NCBI GenBank assembly: GCA_012839815.1 | Contig: DUMQ01000001.1 | Coordinates: forward strand, 1 to 53,854 | Reading direction: 5' to 3' | DNA length: 53,854 nt | DNA from: Bacillota bacterium | GTDB taxonomy: Bacteria > Bacillota > SHA-98 > Ch115 > JABLXJ01 | Shown here: positions 1 through 53,854 of the stretch, in pieces | How positions within the stretch are numbered: the first letter of the stretch is position 1 | Layout: each line of letters begins with the position of its first letter | Position numbers and translations under genes: made by a program | The notes under the pieces: model-generated | What the model was told of the DNA's origin: nothing | The model's input: the letters and a program-made list of their open reading frames with translations, nothing else | Databases searched by the model: none

Positions 1-96
1 GAACCCGAGCCGCGCCAGCCTCTCCTGCGCCTCAGCTATCATCGGGCCCCTGTCGCCTCGTTTGAAAATCCAGGTTTTCTTCGGTAATTTGCTCAT
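1..96 (-). CDS. N-terminal fragment of a peptidoglycan-binding-domain protein
   Basis: Reading leftward from an ATG whose complement is at 94-96, 32 codons stay open to the window edge. After a basic start (MSKLPKKTW) comes KRGDRGPMIAEAQERLARLG, which matches the opening helix of the PG_binding_1 fold (usual pattern: K-x-G-x-x-G-x-x-V-x-x-L-Q-x-x-L-x-x-L-G). Purine-rich sequence (GAGGAACGGGAAGAAAG) precedes the start. Such domains occur in spore cortex hydrolases and other wall enzymes, but the catalytic part lies outside the window, so the function is open. It is divergent from dacF, itself a wall enzyme of sporulation. Confidence 0.55.
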   Translation of the reverse strand, partial: MSKLPKKTWIFKRGDRGPMIAEAQERLARLGF

Positions 97-300
97 TTCT
101 TTCTTCCCGTTCCTCTGAGGTAAGGTTTGACCCTATTTACATAATATGCGGGCCCGGGATTGTATGTTCGCGTTTGCGCGCGCCGCGCGTGCTCTGCTAA
201 ACTCTATAATAATAATAGGGGGTGAACAAATAGCCTGCCCGTTCAGGAGACGCGGGTTTGCAACGGGGAAATCGAGTCTTGTAACATTTTACCAGAGTCT

Positions 301-330
301 GCATAACACCCCAGGAACCGGGTGATATTA
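301..330 (+). promoter_or_regulatory. SigF-type promoter of dacF
   Basis: GCATA (301-305), a 15-base spacer, then GGTGATATTA (321-330). This fits the forespore SigF consensus GYWTA-N15-GGNRANANTW at every fixed position. The start of transcription would fall near 337, leaving a leader of about 20 bases that contains the AAAGGGG ribosome binding site of dacF. In B. subtilis dacF is a SigF gene, so site and gene agree. SigG recognises similar sites and could also use it. Confidence 0.88.
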
Positions 331-358
331 ACTTATAAAGACGAAAGGGGCCGGTACG

Positions 359-1573
359 GTGATTAGGTTCACGGAAGTAATCAAGGTAGCTAAGGTCACT
401 GGAGCAGTCATCTTTATCACTTTTGTTGCAGGCGTAAGCCTATTAGTGAATATGTTTGCCACGTCGAAGGTTTACGCCTATAAGCCCGCTATCGATGCAA
501 AGGCTGCGATCCTGGTCGACGCTTCGACAGGCCAGGTTTTATACGAAAAGAACGTTCATACGAAGGTCCCTCCCGCCAGCATAACCAAGATCATGACGAT
601 GCTTCTCGTAATGGAGGATGTCGAGGCCGGGAAGGTCAAGCTGACAGACACGGTCAGGACAAGCACCTACGCAAGCTCGATCGGCGGCTCCCAGATATGG
701 CTCAAAGAAGGCGAGGAGATGCCCCTCGAGGATATGATGAAGGCCATAGCGATCGTCTCCGCCAACGATGCGTCGACGGCCGTCGCCGAATACATAGCGG
801 GTAGCCAGGATGACTTTGTAGCCATGATGAACGAGCGCGCGAAGCAACTCGGCATGAGGGATACCCATTTCGCTAACCCCGATGGACTCCCCGCCCCTGA
901 TCATTACAGCAGCGCATATGATATATCAGTCATGGCGCGCGAGCTCCTGAAGCACCCGAAGGTCCTGGAATGGACATCTCAGTGGCTTACTGAGATCCCG
1001 CGCCCGGCGGTGCCCGAAGGTGTATATCCTTTGAAGAACACAAACGAGCTTATAAAAAGATACCGCGGAGCCGACGGCCTAAAGACTGGCATGACCGAGG
1101 AAGCAGGTTACTGCCTCGTCGGAACGGCTAGGCGCGATGATTTTCGCCTGATTTCGGTTGTTCTTGGGGCGGATAGCGACGAAGCGAGGGTTACTCAATC
1201 GATTAAGCTCCTCGATTATGGTTTTAGAAATTTTGCGCGGATTCCCATCGCAAAAAAGGGGGAGAAGGTCGCTGACGCAAAGGTCGCGGGAGGGACGAAG
1301 GAGACAGTGCCCGCGATAGTCCGGACCGACTTTGGGGTAGTGGTTGAAAGGGGTAAAGAGGATTTTATAGATAAGGCCTTCAAGCAGCAGAGATTGACTG
1401 CACCGGTTAAGAAGGGACAGAAAGTAGGAGAATATACAATATCCCTTGAAGGCAAAGAACTCGCGAAGATCGATGCAGTTGCAGGGGAGGATGTGGGTAG
1501 GGCCAATATACTCGTTGTTATATTCAGGGGCATAAGGAATTTCTTTGCGAGACTCTTTGGGCTCACGAGCTGA
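359..1573 (+). CDS. dacF: D-alanyl-D-alanine carboxypeptidase (DacF-type PBP5 family)
   Basis: This enzyme removes the terminal D-Ala from peptidoglycan stem pentapeptides and so limits crosslinking; DacF acts in the forespore during cortex formation. A membrane segment/signal peptide lies at about residues 12-34. All three active-site motifs of the peptidase S11 family are present: S74-I-T-K77, S134-A-N136 and K242-T-G244. The last third fits the PBP5 C-terminal domain, and an amphipathic C-terminus (FRGIRNFFARLFGL) would anchor it to the membrane. The length of 404 residues is normal. The start is GTG at 359, 8 bases after AAAGGGG. The SigF promoter just upstream supports DacF over the vegetative DacA. 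Confidence 0.93.
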   Translation: MIRFTEVIKVAKVTGAVIFITFVAGVSLLVNMFATSKVYAYKPAIDAKAAILVDASTGQVLYEKNVHTKVPPASITKIMTMLLVMEDVEAGKVKLTDTVRTSTYASSIGGSQIWLKEGEEMPLEDMMKAIAIVSANDASTAVAEYIAGSQDDFVAMMNERAKQLGMRDTHFANPDGLPAPDHYSSAYDISVMARELLKHPKVLEWTSQWLTEIPRPAVPEGVYPLKNTNELIKRYRGADGLKTGMTEEAGYCLVGTARRDDFRLISVVLGADSDEARVTQSIKLLDYGFRNFARIPIAKKGEKVADAKVAGGTKETVPAIVRTDFGVVVERGKEDFIDKAFKQQRLTAPVKKGQKVGEYTISLEGKELAKIDAVAGEDVGRANILVVIFRGIRNFFARLFGLTS

Positions 1574-1612
1574 TTTTGGGGCTCAGGAGTTGAGCTATTA
1601 ATAAAATGCCTG

Positions 1613-1632
1613 AAAAAGTTCGACGAACTTTT
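1613..1632 (+). terminator. Possible weak bidirectional terminator after dacF
   Basis: Arms AAAAGTTCG (1614-1622) and CGAACTTTT (1624-1632) form a 9-bp inverted repeat around one base, giving a small hairpin flanked by A and T runs. It sits between dacF and ispE. The stem is short and AT-rich, and a protein binding site is as likely. Confidence 0.3.
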
Positions 1633-1710
1633 GCGCCCTGACTTGGCACCCAGCAGGAATTTGCCGAAAGATAGCCAATTAAAGCTAGTTGGAGGAAGGC
1701 AGATCGACGC

Positions 1711-2655
1711 ATGGGACATATTTTGCTCGCCGCCAGGGCAAAGGTCAACTTGACCCTCGACATTCTCGGCAGGCGTCCTGACGGCTACCACGAGATAGAG
1801 AGCCTGATGCAATCCGTCGACCTTGCGGACACCGTGAGGATCAGCCATGGCGGGCCTGGCATCGAGATATTGTCGGATTCCCCCGATGTACCGGCGGATA
1901 GCACAAACCTGGCTGCGAAGGCCGCCCTGGCCCTTGCCACCTCGTGCGGCGCGAGGCTGGGTGCGCGCATTCAAATTCGTAAGAGGATCCCTGTGGCAGC
2001 TGGCCTCGCGGGGGGGAGCGCTGACGCGGCTGCAACGCTTCTCGGGCTCAACGAGCTCTGGGGCCTTGGTCTGACGACCGGCCAATTGGTGGAGATCGGA
2101 GCCAGGGTAGGGGCGGATGTCCCCTTTTGCCTTACGGGGGGGACCGCCGTGGCCCGGGGTAAGGGCGAATTGATCGAGCAGCTGCCGCCGCTGGAGGGTG
2201 TCTGGTTTGTGATTGTCGTGCCGCGCATCAAGGTGTCGACTGCAGATGTATACAGGCAATTTGATGACCTCCCAACGACGCGCAGGTCCAGCACGGCAAG
2301 GGCCACGGATTCGATTTGGGCCGGTGATATAGAGGGGCTTGCGAAGGCACTGGGGAATTCGCTGGAGGCGGTAACGGCCCGGCGGAATCCGGAGATCGCG
2401 CGTATAAAGGAGATTCTGCTGGCCCGGGGAGCGCTTGGATCCGTCATGTCGGGTAGCGGCCCCGCGGTTGTAGGCCTGGTGCGGAGCAGGGATAGCGCCT
2501 TACGAATATGCAAGGAGATATCCTCCAGCCAGATAGCGGGCGCATTCGCTACCGGCGCCCGGGTGTTTGTGTGCAGCACAGCGACGGCCGGGGTGAGGGT
2601 TGAAGAAAGGGAATGCGCTGGGAGAGGGGAAGAGCTGGCATGGTGGGTGCGGTGA
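1711..2655 (+). CDS. ispE: 4-diphosphocytidyl-2-C-methyl-D-erythritol kinase
   Basis: IspE phosphorylates CDP-methylerythritol at the 2-OH with ATP in the MEP route to isoprenoids. The N-terminus AKVNLTLDILGRRPDGYHEI is the family signature; the GHMP-kinase ATP loop VAAGLAGGSADAA is near residues 94-106, and the C-terminal GHMP motif MSGSGPAVVGL near 246-256. At 314 residues it is slightly long because of an extended C-terminus. ATG at 1711 is preceded by GGAGGAAGG at 1691. The 3' end overlaps the next gene by 16 bases. Linkage to purR and spoVG is as in B. subtilis. Confidence 0.95.
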   Translation: MGHILLAARAKVNLTLDILGRRPDGYHEIESLMQSVDLADTVRISHGGPGIEILSDSPDVPADSTNLAAKAALALATSCGARLGARIQIRKRIPVAAGLAGGSADAAATLLGLNELWGLGLTTGQLVEIGARVGADVPFCLTGGTAVARGKGELIEQLPPLEGVWFVIVVPRIKVSTADVYRQFDDLPTTRRSSTARATDSIWAGDIEGLAKALGNSLEAVTARRNPEIARIKEILLARGALGSVMSGSGPAVVGLVRSRDSALRICKEISSSQIAGAFATGARVFVCSTATAGVRVEERECAGRGEELAWWVR

Positions 2656-3437
2656 TTCTAGCCGGCGCCGATAATGAAGGTCCTTTAAGAGATCTCGACC
2701 CGGCCAGGTATGAGGCGCTAATAGTGATAAACGGGAGGCCCATGGTGGGGTATGTGATCGATGCTATCGCAGGTGCGCGGGGTATTGGGGAGATTGTAGT
2801 TGTCGGCCCCATGGAGGCCTTTGAGAATGCGCCTGGTATAGTAGGCGGGGATATACCTGCGGGCAGGGTTCGCTTTGCGGAGCGGGGCCGGTCAATTTTG
2901 GAGAACCTCGATAGAGGGATCAGAGCGCTCGGAGCGGGCGCACAGGACAGGGTTTTTGTCGCCACCGGTGACCTGCCGTTCCTGACCCCCCGGGCGGTTG
3001 AGGACTTCCTGGAGCGGTGTGAGGGGCTGGATTCGGATATTTGCTATTCGGTGGTCACAAAGGAAACGAACGATGCCCGTTTTCCGGGTATGAAACGGAC
3101 GTACATGAGGATAGCGGATGGGGTCCTCACTGGAGGGAATGTTATGGTTGTGCGCCCTGCTGCTATCGATAAATGCAGGAAACTTGTGGATATGGCTGTT
3201 GCCTCCCGTAAGAAGCCGTGGATGATGCTCTCCGTCCTTGGGATCAAGTGTGCCGTCAAATTTCTTTTTGGAGCGCTTCGTGTTAGGGATATTGAAGAGA
3301 GATTTCAGCGCCTTACGGGCCTCAAAGGCTCGGGCGTTTTTACACCCTATGCCGAGATCGCCATGGATGTAGATAAGCCTGCCCACCTGGAGTTTGCCAG
3401 GTCTGTGCTGGGCAGCGGCGGGCAGACCGGGCGCTGA
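2640..3437 (+). CDS. MobA-like nucleotidyltransferase family protein
   Basis: The protein opens with MVGAVILAGA, the first strand and glycine turn of the GT-A/NTP-transferase fold, and continues with GRPMVGYVIDAI and ATGDLPFLTP, the usual D-x-P nucleotide/metal motif of MobA/IspD-like enzymes. The charged G-x-G-x-R loop that normally follows LAGG is not recognisable (DNEGPLRDLDPARYEA takes its place), so activity is uncertain. The start at 2640 puts the fold at the N-terminus; an in-frame ATG at 2613 would add nine residues. Homologues between ispE and purR occur in other spore-forming Clostridia (recalled, not checked). Substrate unknown. Confidence 0.75.
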   Translation: MVGAVILAGADNEGPLRDLDPARYEALIVINGRPMVGYVIDAIAGARGIGEIVVVGPMEAFENAPGIVGGDIPAGRVRFAERGRSILENLDRGIRALGAGAQDRVFVATGDLPFLTPRAVEDFLERCEGLDSDICYSVVTKETNDARFPGMKRTYMRIADGVLTGGNVMVVRPAAIDKCRKLVDMAVASRKKPWMMLSVLGIKCAVKFLFGALRVRDIEERFQRLTGLKGSGVFTPYAEIAMDVDKPAHLEFARSVLGSGGQTGR

Positions 3438-3496
3438 GCAGCCGGGCCGGCAGGGTGAAAAGTTGGCCAGGAGCGAAAGGCGAGGGAGAGTTCGTT

Positions 3497-4360
3497 ATGG
3501 GAAAAGTCCCCAGGAGTGGACGCCTCGTAGCCATAACCAAGGAACTGATTGATCACCCCCATTCCCTGATCTCTCTGGGCCGTTTTTCGGAGGCTTTCGA
3601 TGCCGCGAAGTCCAGCATTAGCGAGGATATAGCTATTATAAAGCGCGCTTTTGAGGACCTCCGACTGGGAAAGATCGAGACCGTGGCCGGAGCCGGAGGG
3701 GGTGTCAGGTTCATCCCTTATCTCTGGGAGAACGAGGTCGCCGAGGTAGTTCGCGGCTTTTGCGAAGAACTCGCGAGTCCCAAGAGGATTCTGCCGGGTG
3801 GGTTTGTCTACATGACAGACCTTTTGTTTTCGCCCTTCCATATGACGCGCGCGGGCCGCGTGTTCGCCAGCAAGTTTGCTGATGTGATGCCCGACTGCGT
3901 CCTGACGGTCGAGACGAAGGGAATACCCCCGGCCTTCATGACGGCGGCGGCTTTTAACGTCCCTCTCGCCATCGCCCGCCGCGACGGCCAGGTCACGGAG
4001 GGCCCGATAGTCAGCATTAATTACGTTTCGGGCTCAACGCGAAGGCTCCAGTCGATGTCGCTTGCCCGGCGCGCTATACCCGTGGGAGCAAGGGTACTTA
4101 TAATCGACGATTTCATGAAGGGCGGAGGCAGCGCAAAGGGGTTGACCGATCTCGTGCGGGAGTTCGGGGCGGAGACCGTCGGCATTGGTGTGCTCATAGC
4201 CACCGCCGAGCCCCGGGAGAAGCTAGTCTCGGATTTCGTGTCCCTCGTTGTGCTGGAGGGCGTGGATGAGGAGGCCAAGAGGGCAATAGTGAGGCCGAGC
4301 CAGTGGGTCCTCGACGGGGTTCGCGACGGGCAATCCAAAGATGGGCGGCCCAGAGAATAA
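3497..4360 (+). CDS. purR: Purine operon repressor PurR
   Basis: PurR is a DNA-binding repressor of purine synthesis and uptake genes that is released by PRPP. Residues from about 8 to 80 fit the PurR N-terminal winged helix (LVAITKELIDHPHSLISLGR, then SISEDIAIIKRAFE). The C-terminal part is a phosphoribosyltransferase-like domain with the PRPP loop VLIIDDFMKGGGSAKG near residues 199-214. ATG 3497 is chosen because GAGGGAGAG stands 6 bases before it and the family begins close to this point; an in-frame upstream ATG at 3455 would add 14 residues without resemblance. Length 287 residues is normal. Confidence 0.92.
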   Translation: MGKVPRSGRLVAITKELIDHPHSLISLGRFSEAFDAAKSSISEDIAIIKRAFEDLRLGKIETVAGAGGGVRFIPYLWENEVAEVVRGFCEELASPKRILPGGFVYMTDLLFSPFHMTRAGRVFASKFADVMPDCVLTVETKGIPPAFMTAAAFNVPLAIARRDGQVTEGPIVSINYVSGSTRRLQSMSLARRAIPVGARVLIIDDFMKGGGSAKGLTDLVREFGAETVGIGVLIATAEPREKLVSDFVSLVVLEGVDEEAKRAIVRPSQWVLDGVRDGQSKDGRPRE

Positions 4361-4392
4361 CGGCCCGGAAAATAAAGTCAGGATATTTTCTT

Positions 4393-4451
4393 CCATAAGC
4401 AGGATTTTAATCCGTTATATGGAATATATTCCATTAAAATCCTGCATATGG
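4393..4451. repeat. Nested palindromes over the spoVG promoter and ribosome binding site
   Basis: Outer arms 4393-4411 and 4433-4451 (CCATAAGCAGGATTTTAAT against CCATATGCAGGATTTTAAT when read on opposite strands) pair over 19 positions with one mismatch, 13 of them (4399-4411/4433-4445) perfect. Inside lies a perfect 16-bp palindrome ATGGAATATATTCCAT at 4419-4434. The left arm contains the SigH -35 element, the inner palindrome the -10 element, and the right arm reaches the first bases of the GGAGG of spoVG. Confidence 0.85.
4399..4425 (+). promoter_or_regulatory. SigH-type promoter of spoVG
   Basis: GCAGGATTT (4399-4407), 11 bases, ATGGAAT (4419-4425). This fits the SigH consensus RnAGGAWWW-N11/12-RnnGAAT completely. 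spoVG is a classic SigH gene in B. subtilis, and the -35 and -10 sequences resemble the B. subtilis spoVG promoter as I remember it. Transcription would begin near 4432, giving a leader of about 30-35 bases before the GTG at 4466. Confidence 0.9.
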
Positions 4452-4465
4452 AGGTGTATGTTCCG

Positions 4466-4738
4466 GTGAATATTACAGAGGTGCGCGTGAGGAAGCTAAG
4501 TGGAGAGGGGAAAACAAGAGGGGTCGCATCGATAGTCATTGACAATGCATTCGTGGTGAAGGATATACGGATTGTCGAAGGCCCGAAGGGCTTGTTCATT
4601 TCGATGCCGAGCAGGAGGTCGCCAGACGGCGAGTTCCGGGATGTTGCATATCCCATAACCTCGGAAGCCAGAGAGGAGATCTACGCCGCTATAATGAGGC
4701 GTTTCAGCGAAGGCAATGAGACACAGGCTATAAGGTAA
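4466..4738 (+). CDS. spoVG: Septation/regulatory protein SpoVG
   Basis: SpoVG is a small, conserved nucleic-acid-binding regulator involved in sporulation septation and cortex formation. The sequence MNITEVRVRKLSGEGKTRG, then ASIVIDNAFVVKDIRIVEG and LFISMPSRRSPDGEFRDVAYP, is diagnostic. Start choice: a longer frame opens at ATG 4448, but GGAGGTG at 4450-4456 lies inside it and stands 9 bases before GTG 4466, and proteins of the family begin with M-x-[IV]-T-[ED]-V; GTG 4466 is therefore preferred (90 residues). It has its own SigH-type promoter and so need not depend on purR transcription. Confidence 0.95.
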   Translation: MNITEVRVRKLSGEGKTRGVASIVIDNAFVVKDIRIVEGPKGLFISMPSRRSPDGEFRDVAYPITSEAREEIYAAIMRRFSEGNETQAIR

Positions 4739-4796
4739 GGATAAGGATCAAGGATTTGGGTAAGGGCGTTTCCGACTTTGTCAGGAAGGGTGTTTT

Positions 4797-6101
4797 ATGG
4801 AGGAAAATCAGGGAAAACAGGAAGTCGGTGTAACTGAAAATCTCGACTTTAACGTTGAGGATCTCCGCTCCATGCCAGAGAAGGAGCTTCGGGCCAGGTT
4901 GAGGCGTATCGCCGAGAGAGGCAACAGCCAAGCGACCGCACACAACGACGCACTCCGTTTTTTGAGTTCTCTCATAGACCGAGAGGATTTACAGGAGCCA
5001 CAGGCTCTGAGGATCGCCCTTGTAGCCACCGGGGCGCTTGGCTACCTGAAATCCGCCGCGAGCGCGGGCAAGCTGGCTGCTATCGCCAGCATCCCCGGCG
5101 ATAGCCCGGGCGCGAAGTCCCTGCGCAAGGAGGCCAAGAGAGCGCTTTTCCAGTTGAAATCATGGGGGATTGAGCCCGAGCCGCGGGCTGAGGGCGGGGA
5201 AGTCGCTCCTGCGCCTCCCCCGCCGGCCGGCGACCGGGAGAAGATCATACAGGCCGCGGCTACAGCCATTGATTGTGATGGGAATCGCATAGTGTCCATC
5301 TTTATGCGGGCGCTTCCGGGTAGGCCCCTGGCTATCGACTTTCTCATCAACGAAACCTCGGGTATAGCTGAGGGCTTTTTTGAGCCCACCAGCAAGCGAC
5401 GTTTTCAGAGGGAAGTTGATGCCGGGAAGGGAGGGGAGTTTCCTGTAGTCGAGATCGATCCTGAGTACTGCCTTTTCTTGGTGCAGGCTGCTGTCAAGAG
5501 AAATGAAGAGACGCAGACTAAGCTCCCGGACGCGTACAGGATCTGGAAGGAAGCCATAGGGGACCGGAAGTCCATTTATGATAAGCACCCGATATATTCA
5601 GAGCTTGATCCGGATGCAATCGCTCAAGATAAACATCTTTTGGCGGATGCGACCAGCCTGTTCTATTCATCGAGTATAGGGAAATTCAGGAAGGTATTTA
5701 CGGGCTGGGCCCTCGATCCCGAGATAGCCTGGAAATATCACCTGAAGGCTGGAGAGGCGTTGACGGGTGTCATCATTGTGGACCCTATAGCCCGCAATGA
5801 GCAGGTTGAGCGCATCCTGGCAGATGCCGCGGACGAGCTCTTTAAGAACGACGGCCGCCGGCGTTTTAAATACCGGCTTGAGGAAATGGCATACATGCTA
5901 TTACACTCCGAAGAGAGACACGAATATGAAGCTAAATGCTGCCTTGCGACGGCGCTGGCCATTGATAGTGGTAAACGCCTCCTTGATATTCCCTTTGTTC
6001 ACGAACTAATTTCTAAAAGTATCGGCGTCTTTAAGCGCGACGAGGATGAGGAGGATAACGGCGAGGATGATACGAGGCTCATTATAAATCCTTTTGAATA
6101 G
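4797..6101 (+). CDS. Unrecognised 434-residue protein, helical N-terminus, acidic tail
   Basis: I do not recognise this gene. Residues 1-125 are helical with an alternation resembling HEAT/ARM repeats (LRARLRRIAERG, LRIALVATGALGYL, LRKEAKRALFQLKSW). A proline-rich linker (APAPPPPAG, near 137-145) leads to a second, mixed domain of about 270 residues with acidic and aromatic patches, and the protein ends in a strongly acidic stretch (DEDEEDNGEDD). There is no signal peptide or membrane segment, so it is probably cytosolic. ATG 4797 follows AGGAAGGG by 6 bases. It lies 58 bases after spoVG and converges with the SASP gene, a sporulation neighbourhood, but that alone does not assign a function. 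Codon use matches its neighbours. Confidence 0.8.
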   Translation: MEENQGKQEVGVTENLDFNVEDLRSMPEKELRARLRRIAERGNSQATAHNDALRFLSSLIDREDLQEPQALRIALVATGALGYLKSAASAGKLAAIASIPGDSPGAKSLRKEAKRALFQLKSWGIEPEPRAEGGEVAPAPPPPAGDREKIIQAAATAIDCDGNRIVSIFMRALPGRPLAIDFLINETSGIAEGFFEPTSKRRFQREVDAGKGGEFPVVEIDPEYCLFLVQAAVKRNEETQTKLPDAYRIWKEAIGDRKSIYDKHPIYSELDPDAIAQDKHLLADATSLFYSSSIGKFRKVFTGWALDPEIAWKYHLKAGEALTGVIIVDPIARNEQVERILADAADELFKNDGRRRFKYRLEEMAYMLLHSEERHEYEAKCCLATALAIDSGKRLLDIPFVHELISKSIGVFKRDEDEEDNGEDDTRLIINPFE

Positions 6102-6136
6102 GGATCGATAAAGCGTCCATGCCGGACAAAGATGTG

Positions 6137-6170
6137 AAGGAGGTAAGGGCCCGAGGCCCCTTACCTCCTT
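6137..6170 (-). terminator. Hairpin at the 3' end of the SASP gene
   Basis: Arms 6137-6149 and 6158-6170 (AAGGAGGTAAGGG / CCCTTACCTCCTT) pair perfectly over 13 bp with an 8-base loop. The stop codon of the leftward SASP gene (complement of 6161-6163) lies in the stem. The leftward tail is only moderately T-rich (CTTCACATCTTTGT), so termination is likely but not textbook; the hairpin may also serve the converging gene that ends at 6101. Confidence 0.65.
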
Positions 6171-6355
6171 ATCTGGCTGGCCATCATTTCCTCGGCCTTT
6201 TGAATGAGACCCCGGACGATCAGGCCGGCCTCCCTGGTGGTGATTTCGCTGTAGTCGTAGGCGCCATTGTCTACCTTGATTTTATCAGCGAAACCGAGTT
6301 CGCGTGCGATCTCGTATTTCACCTCATCCGAGACAATGCTGCGATTCCGACCCAT
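6161..6355 (-). CDS. sspF: Small acid-soluble spore protein, alpha/beta type, SspF-like
   Basis: Alpha/beta SASPs coat forespore DNA, protect it from UV, heat and peroxide, and feed outgrowth after cleavage by the germination protease. The 64-residue product starts MGRNRSIVSDEVKYEIAREL, close to the B. subtilis SspF start (MGRRRGVMSDEFKYELAKDL, from memory), and continues with ITTREAGLIVRGLIQKAEEM. The K-Y-E-I-A site is where the germination protease would cut after Glu. GGGGGTGAG stands 5 bases before the ATG. B. subtilis sspF is next to ispE/purR/spoVG, so location supports the call. A SigG-like promoter was looked for upstream and none was convincing. Confidence 0.93.
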   Translation of the reverse strand: MGRNRSIVSDEVKYEIARELGFADKIKVDNGAYDYSEITTREAGLIVRGLIQKAEEMMASQIRR

Positions 6356-6426
6356 ACTTACTCACCCCCAATCTATTTTCCCCCGCAGGCAGACCCGCAT
6401 GTTAGGACGTTTTTGTTAGATTTGGC

Positions 6427-6454
6427 TAAAGCCTTCGCCCGGACGTGCCGATAT
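6427..6454 (+). promoter_or_regulatory. SigD (FliA)-type promoter before the chemotaxis genes
   Basis: TAAA (6427-6430), 16 bases, GCCGATAT (6447-6454). This matches the flagellar sigma consensus TAAA-N14/16-GCCGATAT at every position. It lies about 80 bases before the mcp start and faces it. The sigma factor that would read it is encoded in this window at 38578-39414, so the mcp-to-cheX block would be a late (class III) target. Confidence 0.9.
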
Positions 6455-6534
6455 AAATTAGGTAAGAGGGTGGACTCTGGCAGGTAACTTGGTGAATAGA
6501 TAATCAGGGAAGGTCAGGGAGGTGAGGGGGACGG

Positions 6535-8694
6535 ATGAAAAGCATAAAGACCAAGCTTCTTTTGGCTATCCTGGCCATTATAGTTATCTCAATGGGCTCC
6601 ATTACATTTATTAATTATCGAACCGCCAGTAGCCTTCTAACTGGCGAGACGGAGGATTCGGGGCTAAAGATAGCCAGGCTAGGGGCCGAAAATGTCAGCG
6701 AATGGCTTTCCGCCCGCCTGGTGGAGATGAACTTCCTAGCATCGATGCCGGCGATTCAATCGATGGATTGGAGCCAGCAGGGACCATACCTCAGGGCGAT
6801 CCTGCCAACGCTCGGCAACTATGAGATGGTCGTGATAGCCAGTCCCGATGGTACATACCGGGACCCGCTGGAGGCCGAGGGGAATATAGGGAATGAAGAA
6901 TACTTCAAGAGGGCTCTTTCGGGGACGCCGTACATATCTGATGTGGTGAGCTTCAAGAGCATCGGTGATTCTCTCATAGCGATCGCGGTCCCGATAAATG
7001 GGACCTTTGGCGCTGTCAACGGGGTCCTGGTTGGCTTAATTTCATTAAAGGCTTTTGATAGAATTATTGGCGATATCAAACTCGGTGAGACCGGCCAGAG
7101 CTATCTCGTGGGCGGCGACGGGAGCTTGATCGCGGGCGGGAGTGAGAAAAATCCACATCTCCGCGGCAATTTGTTGGAAAGCAAGGATGCACGCCTTACC
7201 GGAGCTGCAAAGGAGATGGTCGCCGGCAGGAGCGGCATAGCCCGCTACAGTCTGAAAAGCGCGGGCGGCACCAGCGCTGAAATGATGCTGGTCCACGCAC
7301 CCGTTCCCAACACCAGCTGGTCGCTGGCGTTGACTGTTCCCGAGCACGAGATCACACATGAGGCGCGTAAACTGGCCTCCAGCTCACTGATGCTGGTTGT
7401 GATCGGGCTTCTCGCGACGTTTGTAGTCGTCCTCTTGCTTACCAACGCGGTGGCCAGGCCCATCTTGATGATAAAAGACCAGCTGGCAGCCATCGCGGCC
7501 GGCGGTGGTGATCTCACGAAGGAGATAAGGGTTAAGAGCAGCGATGAAACAGGCCAGCTCGCAGGGGCGTTCAACCAGTTCGTGGGGAGCCTGCGGGGCA
7601 TTATCCGCCAGAGCATGGATATCGCCGGGCGGGTTGCGACATCCGGGGAGCAGCTGTCGGCATCGATGGACGAGGCTGTGAAGATAACCCAGCAGATAGC
7701 CACATCCATCGAACAGGTCGCGAAGGGAGCGACCGAGCAATCTGTTGCGGCCCAGGCAACGTCCGGCGCCACAACGGAGATGGGCAGCGCAATCACACAG
7801 ATCGCGAGGGGCGCGGAGGAACAGGCTGCCAGCGCATCTGAAGCAGTTAAAGTTGTCGAGGACATGGTCGAAAACATCCATAAGGCCGTCTCTATGATAC
7901 AGGAGGCAGCCGCAGCAGCCTCGGCCAACGATCGCAGCGCGGCGGCGGGGAGCGAAGCCGTAAGCAAGGTCGTGGCCAACATGTCCGGTATTGAGCGGGT
8001 CGTTGCTGACGCAGCTTCGAGGATAAACCAGCTGGGTGAGCAATCGCAGCAGATAGGGACGATAATCGAGGTTATCGATGATATAGCGGAGCGCACAAAC
8101 CTGCTCGCTCTAAACGCAGCCATCGAGGCCGCGCGCGCCGGGGAGCATGGCCGGGGCTTCGCCGTGGTGGCCGATGAGGTTCGCAAGCTCGCGGAACGCT
8201 CGTCCAAGGCTACAAAGGAGATAGCGGGACTTCTAAGCCATATAACAGGGGGCATATCAGAGGCTGTCAAGGCGATGGTGAAGGGCACTGAAGAGGTCCG
8301 GAATGGTTCCGCGCTCGCCAGGGATGCGGGCAAGGCCCTTGAGGAAATACTGGATGTTACAATTAAAGGCCAGAGGAGCCTGGAACAGGTTGTCGCCTTC
8401 ACAGAGAGCCTTAATGAAGGAGCATCCCGGGTGAGCCAGGCTGTGGAAAGGATCGCGAGCATAGCCCGGGCTAACCTGGAGGCAACCCGGGCCATGGCCA
8501 GGAATAGCGAGCGGGTCGAACAGGATATCGCGAGCATAGCTGCGATTTCGGAGGAGAGCGCGGCAGCGGCAGAGGAGGTCTCGGCCTCGGTAGCCGAGAT
8601 GACCGCGTCGATCAATGAAGTAGCATCAGCAGCGAAGTCGCTGGCACAGCTCAGCGATGAGCTGCGTGCGGTGGCGAATCAGTTTAAGGTGTAG
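6535..8694 (+). CDS. Methyl-accepting chemotaxis protein with extracellular Cache domain
   Basis: This is a membrane receptor that controls CheA kinase. It has a membrane segment at residues 7-27, an extracytoplasmic domain of about 250 residues with dCache-like features ([20 protein letters not shown], then SVVS-type strands), a second membrane segment near 282-306, a HAMP domain near 307-360 and a methyl-accepting coiled coil. The conserved hairpin tip ([20 protein letters not shown], near 512-531) binds CheA/CheW. There is no NWETF-type CheR tether at the C-terminus. The ligand is unknown. GGAGGTGAGGGG precedes ATG 6535. Its stop codon lies at the edge of a dispersed repeat (8692-8751). 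Confidence 0.93.
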
Positions 8695-8751
8695 AGATGC
8701 GAGACACCCTACGCGAGTGCCAAAGCAGAGATTTTTGCGCGCTAACTTAGG
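8692..8751 (-). repeat. Dispersed intergenic repeat, copy 1 (reverse orientation)
   Basis: Read on the minus strand, 8751 to 8692 runs CCTAAGTTAGCGCGCAAAAA ... GGCACTCGCGTAGGG, then TGTCTCGCATCTCTAC. It matches the copies at 11561, 44363 and 53455 over most of its length, best the one at 44363. This copy ends at CTCTAC, where it supplies the TAG stop (8692-8694) of the chemoreceptor gene. Confidence 0.8.
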
Positions 8752-8797
8752 AATAAGGGGTGGCCGAGAGGTAACCGGAGAGAACGGGGGGATAAGT

Positions 8798-9280
8798 ATG
8801 GGAGAGGCTGCAGCAGCGGAGGCCGTGGAGAGGCAGCTGGTGGTCTTCAAGCTCGGGGACGAGGATTATGGTATTGATATCGGCAGCGTGCGCGAGATCA
8901 TAACAGTGCAGCGTATAACGCGGGTTCCGCGGGCGCCCGATTTTATCGAAGGAATAATAAACCTGCGCGGGAACGTCATACCGGTGATCGACCTTCGCAA
9001 GCGATTTGAACTGCCTGTTGTGGAGCATACGAGGGATACGAGGATCGTCGTGGTGGAGATTGGCGAGCATACGCTCGGAGTTGTGGTGGATGCGGTTTCG
9101 GAGGTGCTCAGGATACCCTCGGATTCCATAGAGCCGCCTTCGTCTATTGTCGTCGATGTTGATTCTCAGTTTATAGAGGGTATCGCGCGGCTTGAGGAGA
9201 GATTGATCATCCTTCTCAACATGGATAGACTCCTCGATAAGAGAGAAGTCGACGAGCTTGCGGAAGTGGAAGAAGCGTAA
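8798..9280 (+). CDS. cheW: Chemotaxis coupling protein CheW
   Basis: CheW links receptors to CheA. The 160-residue product is a single CheW (SH3-like) domain: VVFKLGDEDYGIDIGSVREI, then RVPRAPDFIEGIINLRGNVI and PVIDLRKRF, the family signature, with FIEGIARLEERLIILLNMDR near the end. ATG 8798 is chosen because GGGGGGA stands 6 bases before it; an in-frame upstream start at 8657 would run back into mcp and the repeat. It lies between mcp and cheA and is probably cotranscribed with them. Confidence 0.95.
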   Translation: MGEAAAAEAVERQLVVFKLGDEDYGIDIGSVREIITVQRITRVPRAPDFIEGIINLRGNVIPVIDLRKRFELPVVEHTRDTRIVVVEIGEHTLGVVVDAVSEVLRIPSDSIEPPSSIVVDVDSQFIEGIARLEERLIILLNMDRLLDKREVDELAEVEEA

Positions 9281-9352
9281 AGATTAGGATGGAAGCACCG
9301 GGACCGCAAACAACGAGAGTAGGAAGAGTCGGGAATAACAGGGGAGATATCT

Positions 9353-11533
9353 ATGGAGTTTGACGGGAACTTGACCCCCGAGGAAACCAAGGTATTCCTG
9401 GACGAGGCGGAAGAACTCCTTGATATCCTCGAGCGGGATATCCTGCGTCTTGAGGAGGAATCTGATAACGAGGATCTCCTCCAGGAGATATTCCGCGCAG
9501 CTCACACCCTTAAAGGATCAGCAGCGACCCTGGGCCATCAGAGGCTTACGGCGCTCACGCACGCTGTTGAGGGGATATTTGACAAGCTCAGGAGCCACCA
9601 GATCGAGGTGGTGGGAGGCCTTGTCGACTTGCTATTTTCAGCGCTCGACCTTATGCGGGCGCTTGTGGACGAGGTGAGGACGGGAGAGGAGGCCTCAGTA
9701 GATTTGCTCGGGGTCACGCTCGCCAGGCTCAGACAGGTCGTAGAACGCGGGGGTGAACCAGGTGAACCGGATATGCCGGGCCTTCCGGGCACACCTGCTG
9801 CGCCGGACATCGCGGCTGAGCCGGGTGATAGGGTGGTGCGCGGATCAAGCGAGAGCACGTGGGAGCAGCTGCGCCAGGGGGTTAAAGACGGTTACGAAGC
9901 TTTGCGCATCTCCGTAGAGCTTGCTCCGGATAGTATAATGCCTGCAGTCAGGGCTTACCAGGTCATCCTTGCTCTGAGCGAACACGGTAAAGTCGTTGAG
10001 TCTAACCCGAGCTTGGATGAGATTGATGAAGAAAAGGTGGGCAATCACATAGACATATTGTTCTTGACGCAGGCACCGCGCGAGACTTTGCGCCAGGCCA
10101 TCATCGCTATCCCCGATGTGATGAGGGTGGATATTCGCCGCCTGCAGGTGAGTGATGGGGACATCATACCTGAGCCGGTTGTGACCAGGCCCGCAACAAC
10201 GGGCGCTCTCGAATCCGGCGTGGATGATTCGAAATCAACAGGGGCAACGGGGATAGCTACAGGGATAGCCCCAGGGACGGTAACGGGGACGCCTGGGGCG
10301 GCCGGGGCGAACGGTGGCCTCCGGATGTCGTCGTCGGCGGTGCGCAGCGTGCGCGTGGATGTGAAGCTGCTCGATGAGCTTATGAACCTGGTGGGGGAGC
10401 TTGTAATCGACCGGACGCGGTTGACCCAAATTCTGCAAGGTCTTGCGAGCAGAGGGGATAATGCGGACCTCACCGAGGAATTGAATCTTACCGCGAGTCA
10501 TATAGGCCGGACGACCAGCCAGCTCCAAGAGGAGATCATGAAGGCGCGGATGCTGCCGCTGGATAGTATTTTTAAGAAGTTTCCACGCATGGTCCGGGAT
10601 CTCGCGCAGAGCGCGGGAAAGCAGGTGGAGTTCATCATCGAAGGGGAGGAAACCGAGCTTGACAGGTCCGTCCTTCAAGAGATCGGCGACCCTTTGATCC
10701 ACCTCTTGAGGAATGCCGTCGATCATGGGATCGAGCCGCCCGAGGAGCGTGTTAGGGCCGGTAAGAGCCCATCCGGCACGATAAGACTCTCCGCCTGCCA
10801 CAGGGAGAATCAAATATTCATAACTGTTTCGGATGACGGTGCCGGAATCGATCCTGCCCGCGTCCAGGAGTCGGCGATTCGAAAGGGCTTGATCAGCCCG
10901 GAGGTCGCGGCGCGCATGTCAAGGGACGAGGCCCTTGAGCTGATCTTCCTGCCCGGCCTGAGCACGGCCAGGAAGGTGAGCGAGGTTTCGGGCCGGGGCG
11001 TTGGAATGGACGTGGTCAAGAAGAATATAGAGAGGGTAAACGGGTCAATCGAGATCAAGACTGAGGTTGGCAAGGGCACCACCTTTAATATAAGATTGCC
11101 GCTCACGCTTGCGATCCTCAGGGCGCTCCTGGTTGGTATCGGCGAGTGCATCTACGCGATTCCTCTTTCCTCGATCCTCGAGATCATAAAGCTCAACTCA
11201 AGCGAACTACATATGGTCAAGGGGCAGGAGGTCGTGGCCCTGCGCGATAGGGTGTTCCCCCTGGTCAGGCTCAGGGAATTCTTCTACGGCAATGAGTGCC
11301 ACGGGACTGATGAATTCATCGTCATAGTGAATACCGGCGGCAGAGAGGTTGGGTTGACCGTGGAGGCGCTCATCGGGGAGCAGGAGGTCGTCTTAAAGAG
11401 CCTGGGCGGGCTGATCGGCGAGGTCCCGGGGATAGCGGGCGCAACCATCCTCGGTGACGGGAGCGTTGCCTTGATATTGGACATTCCGGGACTCATGAGG
11501 GGCGTACCCAAGTCTGAAGCTATAGCAGTCTGA
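9353..11533 (+). CDS. cheA: Chemotaxis histidine kinase CheA
   Basis: CheA autophosphorylates and passes phosphate to CheY and CheB. Domain order: Hpt (1-110, phospho-acceptor H51 in AAHTLKGSA), a P2-like response-regulator docking domain (about 165-270), a dimerisation helix pair (about 325-395, starting SVRVDVKLLDELMNLVGELV), the HATPase (N box NAVDHGIEPPEER near 453, G1 DDGAGID, G2 GRGVGMDVV, then GKGTTFNIRLPLTLAI) and a C-terminal CheW-like domain (about 580-720). Two low-complexity linkers rich in Gly/Pro/Thr/Ala flank P2 (near 137-160 and 283-320). The length of 726 residues is typical. GGGGAGA precedes ATG 9353. Confidence 0.95.
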   Translation: MEFDGNLTPEETKVFLDEAEELLDILERDILRLEEESDNEDLLQEIFRAAHTLKGSAATLGHQRLTALTHAVEGIFDKLRSHQIEVVGGLVDLLFSALDLMRALVDEVRTGEEASVDLLGVTLARLRQVVERGGEPGEPDMPGLPGTPAAPDIAAEPGDRVVRGSSESTWEQLRQGVKDGYEALRISVELAPDSIMPAVRAYQVILALSEHGKVVESNPSLDEIDEEKVGNHIDILFLTQAPRETLRQAIIAIPDVMRVDIRRLQVSDGDIIPEPVVTRPATTGALESGVDDSKSTGATGIATGIAPGTVTGTPGAAGANGGLRMSSSAVRSVRVDVKLLDELMNLVGELVIDRTRLTQILQGLASRGDNADLTEELNLTASHIGRTTSQLQEEIMKARMLPLDSIFKKFPRMVRDLAQSAGKQVEFIIEGEETELDRSVLQEIGDPLIHLLRNAVDHGIEPPEERVRAGKSPSGTIRLSACHRENQIFITVSDDGAGIDPARVQESAIRKGLISPEVAARMSRDEALELIFLPGLSTARKVSEVSGRGVGMDVVKKNIERVNGSIEIKTEVGKGTTFNIRLPLTLAILRALLVGIGECIYAIPLSSILEIIKLNSSELHMVKGQEVVALRDRVFPLVRLREFFYGNECHGTDEFIVIVNTGGREVGLTVEALIGEQEVVLKSLGGLIGEVPGIAGATILGDGSVALILDIPGLMRGVPKSEAIAV

Positions 11534-11560
11534 AATAGTCTAATGGCGTCTAATGGCGCT

Positions 11561-11670
11561 AAGCTAAGTTAGTCTGTATAAACCTTTGTCCTTTTCTGCA
11601 CGCGTGTAGGGCGCCTCGCATCTCTCCGCCCGGCGAACGCGGCCGGGGGACAGGGGGATTAACTTAGCTT
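11561..11670 (+). repeat. Dispersed intergenic repeat, copy 2, with terminal inverted repeats
   Basis: This 110-bp segment between cheA and cheY is bounded by perfect 11-bp inverted ends, AAGCTAAGTTA (11561-11571) and TAACTTAGCTT (11660-11670). Its middle carries the family core GTAGGGCGCCTCGCATCTCT (11606-11625) and a GC-rich right half (CCGCCCGGCGAACGCGGCC). The ends and size look like a small non-autonomous element (MITE-like). No clear target-site duplication is visible. Just before it, GTCTAATGGC occurs twice in tandem (11539-11558). Confidence 0.75.
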
Positions 11671-11691
11671 GGTATCAGGGGTGGGGGGAGA

Positions 11692-12048
11692 ATGGGCAAG
11701 ATCCTTGTAGTTGATGATGCAGCTTTTATGCGCATGAGGGCCGTAAAGCTTCTCCAGGAAAACGGCTACGAGGTAATTGAGGCATCCAACGGCGCCGAGG
11801 CCGTAGAGAAGTACATAAGCGAGCGCCCTGATGCCGTCTTGATGGATATAACCATGCCTGTCATGGACGGTATAACTGCCGTAAAGGAAATAAAGAAGAT
11901 AGATAACGATACCAAGATAATTATGTGTAGTGCCCTCGGGCAGCAGTCGATGGTCCTGGATGCCATAAAAGCCGGCGCGAAGGACTTCGTAGTCAAGCCA
12001 TTTCAGCCTGATAGGATTCTCGCAGCCGTGAAGAAATTCGTGGGTTAG
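11692..12048 (+). CDS. cheY: Chemotaxis response regulator CheY
   Basis: A stand-alone receiver domain of 118 residues. The acidic pocket is D8-D9, the phospho-acceptor D52 (VLMDITMPVMDG), the switch residues are S80 (MCSALG) and K102 (VVKPF). CheY-P binds FliM and alters motor rotation. GGGGTGGGGGGAG precedes ATG 11692. It is separated from cheA by a repeat element, which could carry or disturb expression signals. The MCSALGQQSMV region is that of Bacillus/Thermotoga-type CheY. Confidence 0.93.
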   Translation: MGKILVVDDAAFMRMRAVKLLQENGYEVIEASNGAEAVEKYISERPDAVLMDITMPVMDGITAVKEIKKIDNDTKIIMCSALGQQSMVLDAIKAGAKDFVVKPFQPDRILAAVKKFVG

Positions 12049-12109
12049 CCAGGATTACGGGTTGAGTTTGGGACAGGACGAGTTTAGGGTCGAGGCGGTA
12101 TGAATTTCG

Positions 12110-13186
12110 ATGGGGAAAATCAGGGTGCTCATTGCGGACGATTCCGCTTTTATGCGCAAGGTTATATCCAAGATGGTCGCGAGCGATCCTGACATGGAGG
12201 TTGTAGCCACGGCGCGCGACGGGGGCGACGCCCTGGATAAGATCAAGGCTTTGCTCCCGGATGTCGTTACCCTCGATGTTCAAATGCCCAAGGTGGACGG
12301 GCTTACGGCCTTGAAGCTCATAATGAGCGAGGTGCCGACGCCTGTTGTGATGCTAAGCAGTCTGACTCAGGAGAACGCTGAGATTACCATGGAGGCCCTG
12401 CGACTTGGAGCGGTTGATTTCGTGCCGAAGCCCTCAGGCACGATTTCCCTCGATATCGAGAAGGTGCGGGATCAGCTTCTGGCCAAAATACGTATAGCGC
12501 GCCGGGCCAAGCTGTTTCCCGATCGCATGCGCCGTTCACTCCGGGCCCAGGCCGGGGGGCCGGGGAGGGTTGCGGCGCGGGGCCTGATCGTAACCCCGGG
12601 GCCCGTGGGGAGTGCGCCCGAGAACCTTGTAGTCATCGGGAGCTCAACGGGGGGACCCGGGGCGCTGCAGGAGGTGATTCCCCGTCTTCCGGGCGACCTT
12701 GATGCCGGCGTCCTGGTGGTCCAGCATATGCCTCCGGGCTTCACCAAATCCCTTGCCATGCGGCTCGACGAGATTTCGCCTCTGAGTATCAAAGAGGGTG
12801 AGGACGGCGAGCCGATTTCGCGGGGGAAGGTGATTGTGGCGCCGGGAGGCATGCATATGGTCGTGGAGCCGGATAGGACCATAGCTTTAAATGGGGGCCC
12901 GCCCTTACACGGAGTGCGGCCCGCCATTGACATAACCCTCGAGTCGGCTGTACCCGTATTTGGGCGTCGAATCGTCGGTGTGATCCTCACCGGGATGGGC
13001 ATGGACGGGGCCAGGGGGATGGCCATGCTCAAGAAGTCCGGGGGGAAGACGATCGTCCAGGACGAAGAGACCTCGGTTGTATACGGGATGCCTCGCGCCG
13101 TGGTGGAGATGGGGAATGCCGACAGGATTGTTCCGTTAGATAATGTCGCCGACGCCATCATAGAGGCTGTAAGCGAGATCCACTAA
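12110..13186 (+). CDS. cheB: Chemotaxis-specific protein-glutamate methylesterase CheB
   Basis: CheB removes methyl groups from receptor glutamates and deamidates glutamines. An N-terminal receiver domain carries D56 (VTLDVQMPKVDG) and K-P near residues 106-107. After a linker, the methylesterase domain (about 165-355) shows the catalytic triad: S179 in GSSTGGPGA, H206 in VQHMPPGFT and D299 in GMGMDGARGM. Length 358 residues is normal. ATG 12110 follows GAGGCGG by about 11 bases. It pairs with cheR, which follows after 156 bases. Confidence 0.95.
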   Translation: MGKIRVLIADDSAFMRKVISKMVASDPDMEVVATARDGGDALDKIKALLPDVVTLDVQMPKVDGLTALKLIMSEVPTPVVMLSSLTQENAEITMEALRLGAVDFVPKPSGTISLDIEKVRDQLLAKIRIARRAKLFPDRMRRSLRAQAGGPGRVAARGLIVTPGPVGSAPENLVVIGSSTGGPGALQEVIPRLPGDLDAGVLVVQHMPPGFTKSLAMRLDEISPLSIKEGEDGEPISRGKVIVAPGGMHMVVEPDRTIALNGGPPLHGVRPAIDITLESAVPVFGRRIVGVILTGMGMDGARGMAMLKKSGGKTIVQDEETSVVYGMPRAVVEMGNADRIVPLDNVADAIIEAVSEIH

Positions 13187-13342
13187 GCCACTGTGCGCTG
13201 AGAACCTTGCGCTGTGTACTATGCACTGTTCAAGAGGCCGCCAGGCTTTTCAAGCCGACGAGTGAGTAGCCGGTGCGCGCCGGCCGGGCGGGTGCAGCGG
13301 AGGGGAACGAGTATCTAAGGGCATCGAAGGGGAAAACAGCAT

Positions 13343-14128
13343 ATGGGATTCAACGAATTCGATTATTTTCGCTACAAGGTCTCGGCCCTCACCGGGGTGG
13401 ATTTGAATTCATATAAGGGGCCGTTGATGGAGCGAAGGCTCAAGACCTTGATGACCAGGCTGGGGATCGATAGTTACCTGGCATACGCCAGGCTCCTGGA
13501 ACAGGATGATGCCAGGCGGGAAGAGTTCAAGAGCTGGTTTACGATAAATGTCTCTGAGTTCTTTAGAAACCCTGATAAGTTCGAGGAGCTGCAAAATGTT
13601 TTCATCCCCTATCTCCTTAAGAGGAGCCCGAGCCTGAAAGTATGGAGCGCGGGCACCTCAAATGGGAGCGAGGCGTATTCCGTGGCCATAATTCTTAAGG
13701 AGACGACACCGTTCGGGCGACATCAAGTCCTGGCGACTGATGTGGATAAGGAGATCCTGGAGGTGGCGCGCCTCGGCGTATACAAGGAGCGGGACCTGGT
13801 TAATGTAAGCCCTGAGCGGCTCAAAACCTTCTTTGAACCTCATCCTGATGGTTACCGCGTCAGGGAAAGCATCCGGAGGATGGTTACCCTCCGCCAGCAA
13901 GACCTTCTCAAGGATGAGTTCGAGACGAACCTGGATTTAATCCTATGCCGCAATGTCGTGATCTATTTCACGGAACCGGCAAAGAATGAGGTATTCCAGA
14001 AGTTCAGCAGGTCGTTGAAGCCCGGAGGGATTCTCTTTGTCGGCGCAACTGAGAGCATAATCAATCCGAGCCAGATCGGCCTGGAGATCGTATCGCCCTT
14101 TTTTTATCGCAAAATTGAAGACAGGTAA
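13343..14128 (+). CDS. cheR: Chemotaxis protein methyltransferase CheR
   Basis: CheR transfers methyl groups from S-adenosylmethionine to receptor glutamates. The N-terminal helical domain (FDYFRYKVSALTGVDLNSYK, then RRLKTLMTRLGI) and NVSEFFRNPDKFEEL lead into the Rossmann-like core: SLKVWSAGTSNGSEAYSVAI is the SAM loop, VLATDVDKEIL binds the ribose, and LDLILCRNVVIYF is the usual active-site strand. The SAM loop has T-S-N-G-S-E-A where most CheR have C-S-T/N-G-E-E-P, a modest departure. 261 residues, ATG 13343 after GAAGGGGAAAACAGC. Confidence 0.94.
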   Translation: MGFNEFDYFRYKVSALTGVDLNSYKGPLMERRLKTLMTRLGIDSYLAYARLLEQDDARREEFKSWFTINVSEFFRNPDKFEELQNVFIPYLLKRSPSLKVWSAGTSNGSEAYSVAIILKETTPFGRHQVLATDVDKEILEVARLGVYKERDLVNVSPERLKTFFEPHPDGYRVRESIRRMVTLRQQDLLKDEFETNLDLILCRNVVIYFTEPAKNEVFQKFSRSLKPGGILFVGATESIINPSQIGLEIVSPFFYRKIEDR

Positions 14129-14182
14129 AGGCCTTTTACCAGGCAGAGACAGTGAACGTTAAATGAGACAGGGGGGGTTCTG

Positions 14183-14716
14183 GTGAAGGTAGAATTCGTG
14201 AATCCTTTTTTGTCAGCAGCATTTCATGTCCTGGAGACGGAGGTCCAGGCCAAGATCGACCGGGGAGATCTCTCTATCGAGGAATCCCAATTTACAAGCA
14301 AGGATATTACCGTCATGATCGGGGTTGTCGGGAAGGTCAGGGGCATAGTCATGTATAGTATGTCCGAGGAGACCGCCAAGAAACTCGTGAGTGTCATGTT
14401 GGGGCAGCCGGTGGAGACTTTCGATAGCATGGCTGAGAGCGCAATCAGCGAGATTGGGAACGTGATTACCGGGGGAGCAAGCGCCGAGCTCGAGAAGGCC
14501 GGCTACGCATGTCGCATCTCGCCGCCAACCCTTATCATGGGCGCAAAAACCGTGATCTCGACGATTAATATTAAGCGTCTTGTGGTTCCGCTCAAGACCC
14601 AGTACGGGGAAATAGAGGTGAGCATCGCGCTGGAGGAGGCGAAATCCAACCCCTCTGCTGACCTGATGAAGAGCACGGTTCAAATTCGTGATGCGGTGAG
14701 CGCGATCGCCCATTGA
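14183..14716 (+). CDS. cheX: CheY-P phosphatase CheX
   Basis: CheX belongs to the CheC/CheX/FliY phosphatase family and dephosphorylates CheY-P. The 177-residue product has MKVEFVNPFLSAAFHVLETE, then VMIGVVGKVRGIVMYSMSEE, and the single phosphatase helix SAISEIGNVITGGASAELEK with the E-x2-N pair that inserts into the CheY active site. CheX has one such helix where CheC has two. GTG 14183 is preceded by a run of seven G. It ends the che block, 51 bases before a strong terminator, and is the only CheY-P phosphatase in the window. Confidence 0.9.
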   Translation: MKVEFVNPFLSAAFHVLETEVQAKIDRGDLSIEESQFTSKDITVMIGVVGKVRGIVMYSMSEETAKKLVSVMLGQPVETFDSMAESAISEIGNVITGGASAELEKAGYACRISPPTLIMGAKTVISTINIKRLVVPLKTQYGEIEVSIALEEAKSNPSADLMKSTVQIRDAVSAIAH

Positions 14717-14766
14717 ACGATCGCCGGCATAAGTCTTTGCCCGGTGTCGCTTGCCAATGGGATAAT

Positions 14767-14800
14767 GGATGGGAATTTTTTTCCCATCCTTTTTATTTTC
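14767..14800 (+). terminator. Rho-independent terminator after cheX
   Basis: GGATGGGAA (14767-14775), a short T loop, TTCCCATCC (14781-14789), followed by TTTTTTATTTTC. A perfect 9-bp stem with a U-rich tail, the clearest terminator in the window. It separates the chemotaxis block from the flagellar block. Confidence 0.95.
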
Positions 14801-14827
14801 ATCGCTCCTATTTTCCCCTCTTCCCTT

Positions 14828-14869
14828 GGTGGCGGACTGTAAATCGCCTGGTGGCAGGCTGCAAATCGC
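14828..14869 (+). repeat. Pair of 20-bp direct repeats upstream of flgB
   Basis: GGTGGCGGACTGTAAATCGC (14828-14847) and GGTGGCAGGCTGCAAATCGC (14850-14869) differ at 3 of 20 positions and are spaced by exactly 22 bp, about two helical turns. They lie between the cheX terminator and flgB, where the promoter of the flagellar run should be. They could be an operator pair or a plain duplication. I saw no confident SigA or SigD promoter here. Confidence 0.6.
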
Positions 14870-14888
14870 GCGGGAGAGGTGGATAACC

Positions 14889-14996
14889 ATGTGGCATCAT
14901 ATTTGCTTAAATATGCCCTCGGGTAGAGTTGCTTTGAAAAGGGATGCCCCGGGAAGGGGCGGCAACGGGTGGGATGGCGGGAGGAGGATTTCATGA
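14889..14996 (+). CDS. Possible 35-residue leader peptide before flgB
   Basis: A short frame opens at ATG 14889 after GGGAGAGGTGG and its TGA (14994-14996) overlaps the flgB start codon as ATGA. The peptide MWHHICLNMPSGRVALKRDA... ends basic and glycine-rich and resembles nothing I know. The good ribosome binding site and stop/start overlap are consistent with translational coupling; a chance frame is equally possible. Confidence 0.25.
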   Translation: MWHHICLNMPSGRVALKRDAPGRGGNGWDGGRRIS

Positions 14997-15361
14997 GCAA
15001 CGGACTTTTCGGCGATATCACCTTCATGGTCCTGTCGAAGGCCCTCGATGGCCTGTCCCTCAGGCACGAGGTTATATCAAATAATATAGCGAATGTCAAT
15101 ACCCCTGGTTTCAAGGCGGGCGAGGTTAATTTCGAGGAAGCGCTGAGATCGGCTCTTAATGAAGGGGAAGCGGCCCTTGCCCGGTTCCAGCCGCAAGTTG
15201 AAGTCGCCCCCCTTACCTACCGGGTCGACCAGAATAGTGTGGATATCGACCGCGAGATGGGAAAGCTCGCGGATAATGCGCTGACGTATAGCGCAGTTGC
15301 AGAACTGGTTTCGGCCAGGTTCAGGATCCTGAGCACAGCCATAAGCGAAGGGAGAAAGTAG
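14993..15361 (+). CDS. flgB: Flagellar basal-body rod protein FlgB
   Basis: FlgB forms part of the proximal rod and is exported by the flagellar secretion system. The 122-residue protein has the rod/hook N-terminal signature [26 protein letters not shown] and a C-terminal heptad region ([20 protein letters not shown]) that forms the other half of the D0 coiled coil. ATG 14993 is chosen because GGAGGAGG stands 5 bases before it; an in-frame GTG at 14969 would add eight residues. It is the first gene of a flagellar run that continues for about 25 kb. Confidence 0.95.
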
Positions 15362-15365
15362 CAGG

Positions 15366-15842
15366 ATGAGCGTTTTTTCTTCAATAATGATAAGCTCCTC
15401 GGGCCTCACGGCCGAGCGCCTGCGGATGGACGTTATAGCCAATAATATAGCGAATGCCAACACAACCCGGACGCCTGCCGGCGGTCCTTACAGGAGACAG
15501 CAGGTTTTATTCAGCGCCGTTGCAGCACAATACGGGCTCAACCGCGATTGGTCCGAGGGTGGGACCGGAGGAGCCTGGGCGCCTGGACCTGGCCAGGGCA
15601 CCGGAGTACGTGGTGGGGTTGTTGTAGTAGGCATTATTGAGGATCCATCCCCCCTGAGGATGGTCTACGACCCGGGTCATCCTGATGCCGATGCCCGGGG
15701 ATATGTGGCCATGCCCAATGTGGATGTTATCAAAGAAATGGTGGATATGATATCGGCGACGCGCGCTTACGAGGCGAATGTCACTGCCATAAATGCGGCG
15801 AAGTCTATGGCTCAGAAAGCCCTTGAAATAGGGCGGGCATAA
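15366..15842 (+). CDS. flgC: Flagellar basal-body rod protein FlgC
   Basis: FlgC is a proximal rod subunit. Residues 1-45 carry the rod signature ([35 protein letters not shown]) and the C-terminus has the FlgC block [20 protein letters not shown], then [20 protein letters not shown]. At 158 residues it is slightly longer than average because of a Gly-rich insertion near 55-80 ([18 protein letters not shown]). It starts 4 bases after flgB. Confidence 0.95.
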
Positions 15843-15856
15843 GGGGGCTGAATTAT

Positions 15857-16183
15857 ATGGATTACGGGATGTCGCAGGTGATGGGTCTACTCAGCCCCGC
15901 CACTGCAGCGCAGCAACTCAAGGCGCAGCCCGCGCCGGGAGGCGGAGGGGCTGATGCGTTTGTAGAGAGTTTCAGCCAGGTCCTCAGCGACGCGTTGAAC
16001 CAGGTAAATGCCTTACAGCTGAGAGCCGATACCATGGCGCAAAGATTCGCGACGGGCGAGATTCGTGATCTCCATCAAGTCATGATCGCCGTCCAGGAAG
16101 CAAGACTCGCATTTGAGCTGACGATGCAGATCAGGAACAAGGTTGTCGATGCCTACCAGGAGATCATGAGGATGCAGGTGTGA
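15857..16183 (+). CDS. fliE: Flagellar hook-basal body protein FliE
   Basis: FliE joins the MS ring to the rod. The C-terminal half is diagnostic: FVESFSQVLSDALNQVNALQ, then GEIRDLHQVMIAVQEARLAF and ELTMQIRNKVVDAYQEIMRM-QV. The N-terminal 35 residues are variable, as usual. 108 residues, ATG 15857, preceded by AAGGGGGCTG; 14 bases after flgC and 4 bases before fliF. Confidence 0.95.
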   Translation: MDYGMSQVMGLLSPATAAQQLKAQPAPGGGGADAFVESFSQVLSDALNQVNALQLRADTMAQRFATGEIRDLHQVMIAVQEARLAFELTMQIRNKVVDAYQEIMRMQV

Positions 16184-16187
16184 GAAG

Positions 16188-17861
16188 ATGGCTATGCCCG
16201 AGGGGAATGCGCAATCTGCAGGGGCCGCTGCGCCCGGGACTCCCGGCGCGCCTGTAGGCGGGGGGACCAGGTTTCCCTTTATAAGCCGGATGACAAGGGG
16301 ACAGAAGATCGCGGCCGGCGCTGGCGGACTCCTGATCATTATAGCCGTGGCGCTGCTACTGCTCAACAGGGAGCCGGGTCCCCGGTTCGTCCCCCTTTAC
16401 ACGGGTCTCAGCACCCAGGATGCCGCGGCTATAGTATCCAAATTAAAGGAATCCAAGGTCCCATACCAGCTTGACGATGGCGGCACGACCATCAGGGTCG
16501 CGGATAAGGACGTATACGACTTGAGGCTCAGCCTGGCCGAACAAGGCCTGCCCCAGGGGGGCGGTGTCGGTTTTGAAATATTTGACAGGACGAATTTCGG
16601 AGTTACGGAGTTTACCCAGAAGGTTAACTATCTCAGAGCCCTCCAGGGCGAGCTCGCCCGCACCATAGCGGAAATGTCCGAGGTAGACCAGGCCAGGGTC
16701 CACCTGGTTATCCCCGAGCAGCGCCTTTATGAGGAGAAGCAACAGGACGCCACTGCATCCGTGCTGCTGAAGCTCGTGCCCGGCGCTACCCTTACGAGGA
16801 GGCAGGTGCAGGGTATTGTCAGGCTCGTGGCGAGCAGTGTTGAAGGGTTAAAGCCTGAGAATGTAACGGTGTTGGACATACACGGGAATGTCCTTTCAAG
16901 TACCGGCACCGGTGAAGATCTTGCGCTTTCAGCGCTGACCACCACCCAGCTGGAGGCCAAAAAGGCTATTGAAAGGGACATGGAAACCCGTCTCCAGAGC
17001 ATGCTCGACCGCGTCCTGGGACCTATGAAGGCCGTGGCGAGGGTAAACGCTGATATCAATTTCGACAAGAAGGAATCGAGCAGCGAGATATACGAGCCGG
17101 GCCCGAACGGCCAGGGGATCGTCAGGAATAGCAAGAGAAGCGAAGAGACCGTAAGGATAACAGGTGGCACGGCCGGGGCGGTTCCCGGGGTCACATCCAA
17201 CGTCCCCACAGGCGGCCTGGGGGGTATCCCTACATATCAAGCCGTCGGCCCAACGGGTTCGGAGGACCGTCGTAAGACTGAAGAGATAACAAATTATGAG
17301 ATAACAAAGAGGGTTGAACATACAGTCAAGGCGCCCGTGGAGCTGAGGAAGCTCTCCGTGGCGGTTATGGTGGACAGCTCGCTCCAGCCGGCACAGGTTG
17401 ATGCCGTGAGGCAGGCGGTGGCGGCTGCCGCGGGCATCGACCCGGCCAGGGGCGATTCCTTGACGGTAGCGAGCGTCCCGTTCGACACATCCTGGCTCGA
17501 CCAGGAAAGGAAGGCCATGGAGCTCGAAGCCGCGGCAGCCGCCAGGCGGGCAGCGCGCAAGGGCTTGGTGGCGGCGCTCTCTTCAAACCTTTCATACCTT
17601 ATAGCAGGGCTTGTTCTCCTCATCCTCGCCACGGCCACCCTCGTGATGTTGAGGCGCCGGAGGGCGCTGGCGGGGGCGGCAGCCGGGGAGGAGGAGTTCA
17701 GCGGGTTCGAGTTCATGCCTGAGGCGGCGACCGCGGCAGAGCCGGAGGTCAGCGAGGAGGACCAGGAATCTCCTGAAGAACAGATTGCGCTCCTCGCTCG
17801 CTCGCAACCCGAGAATGTGGCTAGGGTGATCGAGACCCTGATCGAGGAAGGCAAGAAGTGA
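16188..17861 (+). CDS. fliF: Flagellar MS-ring protein FliF
   Basis: FliF assembles the MS ring in the cytoplasmic membrane, the base of the flagellum. Membrane segments lie near 44-62 (IAAGAGGLLIIIAVALLLL) and 468-488 (LIAGLVLLILATATLVML). Between them is the YscJ/FliF ring-building domain (FVPLYTGLSTQDAAAIVSKL; VNYLRALQGELARTIAEM; ARVHLVIPEQ) and the FliF-specific domain. The C-terminus QIALLARSQPENVARVIETL-IEEG binds FliG. 557 residues is normal. Its TGA is only one base before the fliG start. Confidence 0.96.
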   Translation: MAMPEGNAQSAGAAAPGTPGAPVGGGTRFPFISRMTRGQKIAAGAGGLLIIIAVALLLLNREPGPRFVPLYTGLSTQDAAAIVSKLKESKVPYQLDDGGTTIRVADKDVYDLRLSLAEQGLPQGGGVGFEIFDRTNFGVTEFTQKVNYLRALQGELARTIAEMSEVDQARVHLVIPEQRLYEEKQQDATASVLLKLVPGATLTRRQVQGIVRLVASSVEGLKPENVTVLDIHGNVLSSTGTGEDLALSALTTTQLEAKKAIERDMETRLQSMLDRVLGPMKAVARVNADINFDKKESSSEIYEPGPNGQGIVRNSKRSEETVRITGGTAGAVPGVTSNVPTGGLGGIPTYQAVGPTGSEDRRKTEEITNYEITKRVEHTVKAPVELRKLSVAVMVDSSLQPAQVDAVRQAVAAAAGIDPARGDSLTVASVPFDTSWLDQERKAMELEAAAAARRAARKGLVAALSSNLSYLIAGLVLLILATATLVMLRRRRALAGAAAGEEEFSGFEFMPEAATAAEPEVSEEDQESPEEQIALLARSQPENVARVIETLIEEGKK

Positions 17862-17862
17862 C

Positions 17863-18879
17863 ATGATAACAGATACGTCCGAGCTTACTGGGAAGCAGAA
17901 AGCGGCAATAATCATGGTCACACTTGGGCCCGAGCTCTCGGCCCAGGTCTTCAAGCATCTCAATGAGGACCATATGGAGCAGCTCACCCTCGAGATAGCC
18001 AACCTGAGGAGGGTATCTCCCGAAGTGAGGAGGGCCGTTGCAAAGGAATTTTACCAGCTCTGCGTGGCCAGGCAGTACATCCTGGAAGGCGGGCTCGACT
18101 ACGCCCGGCAGCTCCTGGAGAGGGCGCTTGGCACCTCCAGGGCGATTGAGATACTGTCGCGGCTCGCGGTGTCGCTGGGGACGGCTCCTTTCGATTTTGT
18201 GCGTAACATCGATCCCAAACAGCTCCTGAGCTTCATCGAGAATGAGCACCCGCAGACTATTGCGCTCGTCGTGGCTCACCTTAAAGCTGAGCAGGCGGCG
18301 GCCGTCCTCTCGGGCCTCCCGGCGGATCTGAGGGCGGATGTGGCGATGCGGGTGGCGACGATGGACAGGACGGCACCGGAGGTTGTGCGCGATGTGGGCA
18401 AGCTCCTCGAGGAGCGGATGGCCTCCCTCGGGAGCGAAGGTTTCAAGGCGGCCGGCGGCGTTAAGACCCTGGTGCAGGTCCTCAACAAGGTGGACCGGGG
18501 AACAGAGAAGAGCATCCTCGAGCAATTCGAGCAGAAGAATCCCGAGCTCGCCGAGGAGGTCAAGCGCCTCATGTTCGTATTCGAGGATATTATCTTCCTC
18601 GACGACCGGTCGATCCAGGCGGTTTTGCGAGAGGTGGATACAAAGGATCTCGCCCTTGCCTTGAAGGCCGCCAGCGCGGAGGTGCAGGAGAAGATATTCA
18701 AGAATATGTCGGAGCGGGCGGCCTCCATGTTGAAAGAGGACATGGAGTTTATGGGGCCCGTGCGGCTCAGGGTTGTCGAGGATGCCCAGCAGAAGATAGT
18801 AAACATCATCCGCAAGCTCGAGGCTGCCGGGGAGATTACCATCGCCAGGGGAACAAGGGAGGACGAGATCCTTGTCTAG
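17863..18879 (+). CDS. fliG: Flagellar motor switch protein FliG
   Basis: FliG is the C-ring subunit that binds FliF and meets the stator. The 338-residue protein shows LTGKQKAAIIMVTLGPELSA (FliF-binding N domain), the EHPQTIALVVAHL and MDRTAPEVVRDVGKLLEERM middle-domain motifs that bind FliM, and the torque helix region FEDIIFLDDRSIQAVLREVD with conserved charged residues. Family length is about 335. It is closely packed between fliF and fliH. Confidence 0.96.
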   Translation: MITDTSELTGKQKAAIIMVTLGPELSAQVFKHLNEDHMEQLTLEIANLRRVSPEVRRAVAKEFYQLCVARQYILEGGLDYARQLLERALGTSRAIEILSRLAVSLGTAPFDFVRNIDPKQLLSFIENEHPQTIALVVAHLKAEQAAAVLSGLPADLRADVAMRVATMDRTAPEVVRDVGKLLEERMASLGSEGFKAAGGVKTLVQVLNKVDRGTEKSILEQFEQKNPELAEEVKRLMFVFEDIIFLDDRSIQAVLREVDTKDLALALKAASAEVQEKIFKNMSERAASMLKEDMEFMGPVRLRVVEDAQQKIVNIIRKLEAAGEITIARGTREDEILV

Positions 18880-19639
18880 CGGCGTGATGAAGGCCTCATC
18901 CGCAAGCCGGCTCGACCTCGCCCGGGCGGAGTTTCTACATAGACAAGTGACGAAGCGTGAATCGCCTTTGCCGGTCTCGGCGGATGATCCCGACAGGATC
19001 ATCGAGGAAGCCATGGCGAAGGCGGAGGCGATCGTGGAAGAGGCAAATGCCCGGGCCAAAACCATTATCGAGGATGCCCACAGGTCTGCGAAGGCCGCGA
19101 TAGAAGAGGCGGAGTCGAGGGCCGCCGAAATAGAGGAAACGGCCAGGTTAAAAGGGTACGAAGAGGGTTACCAGAGGGGTCGCGAGGAGGCGCTTGGGCA
19201 GGCCAAGGATTTGATCAACCTCCTGGAGGATGCGCGTCACGCGCTGGTTTCCCTGCGGAGGGATGTAATCCGCAGGGCTGAAAGCGATATAGCCGGCCTC
19301 GCCGTGAGCATTGCCGAGAAGATCCTGCACCAGAAGATAGAAGCCGATGAGTCTGTGGTGCTGGGGATGGTAAAGGAAGCATTATTGCATGTCAAGGACA
19401 GCGGTTTTGTAAGGATCAGAGTCAGCCCCTGGGATATTGAGAGGGTTACCGTATTCAAGGATGATCTGGCCAAGATGGTGAAGGACGCCGGAGAGATTGC
19501 GATCGAGCAGGATCCCCGCGTTGAGCAGGGTGGTTGCATAATCGAGACCGAGTTCGGGACGGTCGACGCCAGGATCCGGCGCCAGCTTTCAGAGATCAAG
19601 GAAGTGTTACAGAATGGCCATGGCCTTAACGTCACATGA
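18872..19639 (+). CDS. fliH: Flagellar export regulator FliH
   Basis: FliH dimers hold and regulate the export ATPase FliI. Residues 45-105 form a long Ala/Glu coiled coil (EEANARAKTIIEDAHRSAKA) ending in the FliH G-Y-E-E-G-Y-Q-R-G-R-E-E-A segment; the C-terminal half fits the V-ATPase E-subunit-like domain (VSIAEKILHQKIEADESVVL; RVSPWDIERV; GGCIIETEFGTVDARI). The TTG at 18872 is favoured since GGGAGGA stands about 8 bases before it; ATG 18887 is the alternative. Overlaps fliG by 8 bases and fliI by 26. Confidence 0.9.
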   Translation: MSSGVMKASSASRLDLARAEFLHRQVTKRESPLPVSADDPDRIIEEAMAKAEAIVEEANARAKTIIEDAHRSAKAAIEEAESRAAEIEETARLKGYEEGYQRGREEALGQAKDLINLLEDARHALVSLRRDVIRRAESDIAGLAVSIAEKILHQKIEADESVVLGMVKEALLHVKDSGFVRIRVSPWDIERVTVFKDDLAKMVKDAGEIAIEQDPRVEQGGCIIETEFGTVDARIRRQLSEIKEVLQNGHGLNVT

Positions 19640-20996
19640 ATCCGGAAAAGCTGTGCTTGAATCCCCTGGTGAATCTCCCAGCTCCGCGCCGGCCAGGTAT
19701 CTCCAGCTCCTGAAGTCCGTTGACCCCATAAAGGCCGTGGGGAGGGTAACCCAGGCCATTGGGTTGGTTATAGAGTCCAGGGGTCCGAAGGCGAGGATCG
19801 GTGAGCTCTGTCGCATATCCAATACCAGGCGGGACGGGGAGACGGGCTGGACATGGGCTGAGGTGGTCGGCTTCAGAGAGGAGAAGGTCTTGTTGATGGC
19901 GCTCGGCGACCGGAACGGGATAGAGCCCGGGAGCGAGGTCGTTGCCACAGGCCGGGCGTTATCGGTGAGGGTGGGGCCGGGGTTGTTGGGCAGGGTCATA
20001 GATGGACTCGGCAACCCCATCGATGGCAAGGGTCCTATCGACTGGGAGGACGAGTACCCTATAGAGCAATTGCCACCCGACCCCCTTTCACGGAAGAGGA
20101 TACAGGAGCCGCTTGCTTTAGGGGTGAGGGCCATCGATGGCATCCTCACGTGCGGCAAGGGCCAGAGGGTTGGGATCTTTTCGGGCAGCGGGGTTGGGAA
20201 GAGCACGCTCCTGGGGATGATAGCCCGGAACACGACGGCGGACGTGAACGTTATCGCCCTGATCGGGGAGAGGGGGCGAGAGGTCCGGGAATTTATCGAA
20301 AAGGACCTGGGCGACGAGGGCCTGGCGCGATCAGTCGTGATCGTAGCTACATCGGACAAGGCTGCTCTAGTTCGCTTGAAAGGGGCGCTGCTCGCCACGG
20401 CTGTGGCTGAATATTTTAGGGATATGAACAAGGATGTCATGTTGATGATGGATTCCTTGACGAGGTTTGCGATGGCCCAGAGGGAGATCGGGCTCGCCAT
20501 CGGTGAACCCCCGACGACCAGGGGCTATACACCCTCGGTATTTTCGCTCCTGCCAAGGTTGCTTGAGAGAGCCGGGACATCGTCCCGCGGGAGCATAACC
20601 GGGCTCTACACGGTTCTTGTTGAGGCTGACGACATGAATGAGCCGATCGCTGATGCGGCGCGGAGCATTTTGGACGGTCATATCGTCCTGACCAGAGAAC
20701 TCGCTGCGGCCAACCATTACCCCGCCATAGATGTCCTGTCGAGTGTAAGCAGGGTCATGGTCGACATAACCTCCAAGGAGCATCAGGCGGCCGCCAACAG
20801 GCTGAGGGATGTTCTCGCGACCTACAAGGAGGCACAAGACCTTATAAATATCGGTGCCTACGTTGCAGGCAGCAACCCCAAGATAGATTACGCCTTGAGC
20901 GTCCTGGAGGAGGTCAATGCCTTCCTGAGACAGGACATGTATGAGAGGGCCGATTATACCGAGACAGTGGAGCGGGTCAAGAGCATATTCAGGTAG
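19614..20996 (+). CDS. fliI: Flagellum-specific export ATPase FliI
   Basis: FliI is the hexameric ATPase that energises export of rod, hook and filament subunits. Walker A is GIFSGSGVGKSTLLG near residue 186; Walker B (VMLMMDSLTRFAMAQREIGL) and the AIGEPPTTRGYTPSVFSLLP-RLLER block are diagnostic for the T3SS/FliI branch of the F1-like ATPases. 460 residues, slightly long at the N-terminus (about 20 extra residues); GTG or ATG starts further in are possible. AAGGAAGTG precedes ATG 19614. Confidence 0.96.
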   Translation: MAMALTSHESGKAVLESPGESPSSAPARYLQLLKSVDPIKAVGRVTQAIGLVIESRGPKARIGELCRISNTRRDGETGWTWAEVVGFREEKVLLMALGDRNGIEPGSEVVATGRALSVRVGPGLLGRVIDGLGNPIDGKGPIDWEDEYPIEQLPPDPLSRKRIQEPLALGVRAIDGILTCGKGQRVGIFSGSGVGKSTLLGMIARNTTADVNVIALIGERGREVREFIEKDLGDEGLARSVVIVATSDKAALVRLKGALLATAVAEYFRDMNKDVMLMMDSLTRFAMAQREIGLAIGEPPTTRGYTPSVFSLLPRLLERAGTSSRGSITGLYTVLVEADDMNEPIADAARSILDGHIVLTRELAAANHYPAIDVLSSVSRVMVDITSKEHQAAANRLRDVLATYKEAQDLINIGAYVAGSNPKIDYALSVLEEVNAFLRQDMYERADYTETVERVKSIFR

Positions 20997-21032
20997 GTCA
21001 TATTCGGGTAAATCAGGTAGAGGTGGTAGCGG

Positions 21033-21518
21033 ATGCCAGTGCAGAAACGCAGATTCCGGCTCGACCCGGTGCTCAAGGTCCGGAAGATACGCGAGGACGT
21101 TCTCGTCAAGGAGCTTGCGGACCTGCGAAAGCGCGAGGAGGATGAGAAGTTCCTCCTTTCGATGCTCACACGCGAGCGGGAGGCGGCGGCGGGAGAGCTT
21201 CGCCAGGGCATCCGGCCCGGGGAGGAAGAGGTGGATGTAGCTAAGGCTTTGCTTTACCATGCTTACATGGAAAAGCTTTCGATGGATATTCATACAGAGG
21301 CTGGGATTCTTGAAAACCTGGGGACCGAGATCCGGGTAAAGAGGGGCCAGGTTGTAAAGGCCAGCCAGGAGAGACGCATAATGGAGAGGTTGAAGGAGAA
21401 AAAGCTGGCTGAGTGGCGCGAGACTGAGCTCAGGTCCGAGCAGAACCTCATGGACGAGATAGGGACAGTCGCGCACGGCCGCAAGGTGTATTCCCGTTCC
21501 CTCGCCCAGGAAAGATAA
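21033..21518 (+). CDS. fliJ: Flagellar export chaperone FliJ
   Basis: FliJ is a coiled-coil stalk protein that couples FliI to the export gate. The 161-residue product is almost wholly helical and charged; RFRLDPVLKVRKIREDVLVK at the N-terminus and EKKLAEWRETELRSEQNLMD-EIGTVAHGR near the end fit the family, as does its place directly after fliI. AGAGGTGGTAGCGG precedes ATG 21033. The identification depends on position as much as on sequence. Confidence 0.88.
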   Translation: MPVQKRRFRLDPVLKVRKIREDVLVKELADLRKREEDEKFLLSMLTREREAAAGELRQGIRPGEEEVDVAKALLYHAYMEKLSMDIHTEAGILENLGTEIRVKRGQVVKASQERRIMERLKEKKLAEWRETELRSEQNLMDEIGTVAHGRKVYSRSLAQER

Positions 21519-21628
21519 ACACCTGCCTCCCCCCTCACTTGAGTGGCAAGTGAAAGGACTCCCGGGCGAGGGAGATAAGACTGGAAATCAGCCGCAGCAG
21601 GAAATCAGCGGGAAGGAGGTGACGGAAG

Positions 21629-23629
21629 ATGCAGGGACAGGTTGTAACTGTTGGAGTTGGGTTTGGGAGTGGAGTTGGGAGCCTGGAGGCCGGGGTATCC
21701 ACGCCGAAACCCTCCGTGGTGAGAGATGGAGTAATGGCGGGAGATTGGACAACCGCCTTCTGGAGCTTGCTGCTCCTTGAAATCGGGGCGCAGGGGGGTC
21801 CGGCGCCCGGGGAACCCGTGCAAGCAGCGCCTATACAAAATCAAGATCAAGACCAAGAGACTGCGCGATGGCAAGATCCGCCGGTTGCGGGTTCGCCGGA
21901 GTCCTTACCGGTTCAGGCCCAGATCCAGGCTCAGGCTCAGATTCAGAGTCAGAGCCAGGCCCAGGCCGAGGCCCGGAGTCAGGCCTGGATCCAAACTCAG
22001 GATCAGGCTCCAATGCCGCATACCCCCGGGGCAGGCCTGGGTATAAATCCGTATACATTAGATGAAAGGGAGCCGGGAGGCGCGGAGTTGCTCTCTGCGA
22101 AGCCGCCCCTTGCGCGCTCACACGTTGCGCCGGCCCTGGTTGCCGGCGAGGCCAGCGAGCCCGGGGTACCGGCCAGGGAAGCAAAGGATTCGGGTACGGT
22201 AATGAACTCCGGCGCAGCCGTGAAGCAGAGGCAGGATTCTGTTGAGGGCCATCCCGCGCGAGGGGCGAGGCACGGGGCTGGGGAGCCTGGGGCGGCGCAG
22301 GCTCGCGCCCATAGTCGCGCCCACAATGGAGACGTGGTCGCTCATCAGGCGGCCAGCGGGACAACGGGCGCTGCAAAGGCTCACGGGGAGCGAGGGCCCG
22401 GGGAGAATGCCGGGAAGATCGACCCCGAGATGGTGCAGGTCATAAGGGATGTTATGGCGAGGTCGGCCCGGATCATCCAGGGTCAGGGCGAAGCCGCGGA
22501 CCCTACCCGTCGCGGGCAAGATATGGCGGCGCGCGCGCCCGGAACATGGGAGACGGGTTACCGGGGCGCTCAGGCTGAGGTCGAGGAACAAGGACAAGAG
22601 CAACTACAAGGGCGGCCGCTATCTGGTACGCCGGGAGATGGTACACAGGTTAATCCCCCGGCTGGTTCTGGAGAAAGTCCGAGGGGCGGGGGCAACCCCG
22701 TAGTGCACAATGCCCCGGGCGGGCGGGATGACTCACCTGCCAGCATGTCTACGGTTCACTACGACCCGGTTCACTCCGGTGCCGCGGTGGCCGAGGGATT
22801 CCCCGCATCGTCGGGCCGGCATCATGAGCCGTATGCCGCCAGGAGCGGACGCCGGCAGGGTGATGGAGGATTTGAAGCCGGGGCCGGGGAAGCCTGGGCC
22901 GGGCGCGAGGTGGAGAGGGAGGTTGTCAGGTCCGGCCAAGTCACGGGAGAACCGGGCGGAGGCTCGGACGCAGGCGTATACCGGCATATACACGGCCGGG
23001 AAACCGCGGCCGTGTGGGCGGGGCAGGATAAGGGTCAGAACCCGCAGCAACACCAGGACCCGCGGCAGCGGGGCCAGGACGAGCGCCAGCAGGCGGTGGG
23101 CGCAGTCCAGCACACGGGCGAGATCTCTAAGCCCGGGCAGCAGCTGGATCTCAGGGATAAAGCAGCCCCGGAACCCCTGCGGTCCCTGGCGAACGAGGTC
23201 GTGGCCCAGGTCGTTGAGAGGGCTGGCCTGAGGCTCAGGGAGGGCCGTACAGAGATGACGGTCCAGCTCAGGCCCGATTACCTCGGACGTATTCATATCA
23301 GGATCACAGATGACGCCGGGATTCTCACAGCAGGGATCCGGACGGAGAGCGAAGCCGCGCGGGCGCTGATCGAGGCGGGGCTCCCTCAGCTCAAGACCTC
23401 TCTCGCAAGTCAGGGCTTCAATATCGAGCAATTCACGGTCTTCGTCGGTCCGGGGCACGGGGCACCTCAATTTGAATTTGAACGGGGCGGCAGGTGGCAG
23501 GATATGGGCCAGAGAGAGGGCAGCCGCCCGGGTGGTGGAGCCGTGAGGAAGCTGGATGTGAGGGCGATTGGGACCGCGTGGCCTCCTGCTTCACGAGGGG
23601 GCGCGGGCCTCATAGATTACGCTGTTTAA
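21629..23629 (+). CDS. fliK: Flagellar hook-length control protein FliK
   Basis: FliK is secreted during hook growth and switches export specificity through its C-terminal domain. Residues about 505-625 match the Flg_hook domain (LRLREGRTEMTVQLRPDYLG, RIHIRITDDAGILTAGIRTE, and LPQLKTSLASQGFNIEQFTV). The preceding 500 residues are low complexity: a Gln-rich stretch near 70-130 (QAQIQAQAQIQSQSQAQAEA), then long Gly/Ala/Arg/His/Pro-rich disorder. 666 residues is long for the family. AAGGAGGTGACGGAAG precedes ATG 21629. The skewed composition produces open frames on both strands that are not genes. Confidence 0.9.
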   Translation: MQGQVVTVGVGFGSGVGSLEAGVSTPKPSVVRDGVMAGDWTTAFWSLLLLEIGAQGGPAPGEPVQAAPIQNQDQDQETARWQDPPVAGSPESLPVQAQIQAQAQIQSQSQAQAEARSQAWIQTQDQAPMPHTPGAGLGINPYTLDEREPGGAELLSAKPPLARSHVAPALVAGEASEPGVPAREAKDSGTVMNSGAAVKQRQDSVEGHPARGARHGAGEPGAAQARAHSRAHNGDVVAHQAASGTTGAAKAHGERGPGENAGKIDPEMVQVIRDVMARSARIIQGQGEAADPTRRGQDMAARAPGTWETGYRGAQAEVEEQGQEQLQGRPLSGTPGDGTQVNPPAGSGESPRGGGNPVVHNAPGGRDDSPASMSTVHYDPVHSGAAVAEGFPASSGRHHEPYAARSGRRQGDGGFEAGAGEAWAGREVEREVVRSGQVTGEPGGGSDAGVYRHIHGRETAAVWAGQDKGQNPQQHQDPRQRGQDERQQAVGAVQHTGEISKPGQQLDLRDKAAPEPLRSLANEVVAQVVERAGLRLREGRTEMTVQLRPDYLGRIHIRITDDAGILTAGIRTESEAARALIEAGLPQLKTSLASQGFNIEQFTVFVGPGHGAPQFEFERGGRWQDMGQREGSRPGGGAVRKLDVRAIGTAWPPASRGGAGLIDYAV

Positions 23630-23707
23630 ATGATTGCCCTGGCGTAGTTTTATATGGCCCGGCGGGTGACGATAACAAACAAGTTATGTTCCAGGGAGGT
23701 GTGAACG

Positions 23708-24139
23708 TTGGATATAGCAGGGATAAGAGGCGAATTGATGGCTACGTCCCGGGGCGCTGCCACTCAAACGGCCTCTGGGCCCACAGCCGCCGGCGGCGAG
23801 CTGGGAAAGGATGAGTTCTTGAAGCTCCTTATTACACAGCTCAAGTGCCAGACGGTGACAGACCCGACCGATCAGAAGGAATTCATAGCCCAGATGGCGC
23901 AGTTTTCGGCGCTGGAACAGATGCAAAACCTCAACCGGAGCTTCACAGAGCTCATGCATATGCAACTCGCCACCCAGGCATGCAGCCTCATCGGGCATAA
24001 GGTCGAGGCGGTCGTTGACAACCAGGACAAGATCGCAGGCGTTGTATCAGCCGTTACATTCCAGGATGGGATCCCCATGCTCCAGGTGGACGGGCATAAC
24101 ATCGCGTTATCCCAGGTCACCGGCATCTTCCCGGCATGA
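23708..24139 (+). CDS. flgD: Flagellar hook assembly (cap) protein FlgD
   Basis: FlgD caps the growing hook. GGELGKDEFLKLLITQLKCQ, then TDPTDQKEFIAQMAQFSALE-QMQNL is the FlgD N-terminal signature; the C-terminal part (SLIGHKVEAVV... VDGHNIALSQVTGIFPA) is the short form common in Bacillota, without the long Ig-like domain. 143 residues. The TTG at 23708 lies 7 bases after AGGGAGGTG and is preferred to the ATG ten codons later. Confidence 0.93.
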   Translation: MDIAGIRGELMATSRGAATQTASGPTAAGGELGKDEFLKLLITQLKCQTVTDPTDQKEFIAQMAQFSALEQMQNLNRSFTELMHMQLATQACSLIGHKVEAVVDNQDKIAGVVSAVTFQDGIPMLQVDGHNIALSQVTGIFPA

Positions 24140-24624
24140 CCCAGGGCCGCAGGATAGAATGGAGGGCACGGGACGGAACGGAGGGGATGACGGTGGTTGA
24201 GAGGCTGAATGCGAATGGCTCAGGTTACGTCGGCAGACCAGGTTACGCCACACCCGTTGTCACCCCGGCCCGGGGGCCCGAGGTGACGCGTGGAGGACCA
24301 GGGGCTGCCGCGGGAACAGGTGGACGCATCGAGCGGTTTGACTCGGTCCTACGTGCCGCCGTGGCGGAGCAGGGCGTCAGGTTTTCCGCACACGCTGAGG
24401 CGCGTATGAGGCTGAGGAATATAAGGCTTTCGAGCCAGGACATGGAGAAGCTGAACACCGCGGTCGCAAGAGCTGCGGCGAAGGGCGCGAAGGAATCGCT
24501 CGTGCTGATGGACAGACTGGCGCTGGTGGTGAGCATCGAGAACCGGACGGTCATAACGGCGATCGACAGTGCGAGCGCCAAGGAGAACGTCTTTACGAAC
24601 ATCGATAGCGCCGTGATCATCTAA
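24136..24624 (+). CDS. Small flagellar operon protein (TIGR02530/DUF3766-like)
   Basis: The C-terminal two thirds, VRFSAHAEARMRLRNIRLSS, then AVARAAAKGAKESLVLMDRL and VSIENRTVITAIDSASAKEN-VFTNIDSAVII, match the conserved flagellar operon protein found between flgD and flgE in many Bacillota. Its role is not established; the position suggests hook assembly. The first 60 residues are disordered. ATG 24136 overlaps the flgD stop as ATGA, but GGAGGGG at 24180 stands 6 bases before GTG 24193, which may be the true start. Confidence 0.82.
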   Translation: MTQGRRIEWRARDGTEGMTVVERLNANGSGYVGRPGYATPVVTPARGPEVTRGGPGAAAGTGGRIERFDSVLRAAVAEQGVRFSAHAEARMRLRNIRLSSQDMEKLNTAVARAAAKGAKESLVLMDRLALVVSIENRTVITAIDSASAKENVFTNIDSAVII

Positions 24625-24724
24625 ACGGGCCGGACCTCTAGGAGGGGGCCCGGGGCCGCCGAACGACTGAGGCGGCAACCAGTAAGCCTTAAAGGCAGCA
24701 AGCCCAGAGGAGGTCGATGAAACC

Positions 24725-25987
24725 ATGATGCGAGCCATGTTTTCAGGAGTATCAGGCTCAAAGGCTCACCAGGTCAGGATGGATGTCATAGGGAATAACA
24801 TAGCCAATATAAACACCATAGGCTTCAAAGCCAGCCGTGTGACGTTTCACGAGGTCCTGTGCCAGACGATCAAAAACGGGGCCGCCCCGGTGCCGGGTGG
24901 CCGTGGCGGCGTGAACCCGATGCAGGTCGGACTTGGAACGGGCGTCAGGAGCATAGATACCTTCCAGACCCAGGGGAACCTTGAACCCACCGACCTGCCC
25001 ACCGACCTGGCGATCGAGGGCGCGGGGTTCTTCGTAGTGTCGGATGGTGAGAAGCAATATTTCACGCGGGACGGGGCATTCAAGCTCGACGCGGCCAGCA
25101 CCCTCGTGAACCCGTCCACGGGCTACAGGGTCCAGGGCTGGGTCGCTGATGCGGCCGGGCGGATCGACACGACGCGGCCTATCCAGGATATAAGGATCCC
25201 TCTTGGCGAGAAGATGCTCGCGAAGGCCACGGCCAACGTGAAGCTGCGCGGCAACCTGGATGCGGGGGCGGTTGGGAACGGTGCTGTGAGCGTTCCGGCC
25301 GAGGTTTTCGATTCGCTCGGGAATGCGCATGACGTGAAGATAACATTCACGAAAACTAGCAATTCCACGCCTCCCCCTGATTATATCGCCAATTCTTGGG
25401 ATCTTGCTATAGAAATAGATGGCAGTGCGGTAATCCCTACACCGTCGTCGTTAACTTTTGATACGAATGGACAAATTACACCTGGCTCTATTACTGCTAC
25501 GTTTACCTTCGACCCAGGTGGTGGCGCTGCTCCAGGTCAGAAAATCACCCTCGATTTTTCAACCCTAACCCAATACAATACCTCCTCCGGCTCCGTGGTG
25601 AGCATGGCGAGCCAGGACGGCTTCCCGCCCGGTTCGCTGGAGGACTTCAGCATAGCTGACAACGGGCTGATAACGGGGATTTACACCAACGGGCAGCACC
25701 AGCCGCTGGGGCAGATAGTGCTTGCCAACTTCGCGAACCCCGCGGGGCTCGAGAGGATCGGGAGCAACATGTACCGCTCATCGGACAACTCCGGGGCGCC
25801 GCTCATAGGGATGGCCACGACCGAGGCCCGAGGTAAGATCGTGGAGGGTTCGCTCGAGATGTCCAACGTAGACCTGGCCCGGGAGTTCACCGATATGATA
25901 ATCACGCAGCGCGGCTTCCAGGCCAATTCGAGGATAATCACCACCGCAGACGAGATGCTGCAGGACCTGCTCACGCTGAAGCGTTAA
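24725..25987 (+). CDS. flgE: Flagellar hook protein FlgE
   Basis: FlgE builds the hook. The N-terminal rod/hook signature (HQVRMDVIGNNIANINTIGF), the FlgE middle motifs (LAIEGAGFFVVSDGEKQYFT; GSLEDFSIADNGLITGIYTN) and the C-terminal MSNVDLAREFTDMIITQRGF-QANSRIITTADEMLQDLLTL are all present. 420 residues. GAGGAGGTCGATGAAACC precedes ATG 24725. A patch of about 240 bases (25350-25590), encoding the variable D2-like part, is clearly more AT-rich, with codons ending in A/T, unlike both flanks. Confidence 0.95.
   Translation: MMRAMFSGVSGSKAHQVRMDVIGNNIANINTIGFKASRVTFHEVLCQTIKNGAAPVPGGRGGVNPMQVGLGTGVRSIDTFQTQGNLEPTDLPTDLAIEGAGFFVVSDGEKQYFTRDGAFKLDAASTLVNPSTGYRVQGWVADAAGRIDTTRPIQDIRIPLGEKMLAKATANVKLRGNLDAGAVGNGAVSVPAEVFDSLGNAHDVKITFTKTSNSTPPPDYIANSWDLAIEIDGSAVIPTPSSLTFDTNGQITPGSITATFTFDPGGGAAPGQKITLDFSTLTQYNTSSGSVVSMASQDGFPPGSLEDFSIADNGLITGIYTNGQHQPLGQIVLANFANPAGLERIGSNMYRSSDNSGAPLIGMATTEARGKIVEGSLEMSNVDLAREFTDMIITQRGFQANSRIITTADEMLQDLLTLKR
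25350..25590 (+). other. AT-rich mosaic patch inside flgE
   Basis: Within flgE, the stretch from about ACTAGCAATTCC to CAATACCTCCTCC uses codons such as GCT, ATT, ACT, GAT and TTA, while the flanks use GC-ending codons almost exclusively. The frame stays open and the encoded segment (about residues 210-288) corresponds to the surface-exposed, variable hook domain. Boundaries are approximate. Confidence 0.7.
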
Positions 25988-26162
25988 GCATGAGCGTTAG
26001 CCCGGTTAGGGAGGCCCCGGGGACGCGCGGGCGCGAGGGACGCAGGCTATACTGAGCCATGTGCGGTTAGCGGTTATGGGGCGCGGGGCGCATTGCACCT
26101 GCCGTGCGCCCCGCGCCCCGGCCGGGGAGGCTATAGGACGCGGGATGGCAGGGGGTGGGAAC

Positions 26163-26417
26163 ATGATCAAGGTTAACCGCCTTGACCAGAAGGAGATAGT
26201 TGTGAACGCGGAGCTCATAGAGACTGTGGAGGCCACGCCTGATACGATAATCACGCTGACCACCGGGAGGAAGATCCTGGTGCGGCAGGGTGTCGACGAG
26301 GTGATACAGAAGGTCATCGATTACCGCCGCTGTATCGCCCGGGGGATGCCTTTTGCGCATTCTGGCGAGGTCCCGGGCCGGTGTGGTCCGGGCGAGGACC
26401 AGGATGTTGGCGCGTAG
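26163..26417 (+). CDS. flbD: Flagellar FlbD family protein (SwrD-like)
   Basis: A small protein beginning MIKVNRLDQKEIVVNAELIE, then TVEATPDTIITLTTGRKILV, the FlbD/SwrD domain (about 65 residues). In B. subtilis the homologue SwrD raises flagellar motor power. ATG 26163 is chosen because the domain starts there and GGGGGTGGG precedes it; the in-frame sequence before it from 26061 has no similarity. The last 20 residues are family-atypical. It lies between flgE and motA, the standard position. Confidence 0.9.
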   Translation: MIKVNRLDQKEIVVNAELIETVEATPDTIITLTTGRKILVRQGVDEVIQKVIDYRRCIARGMPFAHSGEVPGRCGPGEDQDVGA

Positions 26418-26467
26418 GCGCTTGGCGTCAAGTCGAGGGGTCCATTTAGAAAGAGGTGTCATCGCTA

Positions 26468-27283
26468 ATGGATATTACTACGTTTCTTGGGATCATAGCC
26501 GGGATTGTCCTCGTCGGGACGGCAATATTCATGGGCGGGGCGCTACGCACCTTTTATGACCTCCCATCCGTGCTTATTACGATCGGGGGGACCATAGCCT
26601 CTACACTTGTGAATTTCCCCTTTTCGGAGATAAAAAGCGTCTTGAGGATCACCAGGGTGGCCTTTACGGAGAGGGTCGAGGACCCGACAGTCGTGATCAG
26701 CGAGATCATCGGCTTCGCTGAGAAGGCCCGCCGCGAGGGGCTCCTCGCCTTGGAGAACAGCCTTGATTATGTGGAGGATGACTTCTTGAGGAGGGGCCTC
26801 CAGCTTGTTGTGGACGCAACAGAGCCCGAGCTCATACGCGAGATCCTCGAGAACGACATTGCGTGCTCCGAGGAGCGGCATAAGGCCGGGAGGCAGATAT
26901 ACCAGGCGATGGCAACGTATGCCCCGGCATTCGGCATGATCGGGACGCTCATCGGCCTCATTCAGATGTTGCGGAACATCAACGACCCGAGCTCGATCGG
27001 GCCGGGGATGGCGACCGCCTTGATTACCACGTTTTATGGGGCTATGCTTGCATACCTGGTGTTTATGCCCATCGCGGGGAAGCTCGCCCTCAGGAGTGAG
27101 AAGGAGAGCCTGCTGAGACAGATAATGCTCGAGGGAGTCCTGGCCATCCAGTCTGGCGACAACCCTCGTATTGTGGAGGAGAAGCTTCGTGCATACCTGC
27201 CTCCGGCGATGCGTGCCAATATAAACTACAGACGACCGGCGGTGATGGATTATGAAGGGCAAGCTCAGGGGCAGGGCTACTGA
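26468..27283 (+). CDS. motA: Flagellar stator protein MotA
   Basis: MotA and MotB form the proton (or sodium) driven stator. The protein starts MDITTFLGIIAGIVLVGTAI (membrane segment 1), with a second segment near 33-50, the cytoplasmic loop carrying the charged residues that act on FliG (about 70-145), and segments 3 and 4 (YAPAFGMIGTLIGLIQML; GMATALITTFYGAMLAYLVF). ATG 26468 lies 9 bases after AGAGGTG; an in-frame GTG at 26456 is part of that binding site. Its 3' end overlaps motB by 32 bases. Confidence 0.95.
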   Translation: MDITTFLGIIAGIVLVGTAIFMGGALRTFYDLPSVLITIGGTIASTLVNFPFSEIKSVLRITRVAFTERVEDPTVVISEIIGFAEKARREGLLALENSLDYVEDDFLRRGLQLVVDATEPELIREILENDIACSEERHKAGRQIYQAMATYAPAFGMIGTLIGLIQMLRNINDPSSIGPGMATALITTFYGAMLAYLVFMPIAGKLALRSEKESLLRQIMLEGVLAIQSGDNPRIVEEKLRAYLPPAMRANINYRRPAVMDYEGQAQGQGY

Positions 27284-27998
27284 CGAACAAAGCAGCTCAC
27301 CCCCGTGGATGACAACATATGGGGACATGATGACGCTCCTGATGTGTTTTTTCGTCCTCCTTTTTGCGTTCTCCCGCATTGACATAATCAAGTTCAGGCA
27401 GGCCGTCATCTCCCTCCAGGGAGCCCTGGGCGTGCTCACGGGGGGCCCGAGGCCGCTCAACCTTGGCGACCTGCCAGCTCCAAAGCCTCCATCTGAGAAT
27501 CCTGAGGCGCGCGAGAGGAGAAACCTCATGGGCGTCATGAGGAAGTTCGAAGGCTACCTCCGCGAGAAGGGCCTGTCGAATGATGTCGAGCTCAAGCTCG
27601 ACGAGCGCGGGCTGGTGGTGAGCTTCATGGATAAGGTGCTCTTTGACCGGGGTGAGGCAACACTGAAGCCCGACGCCAAAAAGGTCCTGAACGAGGTGGC
27701 GGGGTTGATCAGGAAGCTGCCAAACGATATCAGGATCGAGGGGCACACGTGCGATCTACCGATCCACAGTGCCAGGTTCCCGTCGAACTGGGAGCTCTCA
27801 ACGGCACGGGCCACGGAGGTGTTGAGGTATCTTGTTGAAGTATTGCATCTCCCGCCCGAGCGTTTCTCGGCCATGGGCTACGGGCAGTACCACCCCAAGG
27901 TCCCGAATACGAGTGAGCGAAACAGGGCGCTCAACCGCCGCGTTGACATGGTGATATTGACGGAGAAGAGACGGTGGGAGGAGCCAGGTAAGGTATAA
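27252..27998 (+). CDS. motB: Flagellar stator protein MotB
   Basis: MotB anchors the stator to peptidoglycan and carries the ion-binding aspartate. The N-terminal segment PPWMTTYGDMMTLLMCFFVL-LFAF has D25 at the conserved position. The OmpA/MotB peptidoglycan-binding domain occupies about 110-235 (LFDRGEATLKPDAKKVLNEV; IRIEGHTCDLPI; SNWELSTARATEVLRYLVE; NRALNRRVDMVI). 248 residues. It overlaps motA and is followed by fliL. Confidence 0.95.
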   Translation: MKGKLRGRATDEQSSSPPWMTTYGDMMTLLMCFFVLLFAFSRIDIIKFRQAVISLQGALGVLTGGPRPLNLGDLPAPKPPSENPEARERRNLMGVMRKFEGYLREKGLSNDVELKLDERGLVVSFMDKVLFDRGEATLKPDAKKVLNEVAGLIRKLPNDIRIEGHTCDLPIHSARFPSNWELSTARATEVLRYLVEVLHLPPERFSAMGYGQYHPKVPNTSERNRALNRRVDMVILTEKRRWEEPGKV

Positions 27999-28025
27999 TT
28001 AGATTCTGTTTGGGGGGTATGGACC

Positions 28026-28586
28026 ATGCCAGGGAATAGACCCGTCCCGCCCGGGGATCGGGGCGTTTATCAAGGCGTTCAAGGTATGCGGCCGGGGGCC
28101 CGGGGGCCCGGTGGGGCTCCGGGGAGCAGCGGGAGCGGACTTACCGGCGCGTTCTCCGGGAGGAACCTTGCGTTCATTGCCATCTTCCTGTTGGTTCTTG
28201 CGGCCGGGGTCTACTATGGCATCTCCAAGAGACATCCGGTCATGCTGAACGGGGTCGTTAAACAGGTCGAAAACCAGAATGTGCAGGGGCCGATCGAATC
28301 CTTCGACCCGTTCATTGTAAATATAGCGCGCACGGATGCCGAGCGCTACCTTAAGGTTTCCATATCCATAGAGCTCACGACCCCGAGCGCCGCCCGCGAG
28401 GTCAAGACCAAACTTGTCAGGGTGAGGGATGTGATTATCAACGTGCTGACAAGCAAGACCCTCCCGGAACTGGATAGCCAGAAGGGCAAGGAAGAGCTGC
28501 GTCGCGAGCTTATCCAGGTTTTGAACAATGTCATCGACACGGGAAAGGTGCGTAATGTCTTTTTCACCGATTTCGTAATCCAGTAG
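28026..28586 (+). CDS. fliL: Flagellar basal body-associated protein FliL
   Basis: FliL surrounds the stator and supports motor function. A disordered, proline/glycine-rich cytoplasmic tail of about 40 residues precedes the membrane segment NLAFIAIFLLVLAAGVYYGI. The extracytoplasmic stomatin-like part has FDPFIVNIARTDAERYLKVS, then LVRVRDVIINVLTSKTLPEL and VRNVFFTDFVIQ, typical of FliL. ATG 28026 follows GGGGGGT. The N-terminal tail is longer than usual. Confidence 0.93.
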   Translation: MPGNRPVPPGDRGVYQGVQGMRPGARGPGGAPGSSGSGLTGAFSGRNLAFIAIFLLVLAAGVYYGISKRHPVMLNGVVKQVENQNVQGPIESFDPFIVNIARTDAERYLKVSISIELTTPSAAREVKTKLVRVRDVIINVLTSKTLPELDSQKGKEELRRELIQVLNNVIDTGKVRNVFFTDFVIQ

Positions 28587-28628
28587 GCGGGAACGCAGTG
28601 GGCAGGTCACAGCAAGGGGGGATCGCAG

Positions 28629-29816
28629 TTGTCGGACATACTTTCACAAGATGAGATCAACGCTCTTCTTTCTTCCCTCATGGAAGAGCAAGAGCCCGAA
28701 GCGGCAAGTGCCCCCGCGCCGGCAGGCCCGAAGGACATAAAACCTTACGATTTCCGGCGGCCTGATAAGTTCTCAAAGGTTCAACTGCGGACGCTGGAGA
28801 TGCTGCACGATACCTTTGCGAGGCATCTTTCGACAGCCCTTTCGACCTATTTGAGAACCCCTATCAAGGTGACGCTTACCCTTGTCGAACAGCTTACGTT
28901 CGACGAGTTCATATCGTCCCTGCCGGCCCTGACCGTCATCGCGTCGATCGATATGTCCCCCCTCGACGGGAGGGCAGTCCTTGAGATAAACCCGGCGGTT
29001 GCCTTTTCCATGATCGACCGGTTGCTGGGGGGGACCGGCAGATTTGAAGGCCAGCCCCGGGAATTCACTGACCTCGAACAGATGCTCATGAAAAAGATAT
29101 TGGCCAGGGTCGTTGATAACCTGGCCGGAGCTTGGTCAAACCTCATCCAGCTCGAGCCGAGCCTGGAAAACATGGAGACAAATCCACAGTTCATTCAGGT
29201 GATGTCTCCCAACGACTCCGTGAGCGTGCTCGCGTTTGAGGTCAGCGCGGAGAATATGTCCGGCACCATGAGCCTTTGCCTACCTTACCTTACGTTGCAG
29301 CCGATCATCCCGAGGCTGGGCGCCCAGCAGTGGTTCGCGGAGGGTAGGAGGGGCATCCAGGAATCCAAGAAGCTCGCCCTGCGCAAGGAGATTGAACGTG
29401 TGAAGCTGCCCGTATCCGTTGAAGTGGGGAGAGCGACCATCACTGTGAGGGAGCTGCTTGAGCTGGAGCCAGGGGATATCATCAAATTGGACAGGCATGC
29501 CCCGAGCGATTTCAAGGTCTTCGTCGGGTCGGGGGCGAAGTTCCTGGGGAGGCCGGGGCTGGTTGGCAGGCACCTCGCTGTGGAGATCACCGCCTTTGCA
29601 GGCACAGCGGAGGGTGCCAACACCAATAATGGAAGAATAAACGGCGGCGCCCTGAGCAACAGGGCAAGTCGTGGCAATAGCCGCGAGAGTGGCAATGCCG
29701 GCGGCAAGTATGAGAGCAACGGCGAGGGCAAGCGCGCAGTAGATGGCGATGGTAACGCAAATAGCGATGATAACGACGGAAAGGGTGATCCAGGTGCCCA
29801 GTCAGGCGCCCAATAA
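28629..29816 (+). CDS. fliM: Flagellar motor switch protein FliM
   Basis: FliM is the C-ring subunit that receives CheY-P. The N-terminal CheY-P peptide is intact (LSQDEINALLSSLMEE), followed by the CheC-like middle domain (about 40-240; DFRRPDKFSKVQLRTLEMLH; INPAVAFSMIDRLLGG) and the C-terminal SpoA/SURF1 domain (about 255-330; LPVSVEVGRATITVRELLEL). Residues 335-395 are an unusual low-complexity tail rich in Asn, Gly, Ser and Asp that overlaps the fliN start region. The start is TTG 28629, after AAGGGGGGATCG. Confidence 0.95.
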   Translation: MSDILSQDEINALLSSLMEEQEPEAASAPAPAGPKDIKPYDFRRPDKFSKVQLRTLEMLHDTFARHLSTALSTYLRTPIKVTLTLVEQLTFDEFISSLPALTVIASIDMSPLDGRAVLEINPAVAFSMIDRLLGGTGRFEGQPREFTDLEQMLMKKILARVVDNLAGAWSNLIQLEPSLENMETNPQFIQVMSPNDSVSVLAFEVSAENMSGTMSLCLPYLTLQPIIPRLGAQQWFAEGRRGIQESKKLALRKEIERVKLPVSVEVGRATITVRELLELEPGDIIKLDRHAPSDFKVFVGSGAKFLGRPGLVGRHLAVEITAFAGTAEGANTNNGRINGGALSNRASRGNSRESGNAGGKYESNGEGKRAVDGDGNANSDDNDGKGDPGAQSGAQ

Positions 29817-30153
29817 TGTCAACAAAGAGGGAAATAGCACGCCCACCCCTATGGAGCTCAAGCCACTCGCGGCTGAGGCTCAACAGCAAGCCGCGGGGAA
29901 TATCGGGAGGGTTTTGGACCTGTCGCTGCCGATAAGCGTTGAGCTAGGGCGGACTACGATGCTTATCAAGGACATCCTGAACCTCGTGCCCGGCTCCGTG
30001 GTGGAGCTTGATAGGATCGCGGGGGAGCCTGTTGACATCCTCGCCAATGGGAAACTCATCGCCAAGGGCGAAGTGGTCGTGATCGATGAGAATTTCGGGG
30101 TGCGGATCGTAGACATAGTGGAGCCCGGTGAGAGAGTGGCCGGTGACGATTAG
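29794..30153 (+). CDS. fliN: Flagellar motor switch protein FliN
   Basis: FliN completes the C ring. The C-terminal 80 residues are a SpoA domain: LDLSLPISVELGRTTMLIKD, then ILNLVPGSVVELDRIAGEPV and IDENFGVRIVDIVEP. It is the short form without the CheC-like phosphatase domain of FliY. GTG 29794 is preferred because AAGGGTGA stands 5 bases before it; an in-frame ATG at 29743 would give 136 residues and a 74-base overlap with fliM. Confidence 0.9.
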   Translation: MPSQAPNNVNKEGNSTPTPMELKPLAAEAQQQAAGNIGRVLDLSLPISVELGRTTMLIKDILNLVPGSVVELDRIAGEPVDILANGKLIAKGEVVVIDENFGVRIVDIVEPGERVAGDD

Positions 30154-30182
30154 GGTGGCATGGTTCGAAGGAGTGCGGCAAT

Positions 30183-30473
30183 GTGGGCGGTTTTCTCCTT
30201 GTTTTAAGGACGATAGTATCTCTCGGCCTCGTCATTGGCCTCATATATTTTACCATTTATATTTTGCGTTATTTCGCATCCAGGGGGCATGGAAAGCTCC
30301 TGGCGGGCCGGGCCCGCTCCATGGCGCTCATAGAATCGCTCGCCCTTGAACCCGGGAAGGCGCTACACCTTGTAAGGGTCGGGAAGGAAGTCATGTTGAT
30401 AGGGACGAGCAATGCCGGCCTTGAACTTCTTGGAAAGGTTGAGGGGTATGGGGATTCCGATTCCCAGGTTTGA
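30183..30473 (+). CDS. fliO: Flagellar biosynthesis protein FliO
   Basis: FliO helps assemble the FliP ring of the export gate. One membrane segment ([20 protein letters not shown], 8-27) is followed by a small cytoplasmic domain with [20 protein letters not shown] and [20 protein letters not shown], the FliO signature. 96 residues; GTG 30183 lies 7 bases after AAGGAGTG. It overlaps fliP. Confidence 0.9.
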
Positions 30474-31131
30474 AATCGGTATAGGCCAGGCTGCGGCGCC
30501 TCAGGACGTTGCAATGTCCCTGCAGATACTGGTCTTGCTTACGATCCTGACCCTGGCGCCTGCTATCCTCATAATGCTTACGTCATTTACGAGGATAGTC
30601 ATAGTCTTGTCCTTTATCCGTAATGCGCTTGGATCCCAGCAGGTGCCGCCCAACCAGGTCTTGATCGGATTGGCATTGTTCCTTACGTTCTTCGTAATGG
30701 CGCCGACCTTGAATAAGATAAATGACCAGGCCTTGCAGCCATATCTAAAAGGCCAGATAACCCAGGAGGTCGCGCTCAAGAGGGCCGTCAATCCGTTGCG
30801 GGAATTCATGTTCAAACAGACGCGAGAGAAGGACCTCGCCCTGTTTGTGAAGCTCGCGAAGACGCCCAGGCCGAAGAACCCCAGCGATGTTCCGACCTAC
30901 GTGCTGATACCGGCCTTTGTCATAAGCGAGATCAAGACGGCGTTTGAGATAGGTTTTGTTATATATATACCGTTCCTGGTGATCGACATGGTCGTGTCGA
31001 GCATCTTGATGTCCATGGGTATGCTCATGCTGCCACCGGTTATGATCTCGCTTCCTTTTAAAATACTGCTCTTTGTCATGGTGGATGGTTGGAACCTCGT
31101 TATAGGGTCGCTCGTCAGAAGCTTTCATTAG
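30448..31131 (+). CDS. fliP: Flagellar export gate protein FliP
   Basis: FliP forms the core pore of the export gate with FliQ and FliR. It shows the FliP blocks [62 protein letters not shown] and [27 protein letters not shown]. The ATG at 30448 follows GGAAAGGTTGAGGGG; an in-frame ATG at 30412 would add twelve residues. The segment from 13 to 35 can act as a signal peptide. Length is normal. Confidence 0.95.
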
Positions 31132-31195
31132 AACCCGGGGATCCGGGGGGAACCAGTGAGAAACAGTAAGAACCAGGGTTAGGCGGTGATAGAGG

Positions 31196-31465
31196 GTGAA
31201 TGAGGAATTTGTAATCGGCCTGGGCCAGCAGGCGATCTGGGTTATATTGAAGCTTGCCGCGCCCGCGCTCATATTTGCGCTCGTCGTCGGGATACTCGTG
31301 AGCGTGCTTCAGGCCGTGACGCAGATCCAGGAGATGACGCTCGCGCTTGTGCCCAAGATGATCGCGGTCATCGCGGCGCTGATAATATTTGGCCCGTGGA
31401 TGATAAAGGTGCTCACGGCATTTACTATGGAGCTTTATACGAATTTGCCGAACTACATAAGGTGA
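31196..31465 (+). CDS. fliQ: Flagellar export gate protein FliQ
   Basis: An 89-residue protein with two membrane segments (about 14-36 and 52-74), matching FliQ: GQQAIWVILKLAAPALIFAL, then SVLQAVTQIQEMTLALVPKM. It is part of the FliPQR gate. GTG 31196 is the start. The stop codon lies in the first copy of an 18-bp direct repeat. Confidence 0.94.
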   Translation: MNEEFVIGLGQQAIWVILKLAAPALIFALVVGILVSVLQAVTQIQEMTLALVPKMIAVIAALIIFGPWMIKVLTAFTMELYTNLPNYIR

Positions 31466-31503
31466 ATCGGGTTTGAACCAGGTTGCATAAGGTGAATCGG
31501 GTT
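31456..31503 (+). repeat. 18-bp direct repeat at the fliQ 3' end
   Basis: CATAAGGTGAATCGGGTT occurs at 31456-31473 and 31486-31503, exact, with a 30-base period. The first copy contains the fliQ stop codon (31463-31465). The rest of the fliQ-fliR gap holds related GGTTGCCCGG pieces. Confidence 0.85.
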
Positions 31504-31593
31504 GCCCGGCCGATCAGGTTGCCCGGGGTGGGGCCACGGGATAGTCGGGCAGGGGATAGATAGTGAGTAGAAGGAGTCGAGGCGGGGTAGGTC

Positions 31594-32415
31594 ATGTACC
31601 TTACAGGCTGGACCCTCACACAGCTGCAGACCTTTCTCCTTATAGTCGCGCGCGTGGGCGGCGTCTTCGCCTTTGCGCCCGTCTTCAGCGGTTATAATAT
31701 CCCGGTACAGGTGAAGGCAGCGCTGTGTTTTGCAATAAGCCTGATAGCGCTGCCCGTCGTCGGCGCGGGTGTAGCGGCAGAGGGATATCCAGCGAACATC
31801 ATTGCTTACAGCCTTATCGTTATAAAAGAAATCCTCGTTGGGCTCGCAATGGGGTATGCTGCGTCGTTGTTCCTGGTGGCTGTCCAGTTTGCAGGAAGCC
31901 TTATCGATCTCCAGATGGGGTTTGCCTTTGTAAATATCGTCGATCCCATGGCAAACAGGCAGATCACAGTAATCGGGCAATTTGAATACCTCCTGGCAAT
32001 GCTGCTGTTCCTCATCCTGAATGGTCACCACTGGCTGATCTCAGCGGTCGTGAAAAGCTACAACGTAGTGCCCCTCGTAGGCGCTGCTGGCGCCGCTGGC
32101 AGCCGGCTCGCGGCGGGCCAGGTGTTCCCGGTTGGGATAGTCCAACCGGGTTTGGTAAGGCTCTTTTGCGATATAACAGCCATCGGGTTCAAAATTGCCG
32201 CGCCTATTACGGTAACCCTGCTGCTGACGGATATAGCCCTGGGGATCGTGGCGAGGACCGTGCCGCAGATGAATGTTTTTATTGTAGGCTTCCCGCTGAA
32301 GATCGCCGTGGGATTTATCATTATGATCGTGTCGCTGCCCGTTTTCGTGGCGATACTCCGAGAGATCTTCTCAGGACTTGAAAGCGAGCTTCTGCTCCTC
32401 CTACGCGGAGCATAG
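31594..32415 (+). CDS. fliR: Flagellar export gate protein FliR
   Basis: FliR is the third gate component. The 273-residue protein has about six membrane segments, LTQLQTFLLIVARVGGVFAF-APVF at the N-terminus and LFLVAVQFAGSLIDLQMGFA, then IVDPMANRQITVIGQFEYLL, typical of FliR. ATG 31594 follows GGCGGGG. It is followed by flhB after 34 bases. Confidence 0.94.
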   Translation: MYLTGWTLTQLQTFLLIVARVGGVFAFAPVFSGYNIPVQVKAALCFAISLIALPVVGAGVAAEGYPANIIAYSLIVIKEILVGLAMGYAASLFLVAVQFAGSLIDLQMGFAFVNIVDPMANRQITVIGQFEYLLAMLLFLILNGHHWLISAVVKSYNVVPLVGAAGAAGSRLAAGQVFPVGIVQPGLVRLFCDITAIGFKIAAPITVTLLLTDIALGIVARTVPQMNVFIVGFPLKIAVGFIIMIVSLPVFVAILREIFSGLESELLLLLRGA

Positions 32416-32449
32416 GGGTCCCCGCGCACGAGGTAGGTGAGATCGAGAA

Positions 32450-33511
32450 ATGCCGCGAGAGGACAAGACCGAGGCCGCCACACCCCGGAGGCGCCAAGAG
32501 GCGCGCAGGCGGGGGCAGGTCGCCAGGAGCATAGAAGTAAATACCGCCATGGTCTTATTCGCTGGCCTCGTGGCTCTCAGTGCATGGGGGACGTCAAGTT
32601 TCTCCCAGCTCTTTATATTTACCCAGGGTATCCTGGCGCGAAGCGCAGCCATGGAGCTCAACGAATCACAGCTGGGCTCGATCTCCTGGGCCATCCTGGT
32701 AGAGGTCGCCCGGGTTGCAGGCCCTGTGATCCTGGCATGCGCGCTGGCCGGACTCTTAAGCAACATTGCGCAGCTGGGGTTCCTGGTCACCCTGGAGCCG
32801 CTCATCCCGCGCCTCGATCGTCTCAACCCGGCCAACGGGCTTGCTCGCCTCTTCTCGCCGAGAGCGGGGATGGAGCTGGTAAAATCGGTGGCCAAGGTCG
32901 CTATCGTGGGGTACATAGGTTACTCTACACTGCGGCAGGAGCTCCCCAGGCTTGTCATGGCATCGGGCATGGACAACGGGAGCATAATAGCGCTTATACG
33001 CGGGCTCTCACTCAGATTGGGCTTTCGCGTAATCCCGGCCCTGGCCGTCCTTGCGGCTGTCGATTATATATTTCAGCGGCGCGAATTCGAGGCAAATCTC
33101 AGGATGACCAAGCAGGAGGTCAAGGAGGAATTCAGGCAGATGGAGGGGGATCCGGTTCTCCGATCGAGAATCCGGGCCAGGCAGCGCCAGATTGCAATGC
33201 ACCGGATGATGCAGGATGTCCCCAAGGCTGATGTGGTCGTCACAAACCCTACTCATCTCGCAGTCGCACTGAAGTATGACTCGAAAACCATGAACGCCCC
33301 CAGGGTTGTAGCCAAAGGAGCCAGGCTCATTGCGGAGAGGATCAAGGCAATTGCAAGAGAGCATAATATCCCGGTCGTTGAAAATCCCCCGCTCGCCCAG
33401 GCGCTTTATAAGGCCGTAGATATCGGGAAGGAGATACCCCCCCATCTCTATAAGGCCGTTGCGGAGATCCTGGCGTATGTATTCTATTTGAACAAGCGTG
33501 CCGCCAGATAG
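32450..33511 (+). CDS. flhB: Flagellar export gate substrate-specificity switch FlhB
   Basis: FlhB changes export specificity from rod/hook to filament proteins when FliK acts. It begins DKTEAATPRRRQEARRRGQV-ARS, has four membrane segments between about 30 and 210, and then the cytoplasmic domain with the self-cleavage site N-P-T-H near residue 266 (VVTNPTHLAVALKYD), followed by APRVVAKGARLIAERIKAIA and PHLYKAVAEILAYVFYLN. 353 residues. GTAGGTGAGATCGAG precedes ATG 32450. Confidence 0.96.
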   Translation: MPREDKTEAATPRRRQEARRRGQVARSIEVNTAMVLFAGLVALSAWGTSSFSQLFIFTQGILARSAAMELNESQLGSISWAILVEVARVAGPVILACALAGLLSNIAQLGFLVTLEPLIPRLDRLNPANGLARLFSPRAGMELVKSVAKVAIVGYIGYSTLRQELPRLVMASGMDNGSIIALIRGLSLRLGFRVIPALAVLAAVDYIFQRREFEANLRMTKQEVKEEFRQMEGDPVLRSRIRARQRQIAMHRMMQDVPKADVVVTNPTHLAVALKYDSKTMNAPRVVAKGARLIAERIKAIAREHNIPVVENPPLAQALYKAVDIGKEIPPHLYKAVAEILAYVFYLNKRAAR

Positions 33512-33537
33512 ACTTCCAGTTTGAAAGGATAACCCGG

Positions 33538-35658
33538 GTGAAAGGTTGGTACACAATGGCAGCAGTGGGGAATCTACGAACCGCCAAGCTAAGAACCGTC
33601 AGGCGTATATCAGTCAACAACCTCGCACGGTACAGCGATATTCTCGTCGCCGTGGCTATAGTCGCCATCCTCGTTATGATGATTATCCCGATGCCGACGA
33701 TGGTTCTCGACGTGCTTCTCACGCTGAATATCACCGGAGCCCTGGTGATACTGCTCGTAACCCTGTATGCGCTCGAGCCCCTCGACTTCTCGGTCTTTCC
33801 ATCCCTCCTGTTGATCGCGACGCTCTTCAGGCTCGCGCTCAACGTCTCATCTACGAGGCTTATCCTGCTCCATGCCTACGCCGGGAGGGTCATAGAGAGC
33901 TTTGGAAATTTCGTAGTCGGCGGGAATTATGTGGTCGGAATGGTTGTCTTCCTCATCCTGGTCGTTATCCAATTCATCGTAATCACAAACGGGGCAGGCA
34001 GGGTCGCAGAGGTGGCGGCGCGTTTCACCCTTGATGCGATGCCGGGCAAGCAGATGAGCATAGATGCGGACCTGAACGCCGGCCTTATTACCGAGCAGGA
34101 GGCCAGGGCGCGCAGGCGAGCCATCGAACAGGAGGCGGATTTTTACGGCGCCATGGACGGCGCGAGCAAGTTTGTGCGGGGTGACGCCATAGCCGGCATC
34201 ATTATCACGTGTATCAATATACTTGGCGGGCTCGTGATCGGCGTAGTTCAATTGAAGATGCCCGTGATGGATGCCCTCCAGCGTTACGCCCTCCTGACCG
34301 TTGGCGACGGACTCGTGAGTCAGATACCTGCGCTCTTGATCTCCACTGCCACAGGGATTATAGTGACTCGCGCAGCGTCCGAGTCAAACCTCGGTGAGGA
34401 CCTCGCCCGCCAGGTGCTTGCCCAGCCGAGGGCCGTTGCCATAGGCTCCGGGATGCTACTTCTCTTCGGCATGATCCCGGGCCTGCCCAAGGCCCCCTTC
34501 TTTATGATCGCCATAGCAGCAGGGGCGCTGGCGTATGCCCTTTACAACGCCGGGGGGACCGCGACGGAGGAGGCTGAACCCAAACCCGCAGCCCAGCCCA
34601 AGGCACCGGAGAACTTTATGAATCTCCTGGCTATCGATCCTCTCGAGCTGGAGATCGGGTACGGCCTTATTCCCCTCACCGATGAGGCCGAGGGAGGGGA
34701 CCTCCTCAACAGGGTAACCATGGTGAGGCGCCAGGTTGCGCTCGAACTCGGCCTCGTGTTACCTCATATCAGGATACGCGATAATATTCAACTCAAGCCC
34801 GAAGAGTATGCTATCAGGATCAAGGGTGTTGAGTTTGCGCGGGGGGAGATATTGATGGGTCGTTACCTCGCGATGAACCCCGGCCTTGCCACCGAGCCCA
34901 TTCCCGGTATAGAGGTGCGCGAGCCCGCGTTTGGGCTCCCGGCCATTTGGGTGACGGAGGACCAGAAGGAAAACGCGGAAGCAGCAGGCTATACAGTGGT
35001 GGACCCGAGCTCAGTCATCGTTACCCACCTCGCCGAGGTCATAAAGGCGCATGCGGCTGAGATCCTGAGTCGCCAGGACGTATCCAACCTCCTTGACAAC
35101 CTGAAGCAATCACAGCCAGCGGTTGTCGAAGAGGTGGTGCCCGGCCTCCTGACCATCGGTGAGGTCCAGAAGGTGTTACAGAATCTCCTTCGCGAGAGGA
35201 TATCCATACGCGATATGGCTTCCATCCTCGAGGCGCTTGGGGATCACGCTCGCGTTACGAGGGATATTGATGCCCTGACCGAATATGCCCGGGCAGCTCT
35301 CGCCCGCACCATTTGCAGGCAGTATCAGAATGCAGCAGGTGAGCTTGTTGTGGCCACCATCGACCCGAGCGCTGAGGACATCATAGCACAGGCAATACAG
35401 CATTCTGAGGCCGGGTCGACACTGGCCCTCGAGCCCGCCGTGGCACACCGTTTCACCGCGGCTCTGGCGAAACAGGCGGAGAAGATGGTGGAATCCGGCA
35501 ACCAGCCGGTCGTGCTTTGCCGGGCTAGTGTGAGGCCATACGTCAGGCGGCTCACAGAACGCCTCCTGCCCAACCTTGTTGTCCTCTCCTATAACGAGAT
35601 CGTCCCTGACCAGAAAGTCCGGACAGTGGGGATGGTGAGTATCGACAATGCAAATTAA
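33538..35658 (+). CDS. flhA: Flagellar export gate protein FlhA
   Basis: FlhA is the large gate subunit and ion-driven docking platform. About eight membrane segments (residues 30-330) include the FHIPEP-family signature RVAEVAARFTLDAMPGKQMS-IDADLNAGLITEQEARARR; the cytoplasmic domain follows (about 370-690). GTG 33538 (after AAAGGATAACCC) and ATG 33556 are both possible; the family is variable here. About 700 residues, normal. It overlaps flhF by 11 bases. Confidence 0.95.
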   Translation: MKGWYTMAAVGNLRTAKLRTVRRISVNNLARYSDILVAVAIVAILVMMIIPMPTMVLDVLLTLNITGALVILLVTLYALEPLDFSVFPSLLLIATLFRLALNVSSTRLILLHAYAGRVIESFGNFVVGGNYVVGMVVFLILVVIQFIVITNGAGRVAEVAARFTLDAMPGKQMSIDADLNAGLITEQEARARRRAIEQEADFYGAMDGASKFVRGDAIAGIIITCINILGGLVIGVVQLKMPVMDALQRYALLTVGDGLVSQIPALLISTATGIIVTRAASESNLGEDLARQVLAQPRAVAIGSGMLLLFGMIPGLPKAPFFMIAIAAGALAYALYNAGGTATEEAEPKPAAQPKAPENFMNLLAIDPLELEIGYGLIPLTDEAEGGDLLNRVTMVRRQVALELGLVLPHIRIRDNIQLKPEEYAIRIKGVEFARGEILMGRYLAMNPGLATEPIPGIEVREPAFGLPAIWVTEDQKENAEAAGYTVVDPSSVIVTHLAEVIKAHAAEILSRQDVSNLLDNLKQSQPAVVEEVVPGLLTIGEVQKVLQNLLRERISIRDMASILEALGDHARVTRDIDALTEYARAALARTICRQYQNAAGELVVATIDPSAEDIIAQAIQHSEAGSTLALEPAVAHRFTAALAKQAEKMVESGNQPVVLCRASVRPYVRRLTERLLPNLVVLSYNEIVPDQKVRTVGMVSIDNAN

Positions 35659-36811
35659 GAGATACGTGGCGTGGAACGTGCAGGATGCATTGAAAAAGGT
35701 CAAGGCCGAACTCGGGCCCGACGCGGTAATCCTGAATGCCCGGAAGCTCCCGTGGCCCGGATTCCTCAAACACTTCATAAGAGAGCGTGCCGAGGTCGTG
35801 GCGGCGCTGGACGGGAGGTCCACCTTGGACGGGAGGTCTGCACTCGATGGAAGGCCTGTGCCCGATGGGAGGCTTGCGCCCGACGAGAGGCGTATGCGGG
35901 CACGTGAGCCGGAGCCGGGGCCGGATAAACCGGGGCCTTCCGGGGCCGATGACCCGGTCACAAGGGAATTGAAGGAGATCAAGGCTGCTATCGCGCAGCT
36001 TGCGGTGAACACGAAGGCCGCCTGGGTGGACCCCGAGTATGACGGGATATATCGCAGGCTCCTCGACCAGGATGTGGATCAAGATATAGCATTATCGTTG
36101 ATAAATGCTGCAAAGGATGAATTCGAGACCTCCGCGCACCCTAAAATGCTCGAAAAGGTTATTGCGCTTGGCATTAAGAAGATGATTCCCGTTTCAGTGC
36201 AGGATTCCCCCGGCGGCGGGGGCTGCAGGAGGATCGCCCTTATCGGGCCTACAGGTGTTGGAAAGACCACAACCCTGGCGAAGCTGGCCGCCAGGTTTGC
36301 CCTCGTCGACCACAAGAGGGTCGCCTTTGTTACCGCGGATACATACCGCGTGGCAGCTGTTGAACAACTTAGGACATATGCTGAGATTCTGGGCGTGCCG
36401 CTTGATGTTGTTCATACACCCTCGGAAATGAGAGCGGCCGTGGAGCGATATAGAGATTTTGACCTGGTGTTTATAGATACCTCCGGCCGCAGCCCCAAGG
36501 ATAGGGTTCGTCTTTCGGAATTGCGAGCCTTTGTTGATGCGGCGAAGCCAGATGAGACCCATATCGTCTTGAGCCTCGCGACGAGGTCGGGGGACCTCCT
36601 GGATGCCATTAACAGTTTTGGGATCATATCATTCGACCGGATTATTTTTACAAAGCTCGATGAAACCTCGTGCTACGGTGGTATATTGAACGTCACGGCG
36701 AGGGCTGGGAAGCCTGTATCCTATGTCACCACAGGCCAGGACGTGCCGGATGATATCGAGATCGCTGATGCGGAAAAGCTTGCGAGCCTGATCATAGGTG
36801 ATGTCTCATGA
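35648..36811 (+). CDS. flhF: Flagellar placement SRP-like GTPase FlhF
   Basis: FlhF directs where the flagellum is built. The N-terminal MQIKRYVAWNVQDALKKVKA-ELGPDAVILNARKL is the FlhF B domain; the NG GTPase follows with P-loop IALIGPTGVGKTTTLAKLAA near 197-216, then TADTYRVAAVEQLRTYAEIL, LVFIDTSGRSPKD and FTKLDETSCYGGILN. Residues 54-83 are a tandem six-residue repeat (LDGRST, LDGRSA, LDGRPV, PDGRLA, PDERRM) in the linker. 387 residues. Confidence 0.95.
   Translation: MQIKRYVAWNVQDALKKVKAELGPDAVILNARKLPWPGFLKHFIRERAEVVAALDGRSTLDGRSALDGRPVPDGRLAPDERRMRAREPEPGPDKPGPSGADDPVTRELKEIKAAIAQLAVNTKAAWVDPEYDGIYRRLLDQDVDQDIALSLINAAKDEFETSAHPKMLEKVIALGIKKMIPVSVQDSPGGGGCRRIALIGPTGVGKTTTLAKLAARFALVDHKRVAFVTADTYRVAAVEQLRTYAEILGVPLDVVHTPSEMRAAVERYRDFDLVFIDTSGRSPKDRVRLSELRAFVDAAKPDETHIVLSLATRSGDLLDAINSFGIISFDRIIFTKLDETSCYGGILNVTARAGKPVSYVTTGQDVPDDIEIADAEKLASLIIGDVS
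35807..35896 (+). repeat. Five 18-bp tandem repeats inside flhF
   Basis: Starting at CTGGACGGGAGGTCCACC (35807), five degenerate 18-base units keep the frame and encode X-D-G/E-R-X-X. Divergence rises along the array, as expected of an older slippage expansion in a disordered linker. Confidence 0.85.
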
Positions 36812-37770
36812 GCGGTCAGGTAGAAAAGCTCAAAGTGCTTGTGGAGTCCATGACGAGTGACAGCTTGAGGGTAGACCAGAGCCTGAGGAGTGACCCGGAC
36901 CCGAGGGGGGAGCTGCCGCGCCTGCAGGCCGGGGAGCCGCGGGTTATCGCGGTTACGAGCGGTAAAGGCGGAGTCGGCAAGTCCAATTTTACGTTGAACA
37001 CGGCCATATCCCTGGGCCTGTCCGGAACAAGGGTTGCCATCCTGGATGCCGATCTCGGGCTTGCAAATATAGATACTCTCCTGGGTGTAGCCCCCCGCTA
37101 TAATCTCCTGGACCTCGTTAGAGGGGATGTGGGCCTGGATGAAGTCGTGATAACCGGCCCGGGAAATATCAGGATAATCCCGGGCGGCTCAGGGATTCCG
37201 GAGCTTGCCAGGCTTTCAGAGGCTGAGCTTGCAAGGATAATGACCTTCATAACGCAGCTGGAGAGCGAGACAGATATTCTCATGCTTGATACCGGGGCGG
37301 GCCTGGGACCCGGCGTCATGGGATTCCTGAAGGCGGTGCGGGATATTATTGTCGTGGTGACTCCGGAACCAACGTCGATCACCGATGCCTACGCCATGAT
37401 AAAGGCTGTCTACAGTGAAAACCCCGGAGCGGAAATCGGGCTTGTGGTCAACATGGCGAGGGACGGTGCCGAGGGTAGACAGGTTGCAGAGAAGCTAGGC
37501 CTTGTAGCCCAGCGGTTCATCGGCCGGAAGCCCCGCTTTGCCGGGTATATCCCCACCGATACCCTCGTGAGGAGGGCCGTGATGCGCCAGGAACCATTCA
37601 TTGTCGCCTACCCGCAGTCCGAAGCGGCGCGGTGCATCCGGGCTATAGCGCGTTCCCTGGTGCCGCCCGGCGATCCCGCATTCCCGGCGAGCCGGGTGGG
37701 GGTGCCCGGGGCGGTCCGGCCTCGTGAGGGACTGGCCGGTTTTCTACGGCGTATACTGGGTTCCTTTTAG
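36808..37770 (+). CDS. flhG: Flagellar number regulator FlhG (YlxH), MinD-like ATPase
   Basis: FlhG limits flagellar number by stimulating FlhF GTPase activity. Deviant Walker A VTSGKGGVGKSNFTLNTAIS is near residues 48-67, then AILDADLGLANIDTLLGVAP and ILMLDTGAGLGPGVMGF complete the MinD/ParA ATPase core. An N-terminal segment (MSGQVEKLKVLVESM) resembles the FlhF-activating DQAxxLR helix only loosely. The start overlaps flhF as ATGA. 320 residues. Confidence 0.94.
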   Translation: MSGQVEKLKVLVESMTSDSLRVDQSLRSDPDPRGELPRLQAGEPRVIAVTSGKGGVGKSNFTLNTAISLGLSGTRVAILDADLGLANIDTLLGVAPRYNLLDLVRGDVGLDEVVITGPGNIRIIPGGSGIPELARLSEAELARIMTFITQLESETDILMLDTGAGLGPGVMGFLKAVRDIIVVVTPEPTSITDAYAMIKAVYSENPGAEIGLVVNMARDGAEGRQVAEKLGLVAQRFIGRKPRFAGYIPTDTLVRRAVMRQEPFIVAYPQSEAARCIRAIARSLVPPGDPAFPASRVGVPGAVRPREGLAGFLRRILGSF

Positions 37771-37844
37771 GACCCATCCATGATTCGCGGCCGGGCGCTG
37801 TTTGGGGCGGACTTTTGCATACTGACCAAGGGGAGGGGGATACC

Positions 37845-38525
37845 TTGATTCCATCGCGTCTTCTAAGAGTAAACCAGCTGGTCCAGATCAAAGTTGGCTC
37901 AGGAGAATACGCGGGGACATACAATAGCCGGATAGAGGACATCCGCGGAGACACGCTTGTCGTGGCCATGCCTGTTGTCAACCGCAGGCTCGTACCTCTT
38001 CGACCTCAGAGCGTGATACAGGTAACCGTGGCAGCCCGGGATGCCATCTATACCTTTGATGCAGAAGTGACCAGCCGGACTTTGAAGCCGATCCCCCTGG
38101 TTGAACTGAGGGTATTATCAAGGGCCGAAAGGGCTCAAAGGCGCGAACATGTAAGGGTGCCAGCGAAGTTGCCCATCTACTACCGGAACCTCAGCGATCC
38201 GATGGCGCATAAGAAGCTGATGGATCCCGCAGAGACCGTCGATATTAGCGGCGGGGGGGTGCTTGCCGCTTTCTCGCCTTCCCATGACGCATCGGTACCC
38301 GAGGACGGCAGCGCGCTGGAGCTTGAACTCTACCTCCCGGGGCGCGAATTCCCCATGAGATTGGGGGGCAGGGTGATACGTGTATGGAAGGAAGGGGAGT
38401 CAGGGGTTAACGATACATACAGGATGGCAATTTCTTTCACAGAGATCGAGGAGGATGATTACGAAGATATTATCAGGTATATAGTCGAACGTCAACGTGA
38501 ATTGAGACGAAAAGGAGTGCTTTGA
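37845..38525 (+). CDS. PilZ-domain flagellar brake protein (YcgR/YpfB type)
   Basis: The N-terminal half (VNQLVQIKVGSGEYAGTYNS, then RPQSVIQVTVAARDAIYTFD) fits the YcgR-like beta domain; the C-terminal half is a PilZ domain with R-R-E-H-V-R (about residues 100-105, the RxxxR c-di-GMP arm) and DISGGG (D/N-x-S-x-x-G). It should bind cyclic di-GMP and act on the motor. TTG 37845 lies 5 bases after GGGGAGGGGGA and is preferred to the in-frame TTG at 37815. 226 residues. Confidence 0.9.
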   Translation: MIPSRLLRVNQLVQIKVGSGEYAGTYNSRIEDIRGDTLVVAMPVVNRRLVPLRPQSVIQVTVAARDAIYTFDAEVTSRTLKPIPLVELRVLSRAERAQRREHVRVPAKLPIYYRNLSDPMAHKKLMDPAETVDISGGGVLAAFSPSHDASVPEDGSALELELYLPGREFPMRLGGRVIRVWKEGESGVNDTYRMAISFTEIEEDDYEDIIRYIVERQRELRRKGVL

Positions 38526-38577
38526 ATCACGCCCTGGCGGGACCAGGGTTCGAGGTCTGGAGGAAGGGGAAGGTTCT

Positions 38578-39414
38578 ATGGCAATGCGGCAGGCGCATAT
38601 TGCCTCGACAACTGGAATGGTTAATATGAGCGCAGGGAACCGCGGGAAAGGTGAGGATGAAGAGTTCTGGGCGAATTATAGGCCTAAAGGCCCGGAGAAG
38701 GCCAGGGAGGAGCTCATCCTCAGGTATCTGCCCCTGGTAAATTATATTGCGGGGCGGGTAGCCATTAACCTCCCTCTGAATGTGGAGTATGACGACCTGG
38801 TTGAATATGGTATCATCGGCCTGCTTGATGCCGCCAGTAAATTTGAGGCTTCGCGCGGCGTGAAATTCGAGACTTATGCGCAGATCCGGATCCGTGGCGC
38901 CATAATGGACGGGATTCGCAACCTCGATTGGGTTCCGCGTTCGATAAGGGCGAAGGCCAGGAAGCTTGAACGCGTTTATGCATCCCTTGAACAGGAGCTG
39001 GGCCGCCCCGCTACGGACGAAGAGGTGGCTCAGGCGCTCGGAATCGATAAGAACTCCCTGGATTCCCTCATTTCCGATATAAATCGTGGCGGGATGGTCT
39101 CCCTGGATGAACTCCTCCAGGCTGATGAAGACGGGGGGACGGTGGCTATCGTTGACGTGATGAGGGATCCCGATAGCCCGGATCCCGTCAGGGTGATCGA
39201 AAAGGCGGAGTTGGTGAAGCGCCTGGGACAGGCCATCGACGAGCTCCCCGATAAGGAGAAACTGGTCATTTCGTTGTATTACTATGAGGAGTTAACCGTC
39301 CGGGAGATTGCGGGGATCCTCGGGGTCTCTGAGTCCAGGGTCTCCCAGCTCCACACGCAGGCTATTCTGAGGCTGCACGGGAAGCTGACCTCTGAGGGCT
39401 TTATTGAAGCGTAA
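38578..39414 (+). CDS. fliA: Flagellar RNA polymerase sigma factor (SigD/FliA/WhiG)
   Basis: This sigma-28 factor reads late flagellar and chemotaxis promoters such as the one at 6427. Region 2 (RYLPLVNYIAGRVAINLPLN; EYDDLVEYGIIGLLDAASKF; FETYAQIRIRGAIMDGIRNL-DWVPRS) and region 4 (LPDKEKLVISLYYYEELTVR-EIAGILGVSESRVSQLHTQA) are typical. The start ATG 38578 follows GGAGGAAGGGGAAGG. It has about 20 extra N-terminal residues before the usual start, and an internal ATG at 38626. It closes the operon's named genes. Confidence 0.95.
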   Translation: MAMRQAHIASTTGMVNMSAGNRGKGEDEEFWANYRPKGPEKAREELILRYLPLVNYIAGRVAINLPLNVEYDDLVEYGIIGLLDAASKFEASRGVKFETYAQIRIRGAIMDGIRNLDWVPRSIRAKARKLERVYASLEQELGRPATDEEVAQALGIDKNSLDSLISDINRGGMVSLDELLQADEDGGTVAIVDVMRDPDSPDPVRVIEKAELVKRLGQAIDELPDKEKLVISLYYYEELTVREIAGILGVSESRVSQLHTQAILRLHGKLTSEGFIEA

Positions 39415-39456
39415 ATATGACGGCGACACTTATCCATATGAGAGGAGGGGAGCGGT

Positions 39457-39807
39457 GTGTCTATTAGACCTCTTGACGTGCAAAACGTTATTTCCAAGGC
39501 TCAAGAGGTTGAGAGAATTCAGAGGGTTCAGGATGAAGGGGCAAAACTCCAACAGCAAGCCTTTGCCTCGGAGCTTCAACGCAAGGCTGATGAGAGATCC
39601 CAGCAGGTTACATCAACCCCCGAGTCAAGAGGGAGCAAGATCGAAAACCAGCGCCAGCGGGATGGAAAGAATAGCGGTAAGAGCGGAAAACATAGCGGTA
39701 AAGGGAGGGGGCAGGAGGCCGGGGCATATGAGAGCCTCGTGGATATCCAGGGCGGGGCGCCGGGTGGCGCTACAGGGCGAGGTTCGAAACTGGATGTCGA
39801 GGTTTGA
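39457..39807 (+). CDS. Conserved small protein downstream of sigD, unknown function
   Basis: GTG 39457 follows GAGAGGAGGGGAGCG. The N-terminal MSIRPLDVQNVISKAQEVER-IQRVQDEGAKLQQQ resembles short hypothetical proteins found after sigD in other Clostridia (from memory). The rest is Lys/Ser/Gly/Gln-rich and probably disordered. No signal peptide or membrane segment. Its stop codon (39805-39807) lies in the first full copy of a 16-bp tandem array. The position suggests a part in flagellar assembly or regulation. Confidence 0.75.
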   Translation: MSIRPLDVQNVISKAQEVERIQRVQDEGAKLQQQAFASELQRKADERSQQVTSTPESRGSKIENQRQRDGKNSGKSGKHSGKGRGQEAGAYESLVDIQGGAPGGATGRGSKLDVEV

Positions 39808-39846
39808 GAACGCTGAGGTTTGAAAATGTTGGGGTTCGAAAATCTT
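39779..39846 (+). repeat. 16-bp repeat array at the end of the small gene after sigD
   Basis: Units GAGGTTCGAAACTGGA (39779), GAGGTTTGAGAACGCT (39799), GAGGTTTGAAAATGTT (39815) and GGGGTTCGAAAATCTT (39831). The last three are in perfect 16-base register; four bases separate the first. The second unit supplies the gene's TGA. Confidence 0.8.
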
Positions 39847-39912
39847 AAAGCTCGAGCAGGGTGGGCTTGATGATCGAGGTCCTTCGCACATTGCGGGGGA
39901 CCTTACATATTA

Positions 39913-39944
39913 TTAAGGTAAGACCGCATTAAAGTAAGACCGCA
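39913..39944 (+). repeat. Two 16-bp tandem repeats before the sugar-nucleotide gene
   Basis: TTAAGGTAAGACCGCA (39913-39928) and TTAAAGTAAGACCGCA (39929-39944), one mismatch. They lie about 45 bases before the ATG at 39989 and may be an operator or a plain duplication. Confidence 0.85.
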
Positions 39945-39988
39945 AATTCAAGAGGCAGGAGGTGGCTGACAAAGGGGGTGCATAACGC

Positions 39989-41068
39989 ATGAAAGGAATT
40001 ATACTCGCGGGGGGCAAGGGAACCCGTCTCAGGCCCCTGACGTTTTCCAGGCCCAAGGGTCTTGTGCCCGTCGTGAACAGGCCTTTTTTAGAATACCAGT
40101 TGGAGCTGATGATGGCCAACGGGATCAATGATATCATTCTGAGTCTCAGCTACAGGGCCAGCGATTTCCGGAAGCATTTCGGGGACGGGGCGAGGTGGGG
40201 AGTATCCATATCATACGCAATCGAAGATGTACCCCTGGGGACAGCGGGCGCGGTGAAAAACTGTGAGAATCTGTTAGATGGTGAAACCTTCATCGTGTTA
40301 AACGGTGATGTTCTTACAGATATAAGGATCTCTGATGTGGTTGATTACCATAGGGCTAAGAGTGGCGAAGCGACTTTGACCCTTGTAAGGGTCGAGGATC
40401 CAACCGTCTACGGCGTTGTCGAGACGAATCAGGAGGGCAGGATAACCGGCTTTATTGAGAAACCGGGCTGGGAGGAGGTAGTGACCAATACAATCAATGC
40501 GGGTGTTTGCGTTTTCGAACCCGAGATTCTGAGCCGGATAGAAAAGGGCCGGGAGATATCGCTTGAGCGCCACATATTCCCCCAGATAGTCAGGGAGGGC
40601 GGGGATATCTACGGGTATGTGGCCGATGGTTACTGGCTTGACATCGGGACGTTACAGCGGTATTTCCAGTGTCATTTTGATATCTTAAATGCCAGGCTCG
40701 ACGTGATGTTACCCGGGCGGAAGCTCTCGCGCGGCGTCCGCATGGGAAGGGATACGAGGATACATAGATCGGCACGGCTTGTCGGCCCGGTCATCCTCGG
40801 CGACAGGGTGACCATCCAGGCAGGGGCTGAGGTCGGGCCCTGGGTTGTCATTGGCGATGAGGTATGCGTCGGAGAAAACGCAGTCGTTGTGGAGTCTGTG
40901 GTTCACTCTCACAGCCTTATCAGTAGGCGCTCCAGGGTGCGCCGGTGTGTTGTGGAGAGCGGCTGCCAGATAGGAGAGGAGAGCCAGCTTGAATTCATCG
41001 TTATAGCGGCGAATAGCACGGTAGGCCGCGGGAGTCTAATTGATCCGGGACTATCGATGCTCGTATGA
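39989..41068 (+). CDS. NDP-sugar pyrophosphorylase with left-handed beta-helix domain
   Basis: The enzyme joins a sugar-1-phosphate to a nucleotide. N-terminal catalytic domain: MKGIILAGGKGTRLRPLTFS-RPKGLVPV (full G-x-G-T-R loop and lysine), then PLGTAGAVKN and FIVLNGDVLTDI. Residues about 250-355 are hexapeptide repeats (RLVGPVILGDRVTIQAGAEV; GPWVVIGDEVCVGENAVVVE). The pattern is that of mannose-1-phosphate guanylyltransferase/glucose-1-phosphate thymidylyl- or uridylyltransferase homologues; the sugar and base cannot be told. GGAGGTGGCTGACAAAGGGG precedes ATG 39989. It may supply surface or spore polysaccharide synthesis. Confidence 0.88.
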   Translation: MKGIILAGGKGTRLRPLTFSRPKGLVPVVNRPFLEYQLELMMANGINDIILSLSYRASDFRKHFGDGARWGVSISYAIEDVPLGTAGAVKNCENLLDGETFIVLNGDVLTDIRISDVVDYHRAKSGEATLTLVRVEDPTVYGVVETNQEGRITGFIEKPGWEEVVTNTINAGVCVFEPEILSRIEKGREISLERHIFPQIVREGGDIYGYVADGYWLDIGTLQRYFQCHFDILNARLDVMLPGRKLSRGVRMGRDTRIHRSARLVGPVILGDRVTIQAGAEVGPWVVIGDEVCVGENAVVVESVVHSHSLISRRSRVRRCVVESGCQIGEESQLEFIVIAANSTVGRGSLIDPGLSMLV

Positions 41069-41079
41069 GAAATTTATGC

Positions 41080-41106
41080 ACGTTTTTGGTGACCGCGCAT
41101 ATAGTA
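41080..41106 (+). promoter_or_regulatory. Possible SigK-type promoter of the first SPOCS gene
   Basis: AC (41080-41081), 16 bases, CATATAGTA (41098-41106). This fits the mother-cell SigK pattern AC-N16/17-CATAnnnTA. The motif carries little information, so chance is possible, but a mother-cell promoter suits a spore-envelope gene and the site lies 54 bases before the start codon. Confidence 0.5.
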
Positions 41107-41159
41107 TAAATGAAAAGCGGCTGTCCGTTTCGTAGTGGGAGAGGAAAGGGGGAAAAAAG

Positions 41160-42752
41160 ATGGCTGTGGGTGTGGAGCTAAAGCAGGAGTTGCTCAAGGT
41201 TGAACAGGTCGTCGGTGAGGCCACCGTACGAAAGGCCATGCGGGAGAAGGTCACGATTCCGGCTGGCGGGCCGACCGCTGAGAAGGTTGTAAGCGCAGAG
41301 GTAGAAGTCAAGACATCAAGCTTTGAAATCATAAAGGATAAGGTCTTCATCGAGGGTACTCTCGGAGTGAAGGTTCTCTACGTTGGCAGGACGGCGGCTG
41401 GCACTCAACCCGTTCAGCTCCTGGAAGAAGATGTAGCATATGAGGCTGTTGTGGAAATCCCGGGCGCCCAGCCGGGCATGACGGTTCAGATTTCAGTAAA
41501 AGCCCATCAAGTCGGGTTCGATCTTATCAACTCCCAGACCATCGAGGTCGAAATCGTGCTCCAGGCGTTCGCCAAGGTTACCCGCACCGAACAGCTCGAG
41601 GTGGTTACCGACGTAACGGGGCCCGAGGGAATTAAAGTTTCTAAAGAATTGCTGAAGGTGGAGGAGGTCGTCGGGGAGCAGACCTCCCAGGCGGTTATAA
41701 CCGACAGGGTAATGGTGCCTGAGGAGAAACCTGATATCCAGTCCATTATCAGCGTCCAGGCCAAAGCGCGACTCACAGATGTGCAAATCATGGACGACCA
41801 GGTTGTCATCGATGGCATGATCGATGTTGACGTTATGTACGCGGCAGACGTCCACGACCCGTACCTCACCAGGCTGCCCGTCCATTTCATGGAGGCCCAG
41901 ATAAGGTTTACCCACGTTGTCGAGGTCAAGGGAGCGGCCCCGGGCATGCACGTCCAGGTGACCTTCGAAGAGGAAGCGGTCGATTCGGATCTCGTTGATG
42001 CCAGGACCATCAGCATCGATGCCGTGCTCAAATTCGTCGTCAAGGTTACCATAACGAAACAAGTGGAGATCGTTACAGAGGTAACCTCCGCCACCGTCGT
42101 CCTGGATGTGGCCAAGAGGCTCCTGAAGGTCCAGGACGTTATCGGCGAGGACGTAACCCAGATAATAGTCAAGGAGACGCTGAAGGTCCCGCGGGAAAAG
42201 CCGAATCTTGAGAGGATCCTGCGGGTTGATTCGACGGCTAATGTAGAGGACATCAAGATTTTGAAGGATAAGGTGATAGTAGACGGGACGTTGGACCTCC
42301 AGACCCTTTACGTGGCGCAGACCATCGAGGGCGACCAGCCGGTTCACCACATGGAGCATAGCCTCAAGTTCACGCAGGTCGTTGAGATCAAGGGCGCTGA
42401 GCCCGAGATGGTGGCTGAGGTGCGCGCTGACGTAGAGCACGTTGAGTTTGAGATAGTTGATGATAGAACCTTCCAGGTCAGGATCCTCGTGGCGATCACC
42501 GTGAAGGTCACGGAACCGCTCCAGCTTAATGTCGTGATCGATGTGGTTGTGGTGACACCGCCCGAGGCGCCGTGCCCGACGCCGAAGATGACTTTCGTGA
42601 CCGTGCAAAAGGGCGATACGCTATGGTCTCTGGCCCGAAGGTATAACACGACGGTGGAGGCAATTGTTAAGGCCAACAATATAGCCGATCCTAATATGAT
42701 CCAGGTCGGGCAGGTTCTCCAAATCCCCGTTTGCCCGCCGCCTAAGGGGTAG
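41160..42752 (+). CDS. SPOCS-domain protein with C-terminal LysM (SipL-like), paralogue 1
   Basis: Three SPOCS (DUF3794) modules of about 130 residues, near 5-145, 158-300 and 312-445, each run L-K-V-E-x-V-V-G-E ... V-I-x-G-T-L-x-V-x-x-L-Y-V ... Q-P-V ... V-E-x-x-G-A-x-P-G-M. A LysM domain follows at about 478-525 (VTVQKGDTLWSLARRYNTTV, then AIVKANNIADPNMIQVGQVL). This is the layout of SipL of Clostridioides difficile, which tethers coat assembly to the forespore surface with SpoIVA. No signal peptide, which suits mother-cell cytoplasm. ATG 41160, 530 residues. Confidence 0.88.
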   Translation: MAVGVELKQELLKVEQVVGEATVRKAMREKVTIPAGGPTAEKVVSAEVEVKTSSFEIIKDKVFIEGTLGVKVLYVGRTAAGTQPVQLLEEDVAYEAVVEIPGAQPGMTVQISVKAHQVGFDLINSQTIEVEIVLQAFAKVTRTEQLEVVTDVTGPEGIKVSKELLKVEEVVGEQTSQAVITDRVMVPEEKPDIQSIISVQAKARLTDVQIMDDQVVIDGMIDVDVMYAADVHDPYLTRLPVHFMEAQIRFTHVVEVKGAAPGMHVQVTFEEEAVDSDLVDARTISIDAVLKFVVKVTITKQVEIVTEVTSATVVLDVAKRLLKVQDVIGEDVTQIIVKETLKVPREKPNLERILRVDSTANVEDIKILKDKVIVDGTLDLQTLYVAQTIEGDQPVHHMEHSLKFTQVVEIKGAEPEMVAEVRADVEHVEFEIVDDRTFQVRILVAITVKVTEPLQLNVVIDVVVVTPPEAPCPTPKMTFVTVQKGDTLWSLARRYNTTVEAIVKANNIADPNMIQVGQVLQIPVCPPPKG

Positions 42753-42763
42753 AAAGGGCCCAC

Positions 42764-42852
42764 CAGGAAGACCGGCGGGACCCGTCGATTGGCTTGGAGC
42801 CGTACAGGAGATAGGAGATCACGGGCAGGACGGGCATCCCGTGGTCTTCCTG
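42764..42852 (+). repeat. Inverted repeat in the gap between SPOCS genes 1 and 2
   Basis: CAGGAAGACC (42764-42773) and GGTCTTCCTG (42843-42852) pair perfectly over 10 bp and enclose about 70 bases that hold a smaller ACGGG/CCCGT hairpin. TGTATGAATTTTTGG follows, so the structure may end transcription of the first SPOCS gene. Between 42860 and 42942 the sequence is AT-rich with repeated GAATTATG and no identified promoter. Confidence 0.5.
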
Positions 42853-42942
42853 TGTATGAATTTTTGGTGTGAATTATGAATCTATGAATTATGGATTTGG
42901 GCCTTCTGATATTCAGTAAAAGGAAAAGGAGGGAAAGGTGAA

Positions 42943-44367
42943 ATGGTTCTCAAGAAGGAACGGCTGAAGGTGTTTGAGGTGGTCAACGAGAACACTGTAA
43001 GGGCCGTCGTGAGGGGCGTCCAGGGCGTTCCCCAGGGGAAGCCCAACATCGAAAAGGTTCTCGGGATCGTGAATGTAACCGTCTCAGCCACCGGGACAGC
43101 CATTCCCAATAAGGTTATTATTCAGGGGACCGTGACGACCCAAACCCTGTACGTTGCAGCCATGCCCGACCAGCCTGTCCATCACATGCATCACACGCTG
43201 ACCTTCCTCCAGTATGTTGATGTCCCGGGCGCCGCTCCCGGCATGAACGTATTCATACGGTCGAGGGTGGACTATTCCAATGTTATCATGCGCTCCCCTG
43301 ATACTGTTGAAATAGAGGTTATAATCGAGTTCTTCGTCAAGGTGACCCAGCTGGTGGAGCTCGATGTTGTAACTGACGTCCAGTTCAAGAGCATACCGGC
43401 AAGGGTCAAGAAAGAACTTGTAAAGGTCGAAGAGGTTCTCGGGGAGAATGTAGCCCAGGTAAACCTGAGGGATACCCTGACGATCCCTCCCGAGAAACCG
43501 CCGGCTCTGAAGATCCTCAATATAGTAGGGTGGGAGGTAGCCTTCACCGAGGTCCGGGTCATCCCGGATAGGGTGGTGGTCCAGGGGACTTTGACTACCC
43601 AGATTATATATGTCGCGGAGACGCCTACAGGAGACCAGCCGGTACATCATGCGCATCTCACGACGAGCTTCTTTACATACGTGGAGATCCCCGGGGCTCG
43701 TCCGGGTATGATGGTCGAGGTCACGCCATCGGTGGAGTTCGCCCAGGCTCGATTGATAACCGGCACCACCGTTCTCCAGGAGGTCATACTCAAGCTTTCG
43801 GCGAGGGTTACGGAAATGGTCCAGATGCGGGTTGTGACTGACGTCCGCTCCGACAAGATACCGATTAAGCTCGCGACTCACCTGGTCAAGATGAGCGAGG
43901 TCGTAAATGAGGCTACGAAACAGATAAATTTGAGGCGCCAGGTGACTGTACCCGCCGTCAAGCCGCCCGTCGGGAAGCTTCTCGGTATATTTGATACGAA
44001 GGTCGAGATCACGAGCGCCGAGATCCTTGATGGCAAGGTTGTAATTCAGGGTAGGGTGACGGTCCAGACCGTCTATGTGGCCGCGCTGCCGGACCAGCCT
44101 GTACATGAAGTCCAAAGCGTCATAGAGTTCACAGATTTCATCGATGTCCCGGGCGCGCTGCCCGGTATGGAGGTCCAGGTCCGGCCTCAGGTTGAATTCT
44201 CCAACGTCCAGATGGTCCCCATGCCCGAGCTCCCATATGGGGGCACAACACAGCTTCTAATCGATGTAGTCCTCGAGGTCTTTGTTAAGGTGACCAAGAT
44301 GGTGCAAATAAATGTCGTAACCAATGTTACCACACCACCGGACTGGCGCGACTGGGAGCCAGCCTAA
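42943..44367 (+). CDS. SPOCS-domain protein without LysM, paralogue 2
   Basis: Three SPOCS modules (about 1-140, 148-290, 305-460), with the motif P-D-Q-P-V-H-H-M-H-H and VDVPGAAPGMNVF in the first, TGDQPVHHAHLTTSFFTYVE in the second and ALPDQPVHEVQSVIEFTDFI in the third. It has no LysM, unlike both neighbours: it stops after VTNVTTPPDWRDWEPA with a TAA that belongs to dispersed repeat copy 3. GGAAAAGGAGGGAAAGG precedes ATG 42943. Likely a spore-coat/envelope component of the mother cell, by family. Confidence 0.85.
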   Translation: MVLKKERLKVFEVVNENTVRAVVRGVQGVPQGKPNIEKVLGIVNVTVSATGTAIPNKVIIQGTVTTQTLYVAAMPDQPVHHMHHTLTFLQYVDVPGAAPGMNVFIRSRVDYSNVIMRSPDTVEIEVIIEFFVKVTQLVELDVVTDVQFKSIPARVKKELVKVEEVLGENVAQVNLRDTLTIPPEKPPALKILNIVGWEVAFTEVRVIPDRVVVQGTLTTQIIYVAETPTGDQPVHHAHLTTSFFTYVEIPGARPGMMVEVTPSVEFAQARLITGTTVLQEVILKLSARVTEMVQMRVVTDVRSDKIPIKLATHLVKMSEVVNEATKQINLRRQVTVPAVKPPVGKLLGIFDTKVEITSAEILDGKVVIQGRVTVQTVYVAALPDQPVHEVQSVIEFTDFIDVPGALPGMEVQVRPQVEFSNVQMVPMPELPYGGTTQLLIDVVLEVFVKVTKMVQINVVTNVTTPPDWRDWEPA

Positions 44368-44445
44368 GTTAGTGCGCAAAAATCCCTGCCCTTTTTGGCA
44401 CTTGCATAGGGTGTCTCGCATCTCTACGCCCGGTGGACGCGGCTA
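44363..44445 (+). repeat. Dispersed intergenic repeat, copy 3
   Basis: CCTAAGTTAGTGCGCAAAAA ... GGCACTTGCATAGGGTGTCT, CGCATCTCTACGCCCGGTGG, ACGCGGC. It matches copy 1 over its full length and copy 2 over the core and the GC-rich right half. Its fifth base group (CCTAAG) gives the TAA stop of the second SPOCS gene. Confidence 0.85.
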
Positions 44446-44465
44446 GTCGAGCAGGCCGCTCCGGT

Positions 44466-44593
44466 AAATGATAAATCGCCGCAAATGATAAATCGCCGCC
44501 GGACGGCGAAACGGCACGCACGGGCACAGCGAGACGGGAACGGAGAGCCGCTACGCAAAGAGAGCCGCTAAGTAAGGAGAGCCGCTACGTAAA
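44466..44593 (+). repeat. Two sets of 17-bp tandem repeats before SPOCS gene 3
   Basis: AAATGATAAATCGCCGC is repeated exactly at 44466-44482 and 44483-44499. A second, unrelated 17-base unit is repeated three times: GAGAGCCGCTACGCAAA (44543), GAGAGCCGCTAAGTAAG (44560), GAGAGCCGCTACGTAAA (44577). No spacers lie between the units, so this is not a CRISPR. With repeat copy 3 and the following terminator they fill the 418-base gap 44368-44785; no gene was seen in it. Confidence 0.88.
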
Positions 44594-44599
44594 CCAGGA

Positions 44600-44665
44600 G
44601 GGCGACAGGCCATGCTGAATATGGCGGGCTGTCGCCCATTTATTGCCTATTTATTTGGCCTGTTT
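44600..44665 (+). terminator. Rho-independent terminator between SPOCS genes 2 and 3
   Basis: GGGCGACAG-GCCAT (44600-44613) pairs with ATGGC (44621-44625) and CTGTCGCCC (44629-44637) with a three-G bulge, followed by ATTTATTGCCTATTTATTTG. A 9+5 bp stem with a U-rich tail. Confidence 0.8.
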
Positions 44666-44785
44666 GCTTTAATCCAGGAGCATGTAATTTTTACCATCCT
44701 GACGCGCGAGGTGGGGAAATACTTTCCACCCGATGTGTTTGATTTAGTCTGATTTGAAGTTTGAAGCTTGAAAGGAGGGAGAGGG

Positions 44786-46357
44786 ATGACGACCAGCATC
44801 TCGGATTTTAGGAAAAAGCGAGTGAAGACGGAGTTTGTCGTTGCGGAGGTATCATCCAGCACAGTCGTTCGCGAGACGCTCACGGTGCCGGCTGGTAAGC
44901 CCGACGTGGCCTCGGTCCTGAGCGCCCGGGAGGAACCCGTAATCACCCGGGTTACGATAATACCCGGGACAGTTATAATCGAGGGCACACTCACCATTAA
45001 TATTATGTATGTCGCGGCGGTGCCTTCACAACCTGTTCACTTCTTTGAGGCCACAGTTCCCTTCACCCATTTTGTTAATATACCGGGGGTATACCCCGGA
45101 ATGATAGCAGAGGTCTTCGTCACGGCGCAGTTCGGCAGCTATACCGTGGTCAACCCGAGAACGGTTGAGGCTAACGTTATACTGGAGTTCAGGGTGCGCG
45201 TGATTAGGGAGGAGATTATCGAGGTCGTGGTCGAGCTCCCTGTTGAGGTGATTCCTGTTCCCGCCCCGCCGGTCGAGCGCAGGAGGATCACGCTGGAGGA
45301 GGCTATTCTGCAGGGGGAGGCGGAGACGGTTGCCACGGGTAACATAGCCATACCTGCGGGGAGCCCGTCTGCTGCAAGCGTCATTCATGTCGATGGGGTT
45401 TCCAGGGTTGTGGATGTGGATGTGATCCACGGAAAGGTTATTGTGGACGGCCGTATCGATGTTCAGGTGCTTTATGTGGCCGCCCTGCCGCAGCAGCCGG
45501 TCTTTGCCGTAGACGGCTCCATCGACTTCAGCGGTTTCATAAGCTTACCCGGCGTGGATCCCGGGATGTTTGCATTTGTGATCTCCCAGGTGGAGGATAT
45601 CAGGGCCGAGGTTGTGGATCCACGCAGGATAAGAGTCCGCGCCATCGTCAAGTTAAAGGCGATCGTCACTTTCCGTAAGGAATTGGAGTTCATATCCAGG
45701 ATAGAGGTTCCAACTCCCCCGCCGCTCATCACAAGGGAATTTCTCGCCGAAGAGATCGTGGGGCAGGCCGAGCAGACATCAGTGGTTAAAGCCACGGTGG
45801 GCGTGCCGCCGGGTAACCCCAGCATATCCCGGGTCATCACGGTTACGGCCAGAGCCAAGGTCAAGGAGGTCGAGGTTATCCAGGACAAGGTCATAGTCGA
45901 CGGCATATTGCATATTACAGTGCTCTACGTTGGGGCCCTGCCTGACCAGCCGGTTTTCGCGGCTCAAGATACAATATCATTTCTGACCTTTGTACAGATC
46001 CCGGGGGCCATGCCGGGGATGCTCGCGGTGGCGGATGTCGATGTGCAGAAGGCCACGGCTGAGCCCATAGGGCCGAGGGCTTTTGATGTCCGCGTCGTCT
46101 TAAAGACCTGGACGATCGTGACCGAGATCAGAACCATCCCTATCGTGGTCAGGGAGCGGGAGGTTGAGGCCGTTCAGCCAGGCGTGGCGCTGGCGCCGCC
46201 GGTGGCGGGGAGGGTGCACGTAGTGAAGCCCGGAGAGAGCCTGTGGATGATAGCGCAGACTTACGGGGTTTCGGTCGAGGCGATTGTGCGGCTCAACAAT
46301 ATCAGGGACCCGGAGCGGATCGAGGTCGGGGAGGCCATCACGATACCGGGGGCTTGA
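44786..46357 (+). CDS. SPOCS-domain protein with C-terminal LysM (SipL-like), paralogue 3
   Basis: Three SPOCS modules (about 10-150, 175-310, 325-455) with VPSQPVHFFEATVPFTHFVN, LPQQPVFAVDGSIDFSGFIS and LPDQPVFAAQDTISFLTFVQ as the equivalent strands, then LysM at about 475-522 (VHVVKPGESLWMIAQTYGVS, then VRLNNIRDPERIEVGEAITI). Pro/Val-rich linkers (VEVIPVPAPPVE) separate the modules. ATG 44786 follows GAAAGGAGGGAGAGGG; an upstream in-frame TTG at 44768 is part of that leader. 523 residues. A perfect CCGGGGGC/GCCCCCGG hairpin (46346-46366) spans the stop codon but has no T-run. Confidence 0.88.
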   Translation: MTTSISDFRKKRVKTEFVVAEVSSSTVVRETLTVPAGKPDVASVLSAREEPVITRVTIIPGTVIIEGTLTINIMYVAAVPSQPVHFFEATVPFTHFVNIPGVYPGMIAEVFVTAQFGSYTVVNPRTVEANVILEFRVRVIREEIIEVVVELPVEVIPVPAPPVERRRITLEEAILQGEAETVATGNIAIPAGSPSAASVIHVDGVSRVVDVDVIHGKVIVDGRIDVQVLYVAALPQQPVFAVDGSIDFSGFISLPGVDPGMFAFVISQVEDIRAEVVDPRRIRVRAIVKLKAIVTFRKELEFISRIEVPTPPPLITREFLAEEIVGQAEQTSVVKATVGVPPGNPSISRVITVTARAKVKEVEVIQDKVIVDGILHITVLYVGALPDQPVFAAQDTISFLTFVQIPGAMPGMLAVADVDVQKATAEPIGPRAFDVRVVLKTWTIVTEIRTIPIVVREREVEAVQPGVALAPPVAGRVHVVKPGESLWMIAQTYGVSVEAIVRLNNIRDPERIEVGEAITIPGA

Positions 46358-46528
46358 GGCCCCCGGGCGCTGGCCATCCCACTAAATCACCCCACGAATC
46401 ACTCGAATGGGCGATTGTGAAGCATACCTGCCCGGTGCTACACTGTAGGTGCCAAGACTTCAACATCGTGCCGCGGTCGCATCACCGTCAAGCGGACAAG
46501 CTGTATCCTCATGTAGGGGTGAGAAGGG

Positions 46529-47998
46529 TTGCAGGGGAGGAAGGTAGTTTTTCTCTTAACCGGGCTCCTGGTCGCAATCGCAATGCTGTCTTTGTTATCC
46601 AGGGGATTGGAGTCGAGGGCTCAGGTTACCCCGGTTGAGACGCGCGAGGTAACCAGGCGCGACTTGGTCGCGACGATAACGGCGAGCGGTATCGTAAAGT
46701 CGGCAGTCAGGGGCGAGATCCGGTCTGAGCTGGACGGGAGGGTGGCACGGGTTAATGTGCGAGAAGGAGAGACGGTGTTCCCCGGCCAGGTTATTCTTGA
46801 GCTCGACCGGGCGGAACTAGCTCTCGAGTATGACAGGGTCAATGCCGACCTTGCGGCGGCGGAGGCAGATTTAGCTCATCTGGGGAGTATGAGGGCGGAC
46901 TCGGGTCAGGACTTGGAAATTCTTCAGGCGCAGGCTAGGCTCGCGCTTGCCCGCACCAGGTTTGAAGATGTCTCCCGCGGCCCGGCGGAGGTAGATGCGG
47001 TCCGGGCCGAAAGCGCGCTTGACCAGGCGGAGATGGCCTTGAGGGAAGCGGAGAGGGACGCAGCCTTGATGAAGGAATTGTATGAGGCGGGCGCGGTCCC
47101 CCGGGACACCATGGATGAAGCGGTGGCGCGGTTCGAGACATGCCGGTTGCAATATGAGGTTGCAAAGAAGGAACGCGAGGCCATAGCCAATGCCCCCCGG
47201 AGGGCCGACGTTGATGCGGCCCTGGCGCAGCTTAGAGAGGCTGAGGCCGGTTTAGCCCTCGCTGAGGCGCAAGCTCGATCCCGCGAGGCGGCGGAACGGG
47301 CTGCCGAGGAGCGGGTCGCCCATATCAAGGCGCATTTGAAGCTTCTCGAGAAGCAGCTGAGCGCTACAAGGCTGAAGGCACCCGTAGGAGGAATCCTGGC
47401 TTCTCTCATCATATCGCCGGGAGATCTCGCCAGCGCAGGGGCACTTGTAGGAGAGGTTATAGACCCCGGCCGGCTCCTTGTCGAGGCGGCCGTGGATGAG
47501 GTAGATGCGGGCCATATCAGGGTGGGGCAAAGGGTAAAGGTCAGTTCCGATGCATGCCCGGGGCAGGAGTTTGATGGGGTGGTCACGTATGTGGCGCCTT
47601 GCGCCATACCTGAACGAGGGGTTTCCAGGTTTAACGTCAGGGTCGCTCTGGATAAAACTCACGCGGGCCCGACCGGCGGGGCCCTCAGGCCGGGGATGTC
47701 AGCGGACGTTGAGATAATCACGGCACGCAGGTCCGGTGTCCTGGCGGTCCCAGCCCAGGCGGTCGCTATGCGGGGAGGGCGGAAGGTTGTCCTTATTGCG
47801 GCCGGTGGCAAGGTTAAGGAAGTCCCCGTGGCGTGCGGGCTTGAAACCCTCACAGATATCGAGGTTGCAGGGAATTTACAGGCCGGCGATGAGGTAATCG
47901 TTGGGCCATACGAGGTCTTGGAGACTTTGAGTGACGGGGATGCTGTCTCGGTCAAGCGGGATAACCCCAGGCATTTTATAGAGTTCAAAGTGGAGTAG
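46529..47998 (+). CDS. HlyD/MacA-type periplasmic-adaptor-like subunit of an ABC exporter
   Basis: An N-terminal anchor (VVFLLTGLLVAIAMLSLL) leads to a biotinyl-lipoyl half (GEIRSELDGRVARVNVREGE-TVFPGQVILELDRAEL), a long helical hairpin of about 190 residues (95-290, Ala/Glu/Arg-rich), the second lipoyl half (LKAPVGGILASLIISPGDLA) and beta-barrel and membrane-proximal domains ending near 480. This is the membrane-fusion family; in Gram-positives such proteins (YknX type) work with MacB-like permeases. Start is TTG 46529 after GGGGTGAGAAGG. The permease follows after 75 bases. Confidence 0.88.
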   Translation: MQGRKVVFLLTGLLVAIAMLSLLSRGLESRAQVTPVETREVTRRDLVATITASGIVKSAVRGEIRSELDGRVARVNVREGETVFPGQVILELDRAELALEYDRVNADLAAAEADLAHLGSMRADSGQDLEILQAQARLALARTRFEDVSRGPAEVDAVRAESALDQAEMALREAERDAALMKELYEAGAVPRDTMDEAVARFETCRLQYEVAKKEREAIANAPRRADVDAALAQLREAEAGLALAEAQARSREAAERAAEERVAHIKAHLKLLEKQLSATRLKAPVGGILASLIISPGDLASAGALVGEVIDPGRLLVEAAVDEVDAGHIRVGQRVKVSSDACPGQEFDGVVTYVAPCAIPERGVSRFNVRVALDKTHAGPTGGALRPGMSADVEIITARRSGVLAVPAQAVAMRGGRKVVLIAAGGKVKEVPVACGLETLTDIEVAGNLQAGDEVIVGPYEVLETLSDGDAVSVKRDNPRHFIEFKVE

Positions 47999-48073
47999 AC
48001 CCGCATGCATCTGGGGCGGTGGCTCCGAATGCTCTGATGCAGCGCCGCAGGGAATGAGAGAGGAGTTCAATAT

Positions 48074-49276
48074 ATGGGCTTCACGGAGTGCTTAAGCCTG
48101 GCATTGTCCAGCATTAAGACGAATAAGATGAGGTCTGGCCTTACCCTCCTGGGCATCGTAATCGGCGTCGCTTCCGTGATCGTAATGATATCTATTGGCG
48201 AGGGCGCGCGGCAGGAGGTTTCGGGGGAGTGGGGCGATCTCGGGTCCAACCTGATTCTGATTCAACCGGATTATCTTGACGCTGACGTAAAGCGAGGAGA
48301 TTTCAAACCCCTGAGGCTGGAGGACGCGGATGCCATCGGGGAGCTATGCTCGCTTGTAGCTCGCGTAGCACCGGAGGCGATAAACCGGGGCCTGGCGAGG
48401 TATGGAAGCAGGCACGAGGAGGTTACTACCATATATACTACGAGCGATTTCGCCAGGGTTGGCGGTGTTAGCTTGAAGACCGGGCGCTTCTTAAATGAAC
48501 TCGACATTATTAGACGGCGCCGGGTAGTGGTGCTGAGTTCGCGTGTCAGAGAGAGGCTGTTTCCCGGTGGAAACCCGCTGGGGAGGAAAGTCAAGCTAAA
48601 CGGGCAGGGGTTTACCGCAATTGGCATCGCGGACGAGGTCAATAAGGGCGTTACCTTTACCGGTGATAGCACCCAGGATATGCTGGTCTACCTGCCTATT
48701 TCCCTGGCAGACCGTATGATCGGGTCAAGCGCTGTTTCGGTGATCCTCGCCCAGTCTACCGGGGCTGACGTTATTGACCAGGCCTGTGAGCAGATAGAGG
48801 CGGTCTTGAGGCGGCGATATGGTGCGTCCTTTAAATATAAGGTACAGAACCTCGAGGCCATGGTAAGGGCTGCACGGGCCACGATGTCCATATTTACGGC
48901 GATTTTGGGAGGGATTGGAGGCATATCTCTCCTGGTTGGCGGGGTTGGGGTTATGAATATAATGCTCGCCACGGTAAGCGAAAGGACTCGGGAGATAGGG
49001 ATACGTAAAGCAATAGGGGCGAGAAGGCGGGACATACTTCGTCAATTTATTGTCGAAGCAGCGGTGATGTGTACTACCGGCGGTGTGGTCGGGATAATCC
49101 TCGGGAGTGCCGCAGCGCGCGCCATTGCAGGCATTGCCGGATGGCCGGCGCTTGTATCCCCCTGGTCGGTTGGTGTTGCGCTATTCGCCTCATCGCTGGT
49201 TGGACTGGCATCCGGGACATATCCAGCCTGGCGGGCGGCCAGGCTCAGGCCTGTGGAGGCGCTGAGATATGATTGA
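48074..49276 (+). CDS. MacB/FtsX-type ABC transporter permease
   Basis: The first membrane segment (MRSGLTLLGIVIGVASVIVM) is followed by a MacB periplasmic-core-like domain (about 45-250; GRFLNELDIIRRRRVVVLSS; GRKVKLNGQGFTAIGIADEV) and the FtsX domain with three segments (about 275-395), including VMNIMLATVSERTREIGIRK-AIGARRRDILRQFIVEA. It forms an exporter or mechanotransmission complex with the adaptor upstream. The usual ATP-binding subunit (YknY/LolD-like) is not in the window; 47999-48073 holds only the ribosome binding site. ATG 48074. Confidence 0.9.
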   Translation: MGFTECLSLALSSIKTNKMRSGLTLLGIVIGVASVIVMISIGEGARQEVSGEWGDLGSNLILIQPDYLDADVKRGDFKPLRLEDADAIGELCSLVARVAPEAINRGLARYGSRHEEVTTIYTTSDFARVGGVSLKTGRFLNELDIIRRRRVVVLSSRVRERLFPGGNPLGRKVKLNGQGFTAIGIADEVNKGVTFTGDSTQDMLVYLPISLADRMIGSSAVSVILAQSTGADVIDQACEQIEAVLRRRYGASFKYKVQNLEAMVRAARATMSIFTAILGGIGGISLLVGGVGVMNIMLATVSERTREIGIRKAIGARRRDILRQFIVEAAVMCTTGGVVGIILGSAAARAIAGIAGWPALVSPWSVGVALFASSLVGLASGTYPAWRAARLRPVEALRYD

Positions 49277-49380
49277 TAGCATATACGATCTATAGCGTCT
49301 TTTCGCGTTTTTTCTGTTCGCCTGTCAGCTGATTTCCAGGCGGGCTCTACAAAAAGCAACAAGTTCCTTCCATGCCTCCA

Positions 49381-49389
49381 TGCTATAAT
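49381..49389 (+). promoter_or_regulatory. Extended -10 promoter element before spoIIE
   Basis: TGCTATAAT is an extended -10 element (TGn plus TATAAT). No good -35 lies 17 bases upstream, which suits an activator-dependent promoter; B. subtilis spoIIE needs Spo0A~P. TTCGCCT at 49317 is one base from the Spo0A core TTCGnCA but is far away. Transcription would begin near 49396. Confidence 0.55.
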
Positions 49390-49416
49390 ACCAGGGAAAG
49401 GTTGGAGGCAGGGGGA

Positions 49417-51789
49417 GTGTATCAGGTGAGCCGCAGCAGGCTTGCGACTATTCTTGTAGGTGCTATCCTGGGTAGGGCTCTTTTATTTAATTCTGTGTCG
49501 CCATTTGGGATCGCATATGTAGGGGCGGTGGGGGCGGCGCAGGGGTCGTTTGCCATCTGGTCGCTCACCGGTGTGGTAATCGGCATCTTAAGCCGCAAGC
49601 ACGATTTCAGGTGGTTTGACCCCCGGGCTCTTGGTTACCTTACCACTCTGGTTTCGGTCTACATCGTGTCACACCAGCTTTATACCAGGGCCGTAACGTC
49701 CCGGTGGAGTCTCGGGATCGCCGTCGGCGGGGCAGCTTTCGCGACCGGGATTATCGCCCGCACCGCCTTCGGGCCGGGGAATGGCGACATACTCCTGGTC
49801 GCCGCCGAGGCCTGCCTTGCAGGTATAATTGCCTCCGGATTGTTCCGGGGCCGCAACGTCGCTGCCCGTGACGATACGGATGGGAGCCCGGAAGCTGTGG
49901 TATTGTTACTTGCGGGGCTTGTGGCTGGCCTTACGGGTATTCAAATGTGGAGACTCTCCATAGGCAACATTATAGGGGGCGCCTGTGTGGCAGGGCTCGC
50001 GCTCTTGGGTGGGGCCGGCCCGGGTGCGGCGGGTGGCGCAATGATAGGACTCGTATGTGCCATGTCTCAGGAGAGGATCCTCCCCCTCGCTGGTTCGTAT
50101 GCGTTTGGAGGACTTATCGCCGGCCTGTGCCGGGAATACGGTAGGGTCGGGGCTGCAGCCGGATTTGCCCTTGGGAGCGCGATGCTTTCTTTTCAGATTA
50201 CAAGCGGGGCCGCGGTACCTATATTTATAGCGGAGAGTTTTCTGGCCTCGATGCTTTTCCTGGTGGTGCCAGGGGGGGTGCTTCCACGTATAGAGCATAT
50301 TGTGCCGGTAGCAAAGCCGGCGCGGGGCTGCGAGGCAGCCCGTGCCAGGAGGCTCCGGGAACAGATATCAAAGAAGCTTGGGGATTTTTCGAAAATCTTC
50401 GAGGAACTGGCCTCAAACCTCGAACATGTCCCGCAGGCGAGCACCGTCAAGGACAAGGCCGAGGCTATTACTCTTCTCCACATGATAATGTCCCTATGTT
50501 GCGGGAATTGTATCTCTTACTATAACTGCTGGTCCAAGAATTTCTATAAGACTTACAGGGATATGCTTGACCTGCTGGCGCTTGCCGAATTGAAAGGGGT
50601 TATAAGCACCGATGATCTCTCTAACCGGATCGGGAAGTGGTGTATACAGACGAGACGGCTTGTGGAGACGGTTAACAGACTCCTGCAGAATTATTCAGTG
50701 GATCGCCACTGGGTGAGGAAGCTCGCTGAAAGCCGGGCGATGGTATCGGGGCAGCTGAGAGGGATTTCCGATATGATGCAAGGCCTTGCGGCGGAGCTTG
50801 CCGCCAGCATCGAATTCGATGAAAACATAGAGAACCGGATCGCAAGAGGCCTTGCAGAAGTTGGGTTGCCGGCGGGCGAGGTGAACGTGATACGGTCGCG
50901 AGAAGGAAAGCACCTGGACATCGTCATATCCAGGCATGCGTGCGCCAATGCGGAAGAATGCAGGAGGGCAGTAGCCCCTATCGTGTCGGGAATCGTTGGA
51001 CAGCCGCTTATTGTATGGGGTGCTAATTGTGAGGCCAAAATGAGCCGGCCCGTATGTGAATTCCATTTGACGCCGGCCAGGAACCTCCGTGTGACAACCG
51101 CCGTAACTAGGGTGGCAAAGGATCGTGGCGGTATCTCAGGAGACGCTTATTCCACGATTGAGCTCAGCGATGGTAGATTTGCAATCGTCTTGAGCGATGG
51201 GATGGGCGTGGGACCCCAGGCGGCTGCCGAAAGCACCACAGCTGTTTCGATGCTGGAACGCCTCATTGAGGCTGGATTCGACCATGAGTTTTCGGTCAAG
51301 ACCGTAAACTCCATCCTACTCTTGAGGTCCCCCGGCGAGACATTCGCAACGGTGGACCTCGCTGTGCTCGACCTGTTCACGGGGGACACGGAATTCATAA
51401 AGATAGGATCCTCGCCGAGTTTCGTGAAACGCGGTGGGGAAATCATAACGGTGAGATCTTCATCCTTGCCCGCAGGCATCTTCAGCGCCATAGATATTGA
51501 GAAATCACGGAGGCGCCTCATTGATGGGGATATCCTCATAATGGTGAGCGATGGGGTTATCGATTCCAGGCTCGACCCTACCGGGAGGGATGAATGGTTT
51601 ATCCGGATGTTGAGGCGGCTTGATAGCAACGATCCTCATCATATCGCGCGGGCAATCGTGGACAAAGCGAAGGAGAATACTGGCGGCAGGTTGCTTGATG
51701 ACATGACAGTGATTGTAGCCAGGGTGGACCGGCAGGGGCGTAACAGGGGTTGTATGTCTCATGTTGCTAGCCTCAAAACTGGCGCGTGA
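49417..51789 (+). CDS. spoIIE: Stage II sporulation protein E, serine phosphatase
   Basis: SpoIIE dephosphorylates SpoIIAA to switch on SigF in the forespore and acts at the asymmetric septum. The first 300 residues hold about ten membrane segments, the middle a FtsZ-interacting region with a Cys cluster (MSLCCGNCISYYNCWSK), the last 215 a PP2C domain: GGISGDAYSTIELSDGRFAI, then VLSDGMGVGPQAAAESTTAV and ILIMVSDGVIDSR. The frame extends to ATG 49372, but the TATAAT at 49384 would start transcription after that codon; GTG 49417 (GGAGG 8 bases before) or GTG 49426 are better. Next to tilS as in other spore formers. Confidence 0.93.
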   Translation: MYQVSRSRLATILVGAILGRALLFNSVSPFGIAYVGAVGAAQGSFAIWSLTGVVIGILSRKHDFRWFDPRALGYLTTLVSVYIVSHQLYTRAVTSRWSLGIAVGGAAFATGIIARTAFGPGNGDILLVAAEACLAGIIASGLFRGRNVAARDDTDGSPEAVVLLLAGLVAGLTGIQMWRLSIGNIIGGACVAGLALLGGAGPGAAGGAMIGLVCAMSQERILPLAGSYAFGGLIAGLCREYGRVGAAAGFALGSAMLSFQITSGAAVPIFIAESFLASMLFLVVPGGVLPRIEHIVPVAKPARGCEAARARRLREQISKKLGDFSKIFEELASNLEHVPQASTVKDKAEAITLLHMIMSLCCGNCISYYNCWSKNFYKTYRDMLDLLALAELKGVISTDDLSNRIGKWCIQTRRLVETVNRLLQNYSVDRHWVRKLAESRAMVSGQLRGISDMMQGLAAELAASIEFDENIENRIARGLAEVGLPAGEVNVIRSREGKHLDIVISRHACANAEECRRAVAPIVSGIVGQPLIVWGANCEAKMSRPVCEFHLTPARNLRVTTAVTRVAKDRGGISGDAYSTIELSDGRFAIVLSDGMGVGPQAAAESTTAVSMLERLIEAGFDHEFSVKTVNSILLLRSPGETFATVDLAVLDLFTGDTEFIKIGSSPSFVKRGGEIITVRSSSLPAGIFSAIDIEKSRRRLIDGDILIMVSDGVIDSRLDPTGRDEWFIRMLRRLDSNDPHHIARAIVDKAKENTGGRLLDDMTVIVARVDRQGRNRGCMSHVASLKTGA

Positions 51790-51813
51790 CTGGAGGCAGG
51801 CGCCTCAGTTGTG

Positions 51814-51868
51814 CCAGGCGGACGCCGCCATAGGGCGGGCAGCGCCGTCTGGTATTGTTTTGTCTTGT
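51814..51868 (+). terminator. Terminator after spoIIE
   Basis: CCAGGCGGACGC (51814-51825) pairs with GCGCCGTCTGG (51842-51852) with one bulged base and one G-T pair; the loop itself contains CGCC/GGCG. TATTGTTTTGTCTTGTTG follows. A strong GC-rich stem with a T-rich tail. Confidence 0.75.
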
Positions 51869-51893
51869 TGCATAATTAATTCACACAATTGAG

Positions 51894-51923
51894 TTGCAGA
51901 TATTAGGTCTTGTCTGTTATGAT
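51894..51923 (+). promoter_or_regulatory. SigA-type promoter of tilS
   Basis: TTGCAG (51894-51899), 18 bases, TATGAT (51918-51923). Four of six and five of six consensus positions for the vegetative sigma factor. It gives a leader of about 80 bases and supports the tilS start at 52009. Confidence 0.6.
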
Positions 51924-52008
51924 AATACGAGGATGCAAGAGAGAGGATGCGAGAACAGGTCAGGGCCAAGACAAGCCCCCGCATCCCGGATTTCGGGGGA
52001 CAAGGTCT

Positions 52009-53466
52009 ATGATTGACGCAGTTAGGGCAGCCATAGAAGACTACAGGATGCTCGAAAAGGGCGATCGCGTTGTTGTTGGGGTATCCGGAGGGCCCGACTC
52101 GGTAGCCCTCTTACATATCTTACATAGCCTCGCCGCCGAGTATATGCTGGTTCTACATGTCGCGCACCTGAACCACATGTTCCGGGGGAAGGATGCCGAA
52201 GAGGATGCCAGGTTCGTCGAGGAATTCGCCGGCAGCCTCGGGCTCCCCTGCACCGTCGAGGCTTACGATGTCCCGGCCTACCTGAGGAGGACGGGACGTT
52301 CGGCTCAGGATGGGGCGCGTGAGGTCCGCTATGATTTTTACAGGCGTGTTGCCCGGGATGTCGGGGCAAACAAGGTTGCGCTCGGTCATAATGCCGACGA
52401 TCAAGTCGAGACGATCCTCATGCGACTCTTTAGAGGCTCAGGACTTGCAGGTTTGACGGCCATACCTCCTGTCAGGGCCGAGGGTGATGTAACCTATATC
52501 AGGCCGCTCATCAGGGTTACCCGTTCGGAGATCTCAGCATATTGCGAGGCAAACAACCTCGCCACCAGGCTGGATGCTTCAAATGTAAAGCCCAAATATC
52601 TCAGGAATAAGATAAGGCTTGAACTAATCCCGCTGCTGGAGCAGAAGTATAACAAGCGTATCCGCGAGGCCCTTCTCAGGACGGCCGATCTCTTGCGCCT
52701 GGATTCGGACTACATCGAGGGAATGGCTCACGAGGCTTTCTTGGAGGCGCTCTTTGATTGGACGGAAAACAGCGTCATCCTGGATTCCAACGTGCTGTTC
52801 CGGCAGCACGGAGCCATCCAGGGAAGGGTCATCCGTCAGGCCGTAGCCAGGCTCAAGGACGGTGAGGTGAAGGATATAGAATCCGAGCATATCCGTTCAG
52901 TCCTCGCTATGGCAAGGCGGGGTGCTTCAGGTGCGAGCCTCGACCTGCCTGATGGCATAACGGCCGAATATGAGTACGGAAAGCTGAGGCTTCGTATTGG
53001 AAGTAAAAGAGCCGCGCCCGCACCGGGGCGGCCCTTCGTCCCTGAACGTGTCCTGGCGGTCCCCGGGGTCACCCGTGTCCCTGAACTGGGCTGTGAGATC
53101 GAGGCGAGGGTGCTCGATGTGGGGGAACTGCCACCACCATCTCCCGGGACGAGAAGGTGCAATACTGGTTGTCAAGCCTGTTTTGAGGAATACCTGGATT
53201 TTCATGCGGTCCGTGGCCCTTTGGTCGTAAGGACCCGCCGCCACGGTGACAGGTTTAGACCTCTGGGCATGAACGGGACCAAGAAGCTGAAGGATTTCTT
53301 CATAGACCTCAAGATCCCGAGGGGACGCCGGGATGTTATTCCCCTCATCGTTACAGGGGATGAGATAGTCTGGGTCATCGGGTATCGTATTAGCGATAGC
53401 TTCAAGGTAACCAAAGCCACCAGGAGGGTGCTTCACCTGACAGCTCGATTTTCAGCACCCGCATAG
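52009..53466 (+). CDS. tilS: tRNA(Ile)-lysidine synthetase
   Basis: TilS attaches lysine to C34 of the CAU-anticodon tRNA(Ile), changing its decoding from AUG to AUA. The PP-loop is VVGVSGGPDSVALLHIL near residues 21-37, then VLHVAHLNHMFRG and VALGHNADDQVETILMRLFR-GSGLAGL; the C-terminal TilS domains end with FRPLGMNGTKKLKDFFIDLK-IPRGRRDVIPLI and ISDSFKVTKATRRVL. ATG 52009 follows GGGGGACAAGG; in-frame sequence from 51910 precedes the likely promoter. 485 residues. Its TAG stop lies in the core of dispersed repeat copy 4. Confidence 0.95.
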   Translation: MIDAVRAAIEDYRMLEKGDRVVVGVSGGPDSVALLHILHSLAAEYMLVLHVAHLNHMFRGKDAEEDARFVEEFAGSLGLPCTVEAYDVPAYLRRTGRSAQDGAREVRYDFYRRVARDVGANKVALGHNADDQVETILMRLFRGSGLAGLTAIPPVRAEGDVTYIRPLIRVTRSEISAYCEANNLATRLDASNVKPKYLRNKIRLELIPLLEQKYNKRIREALLRTADLLRLDSDYIEGMAHEAFLEALFDWTENSVILDSNVLFRQHGAIQGRVIRQAVARLKDGEVKDIESEHIRSVLAMARRGASGASLDLPDGITAEYEYGKLRLRIGSKRAAPAPGRPFVPERVLAVPGVTRVPELGCEIEARVLDVGELPPPSPGTRRCNTGCQACFEEYLDFHAVRGPLVVRTRRHGDRFRPLGMNGTKKLKDFFIDLKIPRGRRDVIPLIVTGDEIVWVIGYRISDSFKVTKATRRVLHLTARFSAPA

Positions 53467-53500
53467 GGCGTCTCGCATCTCTCCGGTCGGCGGACCCGGC
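53455..53500 (+). repeat. Dispersed intergenic repeat, copy 4
   Basis: GCACCCGCATAGGGCGTCTC, GCATCTCTCCGGTCGGCGGA, CCCGGC. It matches the core and right half of the other copies; the left end (CTAAGTTAG) is missing. The TAG of GCATAGGG is the tilS stop (53464-53466), so the last TilS residues are encoded by the repeat. Confidence 0.8.
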
Positions 53501-53547
53501 CAGGGAGACGGGGCTTGACGGGGCTTGAGCTTGGTGTCAAGCGTCAA

Positions 53548-53588
53548 TGACTTTGTCACCCGAAACTAGTCTGTGATTATGTCACCGA
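53548..53588 (+). repeat. Repeated TGTCACC sites, possible end of an insertion element
   Basis: TTTGTCACCCGA (53552-53563) and TTATGTCACCGA (53577-53588) are near-identical sites 25 bases apart, each preceded by TGA. Multiple repeated sites near the ends are typical of some insertion sequences (e.g. IS21-like); the window ends before the other end. Confidence 0.4.
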
Positions 53589-53630
53589 TGTAGATAATTA
53601 AGGGGTTGGCTCCGGCCCGGGCCGGGGATT

Positions 53631-53716
53631 GTATTTGCAGCTTCGCCCCCTGTCAAGGGCAAGGGCTTCGCCCGCCCTGGCAGGGCGCCCTTGACAGGGG
53701 GCGAAGCTGCAAATAC
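53631..53716. repeat. Perfect 30-bp inverted repeat (large hairpin/cruciform)
   Basis: The arm at 53631-53660 (GTATTTGCAGCTTCGCCCCC, TGTCAAGGGC) is the exact complement of 53687-53716. The 26-base loop (53661-53686) itself contains two small hairpins (GGGCTTCGCCC and GCCCTGGCAGGGC). Outside, TCCGGCCC (53611-53618) and GGGCCGGA (53728-53735) pair again, so the whole imperfect palindrome spans about 53606-53741. No gene lies in 53467-53746. Confidence 0.95.
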
Positions 53717-53746
53717 CTGGCAGTCAAGGGCCGGAGGCCAAGAGAG

Positions 53747-53854
53747 TCAGCAGCGTGTGGCTGTCACCGTCTCTTTGGCGGTATAGCGAGTCCTTGGTAT
53801 GGGTGCCCATTTGCGCCATGGGTGGTTTGGCCCCGGTTTGTAAGAGGACGTAGA
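53747..53854 (-). CDS. Possible C-terminal fragment of a transposase
   Basis: Reading leftward from the window edge, 35 codons stay open to a TGA whose complement is at 53747-53749. The peptide contains KPGPNHPWRKWAPIPRTRY. A basic N-H-P-W-R/K-like segment occurs at the C-terminus of some insertion-sequence transposases (from memory). With the TGTCACC repeats and the palindrome beyond its stop, this suggests the distal end of a mobile element. The fragment is short, so this is tentative. Confidence 0.35.
   Translation of the reverse strand, partial: STSSYKPGPNHPWRKWAPIPRTRYTAKETVTATRC

Follow-up and report, generated by a model that had tools for sequence, protein, structure and literature searches.

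A hairpin embedded in the SigH promoter of spoVG that may hide the ribosome-binding site in read-through RNA

In the window, the stretch of 53,854 nucleotides analysed here from an uncultured member of the Bacillota related to spore formers, purR and spoVG lie on one strand, and the SigH promoter of spoVG is written across an inverted repeat that reaches the ribosome-binding site of the gene. This raises the question of whether the repeat acts on DNA, as an operator over the promoter, or on RNA, as a hairpin that would decide which spoVG transcripts are translated, both of which had been put forward in an earlier note on this sequence.

The spoVG promoter and its inverted repeats

The locus comprises the following features:
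3497 to 4360, plus strand: purR, with PuR_N and Pribosyltran domains (Pfam PF09182, 1.1e-28; PF00156, 5.5e-15), its stop at 4360
4390 to 4411, plus strand: left arm CTTCCATAAGCAGGATTTTAAT, containing the anti-Shine-Dalgarno CTTCC and the SigH -35 element (repeat search; fold of a 161-nt RNA, pairing with 4433-4454)
4399 to 4407, plus strand: SigH -35 element GCAGGATTT, in the left arm (match to the conserved spoVG promoters of other Bacillota)
4419 to 4434, no strand: inner palindrome ATGGAATATATTCCAT, perfect over 16 bp, the apical stem of the hairpin (repeat search)
4421 to 4429, plus strand: SigH -10 element GGAATATAT, after a 13-base spacer (same basis as the -35 element)
4432 to 4436, plus strand: predicted SigH start region, about 4434 (from the position of the -10 element)
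4433 to 4454, plus strand: right arm ATTAAAATCCTGCATATGGAGG, with the Shine-Dalgarno sequence at its end (repeat search; fold of the 161-nt RNA)
4450 to 4456, plus strand: Shine-Dalgarno sequence of spoVG, GGAGGTG, closely 5' of the GTG at 4466
4466 to 4738, plus strand: spoVG, with a GTG start (Pfam SpoVG, PF04026, 2e-32)

A longer ATG open reading frame from 4448 was rejected as the start of spoVG in favour of the GTG at 4466, from which the protein begins with VNITEVRV... and matches Pfam SpoVG; homologues start with (M/V/L)NITEVRV, and relatives present GGGGGTG or AAGGTGGTG at the position of the Shine-Dalgarno sequence. Two open reading frames 3' of spoVG (4797-6101, 434 aa, and 6119-6487, 122 aa) have no Pfam match and, unlike in Bacillus, no recognisable glmU was seen behind spoVG in the window.

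The promoter is a strict match to the sigma-H pattern RnAGGAwWW N11-12 RnnGAATww, the same promoter is found 5' of spoVG in most of the Bacillota examined, and the genome encodes sigma-H itself (TIGR02859, 373.7 bits, against an NCBIfam cut-off of 294.8). The transcription start at about 4434 was placed twelve bases past the G of GAAT. GCAGGATTT is also present on the reverse strand, but a divergent, minus-strand SigH promoter was rejected, no -10 element lying at the right distance. A genome-wide count gave 40 matches to AGGAWTT-N14-GAAT and 2 to the reversed control pattern. This strong over-representation of SigH-type promoters (G000, L113-L142), several of which seem, as judged by eye, to precede genes whose starts are regulator-like (e.g., L119, L122, L131, L132, L133 and L141), is hinting at a large sigma-H regulon. 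A second sigma-H-like gene (L144, G000 C43:15062-15640) scores 119.8 bits, below the cut-off, and a SigH-type promoter (L118, C43:16275-16299) lies about 0.6 kb from it on the same strand.

Direct reading and a repeat-finding program agree on the outer arms, CCATAAGCAGGATTTTAAT (4393-4411) and ATTAAAATCCTGCATATGG (4433-4451), which are complementary at 18 of 19 positions and which the program lengthens to 29 nt at 83% complementarity. The earlier description of 19-bp arms with one mismatch and a perfect inner 16-bp palindrome, with the SigH -35 and -10 elements across them, is thus confirmed. Two details of that description needed amendment. The palindromes had been called nested, and both exist, but they are not concentric, their dyad axes lying at 4422.0 (outer) and 4426.5 (inner), about 4.5 bp apart. 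The right arm, said to touch GGAGG, does make this contact but in fact overlaps the motif (4450-4454), and the left arm, taken as RNA, begins at 4390, since in the predicted fold CUUCCAUA (4390-4397) pairs with UAUGGAGG (4447-4454), so that the whole GGAGG is paired in the predicted 161-nt read-through RNA. A mobile-element or dispersed-repeat origin was rejected, as the region occurs only once in the genome.

Predicted folding and access to the ribosome-binding site

The segment that begins just 5' of the -35 element and ends at the start codon folds with a predicted -27.2 kcal/mol, against a mean of -11.9 for its shuffles (z -5.57). When about 0.44 Mb of this genome supplied the upstream regions used as controls, spoVG (z -5.44) was the most extreme of 272, the minimum among the other 271 genes being -5.26, and it again ranked first of 272 after correction for GC content (residual z -4.3). 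Of 30 SigH-like promoters in the genome, that of spoVG alone has such a structure, and the hairpin was rejected as a general property of SigH promoters, none being present in the other 29 examined. The SigH-start leader, taken alone, has no significant structure (z 0.07). The predicted cost of opening the Shine-Dalgarno sequence is 10.0 kcal/mol in the read-through RNA versus 4.4 in the SigH-start RNA; for 265 control genes with the start set artificially at -32, the opening-cost difference has a median of 0.06, and 1.5% of them reach 5.6.

No site resembling an intrinsic terminator, and no U-run, was found between the purR stop and spoVG (4360-4466). In the one relative from the same genus (G001, L004), the purR stop lies about 8 bases 5' of the left arm, so that no terminator fits before it, and read-through from purR into spoVG is therefore to be expected. 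A Rho-type stop may follow purR, and we counted this against the hairpin reading.

We consider it probable, on the basis of these predictions, that the inverted repeat forms an anti-Shine-Dalgarno hairpin embedded in the promoter and that only SigH-started mRNA is well translated. Read-through RNA from the ispE-purR side would fold 4390-4411 onto 4433-4454 and hide the ribosome site of spoVG, and RNA from the SigH promoter would begin near 4434, lacking the left arm and leaving that site open. SpoVG would then be made mainly under active sigma-H, even with read-through transcription of spoVG in growth. Within this scheme we infer that transcription reads through from upstream, where exactly the SigH transcript starts and how translation is affected.

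Relatives and rival explanations

The genome belongs to a small class, of which 17 genomes were available for comparison. The hairpin of L004 has a z of -5.69 despite 8-9 nt gained in its right arm, and its left arm is the same as in the window save for one compensated base, the pair at arm position 19 (numbering from 4393 minus 2) having changed from A-U to G-C on both sides. Three other right-side differences are transitions that give G-U pairs; a single transversion disrupts its pair, and no A-C mismatch arises. In both members of the genus, the fold of the sense strand is more stable than that of the antisense strand (-34.2 versus -27.2 and -31.0 versus -25.6).

A positive opening-cost difference, of 1.8-8.1 kcal/mol, was found in 14 of the 16 species of the class. 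Six species of a genus from another family (g4) share most of the stem base, with CTTCC/CTGCC-CATAAG on the left and CTTATGGAAGG on the right; their base, CTTCCATAAG with CTTATGGAAG, is much like that of the window, and the inner stem differs (GGGTTG/CAACCC in most species). Three of the six have z values of -3.2 to -3.7, and two (L027 and L028) pair weakly (z -0.45 and -0.74). RNAalifold gave changes on both sides in 5 of the 14 consensus pairs of g4. Covariation in the basal stem was rejected as proof, with almost no double changes, because the promoter fixes the left side of that stem. In a swap test, the own promoter beats nearly all foreign promoters of similar GC content at pairing with the leader in L003, L004, L016, L018, L022 and L025, and the test was positive in four g4 species; the greater stability of the sense strand fails in part of g4 (L018 and L022). 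Conservation or compensation of the arms, which the earlier note had put forward as a check, held in the genus and most of g4, with L027 and L028 weakening it.

Elsewhere in the class the arrangement varies. The ribosome site of genus g5 is mainly paired inside the SigH leader itself, and L006 and L008 gain nothing from loss of the upstream part. Unlike in the genus of the window, the leader of L006, L007, L009, L010 and L021 (g5) folds CCCGCTTTTCTAT with ATAGAAGGTGG, a fold that shuts the ribosome site of the SigH transcript. In family f2, of the same order (L005 and L012), a long leader hairpin starts a few bases from the SigH -10 element and ends in the Shine-Dalgarno sequence, and RNA from the predicted SigH start would again lack the anti-Shine-Dalgarno bases (differences of 5.0 and 8.1 kcal/mol); the stem of L005 is very long (-60 kcal/mol class). 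The structure at spoVG is real and non-random, and it is conserved as structure in the genus and partly in the class.

What this structure does can be read in several ways. A dimeric repressor, or AbrB, could bind the palindromes as a DNA operator over the SigH promoter and block transcription, as the earlier note had also suggested. AbrB represses spoVG in B. subtilis, four AbrB-type domains above the cut-off are encoded in the genome, and the perfect inner palindrome covers the -10 element. We nevertheless regard this as unlikely, given that neither the common dyad axis nor the conserved half-site spacing of a symmetrical operator was found: besides the offset of the two axes, the counterpart of the inner palindrome in L004 (ATGGAATATATATTCCAT) has its half-sites 2 bp further apart. 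Across the genome, the inner palindrome occurs exactly once, and the only further near matches are two sites with 2 mismatches, so that a regulon built on it was rejected; it is also absent from g4 and g5, and the structure tolerates G-U pairs, bulges and an insertion. An RNA hairpin is favoured over a symmetrical operator by the differing axes, the shifted half-sites, the unique inner palindrome and this tolerance, and the operator half of the earlier proposal found no support.

Other roles for the RNA structure also deserve weight. SpoVG might control its own synthesis by binding the hairpin, as RNA or as duplex DNA, which would be compatible with a hairpin switch: Listeria SpoVG binds RNA (PMC4959528), and binding of Borrelia SpoVG to its own DNA and mRNA is reported (PMC12472547, citing Savage 2018). 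Such autoregulation seems improbable here, since there is no known consensus SpoVG site (PMC12472547) and most Bacillota spoVG genes lack the hairpin. The hairpin stands 30 bases past the purR stop (about 8 in L004) and could serve mainly purR, stabilising the 3' end of its mRNA or offering an RNase III processing site; we hold this for very improbable, as the hairpin lacks a U-run for termination, its pairing extends exactly to the Shine-Dalgarno sequence in f1 and g4, and in g4 it follows the end of an apparent MobA-like gene instead of purR. The view that it has no function, being a product of chance or a relic of promoter sequence, could point to the loss of most pairing in L027 and L028, but the rank among the 272 upstream regions, the retention with compensation in the genus and the swap test leave it close to refuted. 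We thus retain the anti-Shine-Dalgarno hairpin as our reading. The RNA half of the earlier proposal, in which read-through RNA hides the site and SigH RNA lacks the left arm, appears to stand, on predictions from folding, accessibility with same-genome controls, a hairpin kept with changed sequence, sense stability in the genus and the lack of a terminator after purR.

The wider Bacillota, known systems and meaning

A contig search with a single-protein query gave no match, and one with an alignment query gave matches. In 109-115 Bacillota spoVG upstream regions, pairing between promoter and leader exceeds that of shuffles (mean z about -0.9 to -1.0), with 27-28 regions below z -2 and none above 2; reverse-complemented promoters gave no excess of pairing with the leader (mean -0.01). 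Outside the class, the promoter pairs with the leader mildly more than a stretch further upstream does (mean z -0.63 versus -0.33; Wilcoxon p 0.036, thinned set), and the swap control is passed at 0.05 by 14 of 99 regions against an expectation of 5, a count that includes related genomes and is not a clean probability. The excess outside the class being small, a hairpin device for all Bacillota was rejected as a finding.

Individual cases of pairing were found with the anti-Shine-Dalgarno bases in different parts of the promoter: the -35 region pairs with the Shine-Dalgarno sequence in L061 and L015, and in L215 the pairing is between GGAATCTCCTTATCA, from the -10 region, and TGATGAGGAGGTTTCC. 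It is possible, though we hold it as doubtful, that concealment of the spoVG ribosome site by its own SigH promoter is a recurrent, independently evolved Bacillota device, with the anti-Shine-Dalgarno arm at the -35 element, in the spacer or just past the -10 element according to lineage, and with the choice of sigma-H gating translation as well as transcription.

Two further groups were observed. In Sulfobacillus-like genomes (L099, L100, L102, L103, L111 and L195), GAATCC and CTTGT, at or just past the -35 element, are complementary to the Shine-Dalgarno regions GGATTC and ACAAGGAGG. The spoVG leaders of L213, L220, L222, L224 and L225 are very short, and a C-run straight after the -10 GAA(T/C), between the -10 element and the predicted start, faces a G-run Shine-Dalgarno sequence.

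The type of mechanism proposed has precedents. The ribosome site of T4 gene e is hidden in the long early transcripts, and translatable RNA comes from late promoters placed within the 5' strand of the hairpin, with a 100-fold effect (PMC3014915), and the leader hairpin of I-TevI has the same arrangement (PMC2988022). For B. subtilis sigG (spoIIIG), a hairpin of 20+ bp was proposed to keep RNA that reads through from the spoIIG operon from being translated, and it cannot form in RNA from the sigG promoter (Masuda 1988, as recounted in PMC5942855). spoVG resembles T4 gene e and I-TevI in that the ribosome site is predicted to be paired in upstream-started RNA and the own promoter lies in the 5' arm, RNA from the predicted own start lacking the hairpin. 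Those are phage genes, served by a phage late sigma factor and backed by experimental proof, whereas spoVG is chromosomal, uses sigma-H and is argued here from computation alone. sigG is, like spoVG, a sporulation gene with a read-through hairpin missing from own-promoter RNA, but gene, sigma factor and sequence differ, and we claim no homology. Unlike in T4 gene e and sigG, the -35 hexamer of spoVG is itself part of the arm. In fold-back inhibition of IS10, RNA reading in from outside the element folds over the start of the transposase; unlike spoVG, IS10 uses the terminal sequence of the element, guards against transposition and has no sigma-factor switch. We found no earlier account of a spoVG hairpin or of read-through into spoVG in the literature searched, most subscription papers lying outside its scope. 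The type of mechanism would then be one already known from T4 gene e and sigG, and the spoVG case appears to be new.

If the hairpin acts as proposed, spoVG, which encodes a conserved RNA- and DNA-binding regulator, would be locked against translation in read-through RNA, and only sigma-H transcripts would open it. This would explain how a regulator just behind a terminator-less housekeeping operon stays off in growth, and the logic known from T4 and sigG would be a more general bacterial answer to leaky operon ends.
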